64,000 bases of DNA. Origin: Candidatus Poribacteria bacterium (GTDB lineage Bacteria > Poribacteria > WGA-4E > WGA-3G). Positions 1 to 64,000 of the stretch are shown here, in pieces. Made by a program: the position numbers and the translations under genes. The notes beneath the pieces were generated by a model that saw only the letters and a list, made by a program, of their open reading frames with translations, did not search any database and was not told the DNA's origin. The DNA lies in NCBI GenBank assembly GCA_028818705.1, contig JAPPNJ010000064.1, positions 1-64,000 on the forward strand, written 5' to 3'. The first letter of the stretch is position 1. Every line of letters begins with the position of its first letter.

Positions 1-1
1 A

Positions 2-325
2 GGATGGGCTGATAAACGAACAATCTACATCATCAATCGCGACGGTACCGGTCTCCAACAACTTGTCGATGAGGCGGGTCCGATGGCAGCGAGTCCTGAG
101 TTATCGCCGAATGGCAAGGAAGTTCTGTATACACAAAAAATTAAGGGTTCTCTACAGATTTTCAAACTTGATATAAGCAGCGGGGTTCGGACACAGTTGA
201 CGCATATTGGAGGTGTTTTGCAAGCGAATGCTGGTGGGGCTTGGTTTGACCCGGTATATGCGTTGCCAGTTTCACCGCAACCCCAGCTACTAACTACGAC
301 ATGGGGAGAAGTGAAAAAGAGATAG
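2..325 (+). CDS. C-terminal part of a TolB/PD40-like beta-propeller protein, 5' end outside window
   Basis: Frame is open to the left edge (GWADKRTIYIINRDGTGLQQLVDEAGPMAASPELSPNGKEVLYT...), a WD40-like PD40 pattern; ends ..QLLTTTWGEVKKR. Confidence 0.7.
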   Translation, partial: GWADKRTIYIINRDGTGLQQLVDEAGPMAASPELSPNGKEVLYTQKIKGSLQIFKLDISSGVRTQLTHIGGVLQANAGGAWFDPVYALPVSPQPQLLTTTWGEVKKR

Positions 326-482
326 TATTTTAGACATAACCGCTTTAAGACTGCCTTGGCAGGGAGGCTAAAGTACCCCTAAAATTAGCTGTAAAGTTTC
401 CTGAGAACCGGAGAAATTTCATCTAAGACGTAGTGATCCTTCACCGTTACGCCCATCTATAAAACTGCTAGGAGATGTAAGA

Positions 483-1457
483 ATGAAGCATAAGTTTAAA
501 TACACTTTATTAGGCACCACCTGGCTTCTCAATATGATTTTGCTGATCCTAATGACACAGGGGGCTGACGTTGGACATATCGCCTTTTCATCCGATAGAG
601 GAGAGAGCCATGATATCTACATCATAGATACCAACGGACAGAATCTCCAAAACATAACAAATACCCCTAATATAGGTGAATCCAGTCCTACGTGGTCCCC
701 TGATGGTCGTTCCTTGGCTTATCACGCCTACCAGAAAAGAAATGCAGACATCTATGTGCTGGATTTGGAAACACAGACACGTAGGAGGTTGACCGACCAC
801 CCCAGCGAAGACAGAGCTCCTGCTTGGTCGCCTGATGGAAAATGGATCACCTTCATTTCTAACCGACGCGCGAGTTATGAGATTTACAGAATCAGTCCAA
901 AGGGAGGTAAGCCTCGGCTTCTGACGCGTCTGCGTAGTAGGAACAATTACGATCCGGCCTGGTCGCCTGACAGTCAATGGATTGCGTTCTTTTCTGTGAG
1001 TAAACAAGAGGAGGTTTGGGATCCTCGTGTTTATGTGGTATCTGCCTCTGGGAAACGAATGCGCCCACTCGCTCGTTCGCTTAGGTCGGGTCCAGCATGG
1101 TCTCCTATTGGAGACGAGATCGCTTTTCCTGCTTCAAGCGGTGCGCGGACTTCCCATATTCACATTATGAACGCGATGGGGAAAGATGTTCGTCAATTAA
1201 CACATGGTCCGCAATGGCATGGGGATCCTGCGTGGTCTCCGAATGGACGATGGATAGTCTACGCTTCGGGTGCCCCTGTGAGGGGGGCTAGTAAAAGAGA
1301 TATCTATCTAATAAATGCGATAGGCGGAGAATCTCGTCAATTGACGAGGCATCCATCGGGAGGTAGAAATCCAACGTGGGTGCCGGAGTCGTTCTACGCA
1401 GTTTCACTGAGTGTGGAGAAGCTGACGACGTTGTGGGGTAAACTCAAGCAACCCTAA
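483..1457 (+). CDS. exported TolB-like / PD40 beta-propeller protein
   Basis: Hydrophobic N-terminus; repeated 'PAWSPDGKWI'-type blades (SSPTWSPDGRSLAY, APAWSPDGKWITF, PAWSPDSQWIAF, PAWSPNGRWIVY); ends KLTTLWGKLKQP. Confidence 0.9.
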   Translation: MKHKFKYTLLGTTWLLNMILLILMTQGADVGHIAFSSDRGESHDIYIIDTNGQNLQNITNTPNIGESSPTWSPDGRSLAYHAYQKRNADIYVLDLETQTRRRLTDHPSEDRAPAWSPDGKWITFISNRRASYEIYRISPKGGKPRLLTRLRSRNNYDPAWSPDSQWIAFFSVSKQEEVWDPRVYVVSASGKRMRPLARSLRSGPAWSPIGDEIAFPASSGARTSHIHIMNAMGKDVRQLTHGPQWHGDPAWSPNGRWIVYASGAPVRGASKRDIYLINAIGGESRQLTRHPSGGRNPTWVPESFYAVSLSVEKLTTLWGKLKQP

Positions 1458-1478
1458 CAATTCAATCGTCCTGCAATA

Positions 1479-2204
1479 ATGGAGGAAATCATTATGCACT
1501 TCCCTAAATTTGAAATCGCTTTTGAGGCTCGACTTCAAACACATACAGACTTATATCCACACGCCGTAGAGTACCATCGCGCCCGTTTTGATCAAACAAT
1601 TCAGTATCTGTTGTCCTCTATCTTGGAACAGACAGAAGACTTGCTTCAACGGCCCGAGACGAGTTGGGTACACACTGAAGAAATCGTCAGTGATATTCTC
1701 TATTGTGGTGAGATAACTGTTAAAGAACTTTTGCTCTTGAAATTCCCAATCAACTCACAGCAGACAGGGATTTTGAGGCGGTAAAAACGAAACTTTATGA
1801 AACGAAATATTACCCAATCAGCGAACACCTGAACTATATCGCTTTTCCGCCTGCTCTGGAACGAAAAACGTTTAATGGTATCTGCCTTTGAAAAAAACAT
1901 GACAGGATTGCTGTTGGCTGTTTGGGTCAATGATGCCCGTCCCTACGGAAAGATCATCTCGTCAGACACAGGTCAAATCACGGCATTTCTGGAAAAACCT
2001 ACCACGCTTCAAAGTGGATATATTAATGCCGGGGTCTATCTCTTCAATAATACGATTGCTCATGAATTTCCCAAGAGCAATGTATTTTCTCTCTCCTATG
2101 ATGTCCTTCCGAAATTGGAAAATCTCCATGTTCTTAAAACGAACGCTGATTGGATAGATATCGGTTCCCCGGAACGCCTTCAGGCAGCACAACAACTTTT
2201 TTAA
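1479..2204 (+). pseudogene. degraded coding region; the 3' part (1875-2204) is the C-terminal half of a sugar-phosphate nucleotidyltransferase
   Basis: Fragment 'YGKIISSDTGQITAFLEKPTTLQSGYINAGVYLFNN' resembles NTP_transferase family but lacks the N-terminal GGxGTRL region. The 1479-1784 ORF appears frameshifted near 1750: another frame continues '..LTADRDFEAVKTKLYETKYYPISEHLNYIAFPPALERKTF'. Confidence 0.6.
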
Positions 2205-2811
2205 CGTCAGTATCAGCGGATAGGTTAGGCTGGACGGTGAAGCCCTGTTTTTACAGGTGGGCTTTCCTATAAACACAATTAAACGGGAACTGGCTGCAAA
2301 CCACGTAGAAGAGATGACGCGCATGTTCACATAGAAAACTTAAACCCCCAAATCCAAGTCAAACACAACACATTTTCTCGCTGGTCGTTCGGTTTTTGAA
2401 AAAAGTTAACATTTTGAAGATTTTAACACATATATATACTAAGGATCGGACAATTTTTCTAAAATTACCCAAGTTGCTACTAACAAATTTTGGATATTTG
2501 AACATAGTCTTTTCAAGGAGAAAGCAGACTTTGGCACTCCAGCGGAGTGCTATATCTATAGAAAAAGATGTATCCTAACCACCGCACTCCCGGAGAATGC
2601 CACACGGCATTCATACCCGGTTCATGCCCTAAGGCATGAATACCGTTGGTTCTGATTTCGGAGTGCTATGTTTACAAACAAGTGGCAACTTGCGTTAAAA
2701 TTCTGAAAAAATTGCGAAAATTACCCTAAACTTTTTCGGTTCATTACCTATATATAAGTATATAAGGCAAGGGTGGTTCATAAATCAGCTTATTCTGTAT
2801 GGAGGTGCATC

Positions 2812-3927
2812 ATGAAAGTTCGTTTGACATTAAGCATCCTGCTGCTGTGTACACTCTCAGTTATCAATATTTCTAAACTTGAGGCTGAAGGAAATTGGAC
2901 CCAGAAAGCAGATATGCTCACACCCCGGACCAGATTTTCGACCTCAGTTGTGGATGGAAAGATATACGCAATCGGTGGCGAAAATGAGGCAGCTGGCGAA
3001 TTTGGGGAGATATCCATGGCGGTGGTAGAAATGTACGACCCGAAAACCGATACATGGCAGCCCAAAGCGGATATGCCAACACCCCGGGCGGGTCTCGCTA
3101 CCTCGGTTGTGGATGGCAAAATCTATGCCATTGGCGGCCAAAAAAAAGAGAAACTTCAGCGGCCTATCGGTTTTACATACAGACTTACGGAACTTCCAAC
3201 CGTAGAAATGTATGATCCGGTTACAGACACCTGGACGCAGAAAGCGGATATGCCAACACCCCGGAGTACGCGTGCCTGTGTTGTGGATGGCAAAATCTAT
3301 GCGATTGGTGGAGAAGCAATCGGTCTTTTGAGGGGAAGGAAGCCGTGGCGGCTGAAAACCGTGGAGGTCTATAATCCCGCGACAGACACATGGGGAAAAA
3401 GGCAAAGCCTGATTCATGCGCGTGATGGACTTAGAACCGCTGTTGTAGATGGGGTCATCTATGTGATCGGTGGGGTAGGATGGCCCCAAATTGCAAATAA
3501 TCCAGGGCCCTTTCTCGCTAACGTTGAAGCCTTGAAGCCCAACACCCATCCATGGCGTAAAAAAGCTGATATGTCTGCCCCAAAAGCAATGCACACGGCG
3601 AGCGTGATAAATGGAAAAATCTACGTCATCGGTGGGGCGTCCCGGGGCAACGGACCGTTTAGGCATCTTTCAACGATTGAAATATACGATCCTCAAACGG
3701 ATAGGTGGACACAAGCACCTGATATGCCGGTTGGCAAATCGGGACATGCAGCTGAGGTCATAAATGGAAAGATATACATTTTGGGAGGCTTTCGTGCGGG
3801 TTATAAAGGTTCCCTTCTAACTGTCGAGGTTTATGATCCAGGAGAAGTTTCTCAGAGCGTCAGCCCAAGAGGAAAACTTCTCAAGACGTGGGGGGCGGTT
3901 AAAAAAGTTGACATACTCCCTCGCTAA
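2812..3927 (+). CDS. exported kelch-repeat protein
   Basis: Signal-like MKVRLTLSILLLCTLSVI; multiple kelch motifs (VVDGKIYAIGG..VEMYDP.TDTWTQKADMPTPR); ends GKLLKTWGAVKKVDILPR. Confidence 0.88.
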   Translation: MKVRLTLSILLLCTLSVINISKLEAEGNWTQKADMLTPRTRFSTSVVDGKIYAIGGENEAAGEFGEISMAVVEMYDPKTDTWQPKADMPTPRAGLATSVVDGKIYAIGGQKKEKLQRPIGFTYRLTELPTVEMYDPVTDTWTQKADMPTPRSTRACVVDGKIYAIGGEAIGLLRGRKPWRLKTVEVYNPATDTWGKRQSLIHARDGLRTAVVDGVIYVIGGVGWPQIANNPGPFLANVEALKPNTHPWRKKADMSAPKAMHTASVINGKIYVIGGASRGNGPFRHLSTIEIYDPQTDRWTQAPDMPVGKSGHAAEVINGKIYILGGFRAGYKGSLLTVEVYDPGEVSQSVSPRGKLLKTWGAVKKVDILPR

Positions 3928-3946
3928 AGCGAGGGCATTCTTTTAG
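3908..3946. mobile_element. solo IS200/IS605-like end hairpin abutting the kelch gene
   Basis: TTGAC-ATACTCCCTCGCTAAAGCGAGGGCATTCTT: perfect 7-bp stem CCCTCGC/GCGAGGG with TAAA loop, the style of subterminal hairpins of tnpB-carrying IS200/IS605 elements; no tnpA/tnpB nearby. Confidence 0.55.
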
Positions 3947-4044
3947 AATCTTTGTGCGGTTAGCGGAGATTGAGGAATTCACAACGGTGGCTGAAAAGAA
4001 GGTAATGAATCTTGTGATAACACAAACGTTTCTGATTTTAGGAG

Positions 4045-5274
4045 GTGTTTCCAATGACCAAGATGAGAAATATAGAAGAAAGAAATGGTTACAAGAACAC
4101 TATAGTAAAGAACCTGCCTGCGAAAAACGCAAGAGTTGGATTTGAAAGTCCTATGCGGTCTTCCCAAAATGGGAAGCATTACCTAATTTCAGAACAATCA
4201 GAACAAATGGATACAGGGCCTCGAATCGCAAAAACCAGAATGCCGCAATTTGCACCTTCTCATTTACTTCCAGAAAGTACATTACGCGGAAATTACGAGA
4301 GCATCATAGGAACGAGTCCACAAATTCTCGAGATTCTCAAACAGGTTGATAGAATCGCAAATACAATAATGAAGGTGCTGATTTGTGGTGAAACAGGGAC
4401 CGGCAAAGAGTTGATAGCACGTGCTGTACACCAAAACAGTGATCGATCCTCGAATGAGATGGTTTCTGTTAATTGTGTTGCAATTCCTGATATGCTCCTT
4501 GAGAGTGAACTGTTTGGACATGAAAGAGGGGCATTTACCGATGCAAAAGTGCGACATATCGGCAAATTTGAAAGGGCGCACAACAGTACACTCTTCCTTG
4601 ATGAAATCGGTGATATGCCCCTTGCTCTACAAGCCAAATTGTTACGGGCAGTTGAGACAGGCGAGATTGAACGTCTCGGCGGAACAAAGCCTATTTCGGT
4701 GAATGTCCGCGTTGTTGCAGCAACGCACTGTAACCTCGCGAAAAGCGTTGAAAATGGCACTTTCCGCAAAGACCTTTACTATCGCTTAAATGCTGTGTCT
4801 ATCACTTTACCCCCCTTACGCGAGCGGCAAGAAGACATTCGCGTGTTAGCAGAATACTTTATTGAGCAACATTGCAATACTTACACCCAACCGGTACGTA
4901 AAATGGTACCTGAGACACTCGCGCGCCTTCAAACCTATCCCTGGCCAGGAAATGTCAGAGAATTAAAAAACGCATTAATCAGTGCAGTGCTTCTGAACGA
5001 CGAAGAGGTTATCCTACCGGTACATCTGCCTGAAGAAATTTTGGCATTTGGACAGCCACGCGCTAACGTTCCACAAGAAACGCTCACATCTGAAAACCAA
5101 CAAAACACCCATATTCCTCTTGGTGCAAGCCTCAAGGTCGTTGAAGAAGCATATATCCGGGCCACCTTGGCATGGCAGAACGGAAATCGGACGAAAACAG
5201 CGAAAGTATTGGGGATTAGCGTCCGGACATTGCAAAATAGGTTAAAAGATTATGAGAGACCAGGCAGTGTTTAA
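4045..5274 (+). CDS. sigma54-dependent transcriptional activator (AAA+ / Fis-type HTH)
   Basis: Walker A GETGTGKE, ESELFGHERGAFTDA, LFLDEIGDM, YRLNAVSITLPPLRER, C-terminal Fis HTH (RTKTAKVLGISVRTLQNRLKDY); no obvious receiver domain. Confidence 0.92.
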   Translation: MFPMTKMRNIEERNGYKNTIVKNLPAKNARVGFESPMRSSQNGKHYLISEQSEQMDTGPRIAKTRMPQFAPSHLLPESTLRGNYESIIGTSPQILEILKQVDRIANTIMKVLICGETGTGKELIARAVHQNSDRSSNEMVSVNCVAIPDMLLESELFGHERGAFTDAKVRHIGKFERAHNSTLFLDEIGDMPLALQAKLLRAVETGEIERLGGTKPISVNVRVVAATHCNLAKSVENGTFRKDLYYRLNAVSITLPPLRERQEDIRVLAEYFIEQHCNTYTQPVRKMVPETLARLQTYPWPGNVRELKNALISAVLLNDEEVILPVHLPEEILAFGQPRANVPQETLTSENQQNTHIPLGASLKVVEEAYIRATLAWQNGNRTKTAKVLGISVRTLQNRLKDYERPGSV

Positions 5275-5450
5275 TTTTCCGTAACAATAAGGGTACTCTT
5301 TCTACTTGCCCCGTTTATAACAATCATCTATTCTCTCTTTCCTGCTACCTGCGGGGAACCATTTTTCCTTGAATAGCAGTCCATTTTTTCCAACTTTCGG
5401 TAACCGAAAGCCGAAAATTGATAACCGACAACCCTTTTGTATCTTTTTTA

Positions 5451-5479
5451 TTGACAGAAATTTGCATTTTTGCTAAATT
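5451..5479 (+). promoter_or_regulatory. sigma70-like promoter candidate
   Basis: TTGACA (5451) - 17 nt - TAAATT (5474). Confidence 0.45.
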
Positions 5480-5575
5480 TACATGAGTTTCATGCGATCA
5501 ACCTTTCAGTAAATCAACGGCCGATCGCGGTTGAAGGGGATAGAATCGTCTCTGAATAAGAATGTTATTTTTTTC

Positions 5576-5604
5576 TTGACCAAAAAAGCAAATTATTGTA
5601 TTAA
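5576..5604 (+). promoter_or_regulatory. sigma70-like promoter candidate
   Basis: TTGACC (5576) - 17 nt - TATTAA (5599). Confidence 0.4.
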
Positions 5605-5907
5605 GTACTAAAGTTTGGACAATTCGTATTAGATTCGGTTTCAGTTTCCGAAAATTCGCAGATTTTTCCGCACGTTTTCTCCAAGAACCCAACTCGGAAA
5701 AAAAGACATTTGCGATGCCCGGGGTACCAGCCCCAGCGGGGCGGCATGTCTACAGAAAATCATTCACCGACAGCAAGCAAGTCCCCGGGGAATGCCACAC
5801 GGCATGAATACCCGGAGAAGCCCACACGGGCTTCATACCGTTGGTTTGATTCTGATTTCGGGGCGGCATGTAGAGAAGTAATTTCTGTGAATGGTCTGAA
5901 GTGTTTT

Positions 5908-5976
5908 GTTTAACTATCACACGAAAACTTTTGAAAATTGTCCAAAGTTTAGTATTAATTAGTGTGATAGTTAAAC
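5908..5976. repeat. 15-bp perfect inverted repeat
   Basis: GTTTAACTATCACAC (5908-5922) and GTGTGATAGTTAAAC (5962-5976), 39-nt spacer. Confidence 0.85.
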
Positions 5977-6520
5977 CTACGGGCACTCTTTTACAGTATA
6001 CCACACACCAAAAAGAGTAGCCCATAGATTTAACACGCAAAATATTCAAGCATCTATATCTGCTTAACTGGCAACTTGCATCCGGAAATTGCAACTGTGT
6101 AAATTTCCAGGGAGGCGTTTTTATTTTGCGTCTGTTTGTTTAGACAGATTTGTTCCGAAAAAGTTTATTTTTTTTGATGCGGTTAAATTGCTATATATTC
6201 CGCGCAGACCACGCACTAAAATTTGGAAACGCGCGGATTGGATTAGAGTTATTTAACATGAGTTCCGTATTTGTAGCGCAAACTTTTAGTTTGCGACTTC
6301 TGGGACACAATCTGACAGATTCTGCAACAAGAACTCCGCAGATTCTCAAGAATACATCCAACACGTTTCTTAGGACTTCATTTATTGAAGTCACGTTAAA
6401 TTTCTGGCATGGATTTTGCAAGAAGTCGTCCTGTTTGTAAAAGTTTGCCTTAGGACGTGAAAATTTCTTTGAAGCGGATTACTTAACCTGCGTAATATCA
6501 ACCAATAAAGGAGTAAAAAA

Positions 6521-7345
6521 ATGAAAAGAACTTACCTCACGATGTTCATCGCGCTATTTTCAGTCATGTTAATTAGCCACGCGAGCGCACAAATAATTTT
6601 CTATGCTGATTTTGAAGTGAGTGGCTCGAGAGCATACCCGGATGTCAGCGTTAATGACCCAGCAAACTGGGTGCCGGAAAACGCTGGAACCGTTTGGGTA
6701 GAGTCAGATGAATTCCCTGATGGCACCGGTGCCTTGCATCAATCTGCCGAAGGGTGCGGAATCTCCGGGGACACACCTCTCCCCGGTGTTGCCGACTTCT
6801 CCGACGGTATTATCCAAGCCGTTTTTTCATGGCAGGACGATGACAGCGTTGGATTCATGTTACGTCGCGTCGGTGATGACCAGGGCTATCTCGTCTCATT
6901 CGGCTATAACGAAACATCCCAAGTTATCATTGGAAGTCTCGCAGATGGATGCTGCCCTTCCGGGCAATGTCTCGACCAGTGCTCATGCGAAAACGGTGGC
7001 AATGAACTCGTCGGTGTCGATCACGGCTTAGGTGCAGATCTCTCCCAGGATAACAGCGTCGCCTATTTTGCGCGCGTTGAAGTCTCTGGAAGCTCTATCC
7101 GCGCATGGTATATGGAACTTGGCGATGTCCCGGATATCTTTGTAAGCTCTGAAGAACTCGGCGATCCCGTTGCTGAATACGATGGTGCGGATACTACGGA
7201 TCCCGGTACAGTCGGTATCTGGCACGAAAGTTGGGGCAACGGAAGAGTTGGCAGCGTCCTTGTCACCGGTCCAGGTCTCCTGACGTCAGTCGATCCGCAT
7301 TCCAAGCTTTCCACAACGTGGGGCGATGTTAAAAGCAGCTATTAG
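6521..7345 (+). CDS. exported protein, tandem paralog A (concanavalin/laminin-G-like inferred), cysteine cluster
   Basis: Signal peptide MKRTYLTMFIALFSVMLISHASA; ADGCCPSGQCLDQCSCENGG; alignable along its length with 7588-8415; ends KLSTTWGDVKSSY. Confidence 0.85.
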   Translation: MKRTYLTMFIALFSVMLISHASAQIIFYADFEVSGSRAYPDVSVNDPANWVPENAGTVWVESDEFPDGTGALHQSAEGCGISGDTPLPGVADFSDGIIQAVFSWQDDDSVGFMLRRVGDDQGYLVSFGYNETSQVIIGSLADGCCPSGQCLDQCSCENGGNELVGVDHGLGADLSQDNSVAYFARVEVSGSSIRAWYMELGDVPDIFVSSEELGDPVAEYDGADTTDPGTVGIWHESWGNGRVGSVLVTGPGLLTSVDPHSKLSTTWGDVKSSY

Positions 7346-7375
7346 TCTCCTTCCCTGATATAGACTAATGGCATT

Positions 7376-7457
7376 GCGGGGTGAGGTCTCCGTACCTCAG
7401 TCTTCCCGCATCCCACTACTTGTTTTTGTTGGGTGAGGCTCTTACGCCTCCCCCAAC
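7376..7457 (+). terminator. two consecutive hairpins downstream of paralog A
   Basis: GCGGG..TGAGGTCTCCGTACCTCA..CCCGC and GTTGGGTGAGGCTCTTACGCCTCCCCCAAC. Confidence 0.5.
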
Positions 7458-7587
7458 GTCATTTTATTAGTTTTATGGCGAGGCGATTTTTGATGGGTAT
7501 CTAAGAAATGCCTAAAGCCTTGTCATCGTGCTGTTGCTCGCGAATAAACGGCAACACAACCCTTTACAAAAATGAAGGAGATATTTC

Positions 7588-8415
7588 ATGAAAACGCGTG
7601 TTTTTCTTTTAATCCTCATTTTGAGTCTGTTTGTTTCGCTTCACGCCACCGGGCAAGTTGTGTTTTACGCCGATTTTGAGCCTGGTTCTAAAGAGGCAAT
7701 ACCTGACGCTGGTGTGAACGACATCAAAAAATATAAACCCGAGAACGCTGGGACGATATGGGCTCTGGATGATTTTGCAGGCGGCAAACTCGGCGGAAAA
7801 AAATCCATGAAGCAAACCGCTGAAGGCTGCGGCATCTCCGGTAACACAGAACTGCCCGGTGTTAAAAACTTCACTGACGGTATCATCCAAATGGTTTTCT
7901 CGTTTGGTGATGATGATAGTGTCGGCCTTCAGTTCCGCCGGAAAGGTGATGATAAAGGCTACCTTGCTGTCTTTGGATATAATGAAACCGCATCCGTCCT
8001 TTTCATGGATCTGGCAGATGGATGCTGTGCGCAGGCGCAATGCCTCGACCAGTGCGGTTGTGAGAATGGTGGAAAAGAATTAGAATCTGTGCCCCATGGC
8101 TTAGGCGGTGGACTCGACCAAACCAATGCTGTCCCTTATTTCGGACGCGTTGAAGTCGATGGAAAAAACGTCAAAATCTGGTACATGAAACTCGAGGAAA
8201 TCAAAGACTTGTTCGCGCCCTCCGAAGATCTCGGAAAGCCTATCCTTGAATACAAAAATGCCGATTACACGAGTGCTGGCAGCGTCGGTATCTGGCATGA
8301 AAGTTGGGGAATGGGCAGAGTTGATAGTGTTCTGGTTACGAACAAAAGCGGCTTTGATGTTGATGCCAAGGGCAAACTCACTACCAGCTGGGGTGCGGTT
8401 AAAGGCTCTTATTAA
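7588..8415 (+). CDS. exported protein, tandem paralog B, cysteine cluster
   Basis: Signal peptide MKTRVFLLILILSLFVSLHATG; ADGCCAQAQCLDQCGCENGG; ends KLTTSWGAVKGSY. Confidence 0.85.
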   Translation: MKTRVFLLILILSLFVSLHATGQVVFYADFEPGSKEAIPDAGVNDIKKYKPENAGTIWALDDFAGGKLGGKKSMKQTAEGCGISGNTELPGVKNFTDGIIQMVFSFGDDDSVGLQFRRKGDDKGYLAVFGYNETASVLFMDLADGCCAQAQCLDQCGCENGGKELESVPHGLGGGLDQTNAVPYFGRVEVDGKNVKIWYMKLEEIKDLFAPSEDLGKPILEYKNADYTSAGSVGIWHESWGMGRVDSVLVTNKSGFDVDAKGKLTTSWGAVKGSY

Positions 8416-8425
8416 TATCGTATAG

Positions 8426-8466
8426 GGCGAGGGGATGATTTCAATCAAATTCCCTCGCCTTTCTAC
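8426..8466 (+). terminator. putative Rho-independent terminator of paralog B
   Basis: GGCGAGGGGATGATTTCAATCAAATTCCCTCGCC followed by T-rich TTTCTACTTTTTT. Confidence 0.65.
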
Positions 8467-8483
8467 TTTTTTACAGGTCTTCT

Positions 8484-8575
8484 GTAGGAGCGATTTCCAA
8501 ATCGCGACTTAGTTAGAGTCACCCAATTCTTCTGTAGGAGCGATTTCCAAATTGTGCTACGAAAGCACAATTTGT
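8484..8575 (+). repeat. palindromic repeat family B (GTAGGAG-stem), two copies
   Basis: GTAGGAGCGATTTCCAAATCGCGAC at 8484 and GTAGGAGCGATTTCCAAATTGTGC at 8534. Confidence 0.75.
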
Positions 8576-8645
8576 CTTAGCTTTACATTTCGCGACTGGG
8601 TTAGCATCTCCCAAAACCTCCCCACTGAACCTTAGGAGCCCTTCC

Positions 8646-9917
8646 ATGAAAGTCACGAACGTTGAACGTGTACTTGTAGATGTTCCCTTTACCCCGCGCC
8701 AACAACAGATTACCACGCAAAGCGTCTCAACCGTTTACAATTGGTCGATCCTTGAGTTATGCAAAATTACCACAGACACAGGTCATGTCGGTTGGGGTGA
8801 GACCGTCGTTCACTACACCTATTCCCGCTTCAACGATGCCAGCGTCGAACGTGTGCTTGGACAAAGTCCCGCTGCACTCATGAACGACGATTCACTCGGT
8901 GCCGGTCTACAGATGGCACTCTTTGATGTCGTCGGCAAAATTCTGGAGGTCCCCGTCTACCAGCTCCTCGATAACCAGTGTCGTGAGGCAGTCCCAATTT
9001 CATGGTGGTGTATCGATGCTTCCCCTGAAAACTGGGCAGCAGAAGCCGCCGCTGCTGTGGAAAACGGTTATACCAGTTTCAAAAATAAACCCCGCCCGTG
9101 GTGGGATATCGGCGCGCAAGTAGAGGCGGTCGCAAAAGTTGTACCGTCCGATTTCAAATTAGATCTCGATCCGAATGGTTCCTTACGCGATGCTGAGACT
9201 GCCATCCCTGTCCTGGAAAAACTCGCCGGACACCCAAACGTAGCGATGTTTGAGACACCCATTCCACAGAATGATGTCGAGGGGAACACACAGATTCGCC
9301 AAACCGTCGGTTGCCAGATTGCGATGCACTTCGGTTCACCGCCCTATACCACTTGTGTCCGTGAGGATGTGTGCAGTGGATTCGTCATTGGCGGTGGTAA
9401 ATCTCAGGTCATGCGTGAAGGGCAACTCAGTGCCGCAGCAGATATGCCGTTTTGGCTCCAGATCGTCGGAAATGGCTTGACAACGACTTGGGCAGGGCAT
9501 CTCGGAAGTGTGCTTACACATGCGACATGGCCCGCAATTACTTGCATTAATCTCTATAGCGACCATCTACTCACCCAACCGATACAGGTTTCGGATGGAT
9601 GTCACAAAATCCCAGACGCTCCTGGATTAGGCGTTGAAGTTAACGAAGACGCAGTTGAACGCTTCCGTGTATCTGCTGAGAAGTTAGACGCTGACGGCTA
9701 CACCATTCACCCTGTACCGCGGATCATCAAAACCGCTGTCTATCCTGATGGCAGCTGCATCCACATGGCAGGTGACGGTCTGAGTTATTTCAATGCTGGT
9801 AACGGTGAAGCACAAGTAGAAGGTGCCCGCTTGGAACTAACCTTCGACGACGGCAGTGACGAATGGGCAGACCTCTTTGAGAAAGCACAGGAAACGCCTG
9901 TCCATGGACGGTGGTAA
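8646..9917 (+). CDS. enolase-superfamily (mandelate racemase/muconate lactonizing-type) protein
   Basis: MKVTNVERVLVDVPFTPR..GHVGWGETVVHYTYSRF..FKLDLDPNGSLRD..LAGHPNVAMFETPIPQ.. pattern. Confidence 0.85.
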   Translation: MKVTNVERVLVDVPFTPRQQQITTQSVSTVYNWSILELCKITTDTGHVGWGETVVHYTYSRFNDASVERVLGQSPAALMNDDSLGAGLQMALFDVVGKILEVPVYQLLDNQCREAVPISWWCIDASPENWAAEAAAAVENGYTSFKNKPRPWWDIGAQVEAVAKVVPSDFKLDLDPNGSLRDAETAIPVLEKLAGHPNVAMFETPIPQNDVEGNTQIRQTVGCQIAMHFGSPPYTTCVREDVCSGFVIGGGKSQVMREGQLSAAADMPFWLQIVGNGLTTTWAGHLGSVLTHATWPAITCINLYSDHLLTQPIQVSDGCHKIPDAPGLGVEVNEDAVERFRVSAEKLDADGYTIHPVPRIIKTAVYPDGSCIHMAGDGLSYFNAGNGEAQVEGARLELTFDDGSDEWADLFEKAQETPVHGRW

Positions 9918-9939
9918 ATCCTCACTGCGCAAAGCAACG

Positions 9940-10183
9940 GTAGGTGCGGTTTCCAAATTATGCTCTATAGCATAATTTTGCTTCGCAGTGAGAATGCTTT
10001 ACATTCCGCATGGGTCTCCCTTTAAAATGGTAGGCGAACTTTTAGCAAATGGTAGGCGAGGTTTCTAACCTCGCCAATGAACACCTCTTTTGTAGCGCAA
10101 ACTGTTAGTTTGCGTGCCCACTTTGCACAAACTGACAGGAATCAACGCCAAATGCGCGTGTGGCATTTAGCGTGTGCTACAAG
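9940..10183 (+). repeat. cluster of small palindromic repeats (families A, B and C)
   Basis: GTAGGTGCGGTTTCCAAATTATGC; GTAGGCGAGGTTTCTAACCTCGCC; GTAGCGCAAACTGTTAGTTTGCG; GGAATCAACGCCAAATGCGCGTGTGGCATTT. Confidence 0.75.
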
Positions 10184-10274
10184 TGTCCACATATTTTCGG
10201 GCTTTACTATAAAATCCTGCAAATCCTGATTCAGACAATTAACTGACAACTGATAACTGAGTACCGAAAACTAA

Positions 10275-10303
10275 TTGCATCTGCTCTGAATATCTGCTAC
10301 AAT
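10275..10303 (+). promoter_or_regulatory. sigma70-like promoter candidate for the 10344 gene
   Basis: TTGCAT (10275) - 17 nt - TACAAT (10298), about 40 nt upstream of the ORF. Confidence 0.5.
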
Positions 10304-10343
10304 CAACGAGATATTCTACAGATTCAGCAGAGGCAAGACGACA

Positions 10344-12302
10344 TTGACTTCTCCCCCACAACAGCGTGCCTTAACGTGGCGCGTCCTATGCATTTTTGCC
10401 GTTAGCGCACCCATCAACTGCTATTTCCTTATCCAGATGGAAGTAGTGCGCTATACCTTTCCAACGTGGGTAGTCCCCCTATCCAATGTCATTTTCATCC
10501 TCACCGCCGTGATGCTGATTAACGGAATCATCCGTCTTCTAAGCAGTAATTTTGCCCTCAAGCAGGGCGAACTCTTACTTCTCTATGTGACACTCAGTTT
10601 CGCCACTTCGCTCGCTGGATGCGATATTTTACAAGCGATCTTGTCTGTCTTGGGACATAGTTTCTGGTTCGCAACAGAAGAGAACGAATGGCGGACACTA
10701 TTTTGGCACCACCTCCCACAATGGCTCACTGTTGCGGACAGAGACGCACTCCGCGGCTACTATCTCGGCGAATCGAGTCTGTATCGTCCACACCACTTGC
10801 GGGTTTGGATACCCGTGGTGGGGGCATGGTTGTTGCTGTTTACGGTGATAGCATTCATCTTTATGTGTCTCAACACGATTCTCCGTCGGCAGTGGTCCCA
10901 GCGTGAACGCCTCACTTTCCCCATTATTCAACTCCCCCTTGCAATGACGAATCCAGTATCAGGTTTCTTCCGAAATAAGCGGATGTGGATCGGTTTCGCA
11001 ATTGCCGCCAGTATTAGCTTATTCAATGGGCTGAGCCATCTCTACCCCGTGATTCCGCACATTCCGGTGACGCGCCGTTTTTTCACGTTTCAGGAAGCAC
11101 CTTTCAGCCTCTACGGCACAATCATCACCGCCTTCTACCCATTTGCCATCGGACTTATGTTCCTGATGCCGTTGGATATCCTCTTTTCGACAACACTTTT
11201 CTATTTTCTCTACCGGAACGAAGTCGCTTTAGCCAAGGCCGTTGGGTGGAGTAGCATCCCTCGCTTTCCCTATCTTAATGAACAGACGATCGGCGCTTTC
11301 GTAGGACTCTGTTTTTTCTTTGGTTGGACCGGAAAACGGCATTTTTGGAGAGTCTTGAAAAGTGCGTTACCGTCGGGTGAACGACTTTTGAATAGCAAGT
11401 TTTCGTTTGCAAGCGGCACGAAAAGTCCGAGCGAACAGAGCGATGAACCGATGCCGTATCGGGTGGCAGTGTGGGGTTTTGTTCTCGGTATTCTGCTGTT
11501 TGCGTTTTTGCTCTATAAAGCAGGTATGGCACCTTGGCTTGCGTTCACTTTCGCCATCCTATTTCTCATAACGCCCTTGGTAACAACGCGTATCCGAGCA
11601 GAGTCCGGTATATTTGTTCACGCTTACCATTGGCAAGCACCGCGATACATCTTAAACACTATTCTGGGGACACACCGTCTCGGTGCCCAAAACTTGACAG
11701 CACTTTCCGTCTGCTTTTTCAATCGGGATTACCGTCCGCAGCAGATGCCGCATCAACTGGAAGCGTTTAAAATCGCCGAGGTCGCTAATATTAACCAACG
11801 CCGCATGCTCTTGACGCTTATCATCGCAACTATTTTCGGCGGACTTGTCGCCTTCTGGGTGCAGCTGCATCTCTACTACCAATTCGGTGCTGATTCTGGT
11901 TACTTTGGACCCTGGGCACTCGGCTATGGTAGAGAATACTTCGGACGGCTAACCAATTGGATTACTTATCCATTTGATACGGATTGGCTCGGTGTAATAT
12001 TCATCGGCATCGGTTTTTCTGTAATGATGGTACTCACCTACCTCAGAATAAAATTCTTCTGGCTACCCTTGCATCCACTCGGCTATGTCATGGCGAGCAA
12101 CCAAGAGATGTCCGATCTCTGGATTCCATTATTGATTGCCCTGACGTTAAAGTGGATCATCCTCCGACACGGTGGTATCCAGAGTTATCGCCGTGTGATC
12201 CCATTCTTTTTAGGGTTAGTCCTCGGTGATTACCTAATGGGTAGTACGTGGAGTCTTCTAAATATCCTTTTAAACACCACGATGTATCAGTTCTATCCAT
12301 AG
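10344..12302 (+). CDS. polytopic membrane protein (DUF6785/DUF6784-like)
   Basis: Many hydrophobic helices; RIRAESGIFVHAYHWQAPRYILNTILGTH and C-terminal HPLGYVMASNQEMSDLWIPLLIALTLKWIILRHGG. Confidence 0.75.
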   Translation: MTSPPQQRALTWRVLCIFAVSAPINCYFLIQMEVVRYTFPTWVVPLSNVIFILTAVMLINGIIRLLSSNFALKQGELLLLYVTLSFATSLAGCDILQAILSVLGHSFWFATEENEWRTLFWHHLPQWLTVADRDALRGYYLGESSLYRPHHLRVWIPVVGAWLLLFTVIAFIFMCLNTILRRQWSQRERLTFPIIQLPLAMTNPVSGFFRNKRMWIGFAIAASISLFNGLSHLYPVIPHIPVTRRFFTFQEAPFSLYGTIITAFYPFAIGLMFLMPLDILFSTTLFYFLYRNEVALAKAVGWSSIPRFPYLNEQTIGAFVGLCFFFGWTGKRHFWRVLKSALPSGERLLNSKFSFASGTKSPSEQSDEPMPYRVAVWGFVLGILLFAFLLYKAGMAPWLAFTFAILFLITPLVTTRIRAESGIFVHAYHWQAPRYILNTILGTHRLGAQNLTALSVCFFNRDYRPQQMPHQLEAFKIAEVANINQRRMLLTLIIATIFGGLVAFWVQLHLYYQFGADSGYFGPWALGYGREYFGRLTNWITYPFDTDWLGVIFIGIGFSVMMVLTYLRIKFFWLPLHPLGYVMASNQEMSDLWIPLLIALTLKWIILRHGGIQSYRRVIPFFLGLVLGDYLMGSTWSLLNILLNTTMYQFYP

Positions 12303-12309
12303 GATCTCT

Positions 12310-12332
12310 GTAGCATAGGCTGTTAGCCTGTG
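12310..12332 (+). repeat. palindromic repeat family C
   Basis: GTAGCATAGGCTGTTAGCCTGTG, stem variant of GTAGCGCAAACT..AGTTTGCG. Confidence 0.7.
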
Positions 12333-12434
12333 TTCATCTCGTTTTGTGGGGTACCTCCCTAAGATTCGGTAGCACAGTTTGAAACTGCGGTCCCCCGATT
12401 ACTGACTACTGACTACTGATAACTGATTGCTATA

Positions 12435-12854
12435 TCAGAGATCAAAAATCACTTGGGCATACCAACTCCCATCGGTCTTTTGCAGAACTTCCAATTGATG
12501 ATATGTGACGCTCTTAATTTCGGTATAAACCTCGTGTTTATTGAAATTTACCGGTTCGCCATAAACCGTTGCGAACATCTCCGTTTCATTGCACCGGTGA
12601 ATGTCTGCCCGCTTAAAGAAAATCTCCTCTGTCTCGTGCCGAAAGATTAATTCATCAAGCCATCCCACAAACAGTTCTTCCACAGATTCAGCGGTGAGAT
12701 AGATCTCGATGGATGCTGTCTCATCAATAGTGTCAACGACCGCCATCGTCTCAAGGAGTCCTTGCGCCGCGTTCTGCAGAAGTTCGGACAGATTCTTACC
12801 TCTAACCAGCAGTCCCATATCAGCCGTATGTTCAAGGTATTCGTAAGGTTTCAT
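12435..12854 (-). CDS. archease family protein
   Basis: MKPYEYLEHTADMGLLVRGKNLSELLQNAAQGLLETM..., terminal 'YAQVIFDL'. Confidence 0.9.
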   Translation of the reverse strand: MKPYEYLEHTADMGLLVRGKNLSELLQNAAQGLLETMAVVDTIDETASIEIYLTAESVEELFVGWLDELIFRHETEEIFFKRADIHRCNETEMFATVYGEPVNFNKHEVYTEIKSVTYHQLEVLQKTDGSWYAQVIFDL

Positions 12855-13033
12855 ATTATCTCCAGCCTACTTTTTTGCTCCGCAACATCATACTCCAAAA
12901 TACCTCTACTGTCAATTCTCAAGTTACGTACTTCTTTTTTCGCTTTACTGACGAGATTTCCTGACCTCGCCATGGATCAAATCAAGGTAGGCAAGGTTTC
13001 CAACTGAATCCCACCGTCCAAACCACAAATCCG

Positions 13034-13062
13034 TTGACAGATAACACCTTTTGAGGTATAAT
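13034..13062 (+). promoter_or_regulatory. consensus sigma70 promoter upstream of the aldolase operon
   Basis: TTGACA (13034) - 17 nt - TATAAT (13057). Confidence 0.7.
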
Positions 13063-13195
13063 TATAAAGATTCAAAAATAGCATCCCTTTATGCTATTGA
13101 GGTTGTAGAAAAACGAAATTGTACGAGGGCACCGCAGGTAGTATTTAAGACTAAATTTTGGCTTGCAAGCTGCACCAAAGAAGCGAGGAATGACA

Positions 13196-13903
13196 ATGTC
13201 AGCAGCAAATTTGAAACAGCGGATACATAACGGAGAACTCGTCTATGGCGCTAACGTCTCTATGGCAATATCTGCCGACGCACTCGTCGCCAAAGTCGAA
13301 GAGGGTGGTTATGATTTTGTTGCCATAGATAGCCAACACTCTCCATACAACGAAGATCGGCTTGTTGACTTCTGTAATATGGCGAATGAACTGGGTATTT
13401 TCGTCAACTTCCGGATTAAGCATACCCGAAACACCTATCTTATCGGCAACTATCTTGATTTAGGTCCGTCGGGCATTGAAGTGCCACAGACTGAATTAGA
13501 CGAAACGGTAGACGAGGCGGTTGCTGCTTTCTACTACCCCCAACAGGGTATCCGGAGTTGGGGCGGTGCACCCCGCGTGAATTCCGAAGGCAAAGAACGA
13601 CTTGAGTACGCCGATTGGTGGAACTCATACGGTGTCCTCTGGATGCAAATCGAATCCATAGAAGCCGTCACGCATGCTCGACACCTCGCAAAGCCTGGTG
13701 TTGATTGTCTCTCTTTCGGTCCCGCTGATCTGACGTTCAGTATTGAAAACCACCCAAATCATGCCCTCCAAACCGTAGACGCTTGTGTTGAATACGTCGC
13801 GAGAGCCTTGGAGGGAACGACGACCGCTGTCTGCTTTAGAAATGGCAACCCCAGCACCCGTCAAAAATATGCAGACCTGGGTGTTACCGTCTTTTTAGAA
13901 TAG
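13196..13903 (+). CDS. HpcH/HpaI aldolase family protein
   Basis: MSAANLKQRIHNGELVYGANVSM..VAIDSQHSPYN..SGIEVPQTE..QIESIEAV..LSFGPADLT; start chosen by GCGAGG spacing. Confidence 0.88.
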   Translation: MSAANLKQRIHNGELVYGANVSMAISADALVAKVEEGGYDFVAIDSQHSPYNEDRLVDFCNMANELGIFVNFRIKHTRNTYLIGNYLDLGPSGIEVPQTELDETVDEAVAAFYYPQQGIRSWGGAPRVNSEGKERLEYADWWNSYGVLWMQIESIEAVTHARHLAKPGVDCLSFGPADLTFSIENHPNHALQTVDACVEYVARALEGTTTAVCFRNGNPSTRQKYADLGVTVFLE

Positions 13904-13905
13904 TA

Positions 13906-15234
13906 ATGCTAAATTACGGATTGGTAAGCACAGCAATAGACGAAGACCGAGAAAGACTGCTTGAAGGGGTCCGATGCCTCGCTAAGGTCGCGCACAAGCA
14001 CCATATACCAATAACATGGGCAACAGACACCAAGTCCGTCCAATTCATTGCTAAGTTGCTCACGACGTGGCACACAGAGAATGGCGATACTCCTTTGCTG
14101 ATACTCGACCCCAAACCAATCTGGGATGCCAATTGGGAGGTCGAACAGAACGCCAATCCCGGTAATAGTACGGAAGCTATGGCATCGCATCTCGTTACAA
14201 TGCGAGAGAAACTGCCGGGATATATAACCAGAGAGTGGGAAAGACTCAAACGCGCTGTCCCTTGGGCGAAACCGAGTGTTGCAGGTGCAGCGTTCAAGCA
14301 TGATGTCTTCCTTGGTGCGCTTGAACAGTCAGGGTTCCGGGGACTCTGGGGTTATCATTGGAAACAAGAAGATAGTGATTCTGAAGATACTGGGGCATCC
14401 AAAGCGGAACTCGACCGGGGTGGCTTTGGATGCTTTTATCCGTTTGAGGCATCAACGTATATTGATACCATCTTAACACGAGCGGACACTGGTGAAGACG
14501 GTGCAGTGCCATTTAATAAAATTGTTGGCGTTCCGTATTATACCGCTGGACACCTCGCCGAAGATGTCCATAATCTTCGCGCAGTGCTCCTAAACGGGAC
14601 AGCGCAGCAGCATTACGAGACCTATGTAGAAAGCATTGCGTGGAATCATTGGCTCGGTTATGTGGAGCACATAGACCCTTTCGCTGTCGCACAGCTCGGA
14701 CAAGAGGGACTGGAACGGTTGGACGCATATTTCGCTTATGTCGTTGGTAATCAAAATACAAAGCCGCTATTGCTCTCTGAGGTCGTTGACGATTATATAA
14801 CGCAGTGCAAACGAACCGAACCGACGACTGTTGTAGAAACAGTTCCGACGACACAGGGTGAAACTGCCGTTTCAAAGTCGGCGTTAAAAATGTGTTATTA
14901 CGATGCCGCATGTGAGTTAACCTTCGTTGAAGGGACTATGGAACCCATTGAAATCAAAAATTATACTGGCGAACAGGTGTCCCCGCTTGTGACGCAAAAA
15001 CCGACGCTCACCGGCTTTTCACCGACTCGACATCGCACAAAATTACATATCGCCATCACAGTAGAATCGACAAGGGCAATGCCCTACGGGATAACAGTGT
15101 GGGGCGACCACGATGGCTTACAACTAACGGAGTCTAACGCAGATGATGTCAGATGGGTAGGAGAACACCTACTTTTTATACGTCTCACATTGCAACCCGG
15201 GAAAAACGAATTTAACATTCAATTGACAATTTGA
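13906..15234 (+). CDS. uncharacterised 442-aa protein, possible polysaccharide-deacetylase-like barrel with C-terminal beta domain
   Basis: Begins 2 nt after the aldolase stop; 'SGFRGLWGYHWKQED', C-terminal beta-rich region; fold call is inference. Confidence 0.6.
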   Translation: MLNYGLVSTAIDEDRERLLEGVRCLAKVAHKHHIPITWATDTKSVQFIAKLLTTWHTENGDTPLLILDPKPIWDANWEVEQNANPGNSTEAMASHLVTMREKLPGYITREWERLKRAVPWAKPSVAGAAFKHDVFLGALEQSGFRGLWGYHWKQEDSDSEDTGASKAELDRGGFGCFYPFEASTYIDTILTRADTGEDGAVPFNKIVGVPYYTAGHLAEDVHNLRAVLLNGTAQQHYETYVESIAWNHWLGYVEHIDPFAVAQLGQEGLERLDAYFAYVVGNQNTKPLLLSEVVDDYITQCKRTEPTTVVETVPTTQGETAVSKSALKMCYYDAACELTFVEGTMEPIEIKNYTGEQVSPLVTQKPTLTGFSPTRHRTKLHIAITVESTRAMPYGITVWGDHDGLQLTESNADDVRWVGEHLLFIRLTLQPGKNEFNIQLTI

Positions 15235-15327
15235 TTTTTTATATAGTTGTCGGTTATTGGCTCGCTCCACTTCGTTCCGCTTTTAGCGGTTAGGTCGCTT
15301 CGCTGTTAGCAGTTAGTACCTGATTGC

Positions 15328-15472
15328 TGACCGAAATCAAAATCAACGGTATTCAGGTTTCCTTATAGGCATGTAATCAGAATCAACGGTATGAAGCCTG
15401 TGCAGGCTTCACCGGGTATAAAGCCTATAAAGGCTTTACCGGGGTATGAAGCCCGTGTGGCTTTCCCGGACT
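15328..15472 (+). repeat. composite palindromic repeat family A array
   Basis: AATCAACGGTATGAAGCCTGTGCAGGCTTCACCGGGTATAAAGCCTATAAAGGCTTTACCGGGGTATGAAGCCCGTGTGGCTTTCCCGG. Confidence 0.85.
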
Positions 15473-15516
15473 GCTGACTGCTAAAACTCTGATAACTATT
15501 CAAAAGGAAGAAAACA

Positions 15517-16749
15517 ATGGAAAAAGTATTGGGCCTCAGATGCCGCGAATGTGGCAACAAGTATCCCAAAGAACCGCTTCACGTTTGCGAATTCTGTTTC
15601 GGGCCTCTGGAAGTGGACTATAACTATGAAGAGATACAAAAATCTATCTCAAGACGTTCGATAGAAAATGGACCAGAAAACTTGTGGCGTTATGCTGATC
15701 TTCTGCCTTTAGATGGAGAACCGACAGATGGGGACAACACCGGATTTACACCTCTCATCCGGGCTAAAAATCTCGGAGATGCGCTCGGAGTCAAAGAACT
15801 CTATATCAAAGATGACTCCGTCTGCCACCCAACCCTCTCCTTCAAGGATCGCGTTGTGGCTGTTGCCTTGAGCAAGGCAAAAGAATTCGATTTCGACACC
15901 GTTTCCTGCGCATCCACCGGTAATCTCGCAAACGCCGTTGCCGCGCACGCCGCTATCGCGAAACTCAATTGCTTCCTCTTTATTCCGGCAGACCTTGAAG
16001 TCGGAAAAGTCGTCGCATCTCTCGTTTATGCCCCCACTGTTGTGGGTATCACTGGGACTTATGACGAAGTCAATCGCCTGTGCAGTGAAATCGGCGGCGT
16101 TTATCCGTGGGCGTTTGCCAATATCAATATCCGCCCCTTCTACGCCGAAGGCTCGAAGACCCTCTGTTTTGAACTAATTGAACAACTCGGTTGGAAAGCA
16201 CCAGCACATATTATCGCACCTGCCGCCGGTGGTTCTCTCATTACAAAAATTGGCAAAGCACTCAAAGAATTCCATCTTTTAGGCTTAATAGACAAACCAA
16301 ATACCAAAATCCACGTCGCTCAAGCGGAAGGCTGTGGTCCCATAGTCAATACATATAAAGAGAATGGCGATTTTGTAAAACCTGTAAAACCGAATACGAT
16401 CGCTAAGTCACTCGCTATCGGTAATCCCGCAGACGGAATTTATGCTGTTGATACAGTTCGGAACTCAGGGGGTGTAGGTGAACACGCCACCGATCCTGAA
16501 ATTGTAGAGGCAATCAAACTCCTTGCTTCCACAGAAGGAATCTTCACTGAAACTGCTGGTGGTGTTACGCTCGCCGCAACGAAAAAGTTAATAGACAGCG
16601 GGCACATTGGACGGGATGAGTCGATCGTTATCGCTATCACTGGTAACGGACTCAAAACCATTGAGGCGCTTGAGAACAAAACCGATACAACACATATCAT
16701 TCCCCCACAACTCAACGCTTTTCGGAAATTGATGGCAAAAATTGAATAG
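15517..16749 (+). CDS. thrC: threonine synthase
   Basis: Zn-ribbon-like N-terminus (CRECGNKYPKEPLHVCEFCFGPLE), PLP site LSFKDRVVAVALSKAKEF, CASTGNLANAVAAHAA. Confidence 0.93.
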   Translation: MEKVLGLRCRECGNKYPKEPLHVCEFCFGPLEVDYNYEEIQKSISRRSIENGPENLWRYADLLPLDGEPTDGDNTGFTPLIRAKNLGDALGVKELYIKDDSVCHPTLSFKDRVVAVALSKAKEFDFDTVSCASTGNLANAVAAHAAIAKLNCFLFIPADLEVGKVVASLVYAPTVVGITGTYDEVNRLCSEIGGVYPWAFANINIRPFYAEGSKTLCFELIEQLGWKAPAHIIAPAAGGSLITKIGKALKEFHLLGLIDKPNTKIHVAQAEGCGPIVNTYKENGDFVKPVKPNTIAKSLAIGNPADGIYAVDTVRNSGGVGEHATDPEIVEAIKLLASTEGIFTETAGGVTLAATKKLIDSGHIGRDESIVIAITGNGLKTIEALENKTDTTHIIPPQLNAFRKLMAKIE

Positions 16750-16861
16750 TTACATCTGAAGATTGTCGGATAAAAAGGACTGTGAATTGCATCCTCTTTT
16801 CTGTTCAAACGCGCTTGGGCTTTAGCACATCAGAGACTTTCTATACGGAAGGGTTAAAACC

Positions 16862-17431
16862 ATGAAGCAATGGGAAATCCACGAAGTTGAACAAGGAATA
16901 CGTCCGCCAGAAAGTATCAAGATGACCTTGGAAGAATTTCTTGAGTATGATGTAGAGGGATATGAATACGTTAACGGAGAATTAGTACCAATGGCACCAC
17001 CATCGAGAGAACATGGTGCAATTAGTGTCAATGTCATTCGATACTTGGACGCGCATGTGTATCAGCATAAACTTGGACGCCTGTACACCGCGGAAACCAC
17101 ATTTCAGGTTGGAGAGCGTACAGCAAAACCGGATGTCGCGTTTGTTTCGACCGCCCGATTGACTGGTGACAAAACAAAGGGTTTTTCCATACCGCCTGAT
17201 CTGGCAATTGAGGTAGTTTCTCCTTCAGATGTGCAGTCTCGTATTGCCGAAAAGGCACTCGCGTATTTAAATGCAGGAACGCGGCTCGTCTGGGTCCTTG
17301 AACCTGTTACCAAAACGGTGACAGTGTACCGCTCTGAAACAGACATTAAGATGCTTACGCACAAGGACACACTCACCGGTGAGGATATCGTACCGGGGTT
17401 TTCCTGCGCTGTGGCACAACTGTTTGAGTAG
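16862..17431 (+). CDS. Uma2 family (DUF820) putative endonuclease
   Basis: MTLEEFLEYDVEGYEYVNGELVPMAPPSREHG..KPDVAFVS..PPDLAIEVVSPSDVQSRIAEKALAYLNAGTRLVWVLEP. Confidence 0.92.
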   Translation: MKQWEIHEVEQGIRPPESIKMTLEEFLEYDVEGYEYVNGELVPMAPPSREHGAISVNVIRYLDAHVYQHKLGRLYTAETTFQVGERTAKPDVAFVSTARLTGDKTKGFSIPPDLAIEVVSPSDVQSRIAEKALAYLNAGTRLVWVLEPVTKTVTVYRSETDIKMLTHKDTLTGEDIVPGFSCAVAQLFE

Positions 17432-17484
17432 TTCGCTCTATTTATCGTCTAAAAAACTTAGCCAGAGACGGCAGCCTATAGCCC

Positions 17485-17550
17485 AGGGAATGCCCGGGGA
17501 AGCCCATACGGGCTTCATACCGTTGATTTACGGCATTCATACCGTTGATT
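17485..17550 (+). repeat. palindromic repeat family A
   Basis: GAAGCCCATACGGGCTTCATACCGTTGATT..GGCATTCATACCGTTGATT. Confidence 0.75.
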
Positions 17551-17630
17551 AGGTGAAAAACGGATTTTTTGAAAATTGCCGTCCAATGTCAATGTGTCCT
17601 GACGGTTCCCGTTAGGGATAGATTATAAAA

Positions 17631-20021
17631 ATGGAAACGCTACAGGGTATACTTGAACGTATCGTCTATGAGAACCCTGACACCGGCTATACTGTCGGGC
17701 GTCTTTCCGCGCGAGACCATTCTGAACTTATCACTGTCGTCGGCAATTTAGCATCCGTCAATCCAGGCGAAAGCCTCCTTCTCCGAGGCGAGTGGATGGA
17801 CAACGCCAGATACGGCAGGCAGTTCCAAATTGAGAAATATGAGACCATCTTACCCGCAAATGTAGTCGGCTTACGAAAATACCTCGGATCCGGGTTGATT
17901 AAGGGTATCGGTCCGAAAATGGCGGCACGTATCGTTCAAAAGTTCGGCATGGATACCATGGATATCATTGATCACGAGCCTGAAAAGTTAGCACGTATCT
18001 CCGGCATCGGACGGCATCGCGTAAAGATCATCAAGGAGGCATGGGAAGCACAGCGCGAGATTAAAAACGTTATGCTCTTCCTCCAATCCCACGATGTTAG
18101 CACAACACACGCTGCAAAGATTTATAAGACTTATGAAAACGATGCAATCGCCATCGTCACAGAGAATCCCTACCGTCTCGCCGATGATATTTACGGCATC
18201 GGATTTGTAACAGCCGACACAATCGCACAGAAAATCGGCATAGATAAGGATGCACCCCCCAGAGTCCAAGCGGGTATCAAGTACGTTCTCAGCCAAAAGG
18301 CAGATGAGGGACACGTCTTTCAACACCGTGGCGAACTTATTGAGGCGTGTCAAACTATGCTTGAACAAGAACCCGAAGCGATTGAGGAAGGGGTTCGTGC
18401 ACTCATCGAAACAGAGGAAATTATTAATCCCAGTTTTGTAGACTTCTTGGGCTCCGACAAACAGGGCGGTGTGAGCGAACCACAAGATACGTATGAAATT
18501 AGCAATCAGAAAGAGGTTTTTGAAGCAGATCAGGAACCTCTTTCAACTGACAACCGACAACTGACAACTGATAACCATTCCGCCATCTATCTTGCTCCTT
18601 TTTACTATGCTGAATTGGGAGTCGCAAACCAATTTTTAAGACTTCTATCTTATAGCGATCAAAACTTCAGCCACGGAAAACCAGAAGTGTCATCACCTAT
18701 CAATACCGCAGTCCTGACCCAGTTGGAGCAGGAAATGGGTATTCATTTCGCACAACAGCAGCGCCAGGCAATCCAGACTGCGATGACGGCACGTGCGATG
18801 ATTCTTACCGGCGGACCCGGCACCGGTAAAACGACAACGACTGTCGGTATGATTCGCCTGTTTGAAGCGCAAGGTAAACATATCACCTTAACAGCACCCA
18901 CCGGACGCGCCGCGAAACGCCTCAGTGAAACAACCGGCGGTGAAGCCAAAACCATCCATCGGCTTCTCGAATTTTCTCCACAGATTAACGCCTTTAAACG
19001 CAATCGCCAGAACCCGTTGGACACAGATGTGGTCATCGTTGACGAAACGTCTATGGTAGACCTCGTCCTAATGAACCGCTTGATGCAAGCAATCCCACCC
19101 AGTACGACCCTCATTCTCATCGGTGATATTGATCAGCTTCCGTCTGTCGGTGCGGGCAATGTCCTAAGAGAACTCATTGATTCCCAAAGGATACCCGTCG
19201 TTGAACTGACTGAAATATTCCGACAAGCGCAGGAGAGTATGATTGTAACAAATGCCCATCGTATCAACAAAGGCGATTTTCCAGAACTCACTGGTGACGC
19301 AGATCGGAACTTCTTTTTTATTGAGGAGGAGGACCCAGACGAAATTGTTGAATTAGTATGTTCCCTCATTGCTGATCGATTACCCCAACACTACGATTAC
19401 CATCCCATGGACGATATCCAACTCCTGTGTCCGATGCGGCGTGGAACACTCGGTACTGAAAGTCTTAACAAACGCCTTCAAGAAGTATTGAACCTTGAAT
19501 ATACAGTCCCAGCAGCAGCCCATCCCTTGGAAAAAGCACGCTTCGGAACTCGTCCGTACAAGCAAGGGGCACAGTCCTTTGGTCAATCTCGCACCGCAGG
19601 CGGTTTCCGTATCGGCGATAAGGTGATGCAGATCCGCAACAACTACGACTACGATGTGTTTAACGGTGATATCGGAAGGGTTGTCGCAATTGAACATATT
19701 GACAAGAAAGTCCACATCCAGTTTCCTGATAGACAGGTTGCTTACGATACAGCAGACCTCGGAGAACTCGTCTTAGCGTATGCCACGACTATCCACAAAG
19801 CACAAGGCAGCGAATATCCCGCCGTTGTTATTCCGTTGCACACGCAACACTATCTCATGCTGCAGCGAAATCTCCTCTACACCGGTATTACCCGTGCGAA
19901 GGAGCGCGTCGTAATAGTAGGTACTAAGCAGGCACTCGGTATCTGCATTCGTAACAATCAGGTAATGCAACGCAACAGCTATCTCGCCGAACGCCTTCAA
20001 GAGAACGAAAATAGAAATTAA
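17631..20021 (+). CDS. recD2: RecD2-like ATP-dependent DNA helicase
   Basis: N-terminal OB/HhH region, Walker A ILTGGPGTGKTTTT, VIVDETSMVD, LIGDIDQLPSVGAGNVL, ELTEIFRQA, C-terminal TIHKAQGSEYPAV and LLYTGITRAKE. Confidence 0.93.
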   Translation: METLQGILERIVYENPDTGYTVGRLSARDHSELITVVGNLASVNPGESLLLRGEWMDNARYGRQFQIEKYETILPANVVGLRKYLGSGLIKGIGPKMAARIVQKFGMDTMDIIDHEPEKLARISGIGRHRVKIIKEAWEAQREIKNVMLFLQSHDVSTTHAAKIYKTYENDAIAIVTENPYRLADDIYGIGFVTADTIAQKIGIDKDAPPRVQAGIKYVLSQKADEGHVFQHRGELIEACQTMLEQEPEAIEEGVRALIETEEIINPSFVDFLGSDKQGGVSEPQDTYEISNQKEVFEADQEPLSTDNRQLTTDNHSAIYLAPFYYAELGVANQFLRLLSYSDQNFSHGKPEVSSPINTAVLTQLEQEMGIHFAQQQRQAIQTAMTARAMILTGGPGTGKTTTTVGMIRLFEAQGKHITLTAPTGRAAKRLSETTGGEAKTIHRLLEFSPQINAFKRNRQNPLDTDVVIVDETSMVDLVLMNRLMQAIPPSTTLILIGDIDQLPSVGAGNVLRELIDSQRIPVVELTEIFRQAQESMIVTNAHRINKGDFPELTGDADRNFFFIEEEDPDEIVELVCSLIADRLPQHYDYHPMDDIQLLCPMRRGTLGTESLNKRLQEVLNLEYTVPAAAHPLEKARFGTRPYKQGAQSFGQSRTAGGFRIGDKVMQIRNNYDYDVFNGDIGRVVAIEHIDKKVHIQFPDRQVAYDTADLGELVLAYATTIHKAQGSEYPAVVIPLHTQHYLMLQRNLLYTGITRAKERVVIVGTKQALGICIRNNQVMQRNSYLAERLQENENRN
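18545..18575 (+). repeat. in-frame copy of the intergenic AACTGACAACTGATAAC repeat inside recD2
   Basis: ACTGACAACCGACAACTGACAACTGATAAC, translated as STDNRQLTTDN; near-identical strings at 10239-10262, 12400-12430, 50175-50215. Confidence 0.8.
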
Positions 20022-20141
20022 TATGACCCAAGTTGCTATGGACCAGGTTTTAGGTCTACAGGTGCCGCTTTTCAATCATTATTCGGAGGTTTTCGTAGCG
20101 TGAACTTTTATGGTGAATCCTAAAAACAAGTAGCCATATTT

Positions 20142-20386
20142 GTAGCATAAACTGTCAGTTTGTGCCACCCGGAAGAAGACTAACGGATTTCTTCTTGCTG
20201 TAGGAGCGAGTGTTTTTGCGAATCAACACGGAATGCGCGTAAATCAGAATCAAAATCAACGGTATGAATGCCTTATAGGCATTCACCGGGTATGAAGCCC
20301 ATATGGGCTTCCGAATCAACGGTATCTATGCCTGTGGGCATAGACCGGGGTATGAATGCCTTAATGGCATTCCCCGGCCTCGCAGT
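20142..20386 (+). repeat. repeat cluster: family C copy then family A array
   Basis: GTAGCATAAACTGTCAGTTTGTGC; AATCAACGGTATGAATGCCTTATAGGCATTCACCGGGTATGAAGCCCATATGGGCTTC..TATGCCTGTGGGCATAGACCGGGGTATGAATGCC.. Confidence 0.85.
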
Positions 20387-20465
20387 GAGAGTCCGTGGGG
20401 TGTTTCCCCATGCTCGTGATACTTTAGTGATGCCATTCTTGGATCAATAAAGGAAATTATTCTAT

Positions 20466-21404
20466 ATGCAATACAAACGCTTATTTCTTGCGATAGCCTT
20501 CTCATCAAAACCCCGGACTGGAGCCCCCTACCTTTAGGTAGTGGGAGGAAAGTCCGCCCTCTTGGAAAAGACCAAAACATGAAAAATATATTTGATGTTC
20601 AGTCCAAAATGTTGTATACTCTTTATACCAGTTGGCAGACATATCGAGCGTAGTCGCAAGGCTACGTGTCTGCCTACCCACTCGGTAGGGGTTAAAGACT
20701 GGTAGCTGGTAATACCTTCTGAGGATCAAACAGGACGCGCACTGATTGGTGCAACACCTCGCGAAATACCGAAAAAGCCATCCCTGACGGTTGATGTCAA
20801 TGCTGATGGAAAGGTAAACAAAACCGATTTATTGCGCGTCGTGAATGCGCTTGGTAAGAAAGCAACCCCTAAAATGTGCACAGATGTTAACACAGATGGG
20901 GTTGTAGATGTCGCTGATCTACTGCTTGTTATTGAGCACTTGGACAACCCGAAAAATGCTGCGGCACCCACGAGTCAAGATATCTTAGTTTTGTTGAATC
21001 CTGCGATACTTTCAGGGCACCTATCCATTTTGCATACCCAAAACGACGGAACACTGAAGTATCAGGAGGCAATCGGTTTCCTGGAAAGTCTACTCGACGC
21101 AGCCTATCCCGAAAGAACGCTTCTGCATCCAAATTATCCAAACCCGTTCAATCCAGAGACATGGATACCCTATCAGTTGTCTCGACCTGCTGAAGTGACG
21201 CTGACTATCTATGCAGTAAACGGGAACGTAGTACGAACATGGGCGTTGGGGCATCAGCCTGCGGGGATGTATCACGGCAAAAGTCGCGCCGCGTATTGGG
21301 ATGGCAGAAACGCATTCGGTGAGGCTGTTGTGAGCGGCATCTATTTTTATACACTGTCTGCTGGAGATTTCAGGGCAACACGGAAGATGTTCATTCGGAA
21401 GTAA
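20466..21404 (+). pseudogene. collapsed exported dockerin / T9SS-FlgD-like C-terminal protein gene, interior replaced by IS-like sequence
   Basis: Signal peptide start MQYKRLFLAIAFSS (20466) preceded by AAAGGA; stop at 20535 in inserted sequence; open again from 20706 with dockerin repeats (VDVNADGKVNKTDLLRVVNALG..TDVNTDGVVDVADLLLVIEHL) and C-terminal NYPNPFNPETWIPYQL..GIYFYTLSAGDFRATRKMFIRK. Confidence 0.6.
20511..20700 (+). mobile_element. IS200/IS605-like terminal structured remnant (right-end/omegaRNA-like hairpins), no transposase
   Basis: CGGACTGGAGCCCCCTACCTTTAGGTAGTGGGAGGAAAGTCCG (nested stems CGGACT/AGTCCG and CTACC/GGTAG), then GGCAGACA..CGTAG..CTACGTGTCTGCC and CCTACC/GGTAGG. Confidence 0.5.
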
Positions 21405-21647
21405 AAACAGGCTGTAGCGCAAACTGTCCGAAATTGAGAAAAATATTTCGTCAATTTTTTAGAGAATTCCGGTGGGGTTAGGAAACCACACTTACTGTGT
21501 CTGGTCAAATCGCTATTACCGAAATAACAAAAACTTTACACCCCCAGTCTCCGGTTTTTTGTTGTATAGGCGACAGAGATGTGGCATAATTAATAAAGGA
21601 TTCTAACGGATTGTATCGCAGCGCATCAGATGAAAAAGGGGACAAGC

Positions 21648-22394
21648 ATGGTTACGCGAAAAGACATTCAAGCGACATGTGATGACATCGTGCGCGAATT
21701 CGCACCGCTACAGGTAGTTCTCTTTGGCTCTTACGCTTATGGTACACCAAGGGAATACTCAGATGTCGATCTGCTGGTGGTGATGGCGATACCGGAATCA
21801 GAAACGCGCCACAAGGAACTAGAGATCCGCGAACGGATTCCATATCGCTTTCGTATGGATTTGATGGTGCGCTCGCCCGAAGATATTGCGTATCGACTCT
21901 CGTATAACGACTGGTTTCTTCGCGAGATTACTGAAAAAGGTGAAGTGCTTTATGAATCTGCCAATTTCTTCCTGAAACCGCCAAAAAAGGGGCGATGTGC
22001 TATGAATCCGTTGGTGTTAGAGTGGGTGCAGAAAGCTGAAGGTGATTATGCTGTGGCGCAGCAAGTTCAACAAGGACAGAATCTAGTACATGATGTTATC
22101 TGCTTCCTGACTCAGCAGTGTGTTGAGAAGTATCTAAAGGCATGGCTCCAAGAGGCGAACATCCCTTTTCCAAGAACGCATGACTTACAGGAATTGTTGG
22201 GACTGATAACTCCTACTGTTCCGAGTTGGCACGTTTGGCACACTGACTTTTCAATTCTCTCTGAACATGCAGTTGATCCTCGCTATCCCGGAAAATTCGC
22301 AACTGCGGATGACACAGCGCACGCAATGCGCATCTGCGATGAAGTTCGGCGTGCTGTTCGCGAGTCGTTGAAACTCCGGATCGACTCCTCCTAA
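21648..22394 (+). CDS. fused MNT nucleotidyltransferase-HEPN domain protein
   Basis: VLFGSYAYGTPREYSDVDLLVV (GSx10DxD) followed by HEPN region EWVQKAEGDYAVAQQ..CFLTQQCVEKYLKAWLQE..FPRTHDLQELL; ORF track start 21630, AAAAAGGGG spacing favours 21648. Confidence 0.88.
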   Translation: MVTRKDIQATCDDIVREFAPLQVVLFGSYAYGTPREYSDVDLLVVMAIPESETRHKELEIRERIPYRFRMDLMVRSPEDIAYRLSYNDWFLREITEKGEVLYESANFFLKPPKKGRCAMNPLVLEWVQKAEGDYAVAQQVQQGQNLVHDVICFLTQQCVEKYLKAWLQEANIPFPRTHDLQELLGLITPTVPSWHVWHTDFSILSEHAVDPRYPGKFATADDTAHAMRICDEVRRAVRESLKLRIDSS

Positions 22395-22441
22395 CCCCAG
22401 ACGACTATTCTGACCTAAGTTGCTTTTGAAGGAACAACAAC

Positions 22442-23986
22442 ATGAAACATATTACCCTATTTCTGATTGGTTTTCTTTTATCTTTCACACACTCGTTTGT
22501 GCATGCCGAGGTTACTTTGCCAAGCGTCATCGGCGATAGCATGGTGTTGCAACGCGACAGGCAAGTTCCCATCTGGGGGTGGGCGTCTGCAGGCGAAGAA
22601 ATCACGATAACCCTCGGCACCGAGGACGCGGGGACCACACCACTTTTCTCAACTACCGCGGTTGCCGACACAGAAGGCAACTGGCGAATTAAACTCCCTG
22701 CGATGCAAGCCGGTGGTCCTTATACACTCAAGATCACTGGCAGTAACGCCCTTGAACTGACGAATGTCCTTATCGGAGAGGTTTGGGTCTGTTCCGGACA
22801 ATCAAATATGGAATGGTCGGTACGTGCCTCAAAAGACAGCGAGACAGAAATCGCCGCAGCAAACCATCCGAGTATTCGACTGTTTGATGTGCCGCGTAAA
22901 CCATCAGGGCTGCTTCAGGATGATGTAGAGGCTGACTGGTCCGAAACCACTCCTGAGACAATTGAAAATTTCTCTGCCGTTGCTTACTATTTCGGACGGA
23001 AACTTTATAAAAACCTTGATGTACCCATCGGATTAATCAATACCTCGTGGGGTGGCACCCGCATTGAGCCGTGGACGCCGCCTACCGGTTTTGACAGTGT
23101 TCCCACCCTTGAATCCATATCCAAAGAGATCCAGGAGGCACACGCCAATTATCGCCAGCAACTTCCCGAAAAAATGAAAGAGATTGAAGCGTGGATAGCG
23201 GAAACACGCGAGGCATTAAAAACCGATGCACGCCTTACGCAGATACCGGAAAATAGACATGCGTTAAGGCATCAAGCGAGACCGACAGGACTTTACAACG
23301 GTATGGTGTATCCGATTGTCCCTTACGCTGTCCGTGGTGCTATCTGGTATCAAGGCGAGTCAAACCTTCGGGATGGTATGCTCTATCATGAAAAAATGAA
23401 AGCACTCATCAATGGATGGCGTAAGGTCTGGGGACAGGGCGATTTCCCTTTCTATTTCGTGCAACTGGCACCCTTCAATTACGGCGGATGGATCGGAGAT
23501 CCATTCTTTCTACCACAGATTTGGGAGGCACAAACTGCTACGTTATCTGTCCCCAATACCGGCATGGCTGTGACAACGGACATTGGCAACCTCAAGGACA
23601 TCCACCCTCGAAACAAACAGGAGGTCGGTAGACGACTTGCGTTGTGGGCACTTGCCAAAACATACGGCAGAGAAGATGTAACCTACTCCGGCCCGCTTTA
23701 CAAGTCGATGACGGTAGAGGGGAATATTATTCGACTCAGTTTTGATTTTGTGGGAGGCGGCTTGATGGCGCGGGACGAGGATCCACTCACATGGTTTGAA
23801 ATCGCAGGCGAGGACAAGCAATTCGCCGAAGCGAAAGCAACGGTGGATGGCGACACAATCCTTGTTTCCAGCGACACCGTCACGAATCCGATCGCTGTCC
23901 GATTCGGTTGGCATCAAAATGCTGAACCCAATTTGGTGAACAAGGAAGGACTACCCGCATCCCCATTTCGTACACATCAATGGTAA
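22442..23986 (+). CDS. sialate O-acetylesterase-like (SGNH) protein, exported
   Basis: Signal peptide; VIGDSMVLQRDRQVPIWGWASAGEEI..GEVWVCSGQSNMEW..GAIWYQGESN. Confidence 0.92.
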   Translation: MKHITLFLIGFLLSFTHSFVHAEVTLPSVIGDSMVLQRDRQVPIWGWASAGEEITITLGTEDAGTTPLFSTTAVADTEGNWRIKLPAMQAGGPYTLKITGSNALELTNVLIGEVWVCSGQSNMEWSVRASKDSETEIAAANHPSIRLFDVPRKPSGLLQDDVEADWSETTPETIENFSAVAYYFGRKLYKNLDVPIGLINTSWGGTRIEPWTPPTGFDSVPTLESISKEIQEAHANYRQQLPEKMKEIEAWIAETREALKTDARLTQIPENRHALRHQARPTGLYNGMVYPIVPYAVRGAIWYQGESNLRDGMLYHEKMKALINGWRKVWGQGDFPFYFVQLAPFNYGGWIGDPFFLPQIWEAQTATLSVPNTGMAVTTDIGNLKDIHPRNKQEVGRRLALWALAKTYGREDVTYSGPLYKSMTVEGNIIRLSFDFVGGGLMARDEDPLTWFEIAGEDKQFAEAKATVDGDTILVSSDTVTNPIAVRFGWHQNAEPNLVNKEGLPASPFRTHQW

Positions 23987-24122
23987 TTAGTTGTCAGTTA
24001 TCAGTACGCTCACTCTGTTCGCTTTCAGTGGTCAGTTAAGTCCTGTAGTAGAGGTGTGTATCTTGAATGCCCCAGATCGTCGCTACTGATTGGTTGGTCC
24101 CTATTTAAATGGAGGTAAAAAA

Positions 24123-25265
24123 ATGAAAATTACTGCTATCAAAACCTTTATGGCGCGTTTTGGTAACCGACCCCGTGGTCTCATCAAAGTAGAAACGGAC
24201 GAAGGACTTTACGGCTGGGGTGAAGCCTACTCCACGGGTCCAGACCTCTCTGTTGAACCGATTGCTGACTACATCTTCGAGATGATTCAAGGGGAGGATC
24301 CGAGGCGAATTGAATATATAATGATGAAACTGCATCAGCAGTTCCGTTTCCCACCCGGCGGTGCCGGTCTTGCTGTCATTTCTGCTGTCGATCATGCGCT
24401 TTGGGACATCAGTGGAAAAGCTGCAGGCTTGCCCGTCTATATGCTCCTCGGTGGACATGCACGAGACCGCATCCGGGTCTACCGCGGCATCGGTGGTAGA
24501 GACGGCATTGAAGCCGCTGATCAGGCACGCAAACTTCATGAGGAGTGGGGATTCACGGCGTTCAAGACCAGTCCGTATCAGCTTGATCCCGACGCAGATC
24601 GGTGGGGACGCGTCTGCGATGCCGCTGCGATCTATTTTGAGCAGATTCGGGAAAATACCCCATCAGAGTGGGAGTTCGCCTTCGATCCACACGCCAAAAT
24701 CTTCGAGCCGATTCGCGCACTACAACTTGCCAATGCTCTTGCACCCTACGACCCGTATTTCTACGAAGAACCGCTCCGACCCGAGCACATCCCCGCGTGG
24801 ACGCGCTTACGTTCTCAGATGCAGGTACCACTCGCCACCGGAGAGTCTCTCTACACGCGCTTTGAGTTTCTGGACATCATCGCTGGGCAAGGTGCCGACA
24901 TCATTCAGCCAGACATCTGCATTTGTGGTGGGTTGTTGGAGATGCGTAAAATCGCTGCGATCGCCGAAGCGCACTACGTGAGTATTGCACCTCATAATCC
25001 GATGGGACCACTGGCAACGGCTGTCAATGTACACTTCGCCGCTGCAACCGCGAATTTCAAAATCTTGGAGTATCTCTTGCCTACCGAGACGGAATGGAAC
25101 GCTTGGGTAGACGAACCTTATCTGCCGAAAGATGGCTATCTGGAGTTACGAGACCGGCCCGGTTTGGGTGTAGAGGTGAACGAAGCAGCAATCACGGATA
25201 ACGAATACATCCATTGGCAGCGCACCTGTCCGATCCGCCCCGACGGCTCAACAGGCTATATTTAG
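24123..25265 (+). CDS. enolase-superfamily (mandelate racemase/galactonate dehydratase-like) protein
   Basis: MKITAIKTFMARFGNRPRGLIKVETDEGLYGWGEAYS..HALWDISGKAAGLPVYMLLGG..FYEEPLRPEH..ADIIQPDICICGG..SIAPHNPMGPLATA. Confidence 0.93.
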   Translation: MKITAIKTFMARFGNRPRGLIKVETDEGLYGWGEAYSTGPDLSVEPIADYIFEMIQGEDPRRIEYIMMKLHQQFRFPPGGAGLAVISAVDHALWDISGKAAGLPVYMLLGGHARDRIRVYRGIGGRDGIEAADQARKLHEEWGFTAFKTSPYQLDPDADRWGRVCDAAAIYFEQIRENTPSEWEFAFDPHAKIFEPIRALQLANALAPYDPYFYEEPLRPEHIPAWTRLRSQMQVPLATGESLYTRFEFLDIIAGQGADIIQPDICICGGLLEMRKIAAIAEAHYVSIAPHNPMGPLATAVNVHFAAATANFKILEYLLPTETEWNAWVDEPYLPKDGYLELRDRPGLGVEVNEAAITDNEYIHWQRTCPIRPDGSTGYI

Positions 25266-25286
25266 GAATGGTTGTCAGTTATCAGT

Positions 25287-25326
25287 TGAATCAACGGTAT
25301 GAATGCCGTGTGGCATTCACCGGGTT
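25287..25326 (+). repeat. palindromic repeat family A
   Basis: GAATCAACGGTATGAATGCCGTGTGGCATTCACCGGG. Confidence 0.8.
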
Positions 25327-25390
25327 GTCAGTTAAGAGGATTCTGAAATACGTCAAAATCTCTCTTTAACTGAAAGCCGATCGCCGAGAA

Positions 25391-26869
25391 CTAATAACAA
25401 CGATGACTTGCGGCGACGTATGCTCGCAGATGTTTCAACGCGCTTCCGTCATCCATCACAGACTGTGCCCGTCTAAGTGCCTCTTCAGGCTCTGGGCAGA
25501 TTCCCAACAGATAGTCAACCATTGCTGTGTTCAACAGAATCCTATCGTAGATGTGTCCTTTTTCACCCGATAGGGCTGCTATACCCGCTTCCGCGAATGC
25601 TTCCGCGCTTACAACCTCTGGACGTGGACTCCGGGCATAGTTGAATCCATAAATTTTCGGATCTATATCCATCGCGAAGTCTTCACGTACCCCGTTCACG
25701 CGGTGGAAGCCTTGCGAATAGTTGATTGCCATTCGATCATGTATGGACGGTTTTCCGAGGCGCAGGGCATAATGACTTGTCCCTTCCTCACCCTTCACAG
25801 CGACGGCGGCATCGAGCCTGCGTTCCCACGCCAATTGAAGGAGCGGTTTCTCGTAGCCGATATGGTAGTAGCCGAGTACCATGTAATTCGCTTCCCGCGC
25901 TGAAAAGAATTGTTGTGCCTTCTCGGTTGCTGCCCAAGGTGGACGTTTCTTAATATGTACACGCAATTCACGCAAATCGTAAGCCGCTGGGCAATATTCG
26001 CGTTGACTGATATATCCGAACCCAATCGATTCGTCCGTAATCAGCGATGCGGTCTGTGCCAGCGATAAGCGCGTATTTGCACCGAGTACCTTCAAGATGG
26101 TCTCTTCCGTTACGCCATTCTTTGGTGGCATCGCATCCACGCTATGAAGAAGTGATGCTTCACCAAGAGCTGCACGCACCGCTGCTACAAAGAGCATCGG
26201 ACGAAAATAACGCGTTGCGCCATCATAAGGCTGTCCGAAGTGCGTCAACGTCTCAACATCAATGGGTTTGACCGCTTCATGTCCAAAAAATGCATCAAGA
26301 TAGCCTCGGACTTCCTCGTAGGTTTCGCGGTTCATCCGTTGTCCTATAAGCGCAGCGCCTTTAAGCGCAGGTTTTACATCATCGCTAAGGATGGCTTCAC
26401 ACATCTCGCGAGTTTCAACGTAACTTAAATGTTTTGCCCGTAAAATCTTTTCCAACGCGTTCACGACAACTGCTTCTGTTGGATTCCGTGACACATAGCC
26501 GCAATCGGGATTCATCAGATATTGAATTTCTGGCGGTAGTTGTTCTATGAGTGCCGAACGGTATTTGTGGAACGCTGCCTCCTCTGCCTGACTCCACTGT
26601 GTTGATTCTGGAAAATAGGCGCGGAGTGTCATCGCCGCGAAAAACGCCCCTATCTGCGCACCTGAAGCGGTTTCCCTTTCTGGGAGCCCACCGGCAATCG
26701 ACTTCAGAATCGTTTCAAGGATCGGCTCTGGTTGCGGTGAATCTGAGGGATTTATGCCTAACGGACGTGTCTGATGCGGTCCCGTACAAACTCTTGCCTG
26801 TGCCTCAAGCACGTCTATATTCGGTCCAGGATATACCGGCATGTATGCGTGAGAGTCAAAATCTTCCAT
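25391..26869 (-). CDS. anthranilate phosphoribosyltransferase-like / glycosyltransferase family 3 protein
   Basis: AILSDDVKPALKGAALIGQRMNRET, FGHEAVKPIDVETLTHFGQPYDGATRYF, VAVKGEEGTSHYALRLGKPS. Confidence 0.75.
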   Translation of the reverse strand: MEDFDSHAYMPVYPGPNIDVLEAQARVCTGPHQTRPLGINPSDSPQPEPILETILKSIAGGLPERETASGAQIGAFFAAMTLRAYFPESTQWSQAEEAAFHKYRSALIEQLPPEIQYLMNPDCGYVSRNPTEAVVVNALEKILRAKHLSYVETREMCEAILSDDVKPALKGAALIGQRMNRETYEEVRGYLDAFFGHEAVKPIDVETLTHFGQPYDGATRYFRPMLFVAAVRAALGEASLLHSVDAMPPKNGVTEETILKVLGANTRLSLAQTASLITDESIGFGYISQREYCPAAYDLRELRVHIKKRPPWAATEKAQQFFSAREANYMVLGYYHIGYEKPLLQLAWERRLDAAVAVKGEEGTSHYALRLGKPSIHDRMAINYSQGFHRVNGVREDFAMDIDPKIYGFNYARSPRPEVVSAEAFAEAGIAALSGEKGHIYDRILLNTAMVDYLLGICPEPEEALRRAQSVMDDGSALKHLRAYVAASHRCY

Positions 26870-27097
26870 TTCACAAGATCCTCCGAGGGACTTCAGTCGT
26901 GTTTTTATGCTAGAACGTGTGAAGAATTCTATTATACTGCATATTGACGTTTAAAACAAATTTTGCAGGTTTCCTCAAACGCATTCGATTTTTTTCTATC
27001 TACTGCTGACCGATGATAGCTGACAGCCAACAACCGATACATTTGAATTAAATGCCTGCTTATGATATTATGCTGCAAAACTTGAATGGAGCGGAAA

Positions 27098-28267
27098 ATG
27101 AAAATAAAAGACATTCAGACAGTCCGAATTAACGTGCCACCGCGCGATGGCAAACGCACACAACAACGTCGCGACGTATGGAGCGCCCACGCCGAAGTCG
27201 CGAACCCCATGTCGCGTTATCCGCAATACAAACGCCACCGTTCCAGTTGGATGCCCAAATGGGACACCGTCTACGTCAAGGTCACCGCCGAAGACGGCAC
27301 TTGGGGTATAGGCGAGACCTCCTTCGGAACACCAGTCGCGGCAATTATTGATGAACACTTCGCACCGATGCTGATTGGCGAGAACTGTTTTGCTGTTGAA
27401 AAAATTTGGGATATGATGTTTCGTATGTCCAAGCCTTACGGTTCACAAGGCTTAACCAGTTGTGCAATCAGTGGTGTTGACATCGCCTTGTGGGATCTGA
27501 TCGGCAAAATTAAAAACCAACCCGTCTATGAACTCCTTGGCGGTCCTGTACGGGACAAACTCTTCGCCTACGCGACCGGGAACGATACCGATTGGCAATT
27601 GGAACTCGGATTCAAGGCGGTGAAATTGGCGTGTCCTTACGGACCCGTTGACGGTGAAAAGGGTTTGAAGGAAAACGAAGAACTCGTCGCGAGAACCAGA
27701 GAAATGGTCGGTGATGAGGTTGAAATTATGCTTGATTGTTACATGGCTTTCGATGTCGATTACACCATCCGCTTAGCGCAACGTCTCCGTCCGTATCGTC
27801 TCAAGTGGATCGAGGAGTTTCTCATTCCCGAAGACATTGACGGTTTAGCTAAAGTTCGAGACACTGTCGATTGGGTGAGTTTGGCAAGCGGTGAGCATCA
27901 CTACACCCGTTTCCCGTTCCAACAAATTATCGAAAGAAGATGCTTGGATATCCTGCAGCCAGACACTTTCTGGGTGGGTGGTATAACCGAGTGTGTTAAG
28001 ATCTGTCATCTCGCTGACGCTGCTGGTTTAACCGTTATCTTTCATGGAGGTGGACTCCGGCAATCTGGACTTCATCTTTCTGCTGCTATGCCCAATACAC
28101 CTTGGGTAGAATACTATCTCGGGGTCCCGCCGGGTGTGCCTTTAGAGGAGACAAAATTGTTTGAGGGTGAATCTCTCCCTACAGAGAGTTATATCTCGCC
28201 AAATGACGGTCCTGGACTCGGTCTGCACATTGAAGAGGAGTGGTTAACACCGAGGAATTCGCGATAA
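27098..28267 (+). CDS. enolase-superfamily (mandelate racemase-like) dehydratase
   Basis: MKIKDIQTVRINVPPRDGKRTQQRRDVWSAHAEVANPMSRY..VDIALWDLIGKIKNQPVYELLGGPVRDKL..LDILQPDTFWVGGITECVKI. Confidence 0.92.
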   Translation: MKIKDIQTVRINVPPRDGKRTQQRRDVWSAHAEVANPMSRYPQYKRHRSSWMPKWDTVYVKVTAEDGTWGIGETSFGTPVAAIIDEHFAPMLIGENCFAVEKIWDMMFRMSKPYGSQGLTSCAISGVDIALWDLIGKIKNQPVYELLGGPVRDKLFAYATGNDTDWQLELGFKAVKLACPYGPVDGEKGLKENEELVARTREMVGDEVEIMLDCYMAFDVDYTIRLAQRLRPYRLKWIEEFLIPEDIDGLAKVRDTVDWVSLASGEHHYTRFPFQQIIERRCLDILQPDTFWVGGITECVKICHLADAAGLTVIFHGGGLRQSGLHLSAAMPNTPWVEYYLGVPPGVPLEETKLFEGESLPTESYISPNDGPGLGLHIEEEWLTPRNSR

Positions 28268-28268
28268 T

Positions 28269-29237
28269 ATGATACGTTACGTCGCCTTTCTGCTTCTGTT
28301 GTGTATCGTAGGCAGTGCAAACGCTCAGACCTTGATTGATTATGTCGTCGCAGTTGTTAATGAAGATGCCATCACTCGCAGCGAACTTGATAGTGAATTG
28401 GGTATCGCTGCTATCATGGGGACGCGTATTACCAAGGCACGAACTACCGCCGAAAGACGCGCTATGCTTGATGCGATTATCAACCGTAAATTGGTTTTAC
28501 AGGAATCTAAGCGACTCGGCATTGTGGTTACCGAGCGCAACACACGGGTAGCGAAAAAGATAGACGGGATTCAGAAAAAATATGCTTCGGATACAGCATT
28601 CCAACGCGCCCTACAACAGCATGACTTGGAAGACGAAGCTCTTAAGGCGTGGGTTTATGAGCAGTTGGTTTATGAGGAATTCTTCCGTCGTATATTTTTT
28701 AATGCCCTCAATAGCGCGGAGATTGCAACGTTAGCCAAATCATACTATGATCTGAACAGTGCCGAATTTATTGTGCCACCTACAGTCACCTTTAATGCGC
28801 TGTTTATCGCTATACCGAAGGATACATCGGAAGCGGAGAAACAAAAAGCCGAGGATCTGACCCAACAACTCTATAGACGTTTACAGCAAGGTGAAACATT
28901 TGAGGCTGTGCGTGAGATGTATGAAACGCAGTTAGCCATGAGGCTTGAAATTTTAACCCTTGCGGTGGATACGCTGTTAGGTACTATTGTTACCGAATTG
29001 CAAAATTCCGAGCGAAGTGGACTCCTCCCTGTTTTAGAAGGATACCAGATTCTGGAACGCGTCCGGAATAACCCGGCGCGCCAAAAAACCTATGCAGAGG
29101 TAAGCGAAGAGATTATTGACCGAATCCAGCAGAAAAAAGCAGAAACCGAATTCGCAACGTGGTTAGCCAAACGGAGAGAAGAGGAAAGTTGGCATATTTT
29201 GGATGATGCCTTAGGCCAGGAAAGTAAGACAAAATAA
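28269..29237 (+). CDS. SurA/PpiC-like periplasmic chaperone (SurA N-terminal type)
   Basis: Signal peptide then LIDYVVAVVNEDAITRSELDSEL, typical SurA N-domain opening. Confidence 0.75.
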   Translation: MIRYVAFLLLLCIVGSANAQTLIDYVVAVVNEDAITRSELDSELGIAAIMGTRITKARTTAERRAMLDAIINRKLVLQESKRLGIVVTERNTRVAKKIDGIQKKYASDTAFQRALQQHDLEDEALKAWVYEQLVYEEFFRRIFFNALNSAEIATLAKSYYDLNSAEFIVPPTVTFNALFIAIPKDTSEAEKQKAEDLTQQLYRRLQQGETFEAVREMYETQLAMRLEILTLAVDTLLGTIVTELQNSERSGLLPVLEGYQILERVRNNPARQKTYAEVSEEIIDRIQQKKAETEFATWLAKRREEESWHILDDALGQESKTK

Positions 29238-29241
29238 ACAA

Positions 29242-30978
29242 ATGTGGAATTATTACAACCTACGCCTCACAAGAGATGAAGAGAGACAGTGTAATGTTCT
29301 GATGAGGAAATGGAGACTGTTTTTCATTGGAATCCTTCTGTTTCTGGGTGTCATATTGGTATTTGGGGATCTTTTACCCAATGATATAGCACATTATCCT
29401 GAAGTGTTCCAGAAACATCTAAAAGAAGCACAGCGTGCGTTCCAATTAGAACAATGGAGTGAGGCACTCCATTTATACCGTGCCCTCGCCAAAGATGCCC
29501 CTGAATTTCCGATCGTCTATATTGGAGAGGGAGATGCCGCTGCAAAACTGAAGGACTATCCCACTGCTGTTGATGCCTTCCAACGTGCTTTGCAACTTCT
29601 CTCAACGCCGCAGAATGCTCGCAGAATGCCACACGCGCATTCTAACATTGATTTACGCGCATTCGGCGTTGATTCCCTACAAGGCGATGTCGCAAGATCG
29701 CGCCTACGGGTTATAGTGCAAGCCAAACTCGCTGCTGCATATCACCGTAATAAGCAGCTTGACGAAGCCGATACATTGTTCCAAGAAGCCATTAAAGGTG
29801 CCGGTGAAGACGCACCAGTGGCGTGGTATGTCGCTCTGGGACAGATTGAGACCGAGCGTGGGAACTTAGAGCAGGCACGCAGATACTATATTGTTGCTGT
29901 CCAATTGGATCCAGATACAACCGCTGCCTACAATAATCTGGGGCATGTGCTTCTCAAACTCAACAGAATTGACGAGGCTGATGCCGCATTTCGGGAGGCA
30001 CTCACCCAAGACGGAACACTTGCCAGTGCTGCGTTCGGACGTGGCGAAGTTGGAGCAAGGCGTGGGCAACTTGCTGTTGCCCAACGTTTCTATGAACATG
30101 CTATCCGTCATGCGCCGAACGAACCAGTATTTCACAAGTCACTCGCCGATGTCCTTCGCAATATGGGAAACATCAAGGAGGCGGAAGTTGTCGAGACACA
30201 TTACCGCCGAAAGTTGGCAGAACGCTACCTTCGTCAGGCACATTGGTTCATCGAAAATAAACAGCCTGGACGTGCCTTAACGCCGCTGCAGAAGGCGCTT
30301 GAAATGGATGACACCTTTACACCCGCGTTGAAAGATTTAGCTTACGTTCAAATACAACTTGGCGAATTGACAGCCGCCAAGGAGTTATATCAACGTGTGC
30401 TTACGATAGAATCTGCTTCGCGTCAAGCACTTTTTCATCTGGGTATGATAGAATCAAAACTCGGAAATCAAACAGCAGCTGCATCCCACTATCTCACGCT
30501 CATCCAACATGAACCAGATTTTATGGGTGCCTATGTGAAACTCGCGAATTTGCATGAACAGGCAGGGAATTTAGCAGATGCCGAGGAGGCACTGACGATG
30601 GGAATACAACACGAGCCTACATGGGCACCCGGATATTTGTGGCGTGGAAAAATATATCGGAAGCAGGGCGCATCCAACATGGCAGAGACTGATTTTCGAC
30701 GTGCAATCCAACTCGCATCGGATGTGCCATATCCAAAAGAGGCGTTGGCGTCCTTGCTTGCATGGGAGGACAGGAAGCTTGCTGAGGCACTCACCCTTGC
30801 TGAAGCTGCTATTAAAAGCGATGGGCAGCCAACACACCGGGCTACGCTTGCCCTTGTCTATTACCGTCTCGATCGGATCCATGATGCGCTACGTGAAATT
30901 GAGGATGCTTTTAACCAGGCGCCTAAACATCCCTATATTCTAAAAGTTCGTTCGGAAATTCTAAAAACTGATCCGTAG
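29242..30978 (+). CDS. TPR-repeat protein with N-terminal membrane anchor
   Basis: TM segment RLFFIGILLFLGVILVFG; repeated TPR units (AYNNLGHVLLKLNRIDEADAAFREALTQDG etc.). Confidence 0.9.
   Translation: MWNYYNLRLTRDEERQCNVLMRKWRLFFIGILLFLGVILVFGDLLPNDIAHYPEVFQKHLKEAQRAFQLEQWSEALHLYRALAKDAPEFPIVYIGEGDAAAKLKDYPTAVDAFQRALQLLSTPQNARRMPHAHSNIDLRAFGVDSLQGDVARSRLRVIVQAKLAAAYHRNKQLDEADTLFQEAIKGAGEDAPVAWYVALGQIETERGNLEQARRYYIVAVQLDPDTTAAYNNLGHVLLKLNRIDEADAAFREALTQDGTLASAAFGRGEVGARRGQLAVAQRFYEHAIRHAPNEPVFHKSLADVLRNMGNIKEAEVVETHYRRKLAERYLRQAHWFIENKQPGRALTPLQKALEMDDTFTPALKDLAYVQIQLGELTAAKELYQRVLTIESASRQALFHLGMIESKLGNQTAAASHYLTLIQHEPDFMGAYVKLANLHEQAGNLADAEEALTMGIQHEPTWAPGYLWRGKIYRKQGASNMAETDFRRAIQLASDVPYPKEALASLLAWEDRKLAEALTLAEAAIKSDGQPTHRATLALVYYRLDRIHDALREIEDAFNQAPKHPYILKVRSEILKTDP
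29610..29676 (-). repeat. in-frame copy of family A repeat inside the TPR gene
   Basis: CGCAGAATGCCACACGCGCATTCT...ACGCGCATTCGGCGTTGATTCC is the reverse complement of GGAATCAACGCCGAATGCGCGT..AGAATGCGCGTGTGGCATTCTGCG, matching intergenic copies near 49280-49400. Confidence 0.8.
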
Positions 30979-31014
30979 AAACAATTCCTTAATCGCGCGC
31001 TATTATGTTTTTTC

Positions 31015-31043
31015 TTTCAAATTAAAGTAAAATTTGATATAAT
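31015..31043 (+). promoter_or_regulatory. sigma70-like promoter candidate for 31184 gene
   Basis: TTTCAA - 17 nt - TATAAT (31038). Confidence 0.4.
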
Positions 31044-31183
31044 CTACCAAAGTTATGTAATACACGGGTTTTTGGAGAGTCGCGTTCTGACGTGAACAGG
31101 CTTTGTCGCTTTAAAGCCTCACCAAGAGATTCGCAACTTTCCTTAACTTCCTACTCTAAAATATGAAATAAGGAGCATTAACA

Positions 31184-31546
31184 ATGTTAAAGTTTCAGAT
31201 GATTTTAATCGCTATGCTGGTCTGTTGTTTTGCTTTCGTATCCTGTGAGAGAGCGCAGCAAGTCATGACCCCTGTCACTGATGATATGATGGACGACAGC
31301 ATGTCGCACGACATGATGGGTGACGACATGATGGACGACGGCATGATGGACGACGGCATGATGGATGACGGCATGATGGATGATGGCATGATGGACGACG
31401 GCATGATGGACGACGGCATGATGGACGACGGCATGATGGACGGCGAGATGCATGATGACATGGACGACGGCATGATGGACGGCGACATGATGGATGGCGA
31501 GATGCATGATGACATGGACGACGGCATGAACGGCGATGCCCAGTAA
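31184..31546 (+). CDS. small lipoprotein with Met/Asp tandem repeat (MMDDG)n
   Basis: Lipobox-like AFVSCERAQ; (GMMDD)n; same N-terminus and flanks as the 31795 gene. Confidence 0.8.
   Translation: MLKFQMILIAMLVCCFAFVSCERAQQVMTPVTDDMMDDSMSHDMMGDDMMDDGMMDDGMMDDGMMDDGMMDDGMMDDGMMDDGMMDGEMHDDMDDGMMDGDMMDGEMHDDMDDGMNGDAQ
31319..31533 (+). repeat. 15-bp coding tandem repeat GACGGCATGATGGAC with variant units
   Basis: GACGACGGCATGATG/GATGACGGCATGATG units repeated back to back, interrupted by GGCGAGATGCATGATGACATG blocks. Confidence 0.92.
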
Positions 31547-31567
31547 TTCCATTTCATAACATCTCAA

Positions 31568-31616
31568 AAAAGGGATCAGTAACTGTATTCTGTAGTTGCT
31601 GGTTCCTTTTTTCTTG
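31568..31616 (+). terminator. putative Rho-independent terminator
   Basis: GGGATCAGTAACTGTATTCTGTAGTTGCTGGTTCCTTTTTTC. Confidence 0.75.
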
Positions 31617-31629
31617 CCTAATATTTTTC

Positions 31630-31658
31630 TTGAAAACTAAGTTACAATGTGATACTAT
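31630..31658 (+). promoter_or_regulatory. sigma70-like promoter candidate for 31795 gene
   Basis: TTGAAA (31630) - 17 nt - TACTAT (31653). Confidence 0.5.
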
Positions 31659-31794
31659 TTAGAATGAAGTTGTGTAATATGTGGATTTGAAGAGGGACAC
31701 AATGAAGTGAATGGGCTTTGTCGCTTTAAAGCCCGCAACTCTTCGTTATCCTTTCACTCGAAAAATATAATAGAATTAGGAGCATTGATTAACA

Positions 31795-32559
31795 ATGTTA
31801 AAGTTTCAAATTGCTTTAATTACAATTTTAATTACCTGTGTTGCCTTTATATCCTGTGACAGAGCGCAGAAGGTCTTGGAACCTGCTGCCGATGACATGA
31901 TGGCTGCCGATGATATGATGACTGGCAATGATATGATGACTGGCGATGACATGATGGATATGGTGAAAATGATGGACTCGACAATGTACATGTCCTGGGC
32001 GCATGTTATGCTTCCGGCACCAGGCCCGATGGAGGCAGCTACGAGTCCAGCCGAGACTGGGGCAGCCCACAATCCACCCCCGATAGATGGTGGTGTTCTT
32101 ACCCCACGCACCGTCTATATCAACGATATCGGTGCTATGGCGAATAAGGCAGGAGCAGCAGCATATCCGGCTGGTACCGTGATCGTCAAGGAAATTATGG
32201 ATAAGACCGAAACGTTTGTCGATAAAGTCGCCGTAATGATGAAAAGCGACGACCCGATGTATGCTGGTCACGATGGGTGGGCCTACAAAAAATATCTTCG
32301 TCCCAGTGCAGATGCTGCGTATATGCAGATCAGAGGATCCAACCTTGAAGATGCAGGCAATGGCTGCCACGGTTGTCACGCTAACGCCACTAATGACAGC
32401 GTTTTCGTTTCTCTTTCCATGGACGATATGATGGGAGGCATGGATGACATGAAAGGCATGGAAGATGGCGACATGGAAGGCATGGAAAGTGCTGAAGATG
32501 CTGGCGATGCCGGTATGAATGGTATGGGTGATGATGCCGATGCTGGTACCGCCCAATAG
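31795..32559 (+). CDS. lipoprotein with cytochrome P460-like c-type heme domain flanked by Met/Asp-rich tails
   Basis: Lipobox-like AFISCDRAQ; DDMM repeats; YPAGTVIVKEIMDKTET..DGWAYKKYLRPSA..GCHGCHANATNDSVFV with CHGCH (CxxCH) motif; MDDMKGMEDGDMEGME tail. Confidence 0.8.
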   Translation: MLKFQIALITILITCVAFISCDRAQKVLEPAADDMMAADDMMTGNDMMTGDDMMDMVKMMDSTMYMSWAHVMLPAPGPMEAATSPAETGAAHNPPPIDGGVLTPRTVYINDIGAMANKAGAAAYPAGTVIVKEIMDKTETFVDKVAVMMKSDDPMYAGHDGWAYKKYLRPSADAAYMQIRGSNLEDAGNGCHGCHANATNDSVFVSLSMDDMMGGMDDMKGMEDGDMEGMESAEDAGDAGMNGMGDDADAGTAQ

Positions 32560-32583
32560 TTACGCCTCATAATACCTATAACA

Positions 32584-32630
32584 AGGGGATCGGTAACCGA
32601 ATTTAGTAGTTGCCGATCCCTTTTTCTTTT
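32584..32630 (+). terminator. putative Rho-independent terminator, paralogous to 31568-31616
   Basis: GGGGATCGGTAACCGAATTTAGTAGTTGCCGATCCCTTTTTC. Confidence 0.8.
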
Positions 32631-32646
32631 ATGTTTTGGGCACTTC

Positions 32647-34413
32647 TTAGGCGACAAATGCCCCACTTTGTGCTGGAAGTGAAATGCTTACGGAATCCTC
32701 TGATACTGTCACCCGATTTCCGTTAAGTAGGTCTTCCAAGGTAGGAGCGATCTCCGAATCGCGACCCAGCAATGACGACATCAGGATGTCGATCGTTTGA
32801 GACCTTTTACTTATATTCAGAGCGATCAGGACGGTTCTACTTTCTGAAGTCTGAACATAAGCATAAGTTCCCTTTTGAACGTCCAAGTGGACAACCTCTC
32901 GCTTTCCTGAACTAATTACCGAAAATTGCCTCCGTAATTTTCCCAAGCGTTGGAAATAAGCGAGCAGCTCTCTATCTGCCTCACCTCCCCACGGCATCGG
33001 AAGCCGTGCCTCCTCAAAACGTCCAAGCGGGTTCCGTTGTGAAACTCCCACTTCAGTGCCGTTGTAGATTATTGGTGGTGCAGAAAGTGTGAAAAGCATC
33101 AATGCTGCCAATCGAACCTTCGCTTTATCCTCTCTCGCCAAATAGAGAATACGCGTCATGTCGTGATTGTCCAAAAAAGCGGGGAGAGAGAAGTCCAGCG
33201 AGAAATAACTCTCGTGTGCCCCCAAAAACGCCTCGAATTCGAGAAGCGTCGAGGTCTCAAGAACAAAAGTCCTCCGAAGTGCATCCGCAAGTAGGAAATC
33301 GAGACACCCATCAAAATGCGGCATGTAAGATGCTATCACTTCTGAATGACTGACCACCTCTCCAAACAAAAAAGCGTCAGGATTCACCGCTTTACATGCT
33401 TGGCGGAAATCTGCCCAGAACGTATGCGGTGGGCCCGGAGCATAATCAAGCCGGTAGCCATCAACGCCCTTGCGAAGCCAATGTTGCGCGCAGTCCAATA
33501 GATAGTCGCTCATTGGTTTGTGTTTTAAGTTCAGTTGTGGCATCCCCTTCACACCGAAAAAACTCGTATACTCGTCGGGCCATCGCTGCCACGTATACCA
33601 CGCACGATACTCACTATCTCGTTCGCGTTGTGCCGCCTGAAATGTCGGATGATGGTTCGACCAGTGGTTGGCGACAAAATCGAGGATAACCCGTATGTCA
33701 CGCTGATGTGCTTTGTCAATTAATTCTATCAGTTCAGCGTTCGTGCCGAACCGCGGTTCAACGGTATAGTAATCTGTGGCATCGTAGCCGTGATGGGTTG
33801 GACTTGCAAAGAGTGGTGATAGCCATATAGCGTTGCAGCCTAACGATTGAATGTAGTCAAGTTTCTGAATCGCGCCGCGTAATGTACCACCGAAAAATCC
33901 AGAAAGATTTATCGGTTTTTTCCACAGTACACCGTCTCCGGGATAGAATCGATCCAGAAAGATGTGGTAGATAACAGCATCGCGTACCCACGTCGGCATC
34001 TCATAATTGTCTACCGAGATGGCGAATTCTGTTGCTTTTGATAACACTCGCGCTTGGTTATCTGCAAAGATCCATCTATCTGAAGCCACGACTCTACCAC
34101 CGATCTTATAGCGCACCGTTGTCCGATTTGGTTGCGGTGGGATATATCCCTGCCACTGTTGCACGTATTGCCATTCGAGTGTATTCCATCTGGGTTCGCT
34201 TGGGACGAGTTCAAAGGTCATTTCTTTACCATCTGCAGTCATCCAACAGTGTACCGAGTCGTAAGCGATACCTCCGGATGTACTTACATGCACGGTGGTC
34301 GGTTGATTTGGCCTCGGATGCCTTGGCGACAACTGATGCAGATGCTTGATGCCTACTAAACTGCTCTGATATGCGGCAATACGGTTCTTAAAATCTCTTT
34401 GTGTACCAAACAT
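32647..34413 (-). CDS. alpha-amylase family (GH13; neopullulanase/cyclomaltodextrinase-like)
   Basis: DAVIYHIFLDRFYPGDG, LGCNAIWLSPLFASPTHHGYDATDYYTVEPRFGT, DGYRLDYAPG, FGEVV, FLDNHDMTRIL. Confidence 0.92.
   Translation of the reverse strand: MFGTQRDFKNRIAAYQSSLVGIKHLHQLSPRHPRPNQPTTVHVSTSGGIAYDSVHCWMTADGKEMTFELVPSEPRWNTLEWQYVQQWQGYIPPQPNRTTVRYKIGGRVVASDRWIFADNQARVLSKATEFAISVDNYEMPTWVRDAVIYHIFLDRFYPGDGVLWKKPINLSGFFGGTLRGAIQKLDYIQSLGCNAIWLSPLFASPTHHGYDATDYYTVEPRFGTNAELIELIDKAHQRDIRVILDFVANHWSNHHPTFQAAQRERDSEYRAWYTWQRWPDEYTSFFGVKGMPQLNLKHKPMSDYLLDCAQHWLRKGVDGYRLDYAPGPPHTFWADFRQACKAVNPDAFLFGEVVSHSEVIASYMPHFDGCLDFLLADALRRTFVLETSTLLEFEAFLGAHESYFSLDFSLPAFLDNHDMTRILYLAREDKAKVRLAALMLFTLSAPPIIYNGTEVGVSQRNPLGRFEEARLPMPWGGEADRELLAYFQRLGKLRRQFSVISSGKREVVHLDVQKGTYAYVQTSESRTVLIALNISKRSQTIDILMSSLLGRDSEIAPTLEDLLNGNRVTVSEDSVSISLPAQSGAFVA
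32741..32765 (+). repeat. in-frame copy of family B repeat inside the amylase gene
   Basis: GTAGGAGCGATCTCCGAATCGCGAC, 23 of 25 positions identical to intergenic copy 8484-8508; encodes GRDSEIAPT on the minus strand. Confidence 0.85.
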
Positions 34414-34450
34414 AATTTCCTCTGCCGGTTTATAGTATTCAGGAAAACAA

Positions 34451-34479
34451 AAAAGCCGTGTAGCAGGTACACGGCTTTT
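34451..34479. terminator. Rho-independent terminator (bidirectional-capable)
   Basis: AAAAGCCGTGTAGCAGGTACACGGCTTTT. Confidence 0.9.
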
Positions 34480-34500
34480 CGATATTCGTTAAGAACTTGT

Positions 34501-35427
34501 CTACTTATCGCCCCAGGCGCGCCCGCGTGGGATCAATAGCAGTTGTCCTACACTCAATTTTGTCCGATCAAAGATGTAGTAGTCCTGATTCGCGGCAACT
34601 AACCGTTCCCACATCTCTTCATTATCAAAAATCTCAGGACGTGCAGCGATGCGCTTCAGGGCAGCTTCTCCATTGTCTTCCTGAATATCTTCTTTCCGTA
34701 CTTGGTATCTGTCAAGCATTTCTGGGCTGGTTATGCTGAAACTAAAGCTATGCGAACTCTCGAGGGCATTGCCAGCCATATCAGTAGCACCAGAGACGGT
34801 AACAGTGTACATACGTCCTGCGCGCATCGGCATATCGGGTGTAAACGCTACAGCGTCACCGCTGCCGGTAACTGTGCCTGACAGTGTCGCGCCCATCGGT
34901 TCGCTCATCGAATCTTCCGTTTTGGTAACCGCTACATCCACAGAAACGCTGCTGCTGTCAATCGGTTCACTAAACGCGACTGTTACAGGAACCATCACGT
35001 TCAGTGAATCTTCGTATTCAGAGATGACTGTTCCATCGGTGGGTTCGTTCATTGTCACTGTCGGCGGAGTCGCGTCGGTATATGTAAATTGTTGTGAAAG
35101 CGTAACGGGTACTTCGGGTTTCCCCTTGTTGGTAACAACAATGGATACGGATTGTCCCGCCATGCCGCCCGGGGTCACTGCTGTGATTTGTGTTTCGCTG
35201 GGGACCGTTACACTTTGGGCATTTTTCCCGTCGAACGTCACAGTTACACCGTTTTTCATATCAAATTTTTCGCCGGTAATCTGGACAGTTGTTCCACCGG
35301 TTTCGGGTCCTTGTGTAGGACTCATCCCAGTCGGGACGGGTTCTGGATTACAGCCAGCGCAGCCTGCCATCCATGCGCAGACAATCGTGAGGACAGCCAG
35401 CACGGCTATGTTTCTGGGGTTTTTCAT
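34501..35427 (-). CDS. lipoprotein with IPT/TIG and Big_5-like Ig domains and LysM-like C-terminus
   Basis: WMAGCAGCNPEPVPTGMSPTQGPETGGTTVQITGEKF; TVTVSGATDMAGNAL; terminal 'MWERLVAANQDYYIFDRTKLSVGQLLLIPRG'. Confidence 0.8.
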   Translation of the reverse strand: MKNPRNIAVLAVLTIVCAWMAGCAGCNPEPVPTGMSPTQGPETGGTTVQITGEKFDMKNGVTVTFDGKNAQSVTVPSETQITAVTPGGMAGQSVSIVVTNKGKPEVPVTLSQQFTYTDATPPTVTMNEPTDGTVISEYEDSLNVMVPVTVAFSEPIDSSSVSVDVAVTKTEDSMSEPMGATLSGTVTGSGDAVAFTPDMPMRAGRMYTVTVSGATDMAGNALESSHSFSFSITSPEMLDRYQVRKEDIQEDNGEAALKRIAARPEIFDNEEMWERLVAANQDYYIFDRTKLSVGQLLLIPRGRAWGDK

Positions 35428-35650
35428 TAATTCAGTCTCCTTATCGTCAGAAGGGTTCTCATTCCGTACCGCGCCAAATCTTGCTGTTAAAAGTGGCGTA
35501 GTCCGCTATCCAAAACTTACTATTAAAAGTAGAATTTCGTGGATTAGAGGGAAACCTCTAAGTTACACCTTCAATTATTATACACATAAGTTGGTACAGT
35601 TGTCAACACTTTTTTGTCCGGTTCACAAACAAAAAGTGCTGGAAAATGTC

Positions 35651-36499
35651 CTAACCGCGCCAGTTTATCCGTTTTAGCGGGTCACGTACGTCAACTGCCA
35701 ATGCTGGACCGAAACCTTCTACTAACAATCGGACAGTATCTCCATCGCCAACTGCGGTAAGCGCCTCATGATGTGTGCCTGTCGATACAACATCACCCGG
35801 TTCCAATGCTACCACATTGGTTACCTCTGCCAGCAGTTCTGGAATGAAGCGTGCCATGGAGTTGGTTGAGAAATCGTGTTGCAAACCGTCATTAATCCAG
35901 AGTTGTACGCCGAGTGCATTCGCATCACCGACTTCGTCGGCAGTCACAATCGCTGGTCCCATCGGCGCGAACGTGTGCCAGCTCTTCCCTAAAAAGAAGC
36001 CACCGGGTAAGCCTCGTGCGGACACATCAATGAACTGCGTGTAACCGAATACACAATCTAACGCATTCTCTTCGGAGAGATGTGTTGCTGGTTTGCCGAT
36101 AACAATCGCTAATTCCGGTTCAAAGTGAAACACCGTTACATCTGCTTCCGGGAGTTCGACTGTATCCTTCGTGTTAATAATACCAGTTGGCGACTTCAGA
36201 AAAGCGTTGAAGTCACCACGAGATGGGCTATCTGGCTCAATGTAATTGCCAGCAAGGCAGACGAGTTGACCTGGACGCGGCACCGGTGCTTTGAGACTAA
36301 CGCTGTCCAATGCAGTAGCAGTACCGTTCGCAACTGTATCTTCTATTTTCGGGCGTAGATTATCAAAATCCTCAATCACCATACGTATTAATTCTTGTGG
36401 TGTATGATAGGAGATGCCGCCGAGAGCATCGTTAATATCAACGATCCCATCTTCTGTTATTACGCCGAGTTGGTGATCATTAAAAAATGCAAGTTTCAT
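35651..36499 (-). CDS. fumarylacetoacetate hydrolase family protein
   Basis: CLAGNYIEPD, FHFEPELAIVIGKPATH, GYTQFIDVSARGLPGGFFLGKSW, LEPGDVVSTGTH. Confidence 0.9.
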   Translation of the reverse strand: MKLAFFNDHQLGVITEDGIVDINDALGGISYHTPQELIRMVIEDFDNLRPKIEDTVANGTATALDSVSLKAPVPRPGQLVCLAGNYIEPDSPSRGDFNAFLKSPTGIINTKDTVELPEADVTVFHFEPELAIVIGKPATHLSEENALDCVFGYTQFIDVSARGLPGGFFLGKSWHTFAPMGPAIVTADEVGDANALGVQLWINDGLQHDFSTNSMARFIPELLAEVTNVVALEPGDVVSTGTHHEALTAVGDGDTVRLLVEGFGPALAVDVRDPLKRINWRG

Positions 36500-36593
36500 C
36501 TAATGATTTGCTCCTGTGTTAAGACTTTTGGCGTAGCTTGCAACGCCGAAAGCCGAAGCCATCCCGTCCGTTACTGGAAAGGGGCTAAAATGA

Positions 36594-37697
36594 CTATGAA
36601 AGTGCAAGCGGATGACTCCGCTCTTCTAACGGCAGTTGCACCTTTGTCCCACTGAAATGGGAGACATAGGTTGCACTTACACATTCAAGCGACGTAAGCG
36701 CATTACGTCCGCCGAGTTCCGGTTGATTTTCGTTAAGAATTGCATCTCGCATATTTTTCGCGCTCCAGATCGTGTGTCGAGACTGCCACGCTTTCCCAGA
36801 GATTAAAAACGCTGATGCGTCAAGTTCTATTCGTTCCCATGTAGGCGTATGTGCGGCAAACGAGACATCGAAGGGACAGTGCCACATTTCGTCTATGCCT
36901 GTGTCTGGATTTGGTTTAACCATCAGCTGTCCCTCTGAACCCAGCAGATGCGGGCCCATCATCCAACCGTGTCTGGGTTGACGGCAGTAAAGTTCCATAA
37001 TACCGTAGGCACTATTTCCACCACCGATATGCACGAGCATCGTATCTCCTGCGACAATGCCGTTGTCGCGCCGATCGGTTTTGCACAACTCGCTGCTGTG
37101 CATGATGTCCGCTTCTGTCACATCGTGCCCTTGATATGTGATATGTGCTTGAATCCAAGAGATGCCGTCCAAAAAGAAATCCATCTCGTCAAAATAGTGT
37201 ACACCCATCTCCATCAATTCAAATCCTGCTTCACGTCCTTTGCCGACTTCGCGCATTGAGCGGAGTTCACCGATTTTGCCCGCATTAATCAGAGATTTCG
37301 CGTGCCGAAAGAGCGGTGTAAATCGGAATTGATGACTGACTGCGAGATGGACCCCTGCCTCACGACATGCCGCAAACATCTTGTCCGCTGTTTCTAAATC
37401 AACAGACAACGGTTTTTCACATAAAACATGGATACCTGCTTGTGCGGCAGCAATCGCTATCGGCGCGTGTAGCGGGGCGTGTGTACACACACTCACAATG
37501 TTAAGTGCTTCGCGTGCAAACATCTCCTCATAGTCAGTGTATCGATTTGAAACGTTATATTCATCGGCACGATTGTTGAGCGCATCTCGGTTTATGTCAC
37601 ACATTGCGACGAGATCAACTCCATCCAAGTTCGCGTGCGCGCCCGCGTGGCTTCGACTAATCCCACCACAACCGACAATTCCTGCTCGTAGAGTCAT
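36594..37697 (-). CDS. Gfo/Idh/MocA family oxidoreductase
   Basis: RAGIVGCGGISRSHAGAH..DLVAMCDINRDAL..VSVCTHAPLHAPIAIAAAQAGIHVLCEKPLSVDL. Confidence 0.95.
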   Translation of the reverse strand: MTLRAGIVGCGGISRSHAGAHANLDGVDLVAMCDINRDALNNRADEYNVSNRYTDYEEMFAREALNIVSVCTHAPLHAPIAIAAAQAGIHVLCEKPLSVDLETADKMFAACREAGVHLAVSHQFRFTPLFRHAKSLINAGKIGELRSMREVGKGREAGFELMEMGVHYFDEMDFFLDGISWIQAHITYQGHDVTEADIMHSSELCKTDRRDNGIVAGDTMLVHIGGGNSAYGIMELYCRQPRHGWMMGPHLLGSEGQLMVKPNPDTGIDEMWHCPFDVSFAAHTPTWERIELDASAFLISGKAWQSRHTIWSAKNMRDAILNENQPELGGRNALTSLECVSATYVSHFSGTKVQLPLEERSHPLALS

Positions 37698-37787
37698 GAG
37701 TTATCTCCCAAATTCTGCCCACACGGGCAGAATTTGTCTTTGCTTTACAATTAATTTATCTTTGCCTTACATTAATTTATCTTTGTT

Positions 37788-38807
37788 TTATCCCGCTATA
37801 TTTCTATTCATCTCTAGTAACGCCTGCCACTGTGATTCGTCTACAAGGACCCCTTTTTCAAGACTTTCCTGTCGTGTACGCAACATACCTTCGCCTGGAT
37901 ACCGGACACTTTCATTTTCGTCTAAGGGTGTTGCTGTGTGGAAATCGTCAATAATCGCTACTACTGTCTCATTCAGTGCCGCTTGTCCCATCATTCCTGT
38001 GGCATTCATCGCTATGTACACTTGGGAAACCGCGTATTCAGATTCTTGATTCGCGATTTCGTGTGTGGATTGTCCGCCTGAAATAACGGATGCCATGGTG
38101 TCAAGTACCAGAGCCAGCCCGGAACCTTTCCAATAGCCGATAGGAAGTGGTCTTTCGGAGTCAAGTATTTCGCCCGGTTCAACTGTTAGTTCTCCGTTAG
38201 TGTCGTATCCGCCGGGTAGTGGTAATTCTTTCTCCTGCAGCTTTAGGACTTCTAATTTCCCATTTGAATACTGGCTCATCGCCATATCGAGCAGAATATG
38301 TCCTTCTTTTCGTGGCACGGCAATTGCCATCGGATTATTTCCAATCTTTTTCTCCGCGGAACCCCACGGGGGCATGAGTCGAGTTGTATTCGTCCAGCAT
38401 ATTCCGATATATCCCGCTTCCGCTGCTTGTAGTGCGTAAGCACCGCCGCGCATCCAGTGGTTCGTATTTGAAAGTCCGACGCATCCAATGCCGTGTATGT
38501 CCGCAAGTTCTGTTGCCCGTTGCATACAGAAATGGGCGTTGACGAGTCCTATCCCCATCTTGCCGTCCCATCGTTCTAACGCTCCGAAGTTCTCAATTTT
38601 CTCTGGCTTTGCCCGGAAATCAATCTGTTTGTTTTCCAATCCAGCAACGAAGCCAGGGAAACGATTCAATCCGTGCGAGTACACGCCATCGCGCTGATTT
38701 TCGGCGAATAGCCTCGCACATAACACTGCTTGCTCGCCGGTAAATCCAACAGCAGCGAGCACACGATAAAGTTCATCTCGTAAAGTTTGGAAAGGCACGC
38801 GTTTCAT
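37788..38807 (-). CDS. malate/L-lactate dehydrogenase (Ldh_2) family protein
   Basis: HGLNRFPGFVAGLENKQID, CVGLSNTNHWMRGGAYALQAAEAGYIGICWTNTTRLMPPWGSAEKKIGNNP, YWKGSGLALVLD. Confidence 0.92.
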   Translation of the reverse strand: MKRVPFQTLRDELYRVLAAVGFTGEQAVLCARLFAENQRDGVYSHGLNRFPGFVAGLENKQIDFRAKPEKIENFGALERWDGKMGIGLVNAHFCMQRATELADIHGIGCVGLSNTNHWMRGGAYALQAAEAGYIGICWTNTTRLMPPWGSAEKKIGNNPMAIAVPRKEGHILLDMAMSQYSNGKLEVLKLQEKELPLPGGYDTNGELTVEPGEILDSERPLPIGYWKGSGLALVLDTMASVISGGQSTHEIANQESEYAVSQVYIAMNATGMMGQAALNETVVAIIDDFHTATPLDENESVRYPGEGMLRTRQESLEKGVLVDESQWQALLEMNRNIAG

Positions 38808-39064
38808 ATAATTCTTTCTGTCCTCATCAATCTGTTAAGTATCATTATGCCCAATGTCTAAGAAAAATGCAAGATATTTCGCGTCTGTTTCTACAATCAT
38901 TTATGGTGAATTATAAAAATAGGCAGACGTATCTACGGCGTATTATGTTTGTAGAGCATCCAATTTTCCTTTAGTTAAACCCATTCATGATGTATCATGA
39001 TATATACATAGTGAAGTCCACTGGTCCAATTAACATGTTCACCACCAACTGAAAGGAGTGAGAA

Positions 39065-41458
39065 ATGGTCCTATCAAATGACTTATTTAAGACTTTAGCT
39101 TGTATATGCATTGGGGCGTTTCTACTCATATTTGGACGAACACTGGCACATTCCGAGGAGGAACCGATAGAGTTGGAGCCGATTGAGGTAATTGGGGTGA
39201 CGCCGGCCCACGGCGTTGGACTCCCGAAAGATAAAATTCCTGCCAATATCCAAACGGCAACCAGTGCCGAAGTTGATGCCTCCCAAAGTTTGGACCTTGC
39301 CGAATTCATCAATCTTAACTTAGGGAGTGTGCATATTAACGAGGCACAAAATAATCCTTTTCAACCCGATGTCCGCTTTCGCGGTTTTACTGCTTCACCT
39401 TTGCTCGGATTGCCTCAGGGCTTAGCCACCTATCAGGACGGAACCCGTGTTAACGAATTATTTGGCGATACAGTGAATTGGGATGTCATTCCGCAATCCG
39501 CGATCGCCAGCATCAACTTGATGTCTGGCTCGAATCCGCTTTTCGGTTTAAACACGCTTGGTGGCGCACTTTCGTTAAAAACCAAAACCGGTTTTACACA
39601 TCCCGGTCATGAGGTAAAGGCATACGGCGGTTCATTCACACGCAGAGCCGTTGAGTTTTCGAGCGGCGGTCATAATCAAAAATTGAGTTATTTTCTCAGT
39701 GGTAATCTCTTTAAGGAAGATGGCTGGCGTGATTTCTCTCCTTCTGATGTTAGGCAGTTGTTTGGCAACGTCGGATGGCAAGAAGATGTTACCACACTGA
39801 ACTTAAGCCTGACTCTGGCGGATAACAAACTTTTAGGCAACGGCGCACTACCTATCCAACTCCTTAACACCGAGCGGAGTGCTGTGTTTACACATCCAGA
39901 CCAAACAGAAAACGATATGCTCATGGCGAACCTACGTGGTAGTCATGCTTGGTCGGACAACGTGATGTTAGCAAGCACGGTCTACTACCGACGCAACAAC
40001 GTTGAGACCTTCAATGGGGACGACACAGATTTTGAGTCATGCGAAGATCCTGAAAATGAAGGTTTTCTGTGCGTTGGTGAAGATGCCGATGAGGAACGTG
40101 TGAAGGACCAGTTTGGAAACTATGTCCGTCTCGCTGAGGATGATCATAATCACGATGACGAAGAGACCGAAATTAATGGAGACGATGACGCAGAGACTGA
40201 GATAGGTGATGACGATGATGAAGATGGATTTGACGCTACAAATAATACAAGTCGGACGCGTCAGGGTGGCTACGGAGCAACCTTACAGGCAATCTTCTCG
40301 AATCCTGTTGCCAGCCGCGAAAATCAATTCATTGTCGGCGCAAGTCTCGATCGTGGCGGGGCTCTGTTCAATTCCCAGACGGAGTTGGCGAATCTGACCC
40401 CGGAGAGAGGTACACTTGGTACTGGTATTTTTGAAAGTGAATCTTTTGTGGATGTCGAAACTACGGTTCAGAATGTAGGCATCTATGCGACAAATACTTT
40501 ATCCATCACACCGCTGCTACATCTCACTTTGTCCGGGCGCTACAACATGACGGAAATTGTACTACGCGACCAGATTGGTGTCGAACTCAATGGAGACCAT
40601 ACCTTTGGTCGTTTCAATCCAGCGGCGGGTCTAACCTATCAAGTCCATAACCTGCTTTCATTCTATGGGAGTTATAGTGAAGCCTCGCGTGTGCCCACAC
40701 CTGTTGAACTGACGTGTGCCGATCCTGAGGCGCCATGCAAATTGCCCAACGCATTTGTCGCCGATCCGCCGTTAGATCAGGTGGTAACTAAAACTTGGGA
40801 GACAGGGTTACGCGGTGAATTAGGTAGCATGGCGTGGAATGCAGACTTTTTTAGCGCAACGAGTTTTGACGACCTCATCTTTATTAGCAGTGGTGCCCTT
40901 ACCAACGAGGGCTATTTTCAAAATGTTGCGCGAACCCTCCGACAAGGTATTGAACTTAGTATCAGTGGTAGTTTTTTCAACCGCTTGCAGGGAATGCTCA
41001 ATTATACCTACATCTCAGCAACCTTTGAAACCGATTTGACGGTTAGCAGTCCCAACCATCCGGAGGCACGTGCTGGAGAAATCGATGTAGAGATAGGCGA
41101 CCACATCCCTGGTGTTCCCCAACATAACCTCAAAGCAGATATCGCGTTTGCTGTAACCGATGCACTTTCTTTGGGAGCGAATGTCCTTATCAATTCCAGC
41201 CAGGTCTTCCGTGGGGACGAAGGCAATTTAATCGATCGGATTCCGGGCTATAGCATCGTTAATCTACGTGGTAGGTGTATGTTGTGGAACAATCTCTCCA
41301 TCTTTGCTAAAGTACACAATCTTTTTGATGAAGCGTATGAAACCTTTGGTCTGTTTGGAGAGGCGGACGAAGTACTGGGAGACGAATTCGAGGACTCGCG
41401 TTTTCTTTCTCCGGGTGCGCCTCGTGCCGCTTGGGTCGGGTTTGAACTAATTTTTTAA
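39065..41458 (+). CDS. TonB-dependent receptor with acidic insertion
   Basis: EPIEVIGVTP, plug region DVRFRGFTASPLLGLPQGLATYQDG, C-terminal VHNLFDEAYETFG..RAAWVGFELIF. Confidence 0.9.
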   Translation: MVLSNDLFKTLACICIGAFLLIFGRTLAHSEEEPIELEPIEVIGVTPAHGVGLPKDKIPANIQTATSAEVDASQSLDLAEFINLNLGSVHINEAQNNPFQPDVRFRGFTASPLLGLPQGLATYQDGTRVNELFGDTVNWDVIPQSAIASINLMSGSNPLFGLNTLGGALSLKTKTGFTHPGHEVKAYGGSFTRRAVEFSSGGHNQKLSYFLSGNLFKEDGWRDFSPSDVRQLFGNVGWQEDVTTLNLSLTLADNKLLGNGALPIQLLNTERSAVFTHPDQTENDMLMANLRGSHAWSDNVMLASTVYYRRNNVETFNGDDTDFESCEDPENEGFLCVGEDADEERVKDQFGNYVRLAEDDHNHDDEETEINGDDDAETEIGDDDDEDGFDATNNTSRTRQGGYGATLQAIFSNPVASRENQFIVGASLDRGGALFNSQTELANLTPERGTLGTGIFESESFVDVETTVQNVGIYATNTLSITPLLHLTLSGRYNMTEIVLRDQIGVELNGDHTFGRFNPAAGLTYQVHNLLSFYGSYSEASRVPTPVELTCADPEAPCKLPNAFVADPPLDQVVTKTWETGLRGELGSMAWNADFFSATSFDDLIFISSGALTNEGYFQNVARTLRQGIELSISGSFFNRLQGMLNYTYISATFETDLTVSSPNHPEARAGEIDVEIGDHIPGVPQHNLKADIAFAVTDALSLGANVLINSSQVFRGDEGNLIDRIPGYSIVNLRGRCMLWNNLSIFAKVHNLFDEAYETFGLFGEADEVLGDEFEDSRFLSPGAPRAAWVGFELIF

Positions 41459-41484
41459 GCCTTGAACGGATTTGTGTTTGAGTG

Positions 41485-42363
41485 CTACCACATTTCGAGC
41501 CACTGTTCCAACGTCGTCAAAGGTTGCGTTTGGCTGCGGATAACCCACTTAAAATCAGGGTCCTTCCAATAAATTGTACCCGGATGGTCTCCATCACGAA
41601 GGTAACGAATGTCAATTGCCCAACGAATAAGCTCACTTGTGGTGTGTGGTAGTGATCGGTGGAGTGTCAGGTTGTGGAACACTAAAGCATCCCCTAATTC
41701 CATAGGACAGGTGACAATACGAGAGGCATCCACAAGTTCGTCTACTACCTCAAGAAACTTCCCTTCCCGTTCTTCTGTATGATGGTTGACGACCCCCAAT
41801 CGATGTGAACCAGCAACCACCTGCAAACAGCCATTGCTCTCATCTACCGGGACCAGGGGTATCCATGCAGTCGGGATGAGCGAAGTTTCACTCACTGTGC
41901 CGAAATAACCACTGTCTTGGTGCCACGGGACCACTGTCAATTGCTGCCCGGGAAGTTTCGGTCGAGCATTGAAAACGGGATGTCCAATGACATCTGTACC
42001 CGTGAGTTGTCCGATTGCGTCCACGAGCCGCGCAGCATAGTGCAGATCGAAAATTTCAGATGTCGCAACTTGGTTACGCCAAGAACGACCGAAGCCGTTG
42101 GCATGTTCACCAGCAACTCGGGCAAGTCGGGTTTCAAAAGGAAGTTCTAACGCTTCATCTTTGATGATACCATCTTTTTTCAACTCGCTAATTATGCTAT
42201 CTACGACGCGGGCAAAACTATCGCGCACACCGTTAATAGCAGATTCTGGGACAACCCCTTTTAGTAGCAAGTATCCGTCGTTTTCCCACTGATCCATCTG
42301 TTCTGATGATAGTGGAAGTGTCTGTTTCTGATTTGTATTCATTTTTTTTCCTAATTTATTCAT
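41485..42363 (-). CDS. phytanoyl-CoA dioxygenase (PhyH) family protein
   Basis: QWENDGYLLLKGVVPESAI, TVVPWHQDSGYFG, CLQVVAGSHRLG, HRSLPHTTSELIRWAIDIRYL. Confidence 0.92.
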   Translation of the reverse strand: MNKLGKKMNTNQKQTLPLSSEQMDQWENDGYLLLKGVVPESAINGVRDSFARVVDSIISELKKDGIIKDEALELPFETRLARVAGEHANGFGRSWRNQVATSEIFDLHYAARLVDAIGQLTGTDVIGHPVFNARPKLPGQQLTVVPWHQDSGYFGTVSETSLIPTAWIPLVPVDESNGCLQVVAGSHRLGVVNHHTEEREGKFLEVVDELVDASRIVTCPMELGDALVFHNLTLHRSLPHTTSELIRWAIDIRYLRDGDHPGTIYWKDPDFKWVIRSQTQPLTTLEQWLEMW

Positions 42364-42517
42364 TCCAGAGTTTGGACAATATTGAGAATTAAGATGACAA
42401 AAAGCGGAAAGATTGTAAGAATAATAACATATTTAACAAAAAGGGTCAAAAAATAGCCTTGATACCCTTGGTGTTTCAACCGGAGAATGATGCCCACCCA
42501 TCAAAGGAGCACACATA

Positions 42518-43891
42518 ATGGCGACTTTAACGCAGACCGAAAACCAAATCAGTCCGCTCTATATTGACGGATATACCCACCAACTCAGTTATGCCCCTGG
42601 TGACGAAATTGCGTTCCATATCTCGACGAGTGCAGAGAACTATTCGCTTGAGATTGCTCGCATCGGTGCGACGCGTGAGGTCGTCTGGAGTCAAGCAGAA
42701 CTTCCCGGCGAAGCGCAACCGATCCCCGAAGATGTATCATCACAGGGATGTGGATGGTTTCCCGTCCTTACGCTTGAAGTGCCTGAAACATGGCAGAGCG
42801 GTTATTACGAAGGAACGCTTCGTGCTGTAGATGGCGGTGGCGACCACATCTATAGGAATCATCGTACGGCTGAAAGCACACTCTTCTTTATCGTTCGTCC
42901 TGCGAAACCGGGCGCAGACACTTCAATGCTGCTTCAACTTTCAACCAATACCTATAACGCATACAACAACTGGGGTGGTTTCAGTCTTTATGGGTATCAC
43001 GGGAAGAGCAAAATACAGGGAAACCGCGTCTCGTTTGACCGACCGACTCGCGGTATCTTCAGAAACTGGGAATTGCCATTTATTGTCTGGGCAGAACGGA
43101 GCGGGTATACGCTTGATTACGCCGCGAATAGTGATCTGGAGTTCCGTCCTGAGATGCTGGAGCATTACAAACTCGTGTTAAGCGTTGGGCATGATGAATA
43201 CTGGTCGGCTCCGATGCGCGATAATCTTGAAGCATTTATTGCGAAGGGTGGAAACGCTGCCTTCTTTAGTGGGAATTCTGTCTGCTGGCAAGTCCGCTCC
43301 GAAAATGATGGTAGAGCCCTTGTCTGCTGGAAACAGACTTACAATCAGGATCCTGTTTACAAAACCGATGATTACAGCACCCTCAGTACGCTATGGAGCC
43401 ATTATCTGGTAGATCGTCCTGAAAATCAATTGACCGGTGTGGGCTTTCTTCAGGGCGGTTATCATTTGAGCCATGGGCAGTTTATGGATGGTCCGGGGGA
43501 ATACACAGTCCACCGTCCAGAGCATTGGGTGTTTGAGGGGACGAATCTCGCGCAAGATGACACTTTTGGTGGAGAAAATACCATCGTTGGCTATGAGTGC
43601 GACGGATGCGAGTGGACCCTTGAAGATGGTTTGCCGGTTCCAACCTATCGCGACGGTACGCCTGAGAGTTTCACGATTCTTGCCACTGCCCCTGTCCGCT
43701 GGCATCCTGATGATTGCGAGTGGTATGAACGTTGGGAAAGAGGGAGAACCGGTGCTGCAACGATGGGTATCTATACAGAAGGCGGTACAGTTTTTACGGC
43801 TGCCACAACCGACTGGTCGCATGGATTGGCAGGTGATGATGCCGCTGTTGAACAGATTACGCACAATGTCCTGCGACGACTTGCGGAATAG
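42518..43891 (+). CDS. N,N-dimethylformamidase large-subunit-like protein
   Basis: LLQLSTNTYNAYNNWGGFSLYGYH, GHDEYWSAPMRDNLEAFIAKGGNAAFFSGNSVCWQVR. Confidence 0.8.
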   Translation: MATLTQTENQISPLYIDGYTHQLSYAPGDEIAFHISTSAENYSLEIARIGATREVVWSQAELPGEAQPIPEDVSSQGCGWFPVLTLEVPETWQSGYYEGTLRAVDGGGDHIYRNHRTAESTLFFIVRPAKPGADTSMLLQLSTNTYNAYNNWGGFSLYGYHGKSKIQGNRVSFDRPTRGIFRNWELPFIVWAERSGYTLDYAANSDLEFRPEMLEHYKLVLSVGHDEYWSAPMRDNLEAFIAKGGNAAFFSGNSVCWQVRSENDGRALVCWKQTYNQDPVYKTDDYSTLSTLWSHYLVDRPENQLTGVGFLQGGYHLSHGQFMDGPGEYTVHRPEHWVFEGTNLAQDDTFGGENTIVGYECDGCEWTLEDGLPVPTYRDGTPESFTILATAPVRWHPDDCEWYERWERGRTGAATMGIYTEGGTVFTAATTDWSHGLAGDDAAVEQITHNVLRRLAE

Positions 43892-43977
43892 AGGTGTTTG
43901 GAAATCTGTTAGGAGGTTTGCTTTCTTCACCGATTATTCTATTGCTAATTCTCTGACAGCGTGTTATTCTATCTCAC

Positions 43978-45336
43978 ATGGGAATAGAAACGCAGATTTC
44001 CTCAGCGATGCACGCCCCCGGCGCAATACTCTTGATCTCCTGCTATGAACTCGGACATCGACCGATCGGGCTTACCCGTCCGCTCCGCGCACTTGAAACT
44101 GCAGGATTCGCTCCTGATGTGATTGACATTGCTATCGAATCGCTGGACGTTGAGAAAGTCGAGCGTGCTCGTTTCATCGGGATTTCCGTTCCGATGCATA
44201 CAGCACTCAGACTCGGTGTCCACCTCTTGCACCGCATCCGGCATATCAATCCGGATGTCTCTATCTGTATGTATGGGCTTTACGCAACACTCAATGCCGA
44301 CTACCTGCTTTCACACGGTGTTGACTTTTGCATCAGCGGTGAGGTGTCAACGCAACTTGTAGCATTGGCGCGATCTCTCGTAGTGGGAGAACAATCTGAA
44401 ACTCAGGAAGCCGATTTCCCGGTAGCGGAACCACCGCCGTTGGAGATGTATGCCCAATTTGAAGACGAAGGCGAGGTGCGGACCGTCGGGTATACAGAAA
44501 CGACACACGGCTGCAAGCATCTCTGCACACACTGCCCCATTCCACCGGTTTATGAAGGTAGGTTTTTTGCTGTGCAACGCGATATTGTCCTCGCCGAGAT
44601 ACATGAGCAGGTAGTGGAAGGCGCGACCCATATTACCTTCGGTGATCCAGATTTTCTTAACGGGCCGACACATGGACTCCGCATCCTCCGCGCGATGCAC
44701 GAAACTTTCCCGAGTCTAACCTTTGATTTTACAACCAAGGTTGAGCACATTCTAAAAAATAGAGAATACTTCCCGGAATTAGCACAACTTGGATGTCGGT
44801 TCGTTATCTCTGCCGTTGAAGCATTGGACGAGCGAGTGTTAACAATCTTAGAGAAGCATCACACGCGTGCTGATGTAGAGGAAGCAATTGACATCGTTCA
44901 TGGAACCGGAATTGCGCTACGTCCCACATGGGTGCCATTTACACCGTGGACAACCTTGAATGACTATCTTGAGATCCTCCAGTTTATTGACGCACATCGT
45001 CTTGTCTATCACGTGGATCCGGTGCAATATGCGGTTCGCTTACTAATTCCGCCCGGTTCATATCTACTCAACCGTCCTGAAGTGAAAACGCTATCCCTTG
45101 CGCTTGATGAAGCTTCCTTCAGTTACACGTGGGCACATCCGGATTTCCAAATGGATGAACTTCACAAAACGGTTAATGACCTCGTTGAAAACGACGCTCG
45201 CACCGGTGTGGATGCTCTGGAAACCTTTTATAGGATATGGGAACTCGCCGCCGATATGCATGGTAGTAGGTACACTCCGTCGTGCCGTAGTCAACATCTA
45301 CCCGCACCACGACTCACCGAAGCTTGGTTCTGCTGA
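43978..45336 (+). CDS. B12-binding-domain radical SAM protein
   Basis: CKHLCTHC (CxxxCxxC); N-terminal cobalamin-binding-like domain (FIGISVPMHTALRLGVHLLHRIRHINPDVSICMYG). Confidence 0.88.
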   Translation: MGIETQISSAMHAPGAILLISCYELGHRPIGLTRPLRALETAGFAPDVIDIAIESLDVEKVERARFIGISVPMHTALRLGVHLLHRIRHINPDVSICMYGLYATLNADYLLSHGVDFCISGEVSTQLVALARSLVVGEQSETQEADFPVAEPPPLEMYAQFEDEGEVRTVGYTETTHGCKHLCTHCPIPPVYEGRFFAVQRDIVLAEIHEQVVEGATHITFGDPDFLNGPTHGLRILRAMHETFPSLTFDFTTKVEHILKNREYFPELAQLGCRFVISAVEALDERVLTILEKHHTRADVEEAIDIVHGTGIALRPTWVPFTPWTTLNDYLEILQFIDAHRLVYHVDPVQYAVRLLIPPGSYLLNRPEVKTLSLALDEASFSYTWAHPDFQMDELHKTVNDLVENDARTGVDALETFYRIWELAADMHGSRYTPSCRSQHLPAPRLTEAWFC

Positions 45337-45533
45337 GCGGAACCTACCGAAGGGCAGTTTGCTCCTATTTAGATTTAACAGTTAATTCTTACTTCGGTTT
45401 GCTCCGTTGTCGTAAACCGGTGTTCCGTAAGGACGTGCGCAGATAGCGTTAATCAACTCCAACTCCTTTGGATTTACCAGAAACCCGTTTTGAACAACGG
45501 ACAAAACGGCGCGAAAGGCTAATTGTTAAAAAT

Positions 45534-46220
45534 ATGTCTGAACAAATTCAACGACTACTTAATTTGGAAACTGCTCCTGTTGCCGTAACATTTCACGATG
45601 CACATCCTGATAATGTTCCTCGTACGGAAGAAGTTGAAGCCTCCGGTTGTAGCTATTGGCGACGCGCAGCGGAAGGCAAAACCTTCTATACCGAAGCATC
45701 TGACCATTATAACTGTCCAATCGGATGTTATACACACAACGTTGAGTTACCGCCTACGCAAGCCGAGGAACTCCAAAATACCCTCGGACTGATGGTGGAA
45801 CTTGGTTACATCGCTATGGAGGAAGTCCCAGGTATACCGCGTCGAGAAAACCTGTTCCAAAGTGCGGTCTATTCTCCATTAGCAGATGCGACCGGTACAC
45901 CTGACGTTGTCATTATCTCTGGCACACCGAGACAAATGATGCTCTTGACGGAAGCCGCAACCGCTGCGGGTATTGGAACTCAAGACGGTGTCATGGGTAG
46001 ACCAACGTGTGCTGTCATCCCTGCTGTCGTACAGGGAGGTCGAAGTGCGAGCAGTTTGGGGTGCATCGGTAACCGCGTCTATACAGCACTTTCCGACGAT
46101 GATTTCTACTTCGCTTTCCCCGGTGAACACATTGATGCGATCGTCGAAAAGTTAGAGACAATTGTGAATGCGAATCGAGCATTAGAGGCATATCATCAGC
46201 AACGCCAAGCGGATTTTTAA
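45534..46220 (+). CDS. DUF169 family protein
   Basis: LLNLETAPVAVTFHDAHPDNVP..GCSYWRRAAEGKTFYTEASDHYNCPIGCYTHNVELP. Confidence 0.85.
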   Translation: MSEQIQRLLNLETAPVAVTFHDAHPDNVPRTEEVEASGCSYWRRAAEGKTFYTEASDHYNCPIGCYTHNVELPPTQAEELQNTLGLMVELGYIAMEEVPGIPRRENLFQSAVYSPLADATGTPDVVIISGTPRQMMLLTEAATAAGIGTQDGVMGRPTCAVIPAVVQGGRSASSLGCIGNRVYTALSDDDFYFAFPGEHIDAIVEKLETIVNANRALEAYHQQRQADF

Positions 46221-46354
46221 ACTTACCTTGTGGAGAAATTGCGTACGTTAAGACTATCGGAGGCGTTGCTTATATCTTGAAGAAACACCCAAGCAAAAAC
46301 CCTGCGCTGTTGTTGCAGGCTACTTTTTAATTTACTCTGTGGGGGACAAAGGTC

Positions 46355-47164
46355 ATGCAAAAGGTTGCTGTTATTACGGGTGCAGCAAGCGGCATCGGGA
46401 GAGGGCTGGCAGAACGGTTCGCCGCAGGGGGCATGAAAGTTGTCCTTGCCGATGTTGAAAAAGAACGATTGGTCAAACTTGAGGCGGACTTAAGTACCAA
46501 AGGGGCAACAGTTCTCGCTGTCAGAACGGATGTCTCAAAAGCCTCGGAAGTCGAAGACCTCGCTGCGCAAACGCTGGATACTTTTGGGGCAGTCCATATC
46601 CTCTGCAATAATGCTGGCGTTGTCTGTAGTCGTCCTATCTGGGAGCATACCCTCGCCGATTGGGAGTGGGTGTTAGGTGTTAATCTATGGGGTGTGATCC
46701 ACGGCATCCGCACATTTGTTCCACACATGCTCGCGCAAGGGGACGAGTGTCATATTGTTAATACTGCGTCTATCTTGGGGTTAGTGGGGGGCAGTGGTGA
46801 AGGCATCTACAAGGTGAGCAAACATGGGGTCGTCGTACTTTCTGAAACCCTCGCCGGTGAATTAGCACAGAAAGGGGCGAACATTCAGGTGCATGTACTT
46901 TGCCCCGGATGGGTTCGGACCGGAATATTGGAATCTGATCGAAATCGACCTAACGCATTGCAAAATTCAACGACAGAAACACCTTCGCACCAACAAACTA
47001 TTGGTGGTTCTCAGAATGCTCGTGCCGAGATGGAAGCTGGATTGTCACCCGCAGAAGTGGCAGCGCAGGTCTATAACGCGATTCAGAATGGCACCTTTTA
47101 TATTCACACACATCCTGAACACAAAGCGTGGATTCGTGAGCGTATGAAGCGTATTCTTGAATAG
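46355..47164 (+). CDS. short-chain dehydrogenase/reductase
   Basis: AVITGAASGIGRGLAERFAAGG, NNAGVV, YKVSKHGVVVLSETLA. Confidence 0.95.
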   Translation: MQKVAVITGAASGIGRGLAERFAAGGMKVVLADVEKERLVKLEADLSTKGATVLAVRTDVSKASEVEDLAAQTLDTFGAVHILCNNAGVVCSRPIWEHTLADWEWVLGVNLWGVIHGIRTFVPHMLAQGDECHIVNTASILGLVGGSGEGIYKVSKHGVVVLSETLAGELAQKGANIQVHVLCPGWVRTGILESDRNRPNALQNSTTETPSHQQTIGGSQNARAEMEAGLSPAEVAAQVYNAIQNGTFYIHTHPEHKAWIRERMKRILE

Positions 47165-47168
47165 TTTT

Positions 47169-47200
47169 AATTAATCTATTGATTAATTTTTTTGATGTGC
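47169..47200 (+). terminator. AT-rich terminator-like hairpin after SDR gene
   Basis: TTAATCTATTGATTAATTTTTTTG. Confidence 0.45.
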
Positions 47201-47260
47201 TATAATGATGAAAATCACGTTTCAATTTTTCGGGTTTTCCCATTTTTTGGAGGCGGGAAA

Positions 47261-47713
47261 ATGAGATTTACAGCATATACTCTGTCTATTTTCTTGTTGG
47301 CTCTGGCTGTAGGATTTACATTGACATTGGTCGGATGTGACAGAATCGATGTAAAACAGGCTGCTATTGTCTATGGTTTGGATGAAGAATCTGCAGATAC
47401 AGTTCTTGATACTGTTCAGTCAGCGCTTGACTCTATTGCACTTGAAAACACAGTCAAGCTTTTCTACATGTGGGATAATGAGTTCTGCAATAAAGATGAA
47501 AACGAAATGCAACGATTAAGTGCTTTTCTACATCGATATCCAGAACTCGACACAGGCGGATTGAATAGGTTTGAGTTTGATACTGTAGAGGCAGCGGAAA
47601 TATTCTGTGATGTTGTAGAAGGATATTATAAACTCAGAAAAGCCGACCTTCCTTTCGTTGACGGAAAGTATGTGGCGTATTTTCATCCATCTCATTATCC
47701 GACGCACTGGTAG
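47261..47713 (+). CDS. small putative lipoprotein of unknown function
   Basis: MRFTAYTLSIFLLALAVGFTLTLVGCDRID; GGAGG upstream; TATAAT at 47201. Confidence 0.65.
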   Translation: MRFTAYTLSIFLLALAVGFTLTLVGCDRIDVKQAAIVYGLDEESADTVLDTVQSALDSIALENTVKLFYMWDNEFCNKDENEMQRLSAFLHRYPELDTGGLNRFEFDTVEAAEIFCDVVEGYYKLRKADLPFVDGKYVAYFHPSHYPTHW

Positions 47714-47727
47714 CAGAGTGTGCGTAA

Positions 47728-47764
47728 AGAATCAACGCCGAAAGCGCGTATGGCTTTCGGCGGG
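47728..47764 (+). repeat. palindromic repeat family A
   Basis: GAATCAACGCCGAAAGCGCGTATGGCTTTCGGCGGG. Confidence 0.75.
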
Positions 47765-47909
47765 ATTGAATGGGAAGTTATTAAAGATCGCAGAGAAAAA
47801 ATGACTTTCAAAGTCCATCAAGAAACCTAAAATCATCAAAGGGCGAGTAAAACTCAACACGTTCTTACGTCCACAGTGCTTGTATTGTTGGGTTTCGTTA
47901 TATCCATTG

Positions 47910-48992
47910 TCAGGTTAAATCAAGTACGCTCCGTGCGACTTCACCCCTTGCCAAAGCCTCAAACGCATCATTTATCCCTGCCAGCGGATATGTCCGCGTG
48001 ACGAGTTCATCCAGTTTTAATTGTCCTGATTTATAAAGTGAAACCAGGCGTGGGAAGTCCACATGCGGGCGCGCGGTCCCGTACAGAGAACCAATAACCG
48101 TTTTCTCTGCTATCAGCATTCGAGCATCGAATTCGATGCCGGTATTTTCCGGGGCGTGTCCAACGAAGACGGTTACACCCCTGCTTCGCGTACAAAGGAT
48201 CGCTTGCCGAAACGTTTCACCTATTAATCCGATTGCCTCAAAGGCATAATGGACACCTTGTCCGTCAGTGATCTCCTTAATCTGTTCTACAGGGTCCCCT
48301 TTAGAGGCGTTTACCGTGTGCGTGGCCCCGAACTGTCTACCGAGTTCGAGTTTGTTGTCTAATACATCCACGGCAATAATAGGTTCACCTCCAGAGAGCG
48401 CAGCACCTTGTATGCAGTTGAGCCCAACCCCGCCGCATCCAAAAACTGCAACTGAGCTGCCGGGTGAAACTTCTGCTGTATTGATAGCAGCACCAACCCC
48501 TGTCATCACACCACAGCCGATGAGTGCGGCTTGTGCGAACGGCATGTCTTTATCAATAGGAACGACTGCGTCTTGTGGAACCAATGTCTCGGTTCCGAAA
48601 GTTCCCAATCCTGACATCTGATCGATTTCACGTCCGCTCGTTTTTATAGCAGGTTTGCCTGAAGCGTCAGCGGGAAGCGCGCACAAATTCGGGTACCCTT
48701 TCTGGCACATTTCGCAGTAGCCACAGTTCCGTTTCCATGAGAGGATTACATGGTCGCCGACCTGTACTTGGGTTACATCGCTTCCGATCTCTTCTACGAT
48801 TCCAGCGCCTTCATGTCCGAGGATAACAGGTAACTTAACCTGGGGCCAGTCTCCCTTAACGACGTGCCAATCGGAGTGGCAGACTCCACTGGCTACCAAT
48901 CGCACCCGTACCTGATTTGAATTTGGACGCGGTAAGTCGAACTCTTCAATTTTTAAATGCGTGTCGGTTTCATATAATACTGCAGCTTTCAT
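47910..48992 (-). CDS. Zn-dependent alcohol dehydrogenase (class III-like)
   Basis: ASGVCHSDWHVVKGDWPQVKLPVILGHEGAGIVEEIG, CGYCEMCQKGYPNLC, VAVFGCGGVGLNCIQGA. Confidence 0.95.
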   Translation of the reverse strand: MKAAVLYETDTHLKIEEFDLPRPNSNQVRVRLVASGVCHSDWHVVKGDWPQVKLPVILGHEGAGIVEEIGSDVTQVQVGDHVILSWKRNCGYCEMCQKGYPNLCALPADASGKPAIKTSGREIDQMSGLGTFGTETLVPQDAVVPIDKDMPFAQAALIGCGVMTGVGAAINTAEVSPGSSVAVFGCGGVGLNCIQGAALSGGEPIIAVDVLDNKLELGRQFGATHTVNASKGDPVEQIKEITDGQGVHYAFEAIGLIGETFRQAILCTRSRGVTVFVGHAPENTGIEFDARMLIAEKTVIGSLYGTARPHVDFPRLVSLYKSGQLKLDELVTRTYPLAGINDAFEALARGEVARSVLDLT

Positions 48993-49105
48993 GAGATTCC
49001 TCCGAAATTCGCTTTAAGACTTTAGCAGGTGTCATAGTCTTATTATATCACTTCTACAGAAAGATACAAGATAGAATAATGTAAAGCAAAGACAAATTTT
49101 GCCGC

Positions 49106-49406
49106 GTGAATCAGAATCAAAATCAACGGTATGAATGCCTGATGGCATTCAAAATCAGAATCAAAATCAACGGTATGAAGCCCGTATGGGCTTCACCGGG
49201 TATGAATGCCTTAGGGGCATTCACCGGGTATAAAGCCTATAAAGGCTTACCGGGGTATGAAGGACTTCAAATCATTCTCACTGCGAAGCAAGAATGCGCG
49301 TGTGGCATTCTGCGGGGTATGAATGCCTTAATGGCATTCCGAATCAACACGGAGTGCGCGTGTGGCATTCCGAATCAACACGGAATGCGCGTGTGGCATT
49401 CCGTGG
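49106..49406 (+). repeat. largest composite array of family A palindromic repeats
   Basis: Back-to-back GAATGCCTGATGGCATTC / GAAGCCCGTATGGGCTTCACCGGG / AAAGCCTATAAAGGCTT / GAATGCGCGTGTGGCATTC units. Confidence 0.92.
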
Positions 49407-49420
49407 GGGCAAAATTTGGA

Positions 49421-49450
49421 TTGACATCTGTCCTTTAGAACAGGTATAAT
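49421..49450 (+). promoter_or_regulatory. consensus sigma70 promoter for 49512 gene
   Basis: TTGACA (49421) - 18 nt - TATAAT (49445). Confidence 0.75.
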
Positions 49451-49511
49451 AGATGAAATTAACTGCTATAGGAAGTCTGAAAATTGCCCTTAAAAAGCAT
49501 GAAAGGAGAGA

Positions 49512-50057
49512 ATGGGTGTGAATGTAAAGCAGAGACAGATTGATCTATTCCCAGATCGATTTCGCTTTAACTTGAAATTACGGAGCGTTTTCCTCGTCGG
49601 CATCTGTGTTCTTTTTCTGTTTTCATGTGGGAGTGGTGTGATTCAGAATTTTGAAGGTATTGAAATTCAATCGGATCCGCGAGTTGACAGGATCGACTTA
49701 AGAATTTATCTGCTGGACAGGAATGGAACGCCACTGATATGGAACCAGAGCATTCTTAGCCCCAGTGTTGGGGTGAGTACTATCTCTGAAGCCGATTTTA
49801 CCACCAATGTTAAAGTCTACTCCATCCGTAATGGCGAAAAGCATCGAAAGGTCTACGACGGTAGGTTGATTGACCTCCGATGGTCCCAGCAACTCAATAG
49901 GCTGGATCGGCTCTTGACGGCGGAGATCCCACGCATCTTAATTGAGGAAGATCCAGAACGCGATACTCACTTGGGGGTCATTGTTGTTGAGATCCAGACC
50001 GAAAAACAGGGGCCCTTCTCGGATGCTTTAGAAAGGACCGCCATCTATAAGTATTAG
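49512..50057 (+). CDS. small putative lipoprotein of unknown function
   Basis: Hydrophobic segment ending LFLFSCGSG; GAAAGGAGAG upstream. Confidence 0.7.
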   Translation: MGVNVKQRQIDLFPDRFRFNLKLRSVFLVGICVLFLFSCGSGVIQNFEGIEIQSDPRVDRIDLRIYLLDRNGTPLIWNQSILSPSVGVSTISEADFTTNVKVYSIRNGEKHRKVYDGRLIDLRWSQQLNRLDRLLTAEIPRILIEEDPERDTHLGVIVVEIQTEKQGPFSDALERTAIYKY

Positions 50058-50222
50058 GAAGTGGTTGTCGGTTAAAGAGCCTAAATCAACAGTATGAATG
50101 CCTTAGGGCATTCACTGGATAACAATCTTCGCAAACTTGGGATATTCCAGGGAGGGGTAAATTGTTACAGAGCACCTCTTAACTAAAAACCGATAACTGA
50201 AAACTGAAAACTACTAAAAAAT

Positions 50223-51092
50223 ATGCCTATTCATACACAGAGCTACCGACATTGGGAAGGCGCGCTGAAAACCCATAGTCATACACGGTGGTGGGTTATT
50301 GCGAAGGCGGAGTTAAAACTGCTCGCACAACGCAAATTCGTCCGATTGATTGTCGCTATTCCTCCCTTAATCTACATCTTTGTTTACGCAATACTTATCT
50401 ATATCGTTAATCAGGTGCCGGGTGTAGAATTCTCATTTCAGATTGATAGGGAATTTTTCCAGCAATTTCTATTTCAGAACTTCATGGACGCTCCGGTCCC
50501 ATCTGCACTCCTTATCGCCCTGATAGCCATTTTTGGCGGTTCTGGGTTAATTGCCAACGATCTGAAGAACAACACTCTTTCGCTCTATCTATCTAAACCG
50601 ATTTCGTGGATTGATTATTTAATTGGTAAATTTGCTGTTATCGGTATCTTGATTGGTTGCTTCACGTTCGTCTCTGGGCTATTGCTATTTCTTGAACATT
50701 CGCTGTTAGCCGGCACTTCTTTTCTGAAAGAGAACTACTGGATCCCGTTTGCGATTATCGCCTATTCGGTGATTATCACGCTGTCTGCGAGTCTGTTGAT
50801 GCTGCTGTTCTCATCGCTTACCTCAAATCCCCGCTACGCCACGATCGGCTTTTGCGCAGTTTGGTTCGGCACGTCTGTCATTTACGGAGTCCTAAAAGGG
50901 ATTACCCGCACCAGCAGCTTCGCTTTGGTTTCGCTTTGGGCAAACTACGACCGGCTTGGCACTGTCCTGTTTGCCAATCCACCCAACTATGCCGTGCATT
51001 GGGTTTGGGCACTTCTCATATTGGTGGCACTCGTAGTTCTCTGTCTTTTTGTGCTCCATCGTCGGATTCGTGCGGTTGAGATTGTCAAATAA
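50223..51092 (+). CDS. ABC-2 type transporter permease
   Basis: WVIAKAELKLLAQRKFVRLIVAIPPLIYIFVYAILIYI; LIANDLKNNTLSLYLSKPISWIDYLIGKF; six TM segments. Confidence 0.85.
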   Translation: MPIHTQSYRHWEGALKTHSHTRWWVIAKAELKLLAQRKFVRLIVAIPPLIYIFVYAILIYIVNQVPGVEFSFQIDREFFQQFLFQNFMDAPVPSALLIALIAIFGGSGLIANDLKNNTLSLYLSKPISWIDYLIGKFAVIGILIGCFTFVSGLLLFLEHSLLAGTSFLKENYWIPFAIIAYSVIITLSASLLMLLFSSLTSNPRYATIGFCAVWFGTSVIYGVLKGITRTSSFALVSLWANYDRLGTVLFANPPNYAVHWVWALLILVALVVLCLFVLHRRIRAVEIVK

Positions 51093-51126
51093 CGCTTCGC
51101 TGCGATTTAAGTCCTGTCTCTAACGG

Positions 51127-51987
51127 TTAGCGGAGTCTCGCTCCATTTGCATCCCATATTTCAGCATCAGAATAAATCTGTGGTGGCATTATAGCGGTTA
51201 GCATTGGTGTCCAATCTCCGCGAAATTGCTGAACCAACCGCACAGCATTCTGATAGGCAATCCGTTCCTTCGTTTCATCATCAATTTGTGCGGACTCAAT
51301 CTGCGCTTGTACCAAACGAAAATCGTAATACGGTAGATCGCTGCCGAACATAATTCTATCATTGCCAAGGTTGTCGATGAGATGCACCAAATCCCAACTT
51401 GGGTCTGCGCCTTCCGGTTTCTGTGCCACGTCAAACCAGATATTTTCACACTTTCCGCACTGTGCAATCGCGTCGAGATGTCCGGCTTTGTTCATTGAAA
51501 CGTGTCCGATAATAAACGTTACCGACGGAAATCGCTTTGCGTAAGCAGCAATGTTTCGAGTGGAACCTGCCTGATGCAGTAGGCATAACCCGTTGTGCAT
51601 CGCCACGACTTCAAGGAATCCATGCAGCTCACCACCGAGTGAATGTCCAGACAACCCTGGATGGCACATAAATCCGACTAAACCGTCTTCCTGCATTGCC
51701 CTTTCTAATTCGTCAACTCCTGCTTGTTCGTGTCGGGCTTCCGCGATCCCAAGTCCAATCGGAAAACGTTCTGAGTATAATTTACATGCATTGGCGATTG
51801 TCTCATGTTGTGCACGCGTGTCCAATACACCGCGGGCTTGTGGGCTACCACCTGTGGGACACGGAATTGCACCGATAACGCCTGCTGATGCCATCCGCGC
51901 CAGACATCTTCCGACGCTCTGTCCAACTGCTGGGGCGCGCGATACCGTCATGCCGATGTGGCAATGTACATCAAAATATGGACGCAT
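51127..51987 (-). CDS. amidohydrolase-family metal-dependent hydrolase
   Basis: MRPYFDVHCHIGM..GFMCHPGLSGHS..VTFIIGHVSMNKAG..IMFGSDLPYYDF. Confidence 0.88.
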   Translation of the reverse strand: MRPYFDVHCHIGMTVSRAPAVGQSVGRCLARMASAGVIGAIPCPTGGSPQARGVLDTRAQHETIANACKLYSERFPIGLGIAEARHEQAGVDELERAMQEDGLVGFMCHPGLSGHSLGGELHGFLEVVAMHNGLCLLHQAGSTRNIAAYAKRFPSVTFIIGHVSMNKAGHLDAIAQCGKCENIWFDVAQKPEGADPSWDLVHLIDNLGNDRIMFGSDLPYYDFRLVQAQIESAQIDDETKERIAYQNAVRLVQQFRGDWTPMLTAIMPPQIYSDAEIWDANGARLR

Positions 51988-52180
51988 AGATGCTCCTGTT
52001 TATAGTTTTCAGTACGGGTTGCTACGCAACCCTTTTAGTTATCGGTCATCGGTTAAAGGGATGCTTATGGAATTCACGCAAAACGCAACCGCCACAAGAG
52101 GTAACTTTAATAATCAACTCGTGCCTTAACAATTTTATCAATGTGTGAGTTGATGATTAAAACGGAAATCTATAAAACTG

Positions 52181-52948
52181 TTAGAATTCCGGGACAGGTG
52201 TGTAGGTATTAAAACCGTCTGTTCTATCTTCGCCTTGCAGCAGATAGATATAGTGCTTACGACGCCACTCCGCACCCGGGTAACGAACATCCGCGGGCAT
52301 GTAGCGCATTGTGTAGCCACACCGCCGTTTCTGTGAGGCGTTCGGGCTGGAATTGTGGATTGTCCATGCGTCGTGAAAATGGCACTCACCGACTTCTAAT
52401 TCAAGGTTGACCACTTTTGATGGGTCTAAGTCTTCCTCTACAACTTCGCTGCCGAAAAGGTTATTTGTGCGATCGACCTCTTCATAGCGGCGATCACGCA
52501 ATTTGTGGCTACCGGCGATGACACGCATGCATCCGTTTTCAACTTTCGATTCATCAACGGCTAACCACATCGTGATAACGTGCATCGGCTCCAGAGATTT
52601 GCCCCAATAGACACCATCCTGATGCCATGGAACAGCCATACCGTCGTGTTCCCGCTTGCTAATAAAATGACTCGACCAGAGGACAATGTCTGGTCCAATA
52701 AACCGTTCGATGACCTTTAGTACACGTGGGTGTGTCAGGTATTTGAACAAAAATGGGTGTGCAAAATGTGGCACGTCCATCTGTTCTGGACGTCTTCCTT
52801 CCGGCAGATTCTCGATCATCTCGTCCACATAATCTCGGAGTGTATCCAGTTCTGCTTTTGTGAAGATGCGTCCATAAGTGAGATAACCGTTCTCTTTGTA
52901 AAATTCGACCTGTTTGTCAGAGACAGTCGTTTCCAGTTGCCAGTCCAT
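52181..52948 (-). CDS. phytanoyl-CoA dioxygenase (PhyH) family protein
   Basis: FYKENGYLTYGRIFTKAEL, AVPWHQDGVYWG, CMRVIAGSHKLRDR, CHFHDAWTIHNSSPNAS. Confidence 0.93.
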   Translation of the reverse strand: MDWQLETTVSDKQVEFYKENGYLTYGRIFTKAELDTLRDYVDEMIENLPEGRRPEQMDVPHFAHPFLFKYLTHPRVLKVIERFIGPDIVLWSSHFISKREHDGMAVPWHQDGVYWGKSLEPMHVITMWLAVDESKVENGCMRVIAGSHKLRDRRYEEVDRTNNLFGSEVVEEDLDPSKVVNLELEVGECHFHDAWTIHNSSPNASQKRRCGYTMRYMPADVRYPGAEWRRKHYIYLLQGEDRTDGFNTYTPVPEF

Positions 52949-53135
52949 GTGATGTGTCTCCTATTTTTCACGGTTTGATATAATGTTGCGAGATCCATTC
53001 GTTCTTTTGGGCAGAACGTCGGCACAACTTTTGCAGAGTATAGCACATTGATGTTTTTTTGGATAGATACATTGTAACCTGAACCAGAGGCATTCAGTTT
53101 TCGGTTTTTTGAGTGCGTTATGGGCAATAGGGGGG

Positions 53136-53182
53136 CACTGCTTTCCGCAAGCATCGGGGTTACAAACCCCTCCTACAAGAGT
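53136..53182 (-). repeat. palindromic repeat family B (minus orientation)
   Basis: GCATCGGGGTTACAAACCCCTCCTAC = reverse complement of GTAGGAGGGGTTTGTAACCCCGATGC. Confidence 0.7.
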
Positions 53183-53217
53183 GATTCGTGACAATTGAAT
53201 GGCTCTGTAACCTGAAC

Positions 53218-53246
53218 TTGACAAGTTGTGATGTCTGTGATAAATT
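53218..53246 (+). promoter_or_regulatory. sigma70-like promoter for glycerate kinase
   Basis: TTGACA (53218) - 17 nt - TAAATT (53241), 7 nt before ATG 53254. Confidence 0.5.
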
Positions 53247-53253
53247 ATCAACT

Positions 53254-54402
53254 ATGAAAATTGTAGTTGCACCCGATTCATTTAAAGGGAGTGTCAGTGC
53301 GCTTGAAGCTGCGAATGCGATCGAGCAGGGGATCCGTCGCGTGTTTCCAGATGCTATTATTGATAAAGTTCCGATGGCGGACGGTGGCGAAGGCACCGTT
53401 CAATCCCTCGTTGATGCAACCGGTGGTCACATTCGAACACATCGTGTACTTGCACCACTCGAAAACGAAGTTGACGCAAAGTTCGGCATTCTTGCGGACG
53501 GAGAGACTGCTGTCATTGAGATGGCATCTGCCTCTGGTCTCACGCTTGTTGCGCCGCACGAACGAAACCCGCTTCGCACCACTACTTACGGCACTGGTCA
53601 GCTGATCCATGCGGCTTTGGAAGCAGGCTGCAGACGCTTGATTATCGGTATTGGCGGCAGCGCGACAAACGATGGCGGAGTTGGAATGGCGGAGGCACTC
53701 GGTGTCCGATTGTTGGATGAAAACGGAAAACAGATGCCGCGCGGTGGTGGAAATCTCAAAAAGTTGCGATCAATCGATATAACAGGTTTACATCCAGCTA
53801 TTCGTGAAACCGAAACGGTTGTTGCCTGCGATGTTAACAATCCGTTAACCGGCCCAGACGGTGCTTCACACGTCTATGGACCACAGAAAGGTGCTACTCC
53901 TGAGATGATTGAAACCTTAGATGAATGTCTCGCACATTTTGATGGGGTTTTAATCCAGACGCTCGGAAAATCTTTTAATGACATTCCTGGTGCAGGTGCC
54001 GCTGGCGGATTAGGTGCGGGACTCATGGCATTTCTCAATGCGGAGTTGATGCTCGGTGTTGATATTATGATTGATGCCGTTAATCTCGAGAAACAGGTGG
54101 AGGGTGCCTCCCTCGTTTTTACGGGTGAGGGACAATTGGATTTCCAGACGGCATTTGGTAAAACGCCAGTAGGGGTTGCGAAGGTGGCAAAAGCACACAA
54201 TATCCCTGTCATTGCGATTGCTGGTGGCATCGGTGAGGGTGCTGAAGCTGTCTACGAAGCAGGCATAGATGCGATGTTGGGCATTGTCCAAGAACCGATG
54301 TCTCTTGAAGGTGCTGTTGAAGATGCCGTGCGGTTAATAGCTGACACGGCAGAGCAGGCGGCACGATTAGTTGTTATCGGAAATGGGGTACGCATCCAAT
54401 AG
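53254..54402 (+). CDS. glycerate kinase (GarK/GlxK family)
   Basis: MKIVVAPDSFKGSVSALEAANAIEQGIRRVFPDAIIDKVPMADGGEGTV, IGIGGSATNDGGVGMAEALG. Confidence 0.95.
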   Translation: MKIVVAPDSFKGSVSALEAANAIEQGIRRVFPDAIIDKVPMADGGEGTVQSLVDATGGHIRTHRVLAPLENEVDAKFGILADGETAVIEMASASGLTLVAPHERNPLRTTTYGTGQLIHAALEAGCRRLIIGIGGSATNDGGVGMAEALGVRLLDENGKQMPRGGGNLKKLRSIDITGLHPAIRETETVVACDVNNPLTGPDGASHVYGPQKGATPEMIETLDECLAHFDGVLIQTLGKSFNDIPGAGAAGGLGAGLMAFLNAELMLGVDIMIDAVNLEKQVEGASLVFTGEGQLDFQTAFGKTPVGVAKVAKAHNIPVIAIAGGIGEGAEAVYEAGIDAMLGIVQEPMSLEGAVEDAVRLIADTAEQAARLVVIGNGVRIQ

Positions 54403-54443
54403 AAAAGAGTGGACGGGCACAGAGACCCGTCCCTGCGTTTCTA

Positions 54444-55778
54444 CTACAGCAGCACTGGCATCCCTTCCATGAAATCGTGCGTCTCTTTTTGCCACATTTC
54501 CATATCTGCAGCAAGTGAACGGATACGATCAGCATGTTCAGGCAAATCGGCAAGGTTTGTCGTCTCCCACGGATCTTGCTCCAGATCGAAAAGTTGGATG
54601 TAATTTGTACCGGCGCCCGTCTCTTCGGAGACATAGTAACGAATCAATTTCCATCGTCCATCGCTGATGGTACGTTGAATATCCCTATACGCTGCGAAGA
54701 CTGTTGCTCGTACCCGCTCTACATCGCCTCTCATCAGTGGTACTAAACTGCACCCCTCAGTTGTATTTGGACATGCGACATCCGTGAGGTCACAAACGGT
54801 GGGGAATACATCGTACAGATAGGTTAAGGCATCCACTGTTACGCCTTCGGGGACTCCAGGTCCGGCGAATATTGAAGGAACGCGGATGCTGTGGTTATAG
54901 AGATTCTGTTTGCCCAACAATCCGTGTTGTCCGACTGCAAGTCCGTGATCGGCGGTATAGATAATAATCGTGTTTTCGAGATGTCCAGTGGCTTCTAAAG
55001 TTTGTAGAACACGACCCATCTCGGCATCCATGTGTGTAATCATCCCATAATAATCGGCGATATGTTGTTGCACAATTTCAGGTGTGCGTGGGAATGGTGC
55101 TAATACTTCGTCTCGAATGTGCATCTCGCCGTTATCGAACGGGTGTTCTGGGAAGAAATTCTCTGGAACAGGTATCTCCGCTGGCGGATACATTGTCGCG
55201 TATTCTCCTGGGGCGGTTCTTGGATCGTGTGGTGAAGTAAAGGAGAGATAAAGGAAGAAAGGATCTGTTTCGTTGTAGTTTTCTATAAATTGCACGGCAG
55301 AGTCTGTAAACAGTTCCGTAGAAAACTTTTCTCCAATGTACTTGGCATCATTCGGATATTTTCCCGTTGAATCGAAATCGAAAACTGGCACTTTATATTG
55401 ATCACTCATGCCGCCAAAGAAAATCTTAGCACCGTCATCAAAACTGTTGGTAAACGTTTGTTGGTCGTTGTGCCATTTGCCACTAAAAAATGTGTGATAC
55501 CCCATCTCGCGCATCACTTGTGGCCAAACTGCCAAATCTCGGTTAATTTGGTTTCCACCGCTGCGGAACAGATTTGCGCTGGTGAGGACAGCAGCGCGAC
55601 TCGGTACACAGACAGCACCGACAAGGGATCCCATGATGTGTGTTTGACGGAAAGTCGTTCCGCACGCCATAAGTGAATCCAGTGTTGGTGTTTTCACGGT
55701 TGGATCGCCCATGCCACTGATAGCATCCCACCGGTGGTCGTCGGCAATCATAAAAAGAATATTGGGTTGTGAAGACAT
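54444..55778 (-). CDS. sulfatase
   Basis: NILFMIADDHRWD, GAVCVPSRAAVLTS (CxPSR formylglycine site), YTADHGLAVGQHGLLGKQNLY. Confidence 0.95.
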   Translation of the reverse strand: MSSQPNILFMIADDHRWDAISGMGDPTVKTPTLDSLMACGTTFRQTHIMGSLVGAVCVPSRAAVLTSANLFRSGGNQINRDLAVWPQVMREMGYHTFFSGKWHNDQQTFTNSFDDGAKIFFGGMSDQYKVPVFDFDSTGKYPNDAKYIGEKFSTELFTDSAVQFIENYNETDPFFLYLSFTSPHDPRTAPGEYATMYPPAEIPVPENFFPEHPFDNGEMHIRDEVLAPFPRTPEIVQQHIADYYGMITHMDAEMGRVLQTLEATGHLENTIIIYTADHGLAVGQHGLLGKQNLYNHSIRVPSIFAGPGVPEGVTVDALTYLYDVFPTVCDLTDVACPNTTEGCSLVPLMRGDVERVRATVFAAYRDIQRTISDGRWKLIRYYVSEETGAGTNYIQLFDLEQDPWETTNLADLPEHADRIRSLAADMEMWQKETHDFMEGMPVLL

Positions 55779-56092
55779 ATTTAATTATTCCTTGCGGCGT
55801 AACGCCGTGCATTTAAACTATGACGTGCGTTCCGTAAATCCGCTCTCCATTACATTACGAGTTACGGGTTTTTGAAGCCACTTTAAGAGGCAGCCTGTGT
55901 TAGACGAAAACTGCTTAACCGCCTGCTGACTGCTGGCGATTTTCGGTTGCTATGATAAAAGAAAGATCGAAATTACCAAACAGAGTTGAGACCTAATCAG
56001 AAACCACCGCGTGATAAAATTCCGAGGGATTAGCGAGGAATTTGTCTTTGCTTTACATTTGGAGCGGTGACCAGGAGGCCATAGTTAAAAAG

Positions 56093-57238
56093 ATGAAAAT
56101 TGCTACTATTGAACAATTTTACCCGCGCCGTCGGATGCGGCTTGTGAAGATCACAACAGATACTGGCATCGTCGGTTGGGGTGAAACGACACTTGAAGGT
56201 AAACCGAAAAGTACATGTGCTGCTGTTGAGGAGCTTGCCGATTATTTCATTGGTAAAGATCCGTTGCGTATTGAACATCACTGGCAACATGTCTATCGCT
56301 CTGCATTTTTCCGAGGCGGTAACATCCTGATGTCTGCCTTATCCGGGATCGATCAAGCGTTGTGGGACATTGCTGGCAAACATCACGGTATGCCTGCCTA
56401 TCAGTTGTTAGGCGGTGCTGTGCGCGACCGCATCCGTGTTTATGCCCATTGGGGCATCGGCAGCTTAACAGACGAAGGGAAAGCCGCTGCAAAAGAGCGC
56501 CTTGAATTTTTACAACAGAAAGGTGGTTACACGGCGTTTAAGAGCGGTCCCGGTGGCAAGTGGCGTGGGCACGAACCTCCTGCAGTTATTGATGAATTCG
56601 TAGAACGTGCCTATCTCATGCGCGAGTGGGTCGGACCCGATGTCGAACTTGCGTTTGATTTTCACGGAAAGATGACACCTGCGCTCGCCATTGAAATCTG
56701 TCATGAACTTAAAGGCATGCGTCCGATGTTCGTTGAAGAACCGATTCCGCAAGAAAATGTAGATGCACTCAAATTGGTCTCTGACCATGTACCCTTTCCG
56801 ATTGCAACAGGCGAACGTCTGCTGACCCGTTGGGGATTTCGCGAGGTTTTTGAGAAACAGGCAGTCGCCTATCTGCAGCCTGATACCTCTCACGCCGGTG
56901 GCATTACTGAACTAAAGAAGATTGCCAACATGGCGGAGGTTTACTATATGCACATCGCACCGCATTGCGCTATCGGACCGGTTGCGTTTTCTGCCTCCCT
57001 TCATGTTGATGCTGTTGTGCCGAATTTCCTGATTCAAGAGCAGATTGATGCTGGATTGGGTGACGGTCTATTCGCTGAAGATTGGCAGGTTACAGATGGG
57101 CACATTGAATTACCAACGAAGCCAGGACTTGGGTTTGAGATTAACGCGCAGGAGGCTGAGCGGACGCTTGATACCTATCCAGAGGAGCTTGGCGGCGAGT
57201 TCTATTATGATACAGATGGCAGCGTAGCGGACTGGTAA
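56093..57238 (+). CDS. enolase-superfamily (galactonate dehydratase/mandelate racemase-like) protein
   Basis: MKIATIEQFYPRRRMRLVKITTDTGIVGWGETTLEGKPKS..LSGIDQALWDIAGKHHGMPAYQLLGG..FVEEPIPQENVDAL..YLQPDTSHAGGITELKKIA. Confidence 0.95.
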   Translation: MKIATIEQFYPRRRMRLVKITTDTGIVGWGETTLEGKPKSTCAAVEELADYFIGKDPLRIEHHWQHVYRSAFFRGGNILMSALSGIDQALWDIAGKHHGMPAYQLLGGAVRDRIRVYAHWGIGSLTDEGKAAAKERLEFLQQKGGYTAFKSGPGGKWRGHEPPAVIDEFVERAYLMREWVGPDVELAFDFHGKMTPALAIEICHELKGMRPMFVEEPIPQENVDALKLVSDHVPFPIATGERLLTRWGFREVFEKQAVAYLQPDTSHAGGITELKKIANMAEVYYMHIAPHCAIGPVAFSASLHVDAVVPNFLIQEQIDAGLGDGLFAEDWQVTDGHIELPTKPGLGFEINAQEAERTLDTYPEELGGEFYYDTDGSVADW

Positions 57239-57275
57239 GTAAAACGTTCAGGATTACTTCTACGAGACAACACTC

Positions 57276-58022
57276 CTAAACCACTGGTTTCCGGTTTGCT
57301 ACATAAGGTGGCTCAAGCATCAATTTCTGATCTTCGTCTGACATCAGATTACGGAGTGCATCGTCGTGTCTGCCTTGTCCCCATGAGGCGTGCCCTGGTG
57401 AGTATTTGAACAGAATTGAGCGTCTTTCGTGCGAGGCGGTCCAGGGGAGGGTGCCGTGTGTCAGTGCCTCCGTGAAGATGACGACATCTCCCGCCTTCTG
57501 GTGCACGGGTGCCATACAGATTTTGTTCTCCTCGACCGGTCGGAAACGGTCAGGACACCGATAGTTACTCTTATGGCTACCCGGAATGCAACAGAAACCT
57601 CCATGTCCTGGAAGCATGTCGGTCAGTGCCCATGATGCGACGGTTAAGCCGTTATACATCTGATCGTTTCGGAAGACGTAGTACTGCGCTGGGTCGTAAG
57701 GGGTTCCACCGCCGTGGAGCATTCCACCTGGATTTCCGTTTATCATCAAAATGCCGTAGACATGATCGAGTCGGAATTTTGGACCAACGATCTCTGCTAA
57801 AAACGGCATAATCCGCGGATGATTCAGAAGTTTCCGAAATGCGTCATTCTCCCAGTTCAAAAATCCGCCGAATCTTTGTGAATAAACATCATCGTCAACT
57901 GGATCGGCATACTCTTGGGCATCAATGAGGGCGTTCAGTTCAGCGAGTTCGTCTGTTTCCAAGACGCTTTCGATGTTAATATACCCCCATAGGTCGAACA
58001 GATATTTTTCTTCGGGGCCCAT
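57276..58022 (-). CDS. phytanoyl-CoA dioxygenase (PhyH) family protein
   Basis: YLFDLWGYINIESVLETDELAELNALID, GMLHGGGTPYDPAQYYV, GGFCCIPGSHKSNYRCPD. Confidence 0.85.
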   Translation of the reverse strand: MGPEEKYLFDLWGYINIESVLETDELAELNALIDAQEYADPVDDDVYSQRFGGFLNWENDAFRKLLNHPRIMPFLAEIVGPKFRLDHVYGILMINGNPGGMLHGGGTPYDPAQYYVFRNDQMYNGLTVASWALTDMLPGHGGFCCIPGSHKSNYRCPDRFRPVEENKICMAPVHQKAGDVVIFTEALTHGTLPWTASHERRSILFKYSPGHASWGQGRHDDALRNLMSDEDQKLMLEPPYVANRKPVV

Positions 58023-58076
58023 TGAGGCACCTCCGTTGTGAACTTTAAAGGATGTACAAACTAACAGTTTATGCTA

Positions 58077-58412
58077 CTATTGGTGTGCCGAGCGCGAAGT
58101 GGGTTCAAGCCGCGTGACAACGATTTTTTCCCTGTCGATGAGTTCACCGACGCGTGCTGAGATTTCATTGAGCCACCGGTCATCTTCATAAACTGCAGCG
58201 TAGAGTTGTTCACGCTGTGCTTCGCTCTCAAAACGGCGAATCCAGACATAAAGATCGTCCTCTTCTTCGCCAATGAAACTACCGATTACAACCATTCCTT
58301 TAGAAATCTGGAAAGGAATAACGGTTTCTTCCATGTATTTCACCCAGTTCTCGCGTTGACCGGGTTGCGTTCTGTATTGTCGTAATTCAAAAAAAGCCAT
58401 AAAATTCTCCAT
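58077..58412 (-). CDS. NIPSNAP family protein
   Basis: FFELRQYRTQPGQRENWVKYMEETVIPFQISKGMVVIGSF..YVWIRRFESEAQRE. Confidence 0.85.
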   Translation of the reverse strand: MENFMAFFELRQYRTQPGQRENWVKYMEETVIPFQISKGMVVIGSFIGEEEDDLYVWIRRFESEAQREQLYAAVYEDDRWLNEISARVGELIDREKIVVTRLEPTSRSAHQ

Positions 58413-58557
58413 GTTGAAAGAGATTTGATACTAAATTTGTTGCGAGGTGTGGGGCTCGCGTGCCAGGACACATTATAGTAGATTTTGCGATCGCTGAACC
58501 ATTGTGGATATAGACCTGGCGAGGTTAGAATGCACGTCGCATGAAGAAGAAAAGCGC

Positions 58558-58673
58558 GTAAATCAGAATCAACGGTATGAATGCCCTAATGGCATTCCCC
58601 GGGTATAAAGCCTATAAAGGCTTTACCGGGGTATGAAGCCCTTATGGGCTTCACCGTATGGCATTCCCCGGGC
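58558..58673 (+). repeat. composite palindromic repeat family A array
   Basis: AATCAGAATCAACGGTATGAATGCCCTAATGGCATTCCCCGGGTATAAAGCCTATAAAGGCTTTACCGGGGTATGAAGCCCTTATGGGCTTC. Confidence 0.88.
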
Positions 58674-58734
58674 TTTTCTTTGGACTTTACGCCGCAAAAC
58701 CTCGCCTACCGATTAAAAAATAGGAGATAGGCGG

Positions 58735-61700
58735 TTATATGAAATTGTAGCCGTAACTTTTACCTGTAATTTCAAAGAGGGCGATTGCCGCTTGGAAATG
58801 AATCTCTGCATCTTGGTCTTGAAGGACCAATTCTAACAATGTGACAGCCTTCGCGTTTTTAGCGTCTGCAAGAGCCTTGATAGCATCAAGTCGGAAGCCT
58901 CTTGTAATTTGAGCTTTGTGCAGTGCCGTTAGTTTTGCCACCAAAGCCTCTACGGCTTTGTCGGTTCCGATGTTGCCCAATGCCCTTGATGCATCACGCC
59001 GTATTTCGACGTGATTATCATCATTATTCATTACTTCGATAAGTGCGTCGGTTGTTGTTTCATCTGCGAGTTCGCCAAGTCCTTGCGTAGCAGCACGCCG
59101 AACATCCTTCTCGATTTCGTTTTCACCTTTCATTATCTGAACGAGTTCTGGTATGAGTTCCCGGATTCCGGCTTGTCCAATGGTAAGTGCTGTGGCTTTT
59201 CGGATGTCGATCTCTGGGTCGGTTAAGCGTTGTTTGAGTTGTGAGATGTTCATGCCGGCTCCGTTTGCACTACATCTCCCTAAAGCGACCATTGCGGCAT
59301 TTCTAACTTGATGATTTTCCCATTCATCTGCTGTGCGAGCAGCCATCTTGGGGGCAACGAACGCTGGTAAGTCTAATTCTTTGGAGGCGTTGACAAAGAC
59401 TTCCCAACTCCAGTTTCGTTTTAGGTCGTCAGCACCGATAGTTTTTCTGTTTGCCGCGTCTTCAAGAGCCACAATATATTCGGTATCGTCAACGAGTCGT
59501 CTACCAATCGCTTCAGCGGCGCGCGATCCGCCAATCTCACCAAGGGCGGTTGCTGCTTTGGTTCGAGCAGAAGCCTTAGCTAATGGATCTGTGCTGGCAT
59601 CCAAGGTTACCCGTTTATCTTCAAGGATGGCGATGAGATTGGGAATAGCGGTTTCACTTTCGAGTTTTCCCAAGGCGACAATGGCGTTCTTCGCTATATT
59701 TCCTACGCGGATGTCTAAAGCACGAATCAGGACAGGTTCAGCCGATTTATCCCCAATGTTACCAAGGGCGGCAGCGGCGGCGGCGCGGACATCGTCTGGC
59801 TCTAAGGGATTTTCAAGCATTTCGCTTAGTTTCGAGACAGCTTTTGCATCCTTGAGGTTTCCTATCGCTGCTGCGGCTTTCAATCGAATCTCGGCGTTTT
59901 CATCGGTGAGTGTAGCCAGGAGTGTTGCGGCGGCGCGTTCATCTTTGAGTGCACCAAGCGAATTGGCGGCACCGGCGCGTATGGATTTCATTTCGTTGCT
60001 ATTCTCAAGGACCGCGATTAATGGGTCGACCGCACGTCGTTCTTTAAAACCTCCGAGAGATTCCGCTGCCCGTCTGCGGACGACATAACTTGGGTGGTTC
60101 AATTCCGCCAGCATTGCATCAACGGCAGGTTTTTTGTGAATTGCACCGAGAACATCCACGAGGGTCCATCTCACCCATTCATCATCAGCAGATTTGAGTG
60201 CCTCAACAGCGAATCTGGATGTCGCTTCATTTCCGTCTTTTTTTAATGAGGCGATAACTTGGTCTTGCACTGCTTGGACTTCGTATCCGTCATCAAAATT
60301 CCCTAAGCCTTTCTTTACTATATCAACGAGTCCTTTGTCTCCCGCTTGAATCTCAAAAAGTGCCTTCGCCGCTTCAAAGCGCGTTGTTTCATACTTGTCA
60401 TTTTTCATGGCATCTACAAGCGGTGCCACGACTTTTTGTCCTTTAATTTTACCCAAAGCAATAGCGGCTTCTTGTCGAACGACGCCCTGTTTGTCTTTTT
60501 TCAGTGCTGCAACAAGGGGCGCGATTGTGGGATCACCCTTGACTTCACCGAGTGCCCATGCTGCGCTTTGTCGAACTGTCGCACGTCCATCGTCCTCGAG
60601 TGCGCGTGCTAACGGTTCTATGACAGTATCCCCTTTAATGATTCCGAGTGCGCGTGCCACCTCACTGCGAACGAGACTGGGGATCGGTTTGAGTTCACCC
60701 CATGTGCGATAGTTTGTCTGCGGATAATCGGCTGTCCACTGAATCTGGAAAGCGTCTACCTGTGTTCGAAGCGTGTCAAGGGTTTTATACTCGCGTTTCA
60801 TGTGTCTCTGGAAGTCTGAGATTTCGTCAAATCGTGTGGAGAGAACCCATATCAAGATCGGAACGGTTTCCTGTGCTTGTATGCGGCTCAGGACTTTAAC
60901 AGCGTTGGCACGGAGTACGGGACTGGTTTCATCGCTAAACGTGAGAAGGAGCATCGATTGGACTGCTTCATCTGGTTTGAGTCGCCAGAGCGCTGCAAGT
61001 GCTGCCGAGCGTAAGGTTTCACGCATCTGCTTATCCATTGCGATGATAATCAGTCTTTGAACAGTTTCTTCTGTAGACACACTGATGTTTCCGAGAGCTT
61101 CTGCTGCATTGGTGGCTGTGGTGTCGTCATAAGAGAGGGCATCGGTAAGGGCAGTGACTGCGCTGTTATTTTTTCCGCGCGCCCGCATATTGCCGAGTCC
61201 TGTTGCTGCGAATGCCTTCACCTCTTTATGCGGATCTGTGTTTAGTGCCTCAATGAGCGGAATGATTGCGCGCCGGTCCCCGATTTGTCCAAGTCCATCT
61301 GCAACCTTCACCCGAATTTTGTCCGGAGCATTTTTGAGGGCGTCAATCATAAATGGAACAGCAACACCACGCATTTCGACAAGTGCTGCGAGGACTTCTT
61401 CTTGTAATTCTTCATTCGCCAACTTTGCTATGAGAGGTTTTACGCCTTCTTCTGCTTTAAGCAGTCCGAGTGCCTTGATTGCGGCTGATTGCGTGCCAAT
61501 TCGATACTTTTTCATCCACAAATTGTCAATGTAAGCACTGGCGATATATTGGTATTCTGTGGTGAAGCCAGTATCTTCGTCAGGAATAAGATTTCGTGCT
61601 TCAGTGTGCAACACCTCAAGTAGTGGGGCGATTGTGGGGTTTCCTATGCGGTTGAGGGTGTCTATAGCTGTATCCTTGACGTAGGTATTCGGATCCGCGA

Positions 61701-62592
61701 GAAGTCTGATAAGGTCTGGGACAGCCATTTGGGCTTGGATAGTTCCGATAAGTTTTGCGGCATACATCCGGACTTGAGCACTGTTATTTTTAAGTGCGAG
61801 TCGCAATCCAGTCACGATGGCTGCACTGTCAGGGAGTACCCTTCTCATTTGTTCAAGGGCGACAATTGCCATATATGCCACCTCTGGTGCACTATCGGCT
61901 TTAGCGAGTACATCTTCAAAGATTGGTATGAGTTCAGGCTTACGCATCGCACCGAGGTGACGAATAGCTTCTTTTCGTATGGCTGTATCCGAGTGGTATA
62001 TTGCTTGTTGCAGTAATTCAACAACAGGTTCTCCTTGCCCGAGTTTTGTCGTCAGTTGTCTGACGGCTGCACGTGCGTCAGGCTGGTAGCACTTCTCTGC
62101 GGCTAAAAGTCCTGTAACGACAGCACTGTCTGCGTGTGATACGAGTTCAGACAGGAGTTCTGGGCGTTTTTCAACCGCCTCAGCGAGTGATAGGGCAAAG
62201 AGACCAGAGATAGAGTTCTGTGAGCGTTTGAGACGTTCCTGCCGGTCGAGTTCGTCAGAATCCGGATCTTCCATCAATTTAATAACCAGGATGTCGGCGG
62301 CCAATGTTTCCAGATACGCGTTTGATTGTGAAATGGCTTGATGCCAACTGTTTGTGTCAGTGCGTGTCCGATTTTGCAAGAAAGCGCTCAGATGTTTTGC
62401 TTCTTGATTTCCAGCCTCGGTCTTTTGAACGGCTGCTTGTGCGGCGGTATAATCCCCGCGAACAATAGCGGCGCGTGCTTCAATAATGTCCCTGTTTTCT
62501 TTTTCGCCACACCCGGTTAGGAGGACAATAACAGCAGTAAACATAAGGATGACGCTTATCTGCCACGGCAGGTGTTCAAGGGGTCGTTTCAT
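58735..62592 (-). CDS. very large HEAT-repeat (PBS-lyase-type) lipoprotein, 1285 aa
   Basis: Lipobox LLTGCGEKE; dozens of ~30-aa units such as DGRATVRQSAAWALGEVKGDPTIAPLVAALKKD. Confidence 0.93.
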   Translation of the reverse strand: MKRPLEHLPWQISVILMFTAVIVLLTGCGEKENRDIIEARAAIVRGDYTAAQAAVQKTEAGNQEAKHLSAFLQNRTRTDTNSWHQAISQSNAYLETLAADILVIKLMEDPDSDELDRQERLKRSQNSISGLFALSLAEAVEKRPELLSELVSHADSAVVTGLLAAEKCYQPDARAAVRQLTTKLGQGEPVVELLQQAIYHSDTAIRKEAIRHLGAMRKPELIPIFEDVLAKADSAPEVAYMAIVALEQMRRVLPDSAAIVTGLRLALKNNSAQVRMYAAKLIGTIQAQMAVPDLIRLLADPNTYVKDTAIDTLNRIGNPTIAPLLEVLHTEARNLIPDEDTGFTTEYQYIASAYIDNLWMKKYRIGTQSAAIKALGLLKAEEGVKPLIAKLANEELQEEVLAALVEMRGVAVPFMIDALKNAPDKIRVKVADGLGQIGDRRAIIPLIEALNTDPHKEVKAFAATGLGNMRARGKNNSAVTALTDALSYDDTTATNAAEALGNISVSTEETVQRLIIIAMDKQMRETLRSAALAALWRLKPDEAVQSMLLLTFSDETSPVLRANAVKVLSRIQAQETVPILIWVLSTRFDEISDFQRHMKREYKTLDTLRTQVDAFQIQWTADYPQTNYRTWGELKPIPSLVRSEVARALGIIKGDTVIEPLARALEDDGRATVRQSAAWALGEVKGDPTIAPLVAALKKDKQGVVRQEAAIALGKIKGQKVVAPLVDAMKNDKYETTRFEAAKALFEIQAGDKGLVDIVKKGLGNFDDGYEVQAVQDQVIASLKKDGNEATSRFAVEALKSADDEWVRWTLVDVLGAIHKKPAVDAMLAELNHPSYVVRRRAAESLGGFKERRAVDPLIAVLENSNEMKSIRAGAANSLGALKDERAAATLLATLTDENAEIRLKAAAAIGNLKDAKAVSKLSEMLENPLEPDDVRAAAAAALGNIGDKSAEPVLIRALDIRVGNIAKNAIVALGKLESETAIPNLIAILEDKRVTLDASTDPLAKASARTKAATALGEIGGSRAAEAIGRRLVDDTEYIVALEDAANRKTIGADDLKRNWSWEVFVNASKELDLPAFVAPKMAARTADEWENHQVRNAAMVALGRCSANGAGMNISQLKQRLTDPEIDIRKATALTIGQAGIRELIPELVQIMKGENEIEKDVRRAATQGLGELADETTTDALIEVMNNDDNHVEIRRDASRALGNIGTDKAVEALVAKLTALHKAQITRGFRLDAIKALADAKNAKAVTLLELVLQDQDAEIHFQAAIALFEITGKSYGYNFI

Positions 62593-62685
62593 GTTTTTTC
62601 CTTTCTTCTTTTGTCTATTCCTAACTTATAAACTACATCTTGTAATCTTAAAGACGGTGCCCTACGCAAGCTGGGCACGCCTCTG

Positions 62686-64000
62686 TCACTTTCCGGCAAT
62701 TACAAGTTTTGTGAGGTCTGCGACGGCATAAACATTTCGCCCAATTCGGTTCAAGAGTGCCAGTCGGTTTGTGCGCAATGCTGGTTCTTTCGCCATGACC
62801 AGCACATCATCAAAGAATGTGTCGATTGCTGGTTGTAAAGCGGCGAGTTGCGTCAGAAGTTTCGCGTAGTCGCGTTCCTGAATGCTTTGTTTAAAGTTCG
62901 GTTCTACCTCAGTAATACGTGCATACAGCTGCTTTTCAGCGTTGTCCTCCAGAAGTGCAGTATCTACAGTTTCTGGGGGACTTTCTGGTAAAATTCTCAA
63001 TACCCGGTTGAGGGCATTATATACTTCCTCGAAATTTGATGTCAAGCGAAATTCAGCAAGCGCGCTGGCGCGTTTGAGAATATCGATAATATCAACATCG
63101 CCGCCTGCTAAAACAGCATCGGCAAGATCCGGGGTATATTGGTAGGTCTCTAGCAAGATGACGCGTAGACGTTCTTTGATGAAGTTGAGGACACTCGTCT
63201 GTGTATCATCGGCTAATGCAACTTTGTACAGGGAAAGTACTTTTGCTACGACGGTATCTAAAGAGATTGGTAGCTGCCGATCTTGGAGGATACGGATTGT
63301 ACCGAGGGCGTGTCGCCGTAACGAGTACGGATCTTGCGAGCCTGTCGGACGTTCGTCTATCCCAAAATATCCAACAATAGTGTCAATTTTATCCGCAATG
63401 GCGACGATCACACCGACTTCGGTTTCAGGCAACGGTGTATCTGCACCAAGCGGTTGGTAGTGTTCAGCAATAGCCGTGGCAACAGGTTCTGCTTCGCCGG
63501 AGTTTTGCGCGTAATATTGTCCTGTAATGCCCTGCAATGATGGGAATTCGATGACCATTTGGGTCGTCAAGTCCGCCTTACAGAGCCAGGCTGCGCGTTC
63601 TGCATGACGAACAGTCATTTCTGGAAGTTGTAGTTCTGTGCCAATGAACGCGATGAGTGCCTTAAGCCGTTCTGCTTTATCCAAGAGTGAGCCAAGTTTG
63701 GCGTGAAAAACAACTGTCCCTAAGCGTTCAACTTTATCGTTGAGGCTGGTCTTTTGATCCTCGCTATAGAAGAATTCGGCATCGTTAAGTCTTGCATGGA
63801 GGACGCGTTCGTTTCCGTGCCGAACACCGTCTATATTTCCGTCTGTTCCGTTGGAAATCGTAATGAATTTCGCCGCGAGCGCAGTGTCGTTTTCCCACAT
63901 TGGAAAGTAGCGTTGATGCTTTTTCATCGCCGTAATTAGTACTTCAGGCGGTATTTCCAAATGTGACTCGCTGAAATTGCCAATAATGGGTTGCGGATTC
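62686..64000 (-). CDS. glyS: glycyl-tRNA synthetase beta subunit, N-terminus beyond window
   Basis: NPQPIIGNFSESHLEIPPEVLITAMKKHQRYFPM..FISNG..RVLHARLNDAEFFYSEDQK; frame is open through position 64000, so the TTG at 63960 is not the true start. Confidence 0.95.
   Translation of the reverse strand, partial: NPQPIIGNFSESHLEIPPEVLITAMKKHQRYFPMWENDTALAAKFITISNGTDGNIDGVRHGNERVLHARLNDAEFFYSEDQKTSLNDKVERLGTVVFHAKLGSLLDKAERLKALIAFIGTELQLPEMTVRHAERAAWLCKADLTTQMVIEFPSLQGITGQYYAQNSGEAEPVATAIAEHYQPLGADTPLPETEVGVIVAIADKIDTIVGYFGIDERPTGSQDPYSLRRHALGTIRILQDRQLPISLDTVVAKVLSLYKVALADDTQTSVLNFIKERLRVILLETYQYTPDLADAVLAGGDVDIIDILKRASALAEFRLTSNFEEVYNALNRVLRILPESPPETVDTALLEDNAEKQLYARITEVEPNFKQSIQERDYAKLLTQLAALQPAIDTFFDDVLVMAKEPALRTNRLALLNRIGRNVYAVADLTKLVIAGK

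Follow-up and report, generated by a model that had tools for sequence, protein, structure and literature searches.

In-frame insertion of a dispersed AATCAAC-tagged palindromic repeat in a TPR gene of Candidatus Poribacteria

Palindromic repeats lying in frame within unrelated, pre-existing genes are known from Rickettsia (RPEs) and Wolbachia (WPEs), where they are tolerated in exposed regions (PMC10969869, PMC3767692, PMC4224334). A second kind, the GTAG- and CGTC-tagged REPs, comprises tagged hairpins of 20–40 bp that are mostly intergenic; many species also have intragenic copies, with DNA-repair genes (recB and uvrA among them) a frequent location, and no transposase is dedicated to the CGTC class (PMC3733652). 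Poribacteria are not mentioned in the latter paper, palindromic repeats go unmentioned in the Poribacteria single-cell paper (PMC3909097), and the titles and abstracts of the literature searched hold no description of such repeats in this phylum. The repeat considered here, family A, was found in a genome (G000) of Candidatus Poribacteria, an assignment in keeping with its 27 named relatives, all of which are poribacterial MAGs.

Like RPEs and WPEs, family A occurs in frame in pre-existing genes whose orthologs have empty sites, and like the intragenic REPs it has a copy in a repair-type gene (RecD2; compare recB and uvrA). The initial annotation had likened the insert described below to RPEs, and the likeness holds, but unlike RPEs family A shows a strong depletion from genes and uses several reading frames. 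Its unit measures ~35 bp against 100–150 bp for an RPE, and ~2% of its tracts are genic, whereas close to half of RPEs are reported to lie in ORFs. Going by published descriptions, it is further set apart from RPEs and WPEs by its AATCAAC tag, by the lack of a conserved peptide, and by its occurrence, in this sampling, in one Poribacteria genus. With RAYT/REP systems (REPtrons, REPINs) it shares a tag followed by a bulged hairpin, and clustered copies; unlike in those systems, it does not flank the RAYT genes, where a different repeat, family B (GTAGGAG...TCCCGAC), is found instead. Because family A has no GTAG beside the hairpin as its tag, does not flank RAYT genes and encodes no conserved peptide, we classify it as a variant of the RPE/REP-like kind.

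The analyzed stretch of 64,000 nucleotides (the window) contains the host TPR gene, and within it the initial annotation had placed, at 29610–29676, a copy of a repeat also found between genes. The DNA and the peptide that it described are present, and copies in the window and elsewhere in the genome match them. The location was right and the edges slightly too narrow: comparison with the 94%-identical ortholog in the relative G035 puts the boundaries at ~29609–29679, where ~71 bp stand in place of AACCA (ortholog CTCAACGC-AACCA-CAAGG; window CTCAACGC-(71 bp)-CAAGG). No target bases are duplicated, ~5 bp are lost, and the frame is kept. All 29 orthologs aligned, from the same genus and with 72–94% identity over the matched parts, lack the segment and are 22 codons shorter here while their frame runs on continuously, and none of the 29 carries the same residues. 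The DNA match is therefore not the coincidence of a conserved coding sequence, and a chance coding match is ruled out. Among the genomes aligned, the insert is restricted to one species. Across the genome, the segment has 44 matches at E ≤ 1; apart from itself, the strongest extends over 67 bp (E = 3.3e-11). In the window the segment is identical at 24/24 positions to 49291–49314. The part of the host protein concerned reads QNARRMPHAHSNIDLR. Close by, at 31184–32559, two small adjacent genes encode lipoprotein-like products whose Met/Asp-rich tracts are highly repetitive (DDGMM, DDMM).

Table 1. Positions in the window of the TPR gene, its insert and other loci with family A copies or empty sites
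Feature	Position	Strand	Details
Host gene, TPR protein, 578 aa	29242..30978	+	Downstream of a SurA-like gene (28269–29237)
Inserted palindromic repeat	29609..29679	-	71 bp for ~5 bp; net +66 bp = 22 aa, QNARRMPHAHSNIDLRAFGVDS; empty site in orthologs, junction versus G035
Outer unit, tag-distal arm	29609..29619	-	CGCAGAATGCT on + strand; pairs with arm in 29654–29675 in predicted folds
Inner type-2 unit, within loop of outer unit	29620..29653	-	46.7 bits with model R2 (E = 7.9e-8, 841 kb searched)
Outer unit, tag and proximal arm	29654..29675	-	GAATCAACGCCGAATGCGCGTA on - strand; matches 20213–20246, 47724–47750, 10138–10159
Intergenic type-2 unit	10140..10172	+	53 bits
RecD2-like helicase gene, empty here	17631..20018	+	G035 ortholog has a 33-bp in-frame family A copy
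Single intergenic type-1 unit	25289..25323	+	Clean empty site in G035 and G012; +32 bp versus G035, no target duplication
Intergenic type-2 unit	47730..47762	+	Present in G035, absent in G022 and G028
Intergenic tract, several family units	49121..49405	+	Includes 24-nt exact match 49291–49314; largely missing from G035

Aligned units of family A consist of the invariant AATCAAC tag and an imperfect hairpin, and two types can be distinguished: type 1 (GGTATGAATGCC-loop-GGCATTCACCGG) and type 2, built on GAATGC-GCGTGTG-GCATTC. Units were located with covariance models (R2 for type 2); a regex search gave many false matches in ordinary genes. The bases adjoining the stem are CGTC in some type-2 units, CGTT, CGCT, CGCC or CACG in many, and CGGT in type 1, and only a few copies have GTAGGG, at a greater distance. 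No Rfam match for family A was obtained. Of the six reading frames, five are open in a representative type-2 unit and three in a type-1 unit; the verified genic copies are all type 2. In predicted folds, the TPR insert is made of two nested units, the type-2 unit lying inside the loop of the second, and further nested copies exist (e.g., 17488–17549).

In the AlphaFold2 model of the TPR protein (mean pLDDT 86), the insert corresponds to residues ~123–146, between helices 106–121 and 144–169. Confidence falls below 50 only at residues 1–47 and 125–148, the latter stretch being bounded on either side by a confident TPR solenoid with pLDDT ~90. The model agrees with the earlier proposal of an in-frame, non-TPR linker between TPR units: confidence is low exactly at 125–148, in the stretch between helices. 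The insert is thus predicted to be an unstructured loop or linker, where the low pLDDT may stem in part from the lack of aligned sequences across it.

The TPR gene has company. As read from sequence alignments, at least five more genes have in-frame copies with empty orthologous sites; genic copies were sought as open frames spanning a copy, so that frame-breaking insertions would have escaped. A USP/PCP_red protein (+30 bp, ~35 bp in and 5 bp out) and a PqqD-like protein (+30 bp) are each filled in this genome only, among eight genomes. A beta-propeller protein has +30 bp in G016 and G032 and an empty site in six genomes, and the RecD2-like gene is filled in G035 (Table 1). The SPOR-domain protein has +30 bp in five species (G000, G035, G031, G012 and G023) and an empty site in G022, G028 and G026; the frame is kept over all five while tag and palindrome decay (NQHGMRVWHSVG, NPNGMRVWHSLG, NPHGMRVWHTVD). 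In this gene (L242–L249), two clades carry the 30-bp insertion at the identical nucleotide, and the species that separate them have an empty site; the gene tree agrees with the trees of two other genes. The pattern would correspond either to one gain and two precise losses or to two gains at one site. The peptides vary with orientation and frame (RMPHAHS, TRAxxVDS, MRVWHS, STPNARMAF), giving at least four readings in unrelated proteins.

Other repeats also lie in frame. The RecD2-like gene of the window carries at 18546–18578 a third repeat (ACTGACAACTGATAACTGA), found as well at 10242, 12408 and 50182, and in G035 the family A unit of RecD2 sits inside this third repeat. In a further gene (L226:1456-2457 on G000:C104, with orthologs L251–L257), a linker holds a different set of in-frame repeats in each species, comprising family A and GTAG-type repeats; the peptide FVGGICNPDS derives from a GTAG-type repeat, of which G028 has three related copies.

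Genome-wide, R2 detects 67 copies in G000, and matches occur in 28 of 34 relatives of the same genus and in none of 22 genomes of order and class relatives outside the genus. To judge by its sequence, family A is a distinct repeat family, with a tag of its own and no one peptide conserved among its copies; within the relatives sampled up to class, it is genus-specific. It is strongly depleted from genes: across 841 kb of G000, one of 51 tracts (that in the TPR gene) lies clearly inside a gene, compared with 65% of random 35-mers, where copies near an ORF's upstream stop, which probably lie upstream of the real start, were left out of the genic count. Copies inside genes are therefore rare survivors. 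The net lengths of intergenic insertions (+32 bp at 25289, +65 bp at 17494) are not multiples of three; the element is thus not inherently frame-neutral, and its own length does not account for the kept frame of genic copies. From the genic depletion and these two lengths, we infer that selection is the cause of the kept frame.

Based on these observations, we propose that 29609–29679 is very probably a dispersed AATCAAC-tagged palindromic repeat that inserted into the TPR gene in the lineage of this species, with spread at the DNA level, subsequent selection, and a neutral linker as the outcome. Units would spread at the DNA level, taking the place of a few target bases without duplicating the target, either by single-strand (REP-like) transposition or by a template switch at short homology; most insertions in genes would be purged by purifying selection, and those surviving would keep the frame, contain no stop and occupy a loop or linker position. 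The 22-aa peptide of the TPR protein is then most likely a tolerated, neutral extension of a linker. At the filled/empty junctions of the TPR, USP, RecD2 and 25289 sites, target duplication is absent and ~2–5 bp are lost; without target-site duplication, family A does not qualify as a DDE-transposase MITE. No mobiliser of family A was found.

Two routes of spread were weighed. First, a RAYT/TnpA-REP (Y1) transposase might move family A in trans, which would make it a REP family of the usual kind whose tag alone is atypical, a possible but rather doubtful reading. TnpA-REP works on single-stranded hairpins beside a conserved tetranucleotide (PMC8266576); family A has the corresponding REP-like architecture (a short 5' tag and a bulged, imperfect hairpin, clustered), and six Y1 matches are present in G000. 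Against this, family A lies near one of 15 RAYT loci, where it does not flank the gene, and GTAG-tagged family B flanks several; moreover, five genomes (G012, G028, G030, G033, G034) have 8–27 R2 copies without a RAYT match, and three (G007, G014, G025) have a RAYT match without an R2 copy. A RAYT as mobiliser of family A is thus unsupported: its presence does not track the family, and family B flanks its genes. At L084:1382-1973 (G000:C179), and also at L276–L279, RAYT (Y1) genes are flanked by copies, inverted and in tandem, of a second palindrome (GTAGGAGGGAACTCCGATTCCCGAC), as GTAG-tagged REPtrons.

Second, replication template switching between hairpins and short-homology targets could make the copies without any transposase, an explanation that we regard as tentative. 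It is favored by the absence of target duplication and the small loss of bases at the sites read, by hairpins nested in hairpins, and by targets that in some cases resemble the element (TCAACGC at the TPR site, CAGAATGCC at the PqqD site), although this microhomology was judged by eye at few sites. The stem arms of type-1 units differ between copies with changes on both sides that leave them complementary, a pattern to be read with the caveat that units were collected by requiring complementary arms. Opposing it, the tag is nearly constant over 67 copies, which points to a specific enzyme. With still less confidence, we envisage that transposase-less AATCAAC hairpins in Poribacteria replace a few bases with ~35 bp, possibly at preferred sites such as the SPOR nucleotide, and thereby feed loops of 10–22 aa into proteins, some of which outlast the palindrome.

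One alternative to a neutral linker is recruitment: the inserted peptide would serve as a newly gained loop for binding or regulation, or the hairpin would act on the TPR mRNA or on how it is translated, as a regulator. The hairpin of the TPR insert does fold better than shuffles, with z -2.65 as DNA and z -2.59 as RNA, and the conservation of frame in the SPOR insertion despite the decay of tag and palindrome would also fit a recruited function. We nevertheless consider recruitment improbable, given that the TPR insert is found in one species only and has low confidence in the AlphaFold2 model, and that at least four readings in unrelated proteins leave no common peptide to select for. Finally, an assembly chimera in this metagenome-assembled genome (232 contigs; short repeats can in general lead to misassembly) is very improbable, since both flanks are syntenic with G035 for many kb, the TPR frame is unbroken, and separate assemblies share further genic insertions (SPOR in five, beta-propeller in two).

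With the insertion reported here, palindromic insertions in protein genes, familiar chiefly from the obligate intracellular Rickettsiales (Rickettsia, Wolbachia), extend to a new phylum, that of uncultivated sponge-associated bacteria with genomes of 5–6 Mb, for which enough close relatives are available to read empty sites directly. Comparison among them can address how transposase-less palindromic repeats move, and whether such repeats supply raw material for protein evolution.
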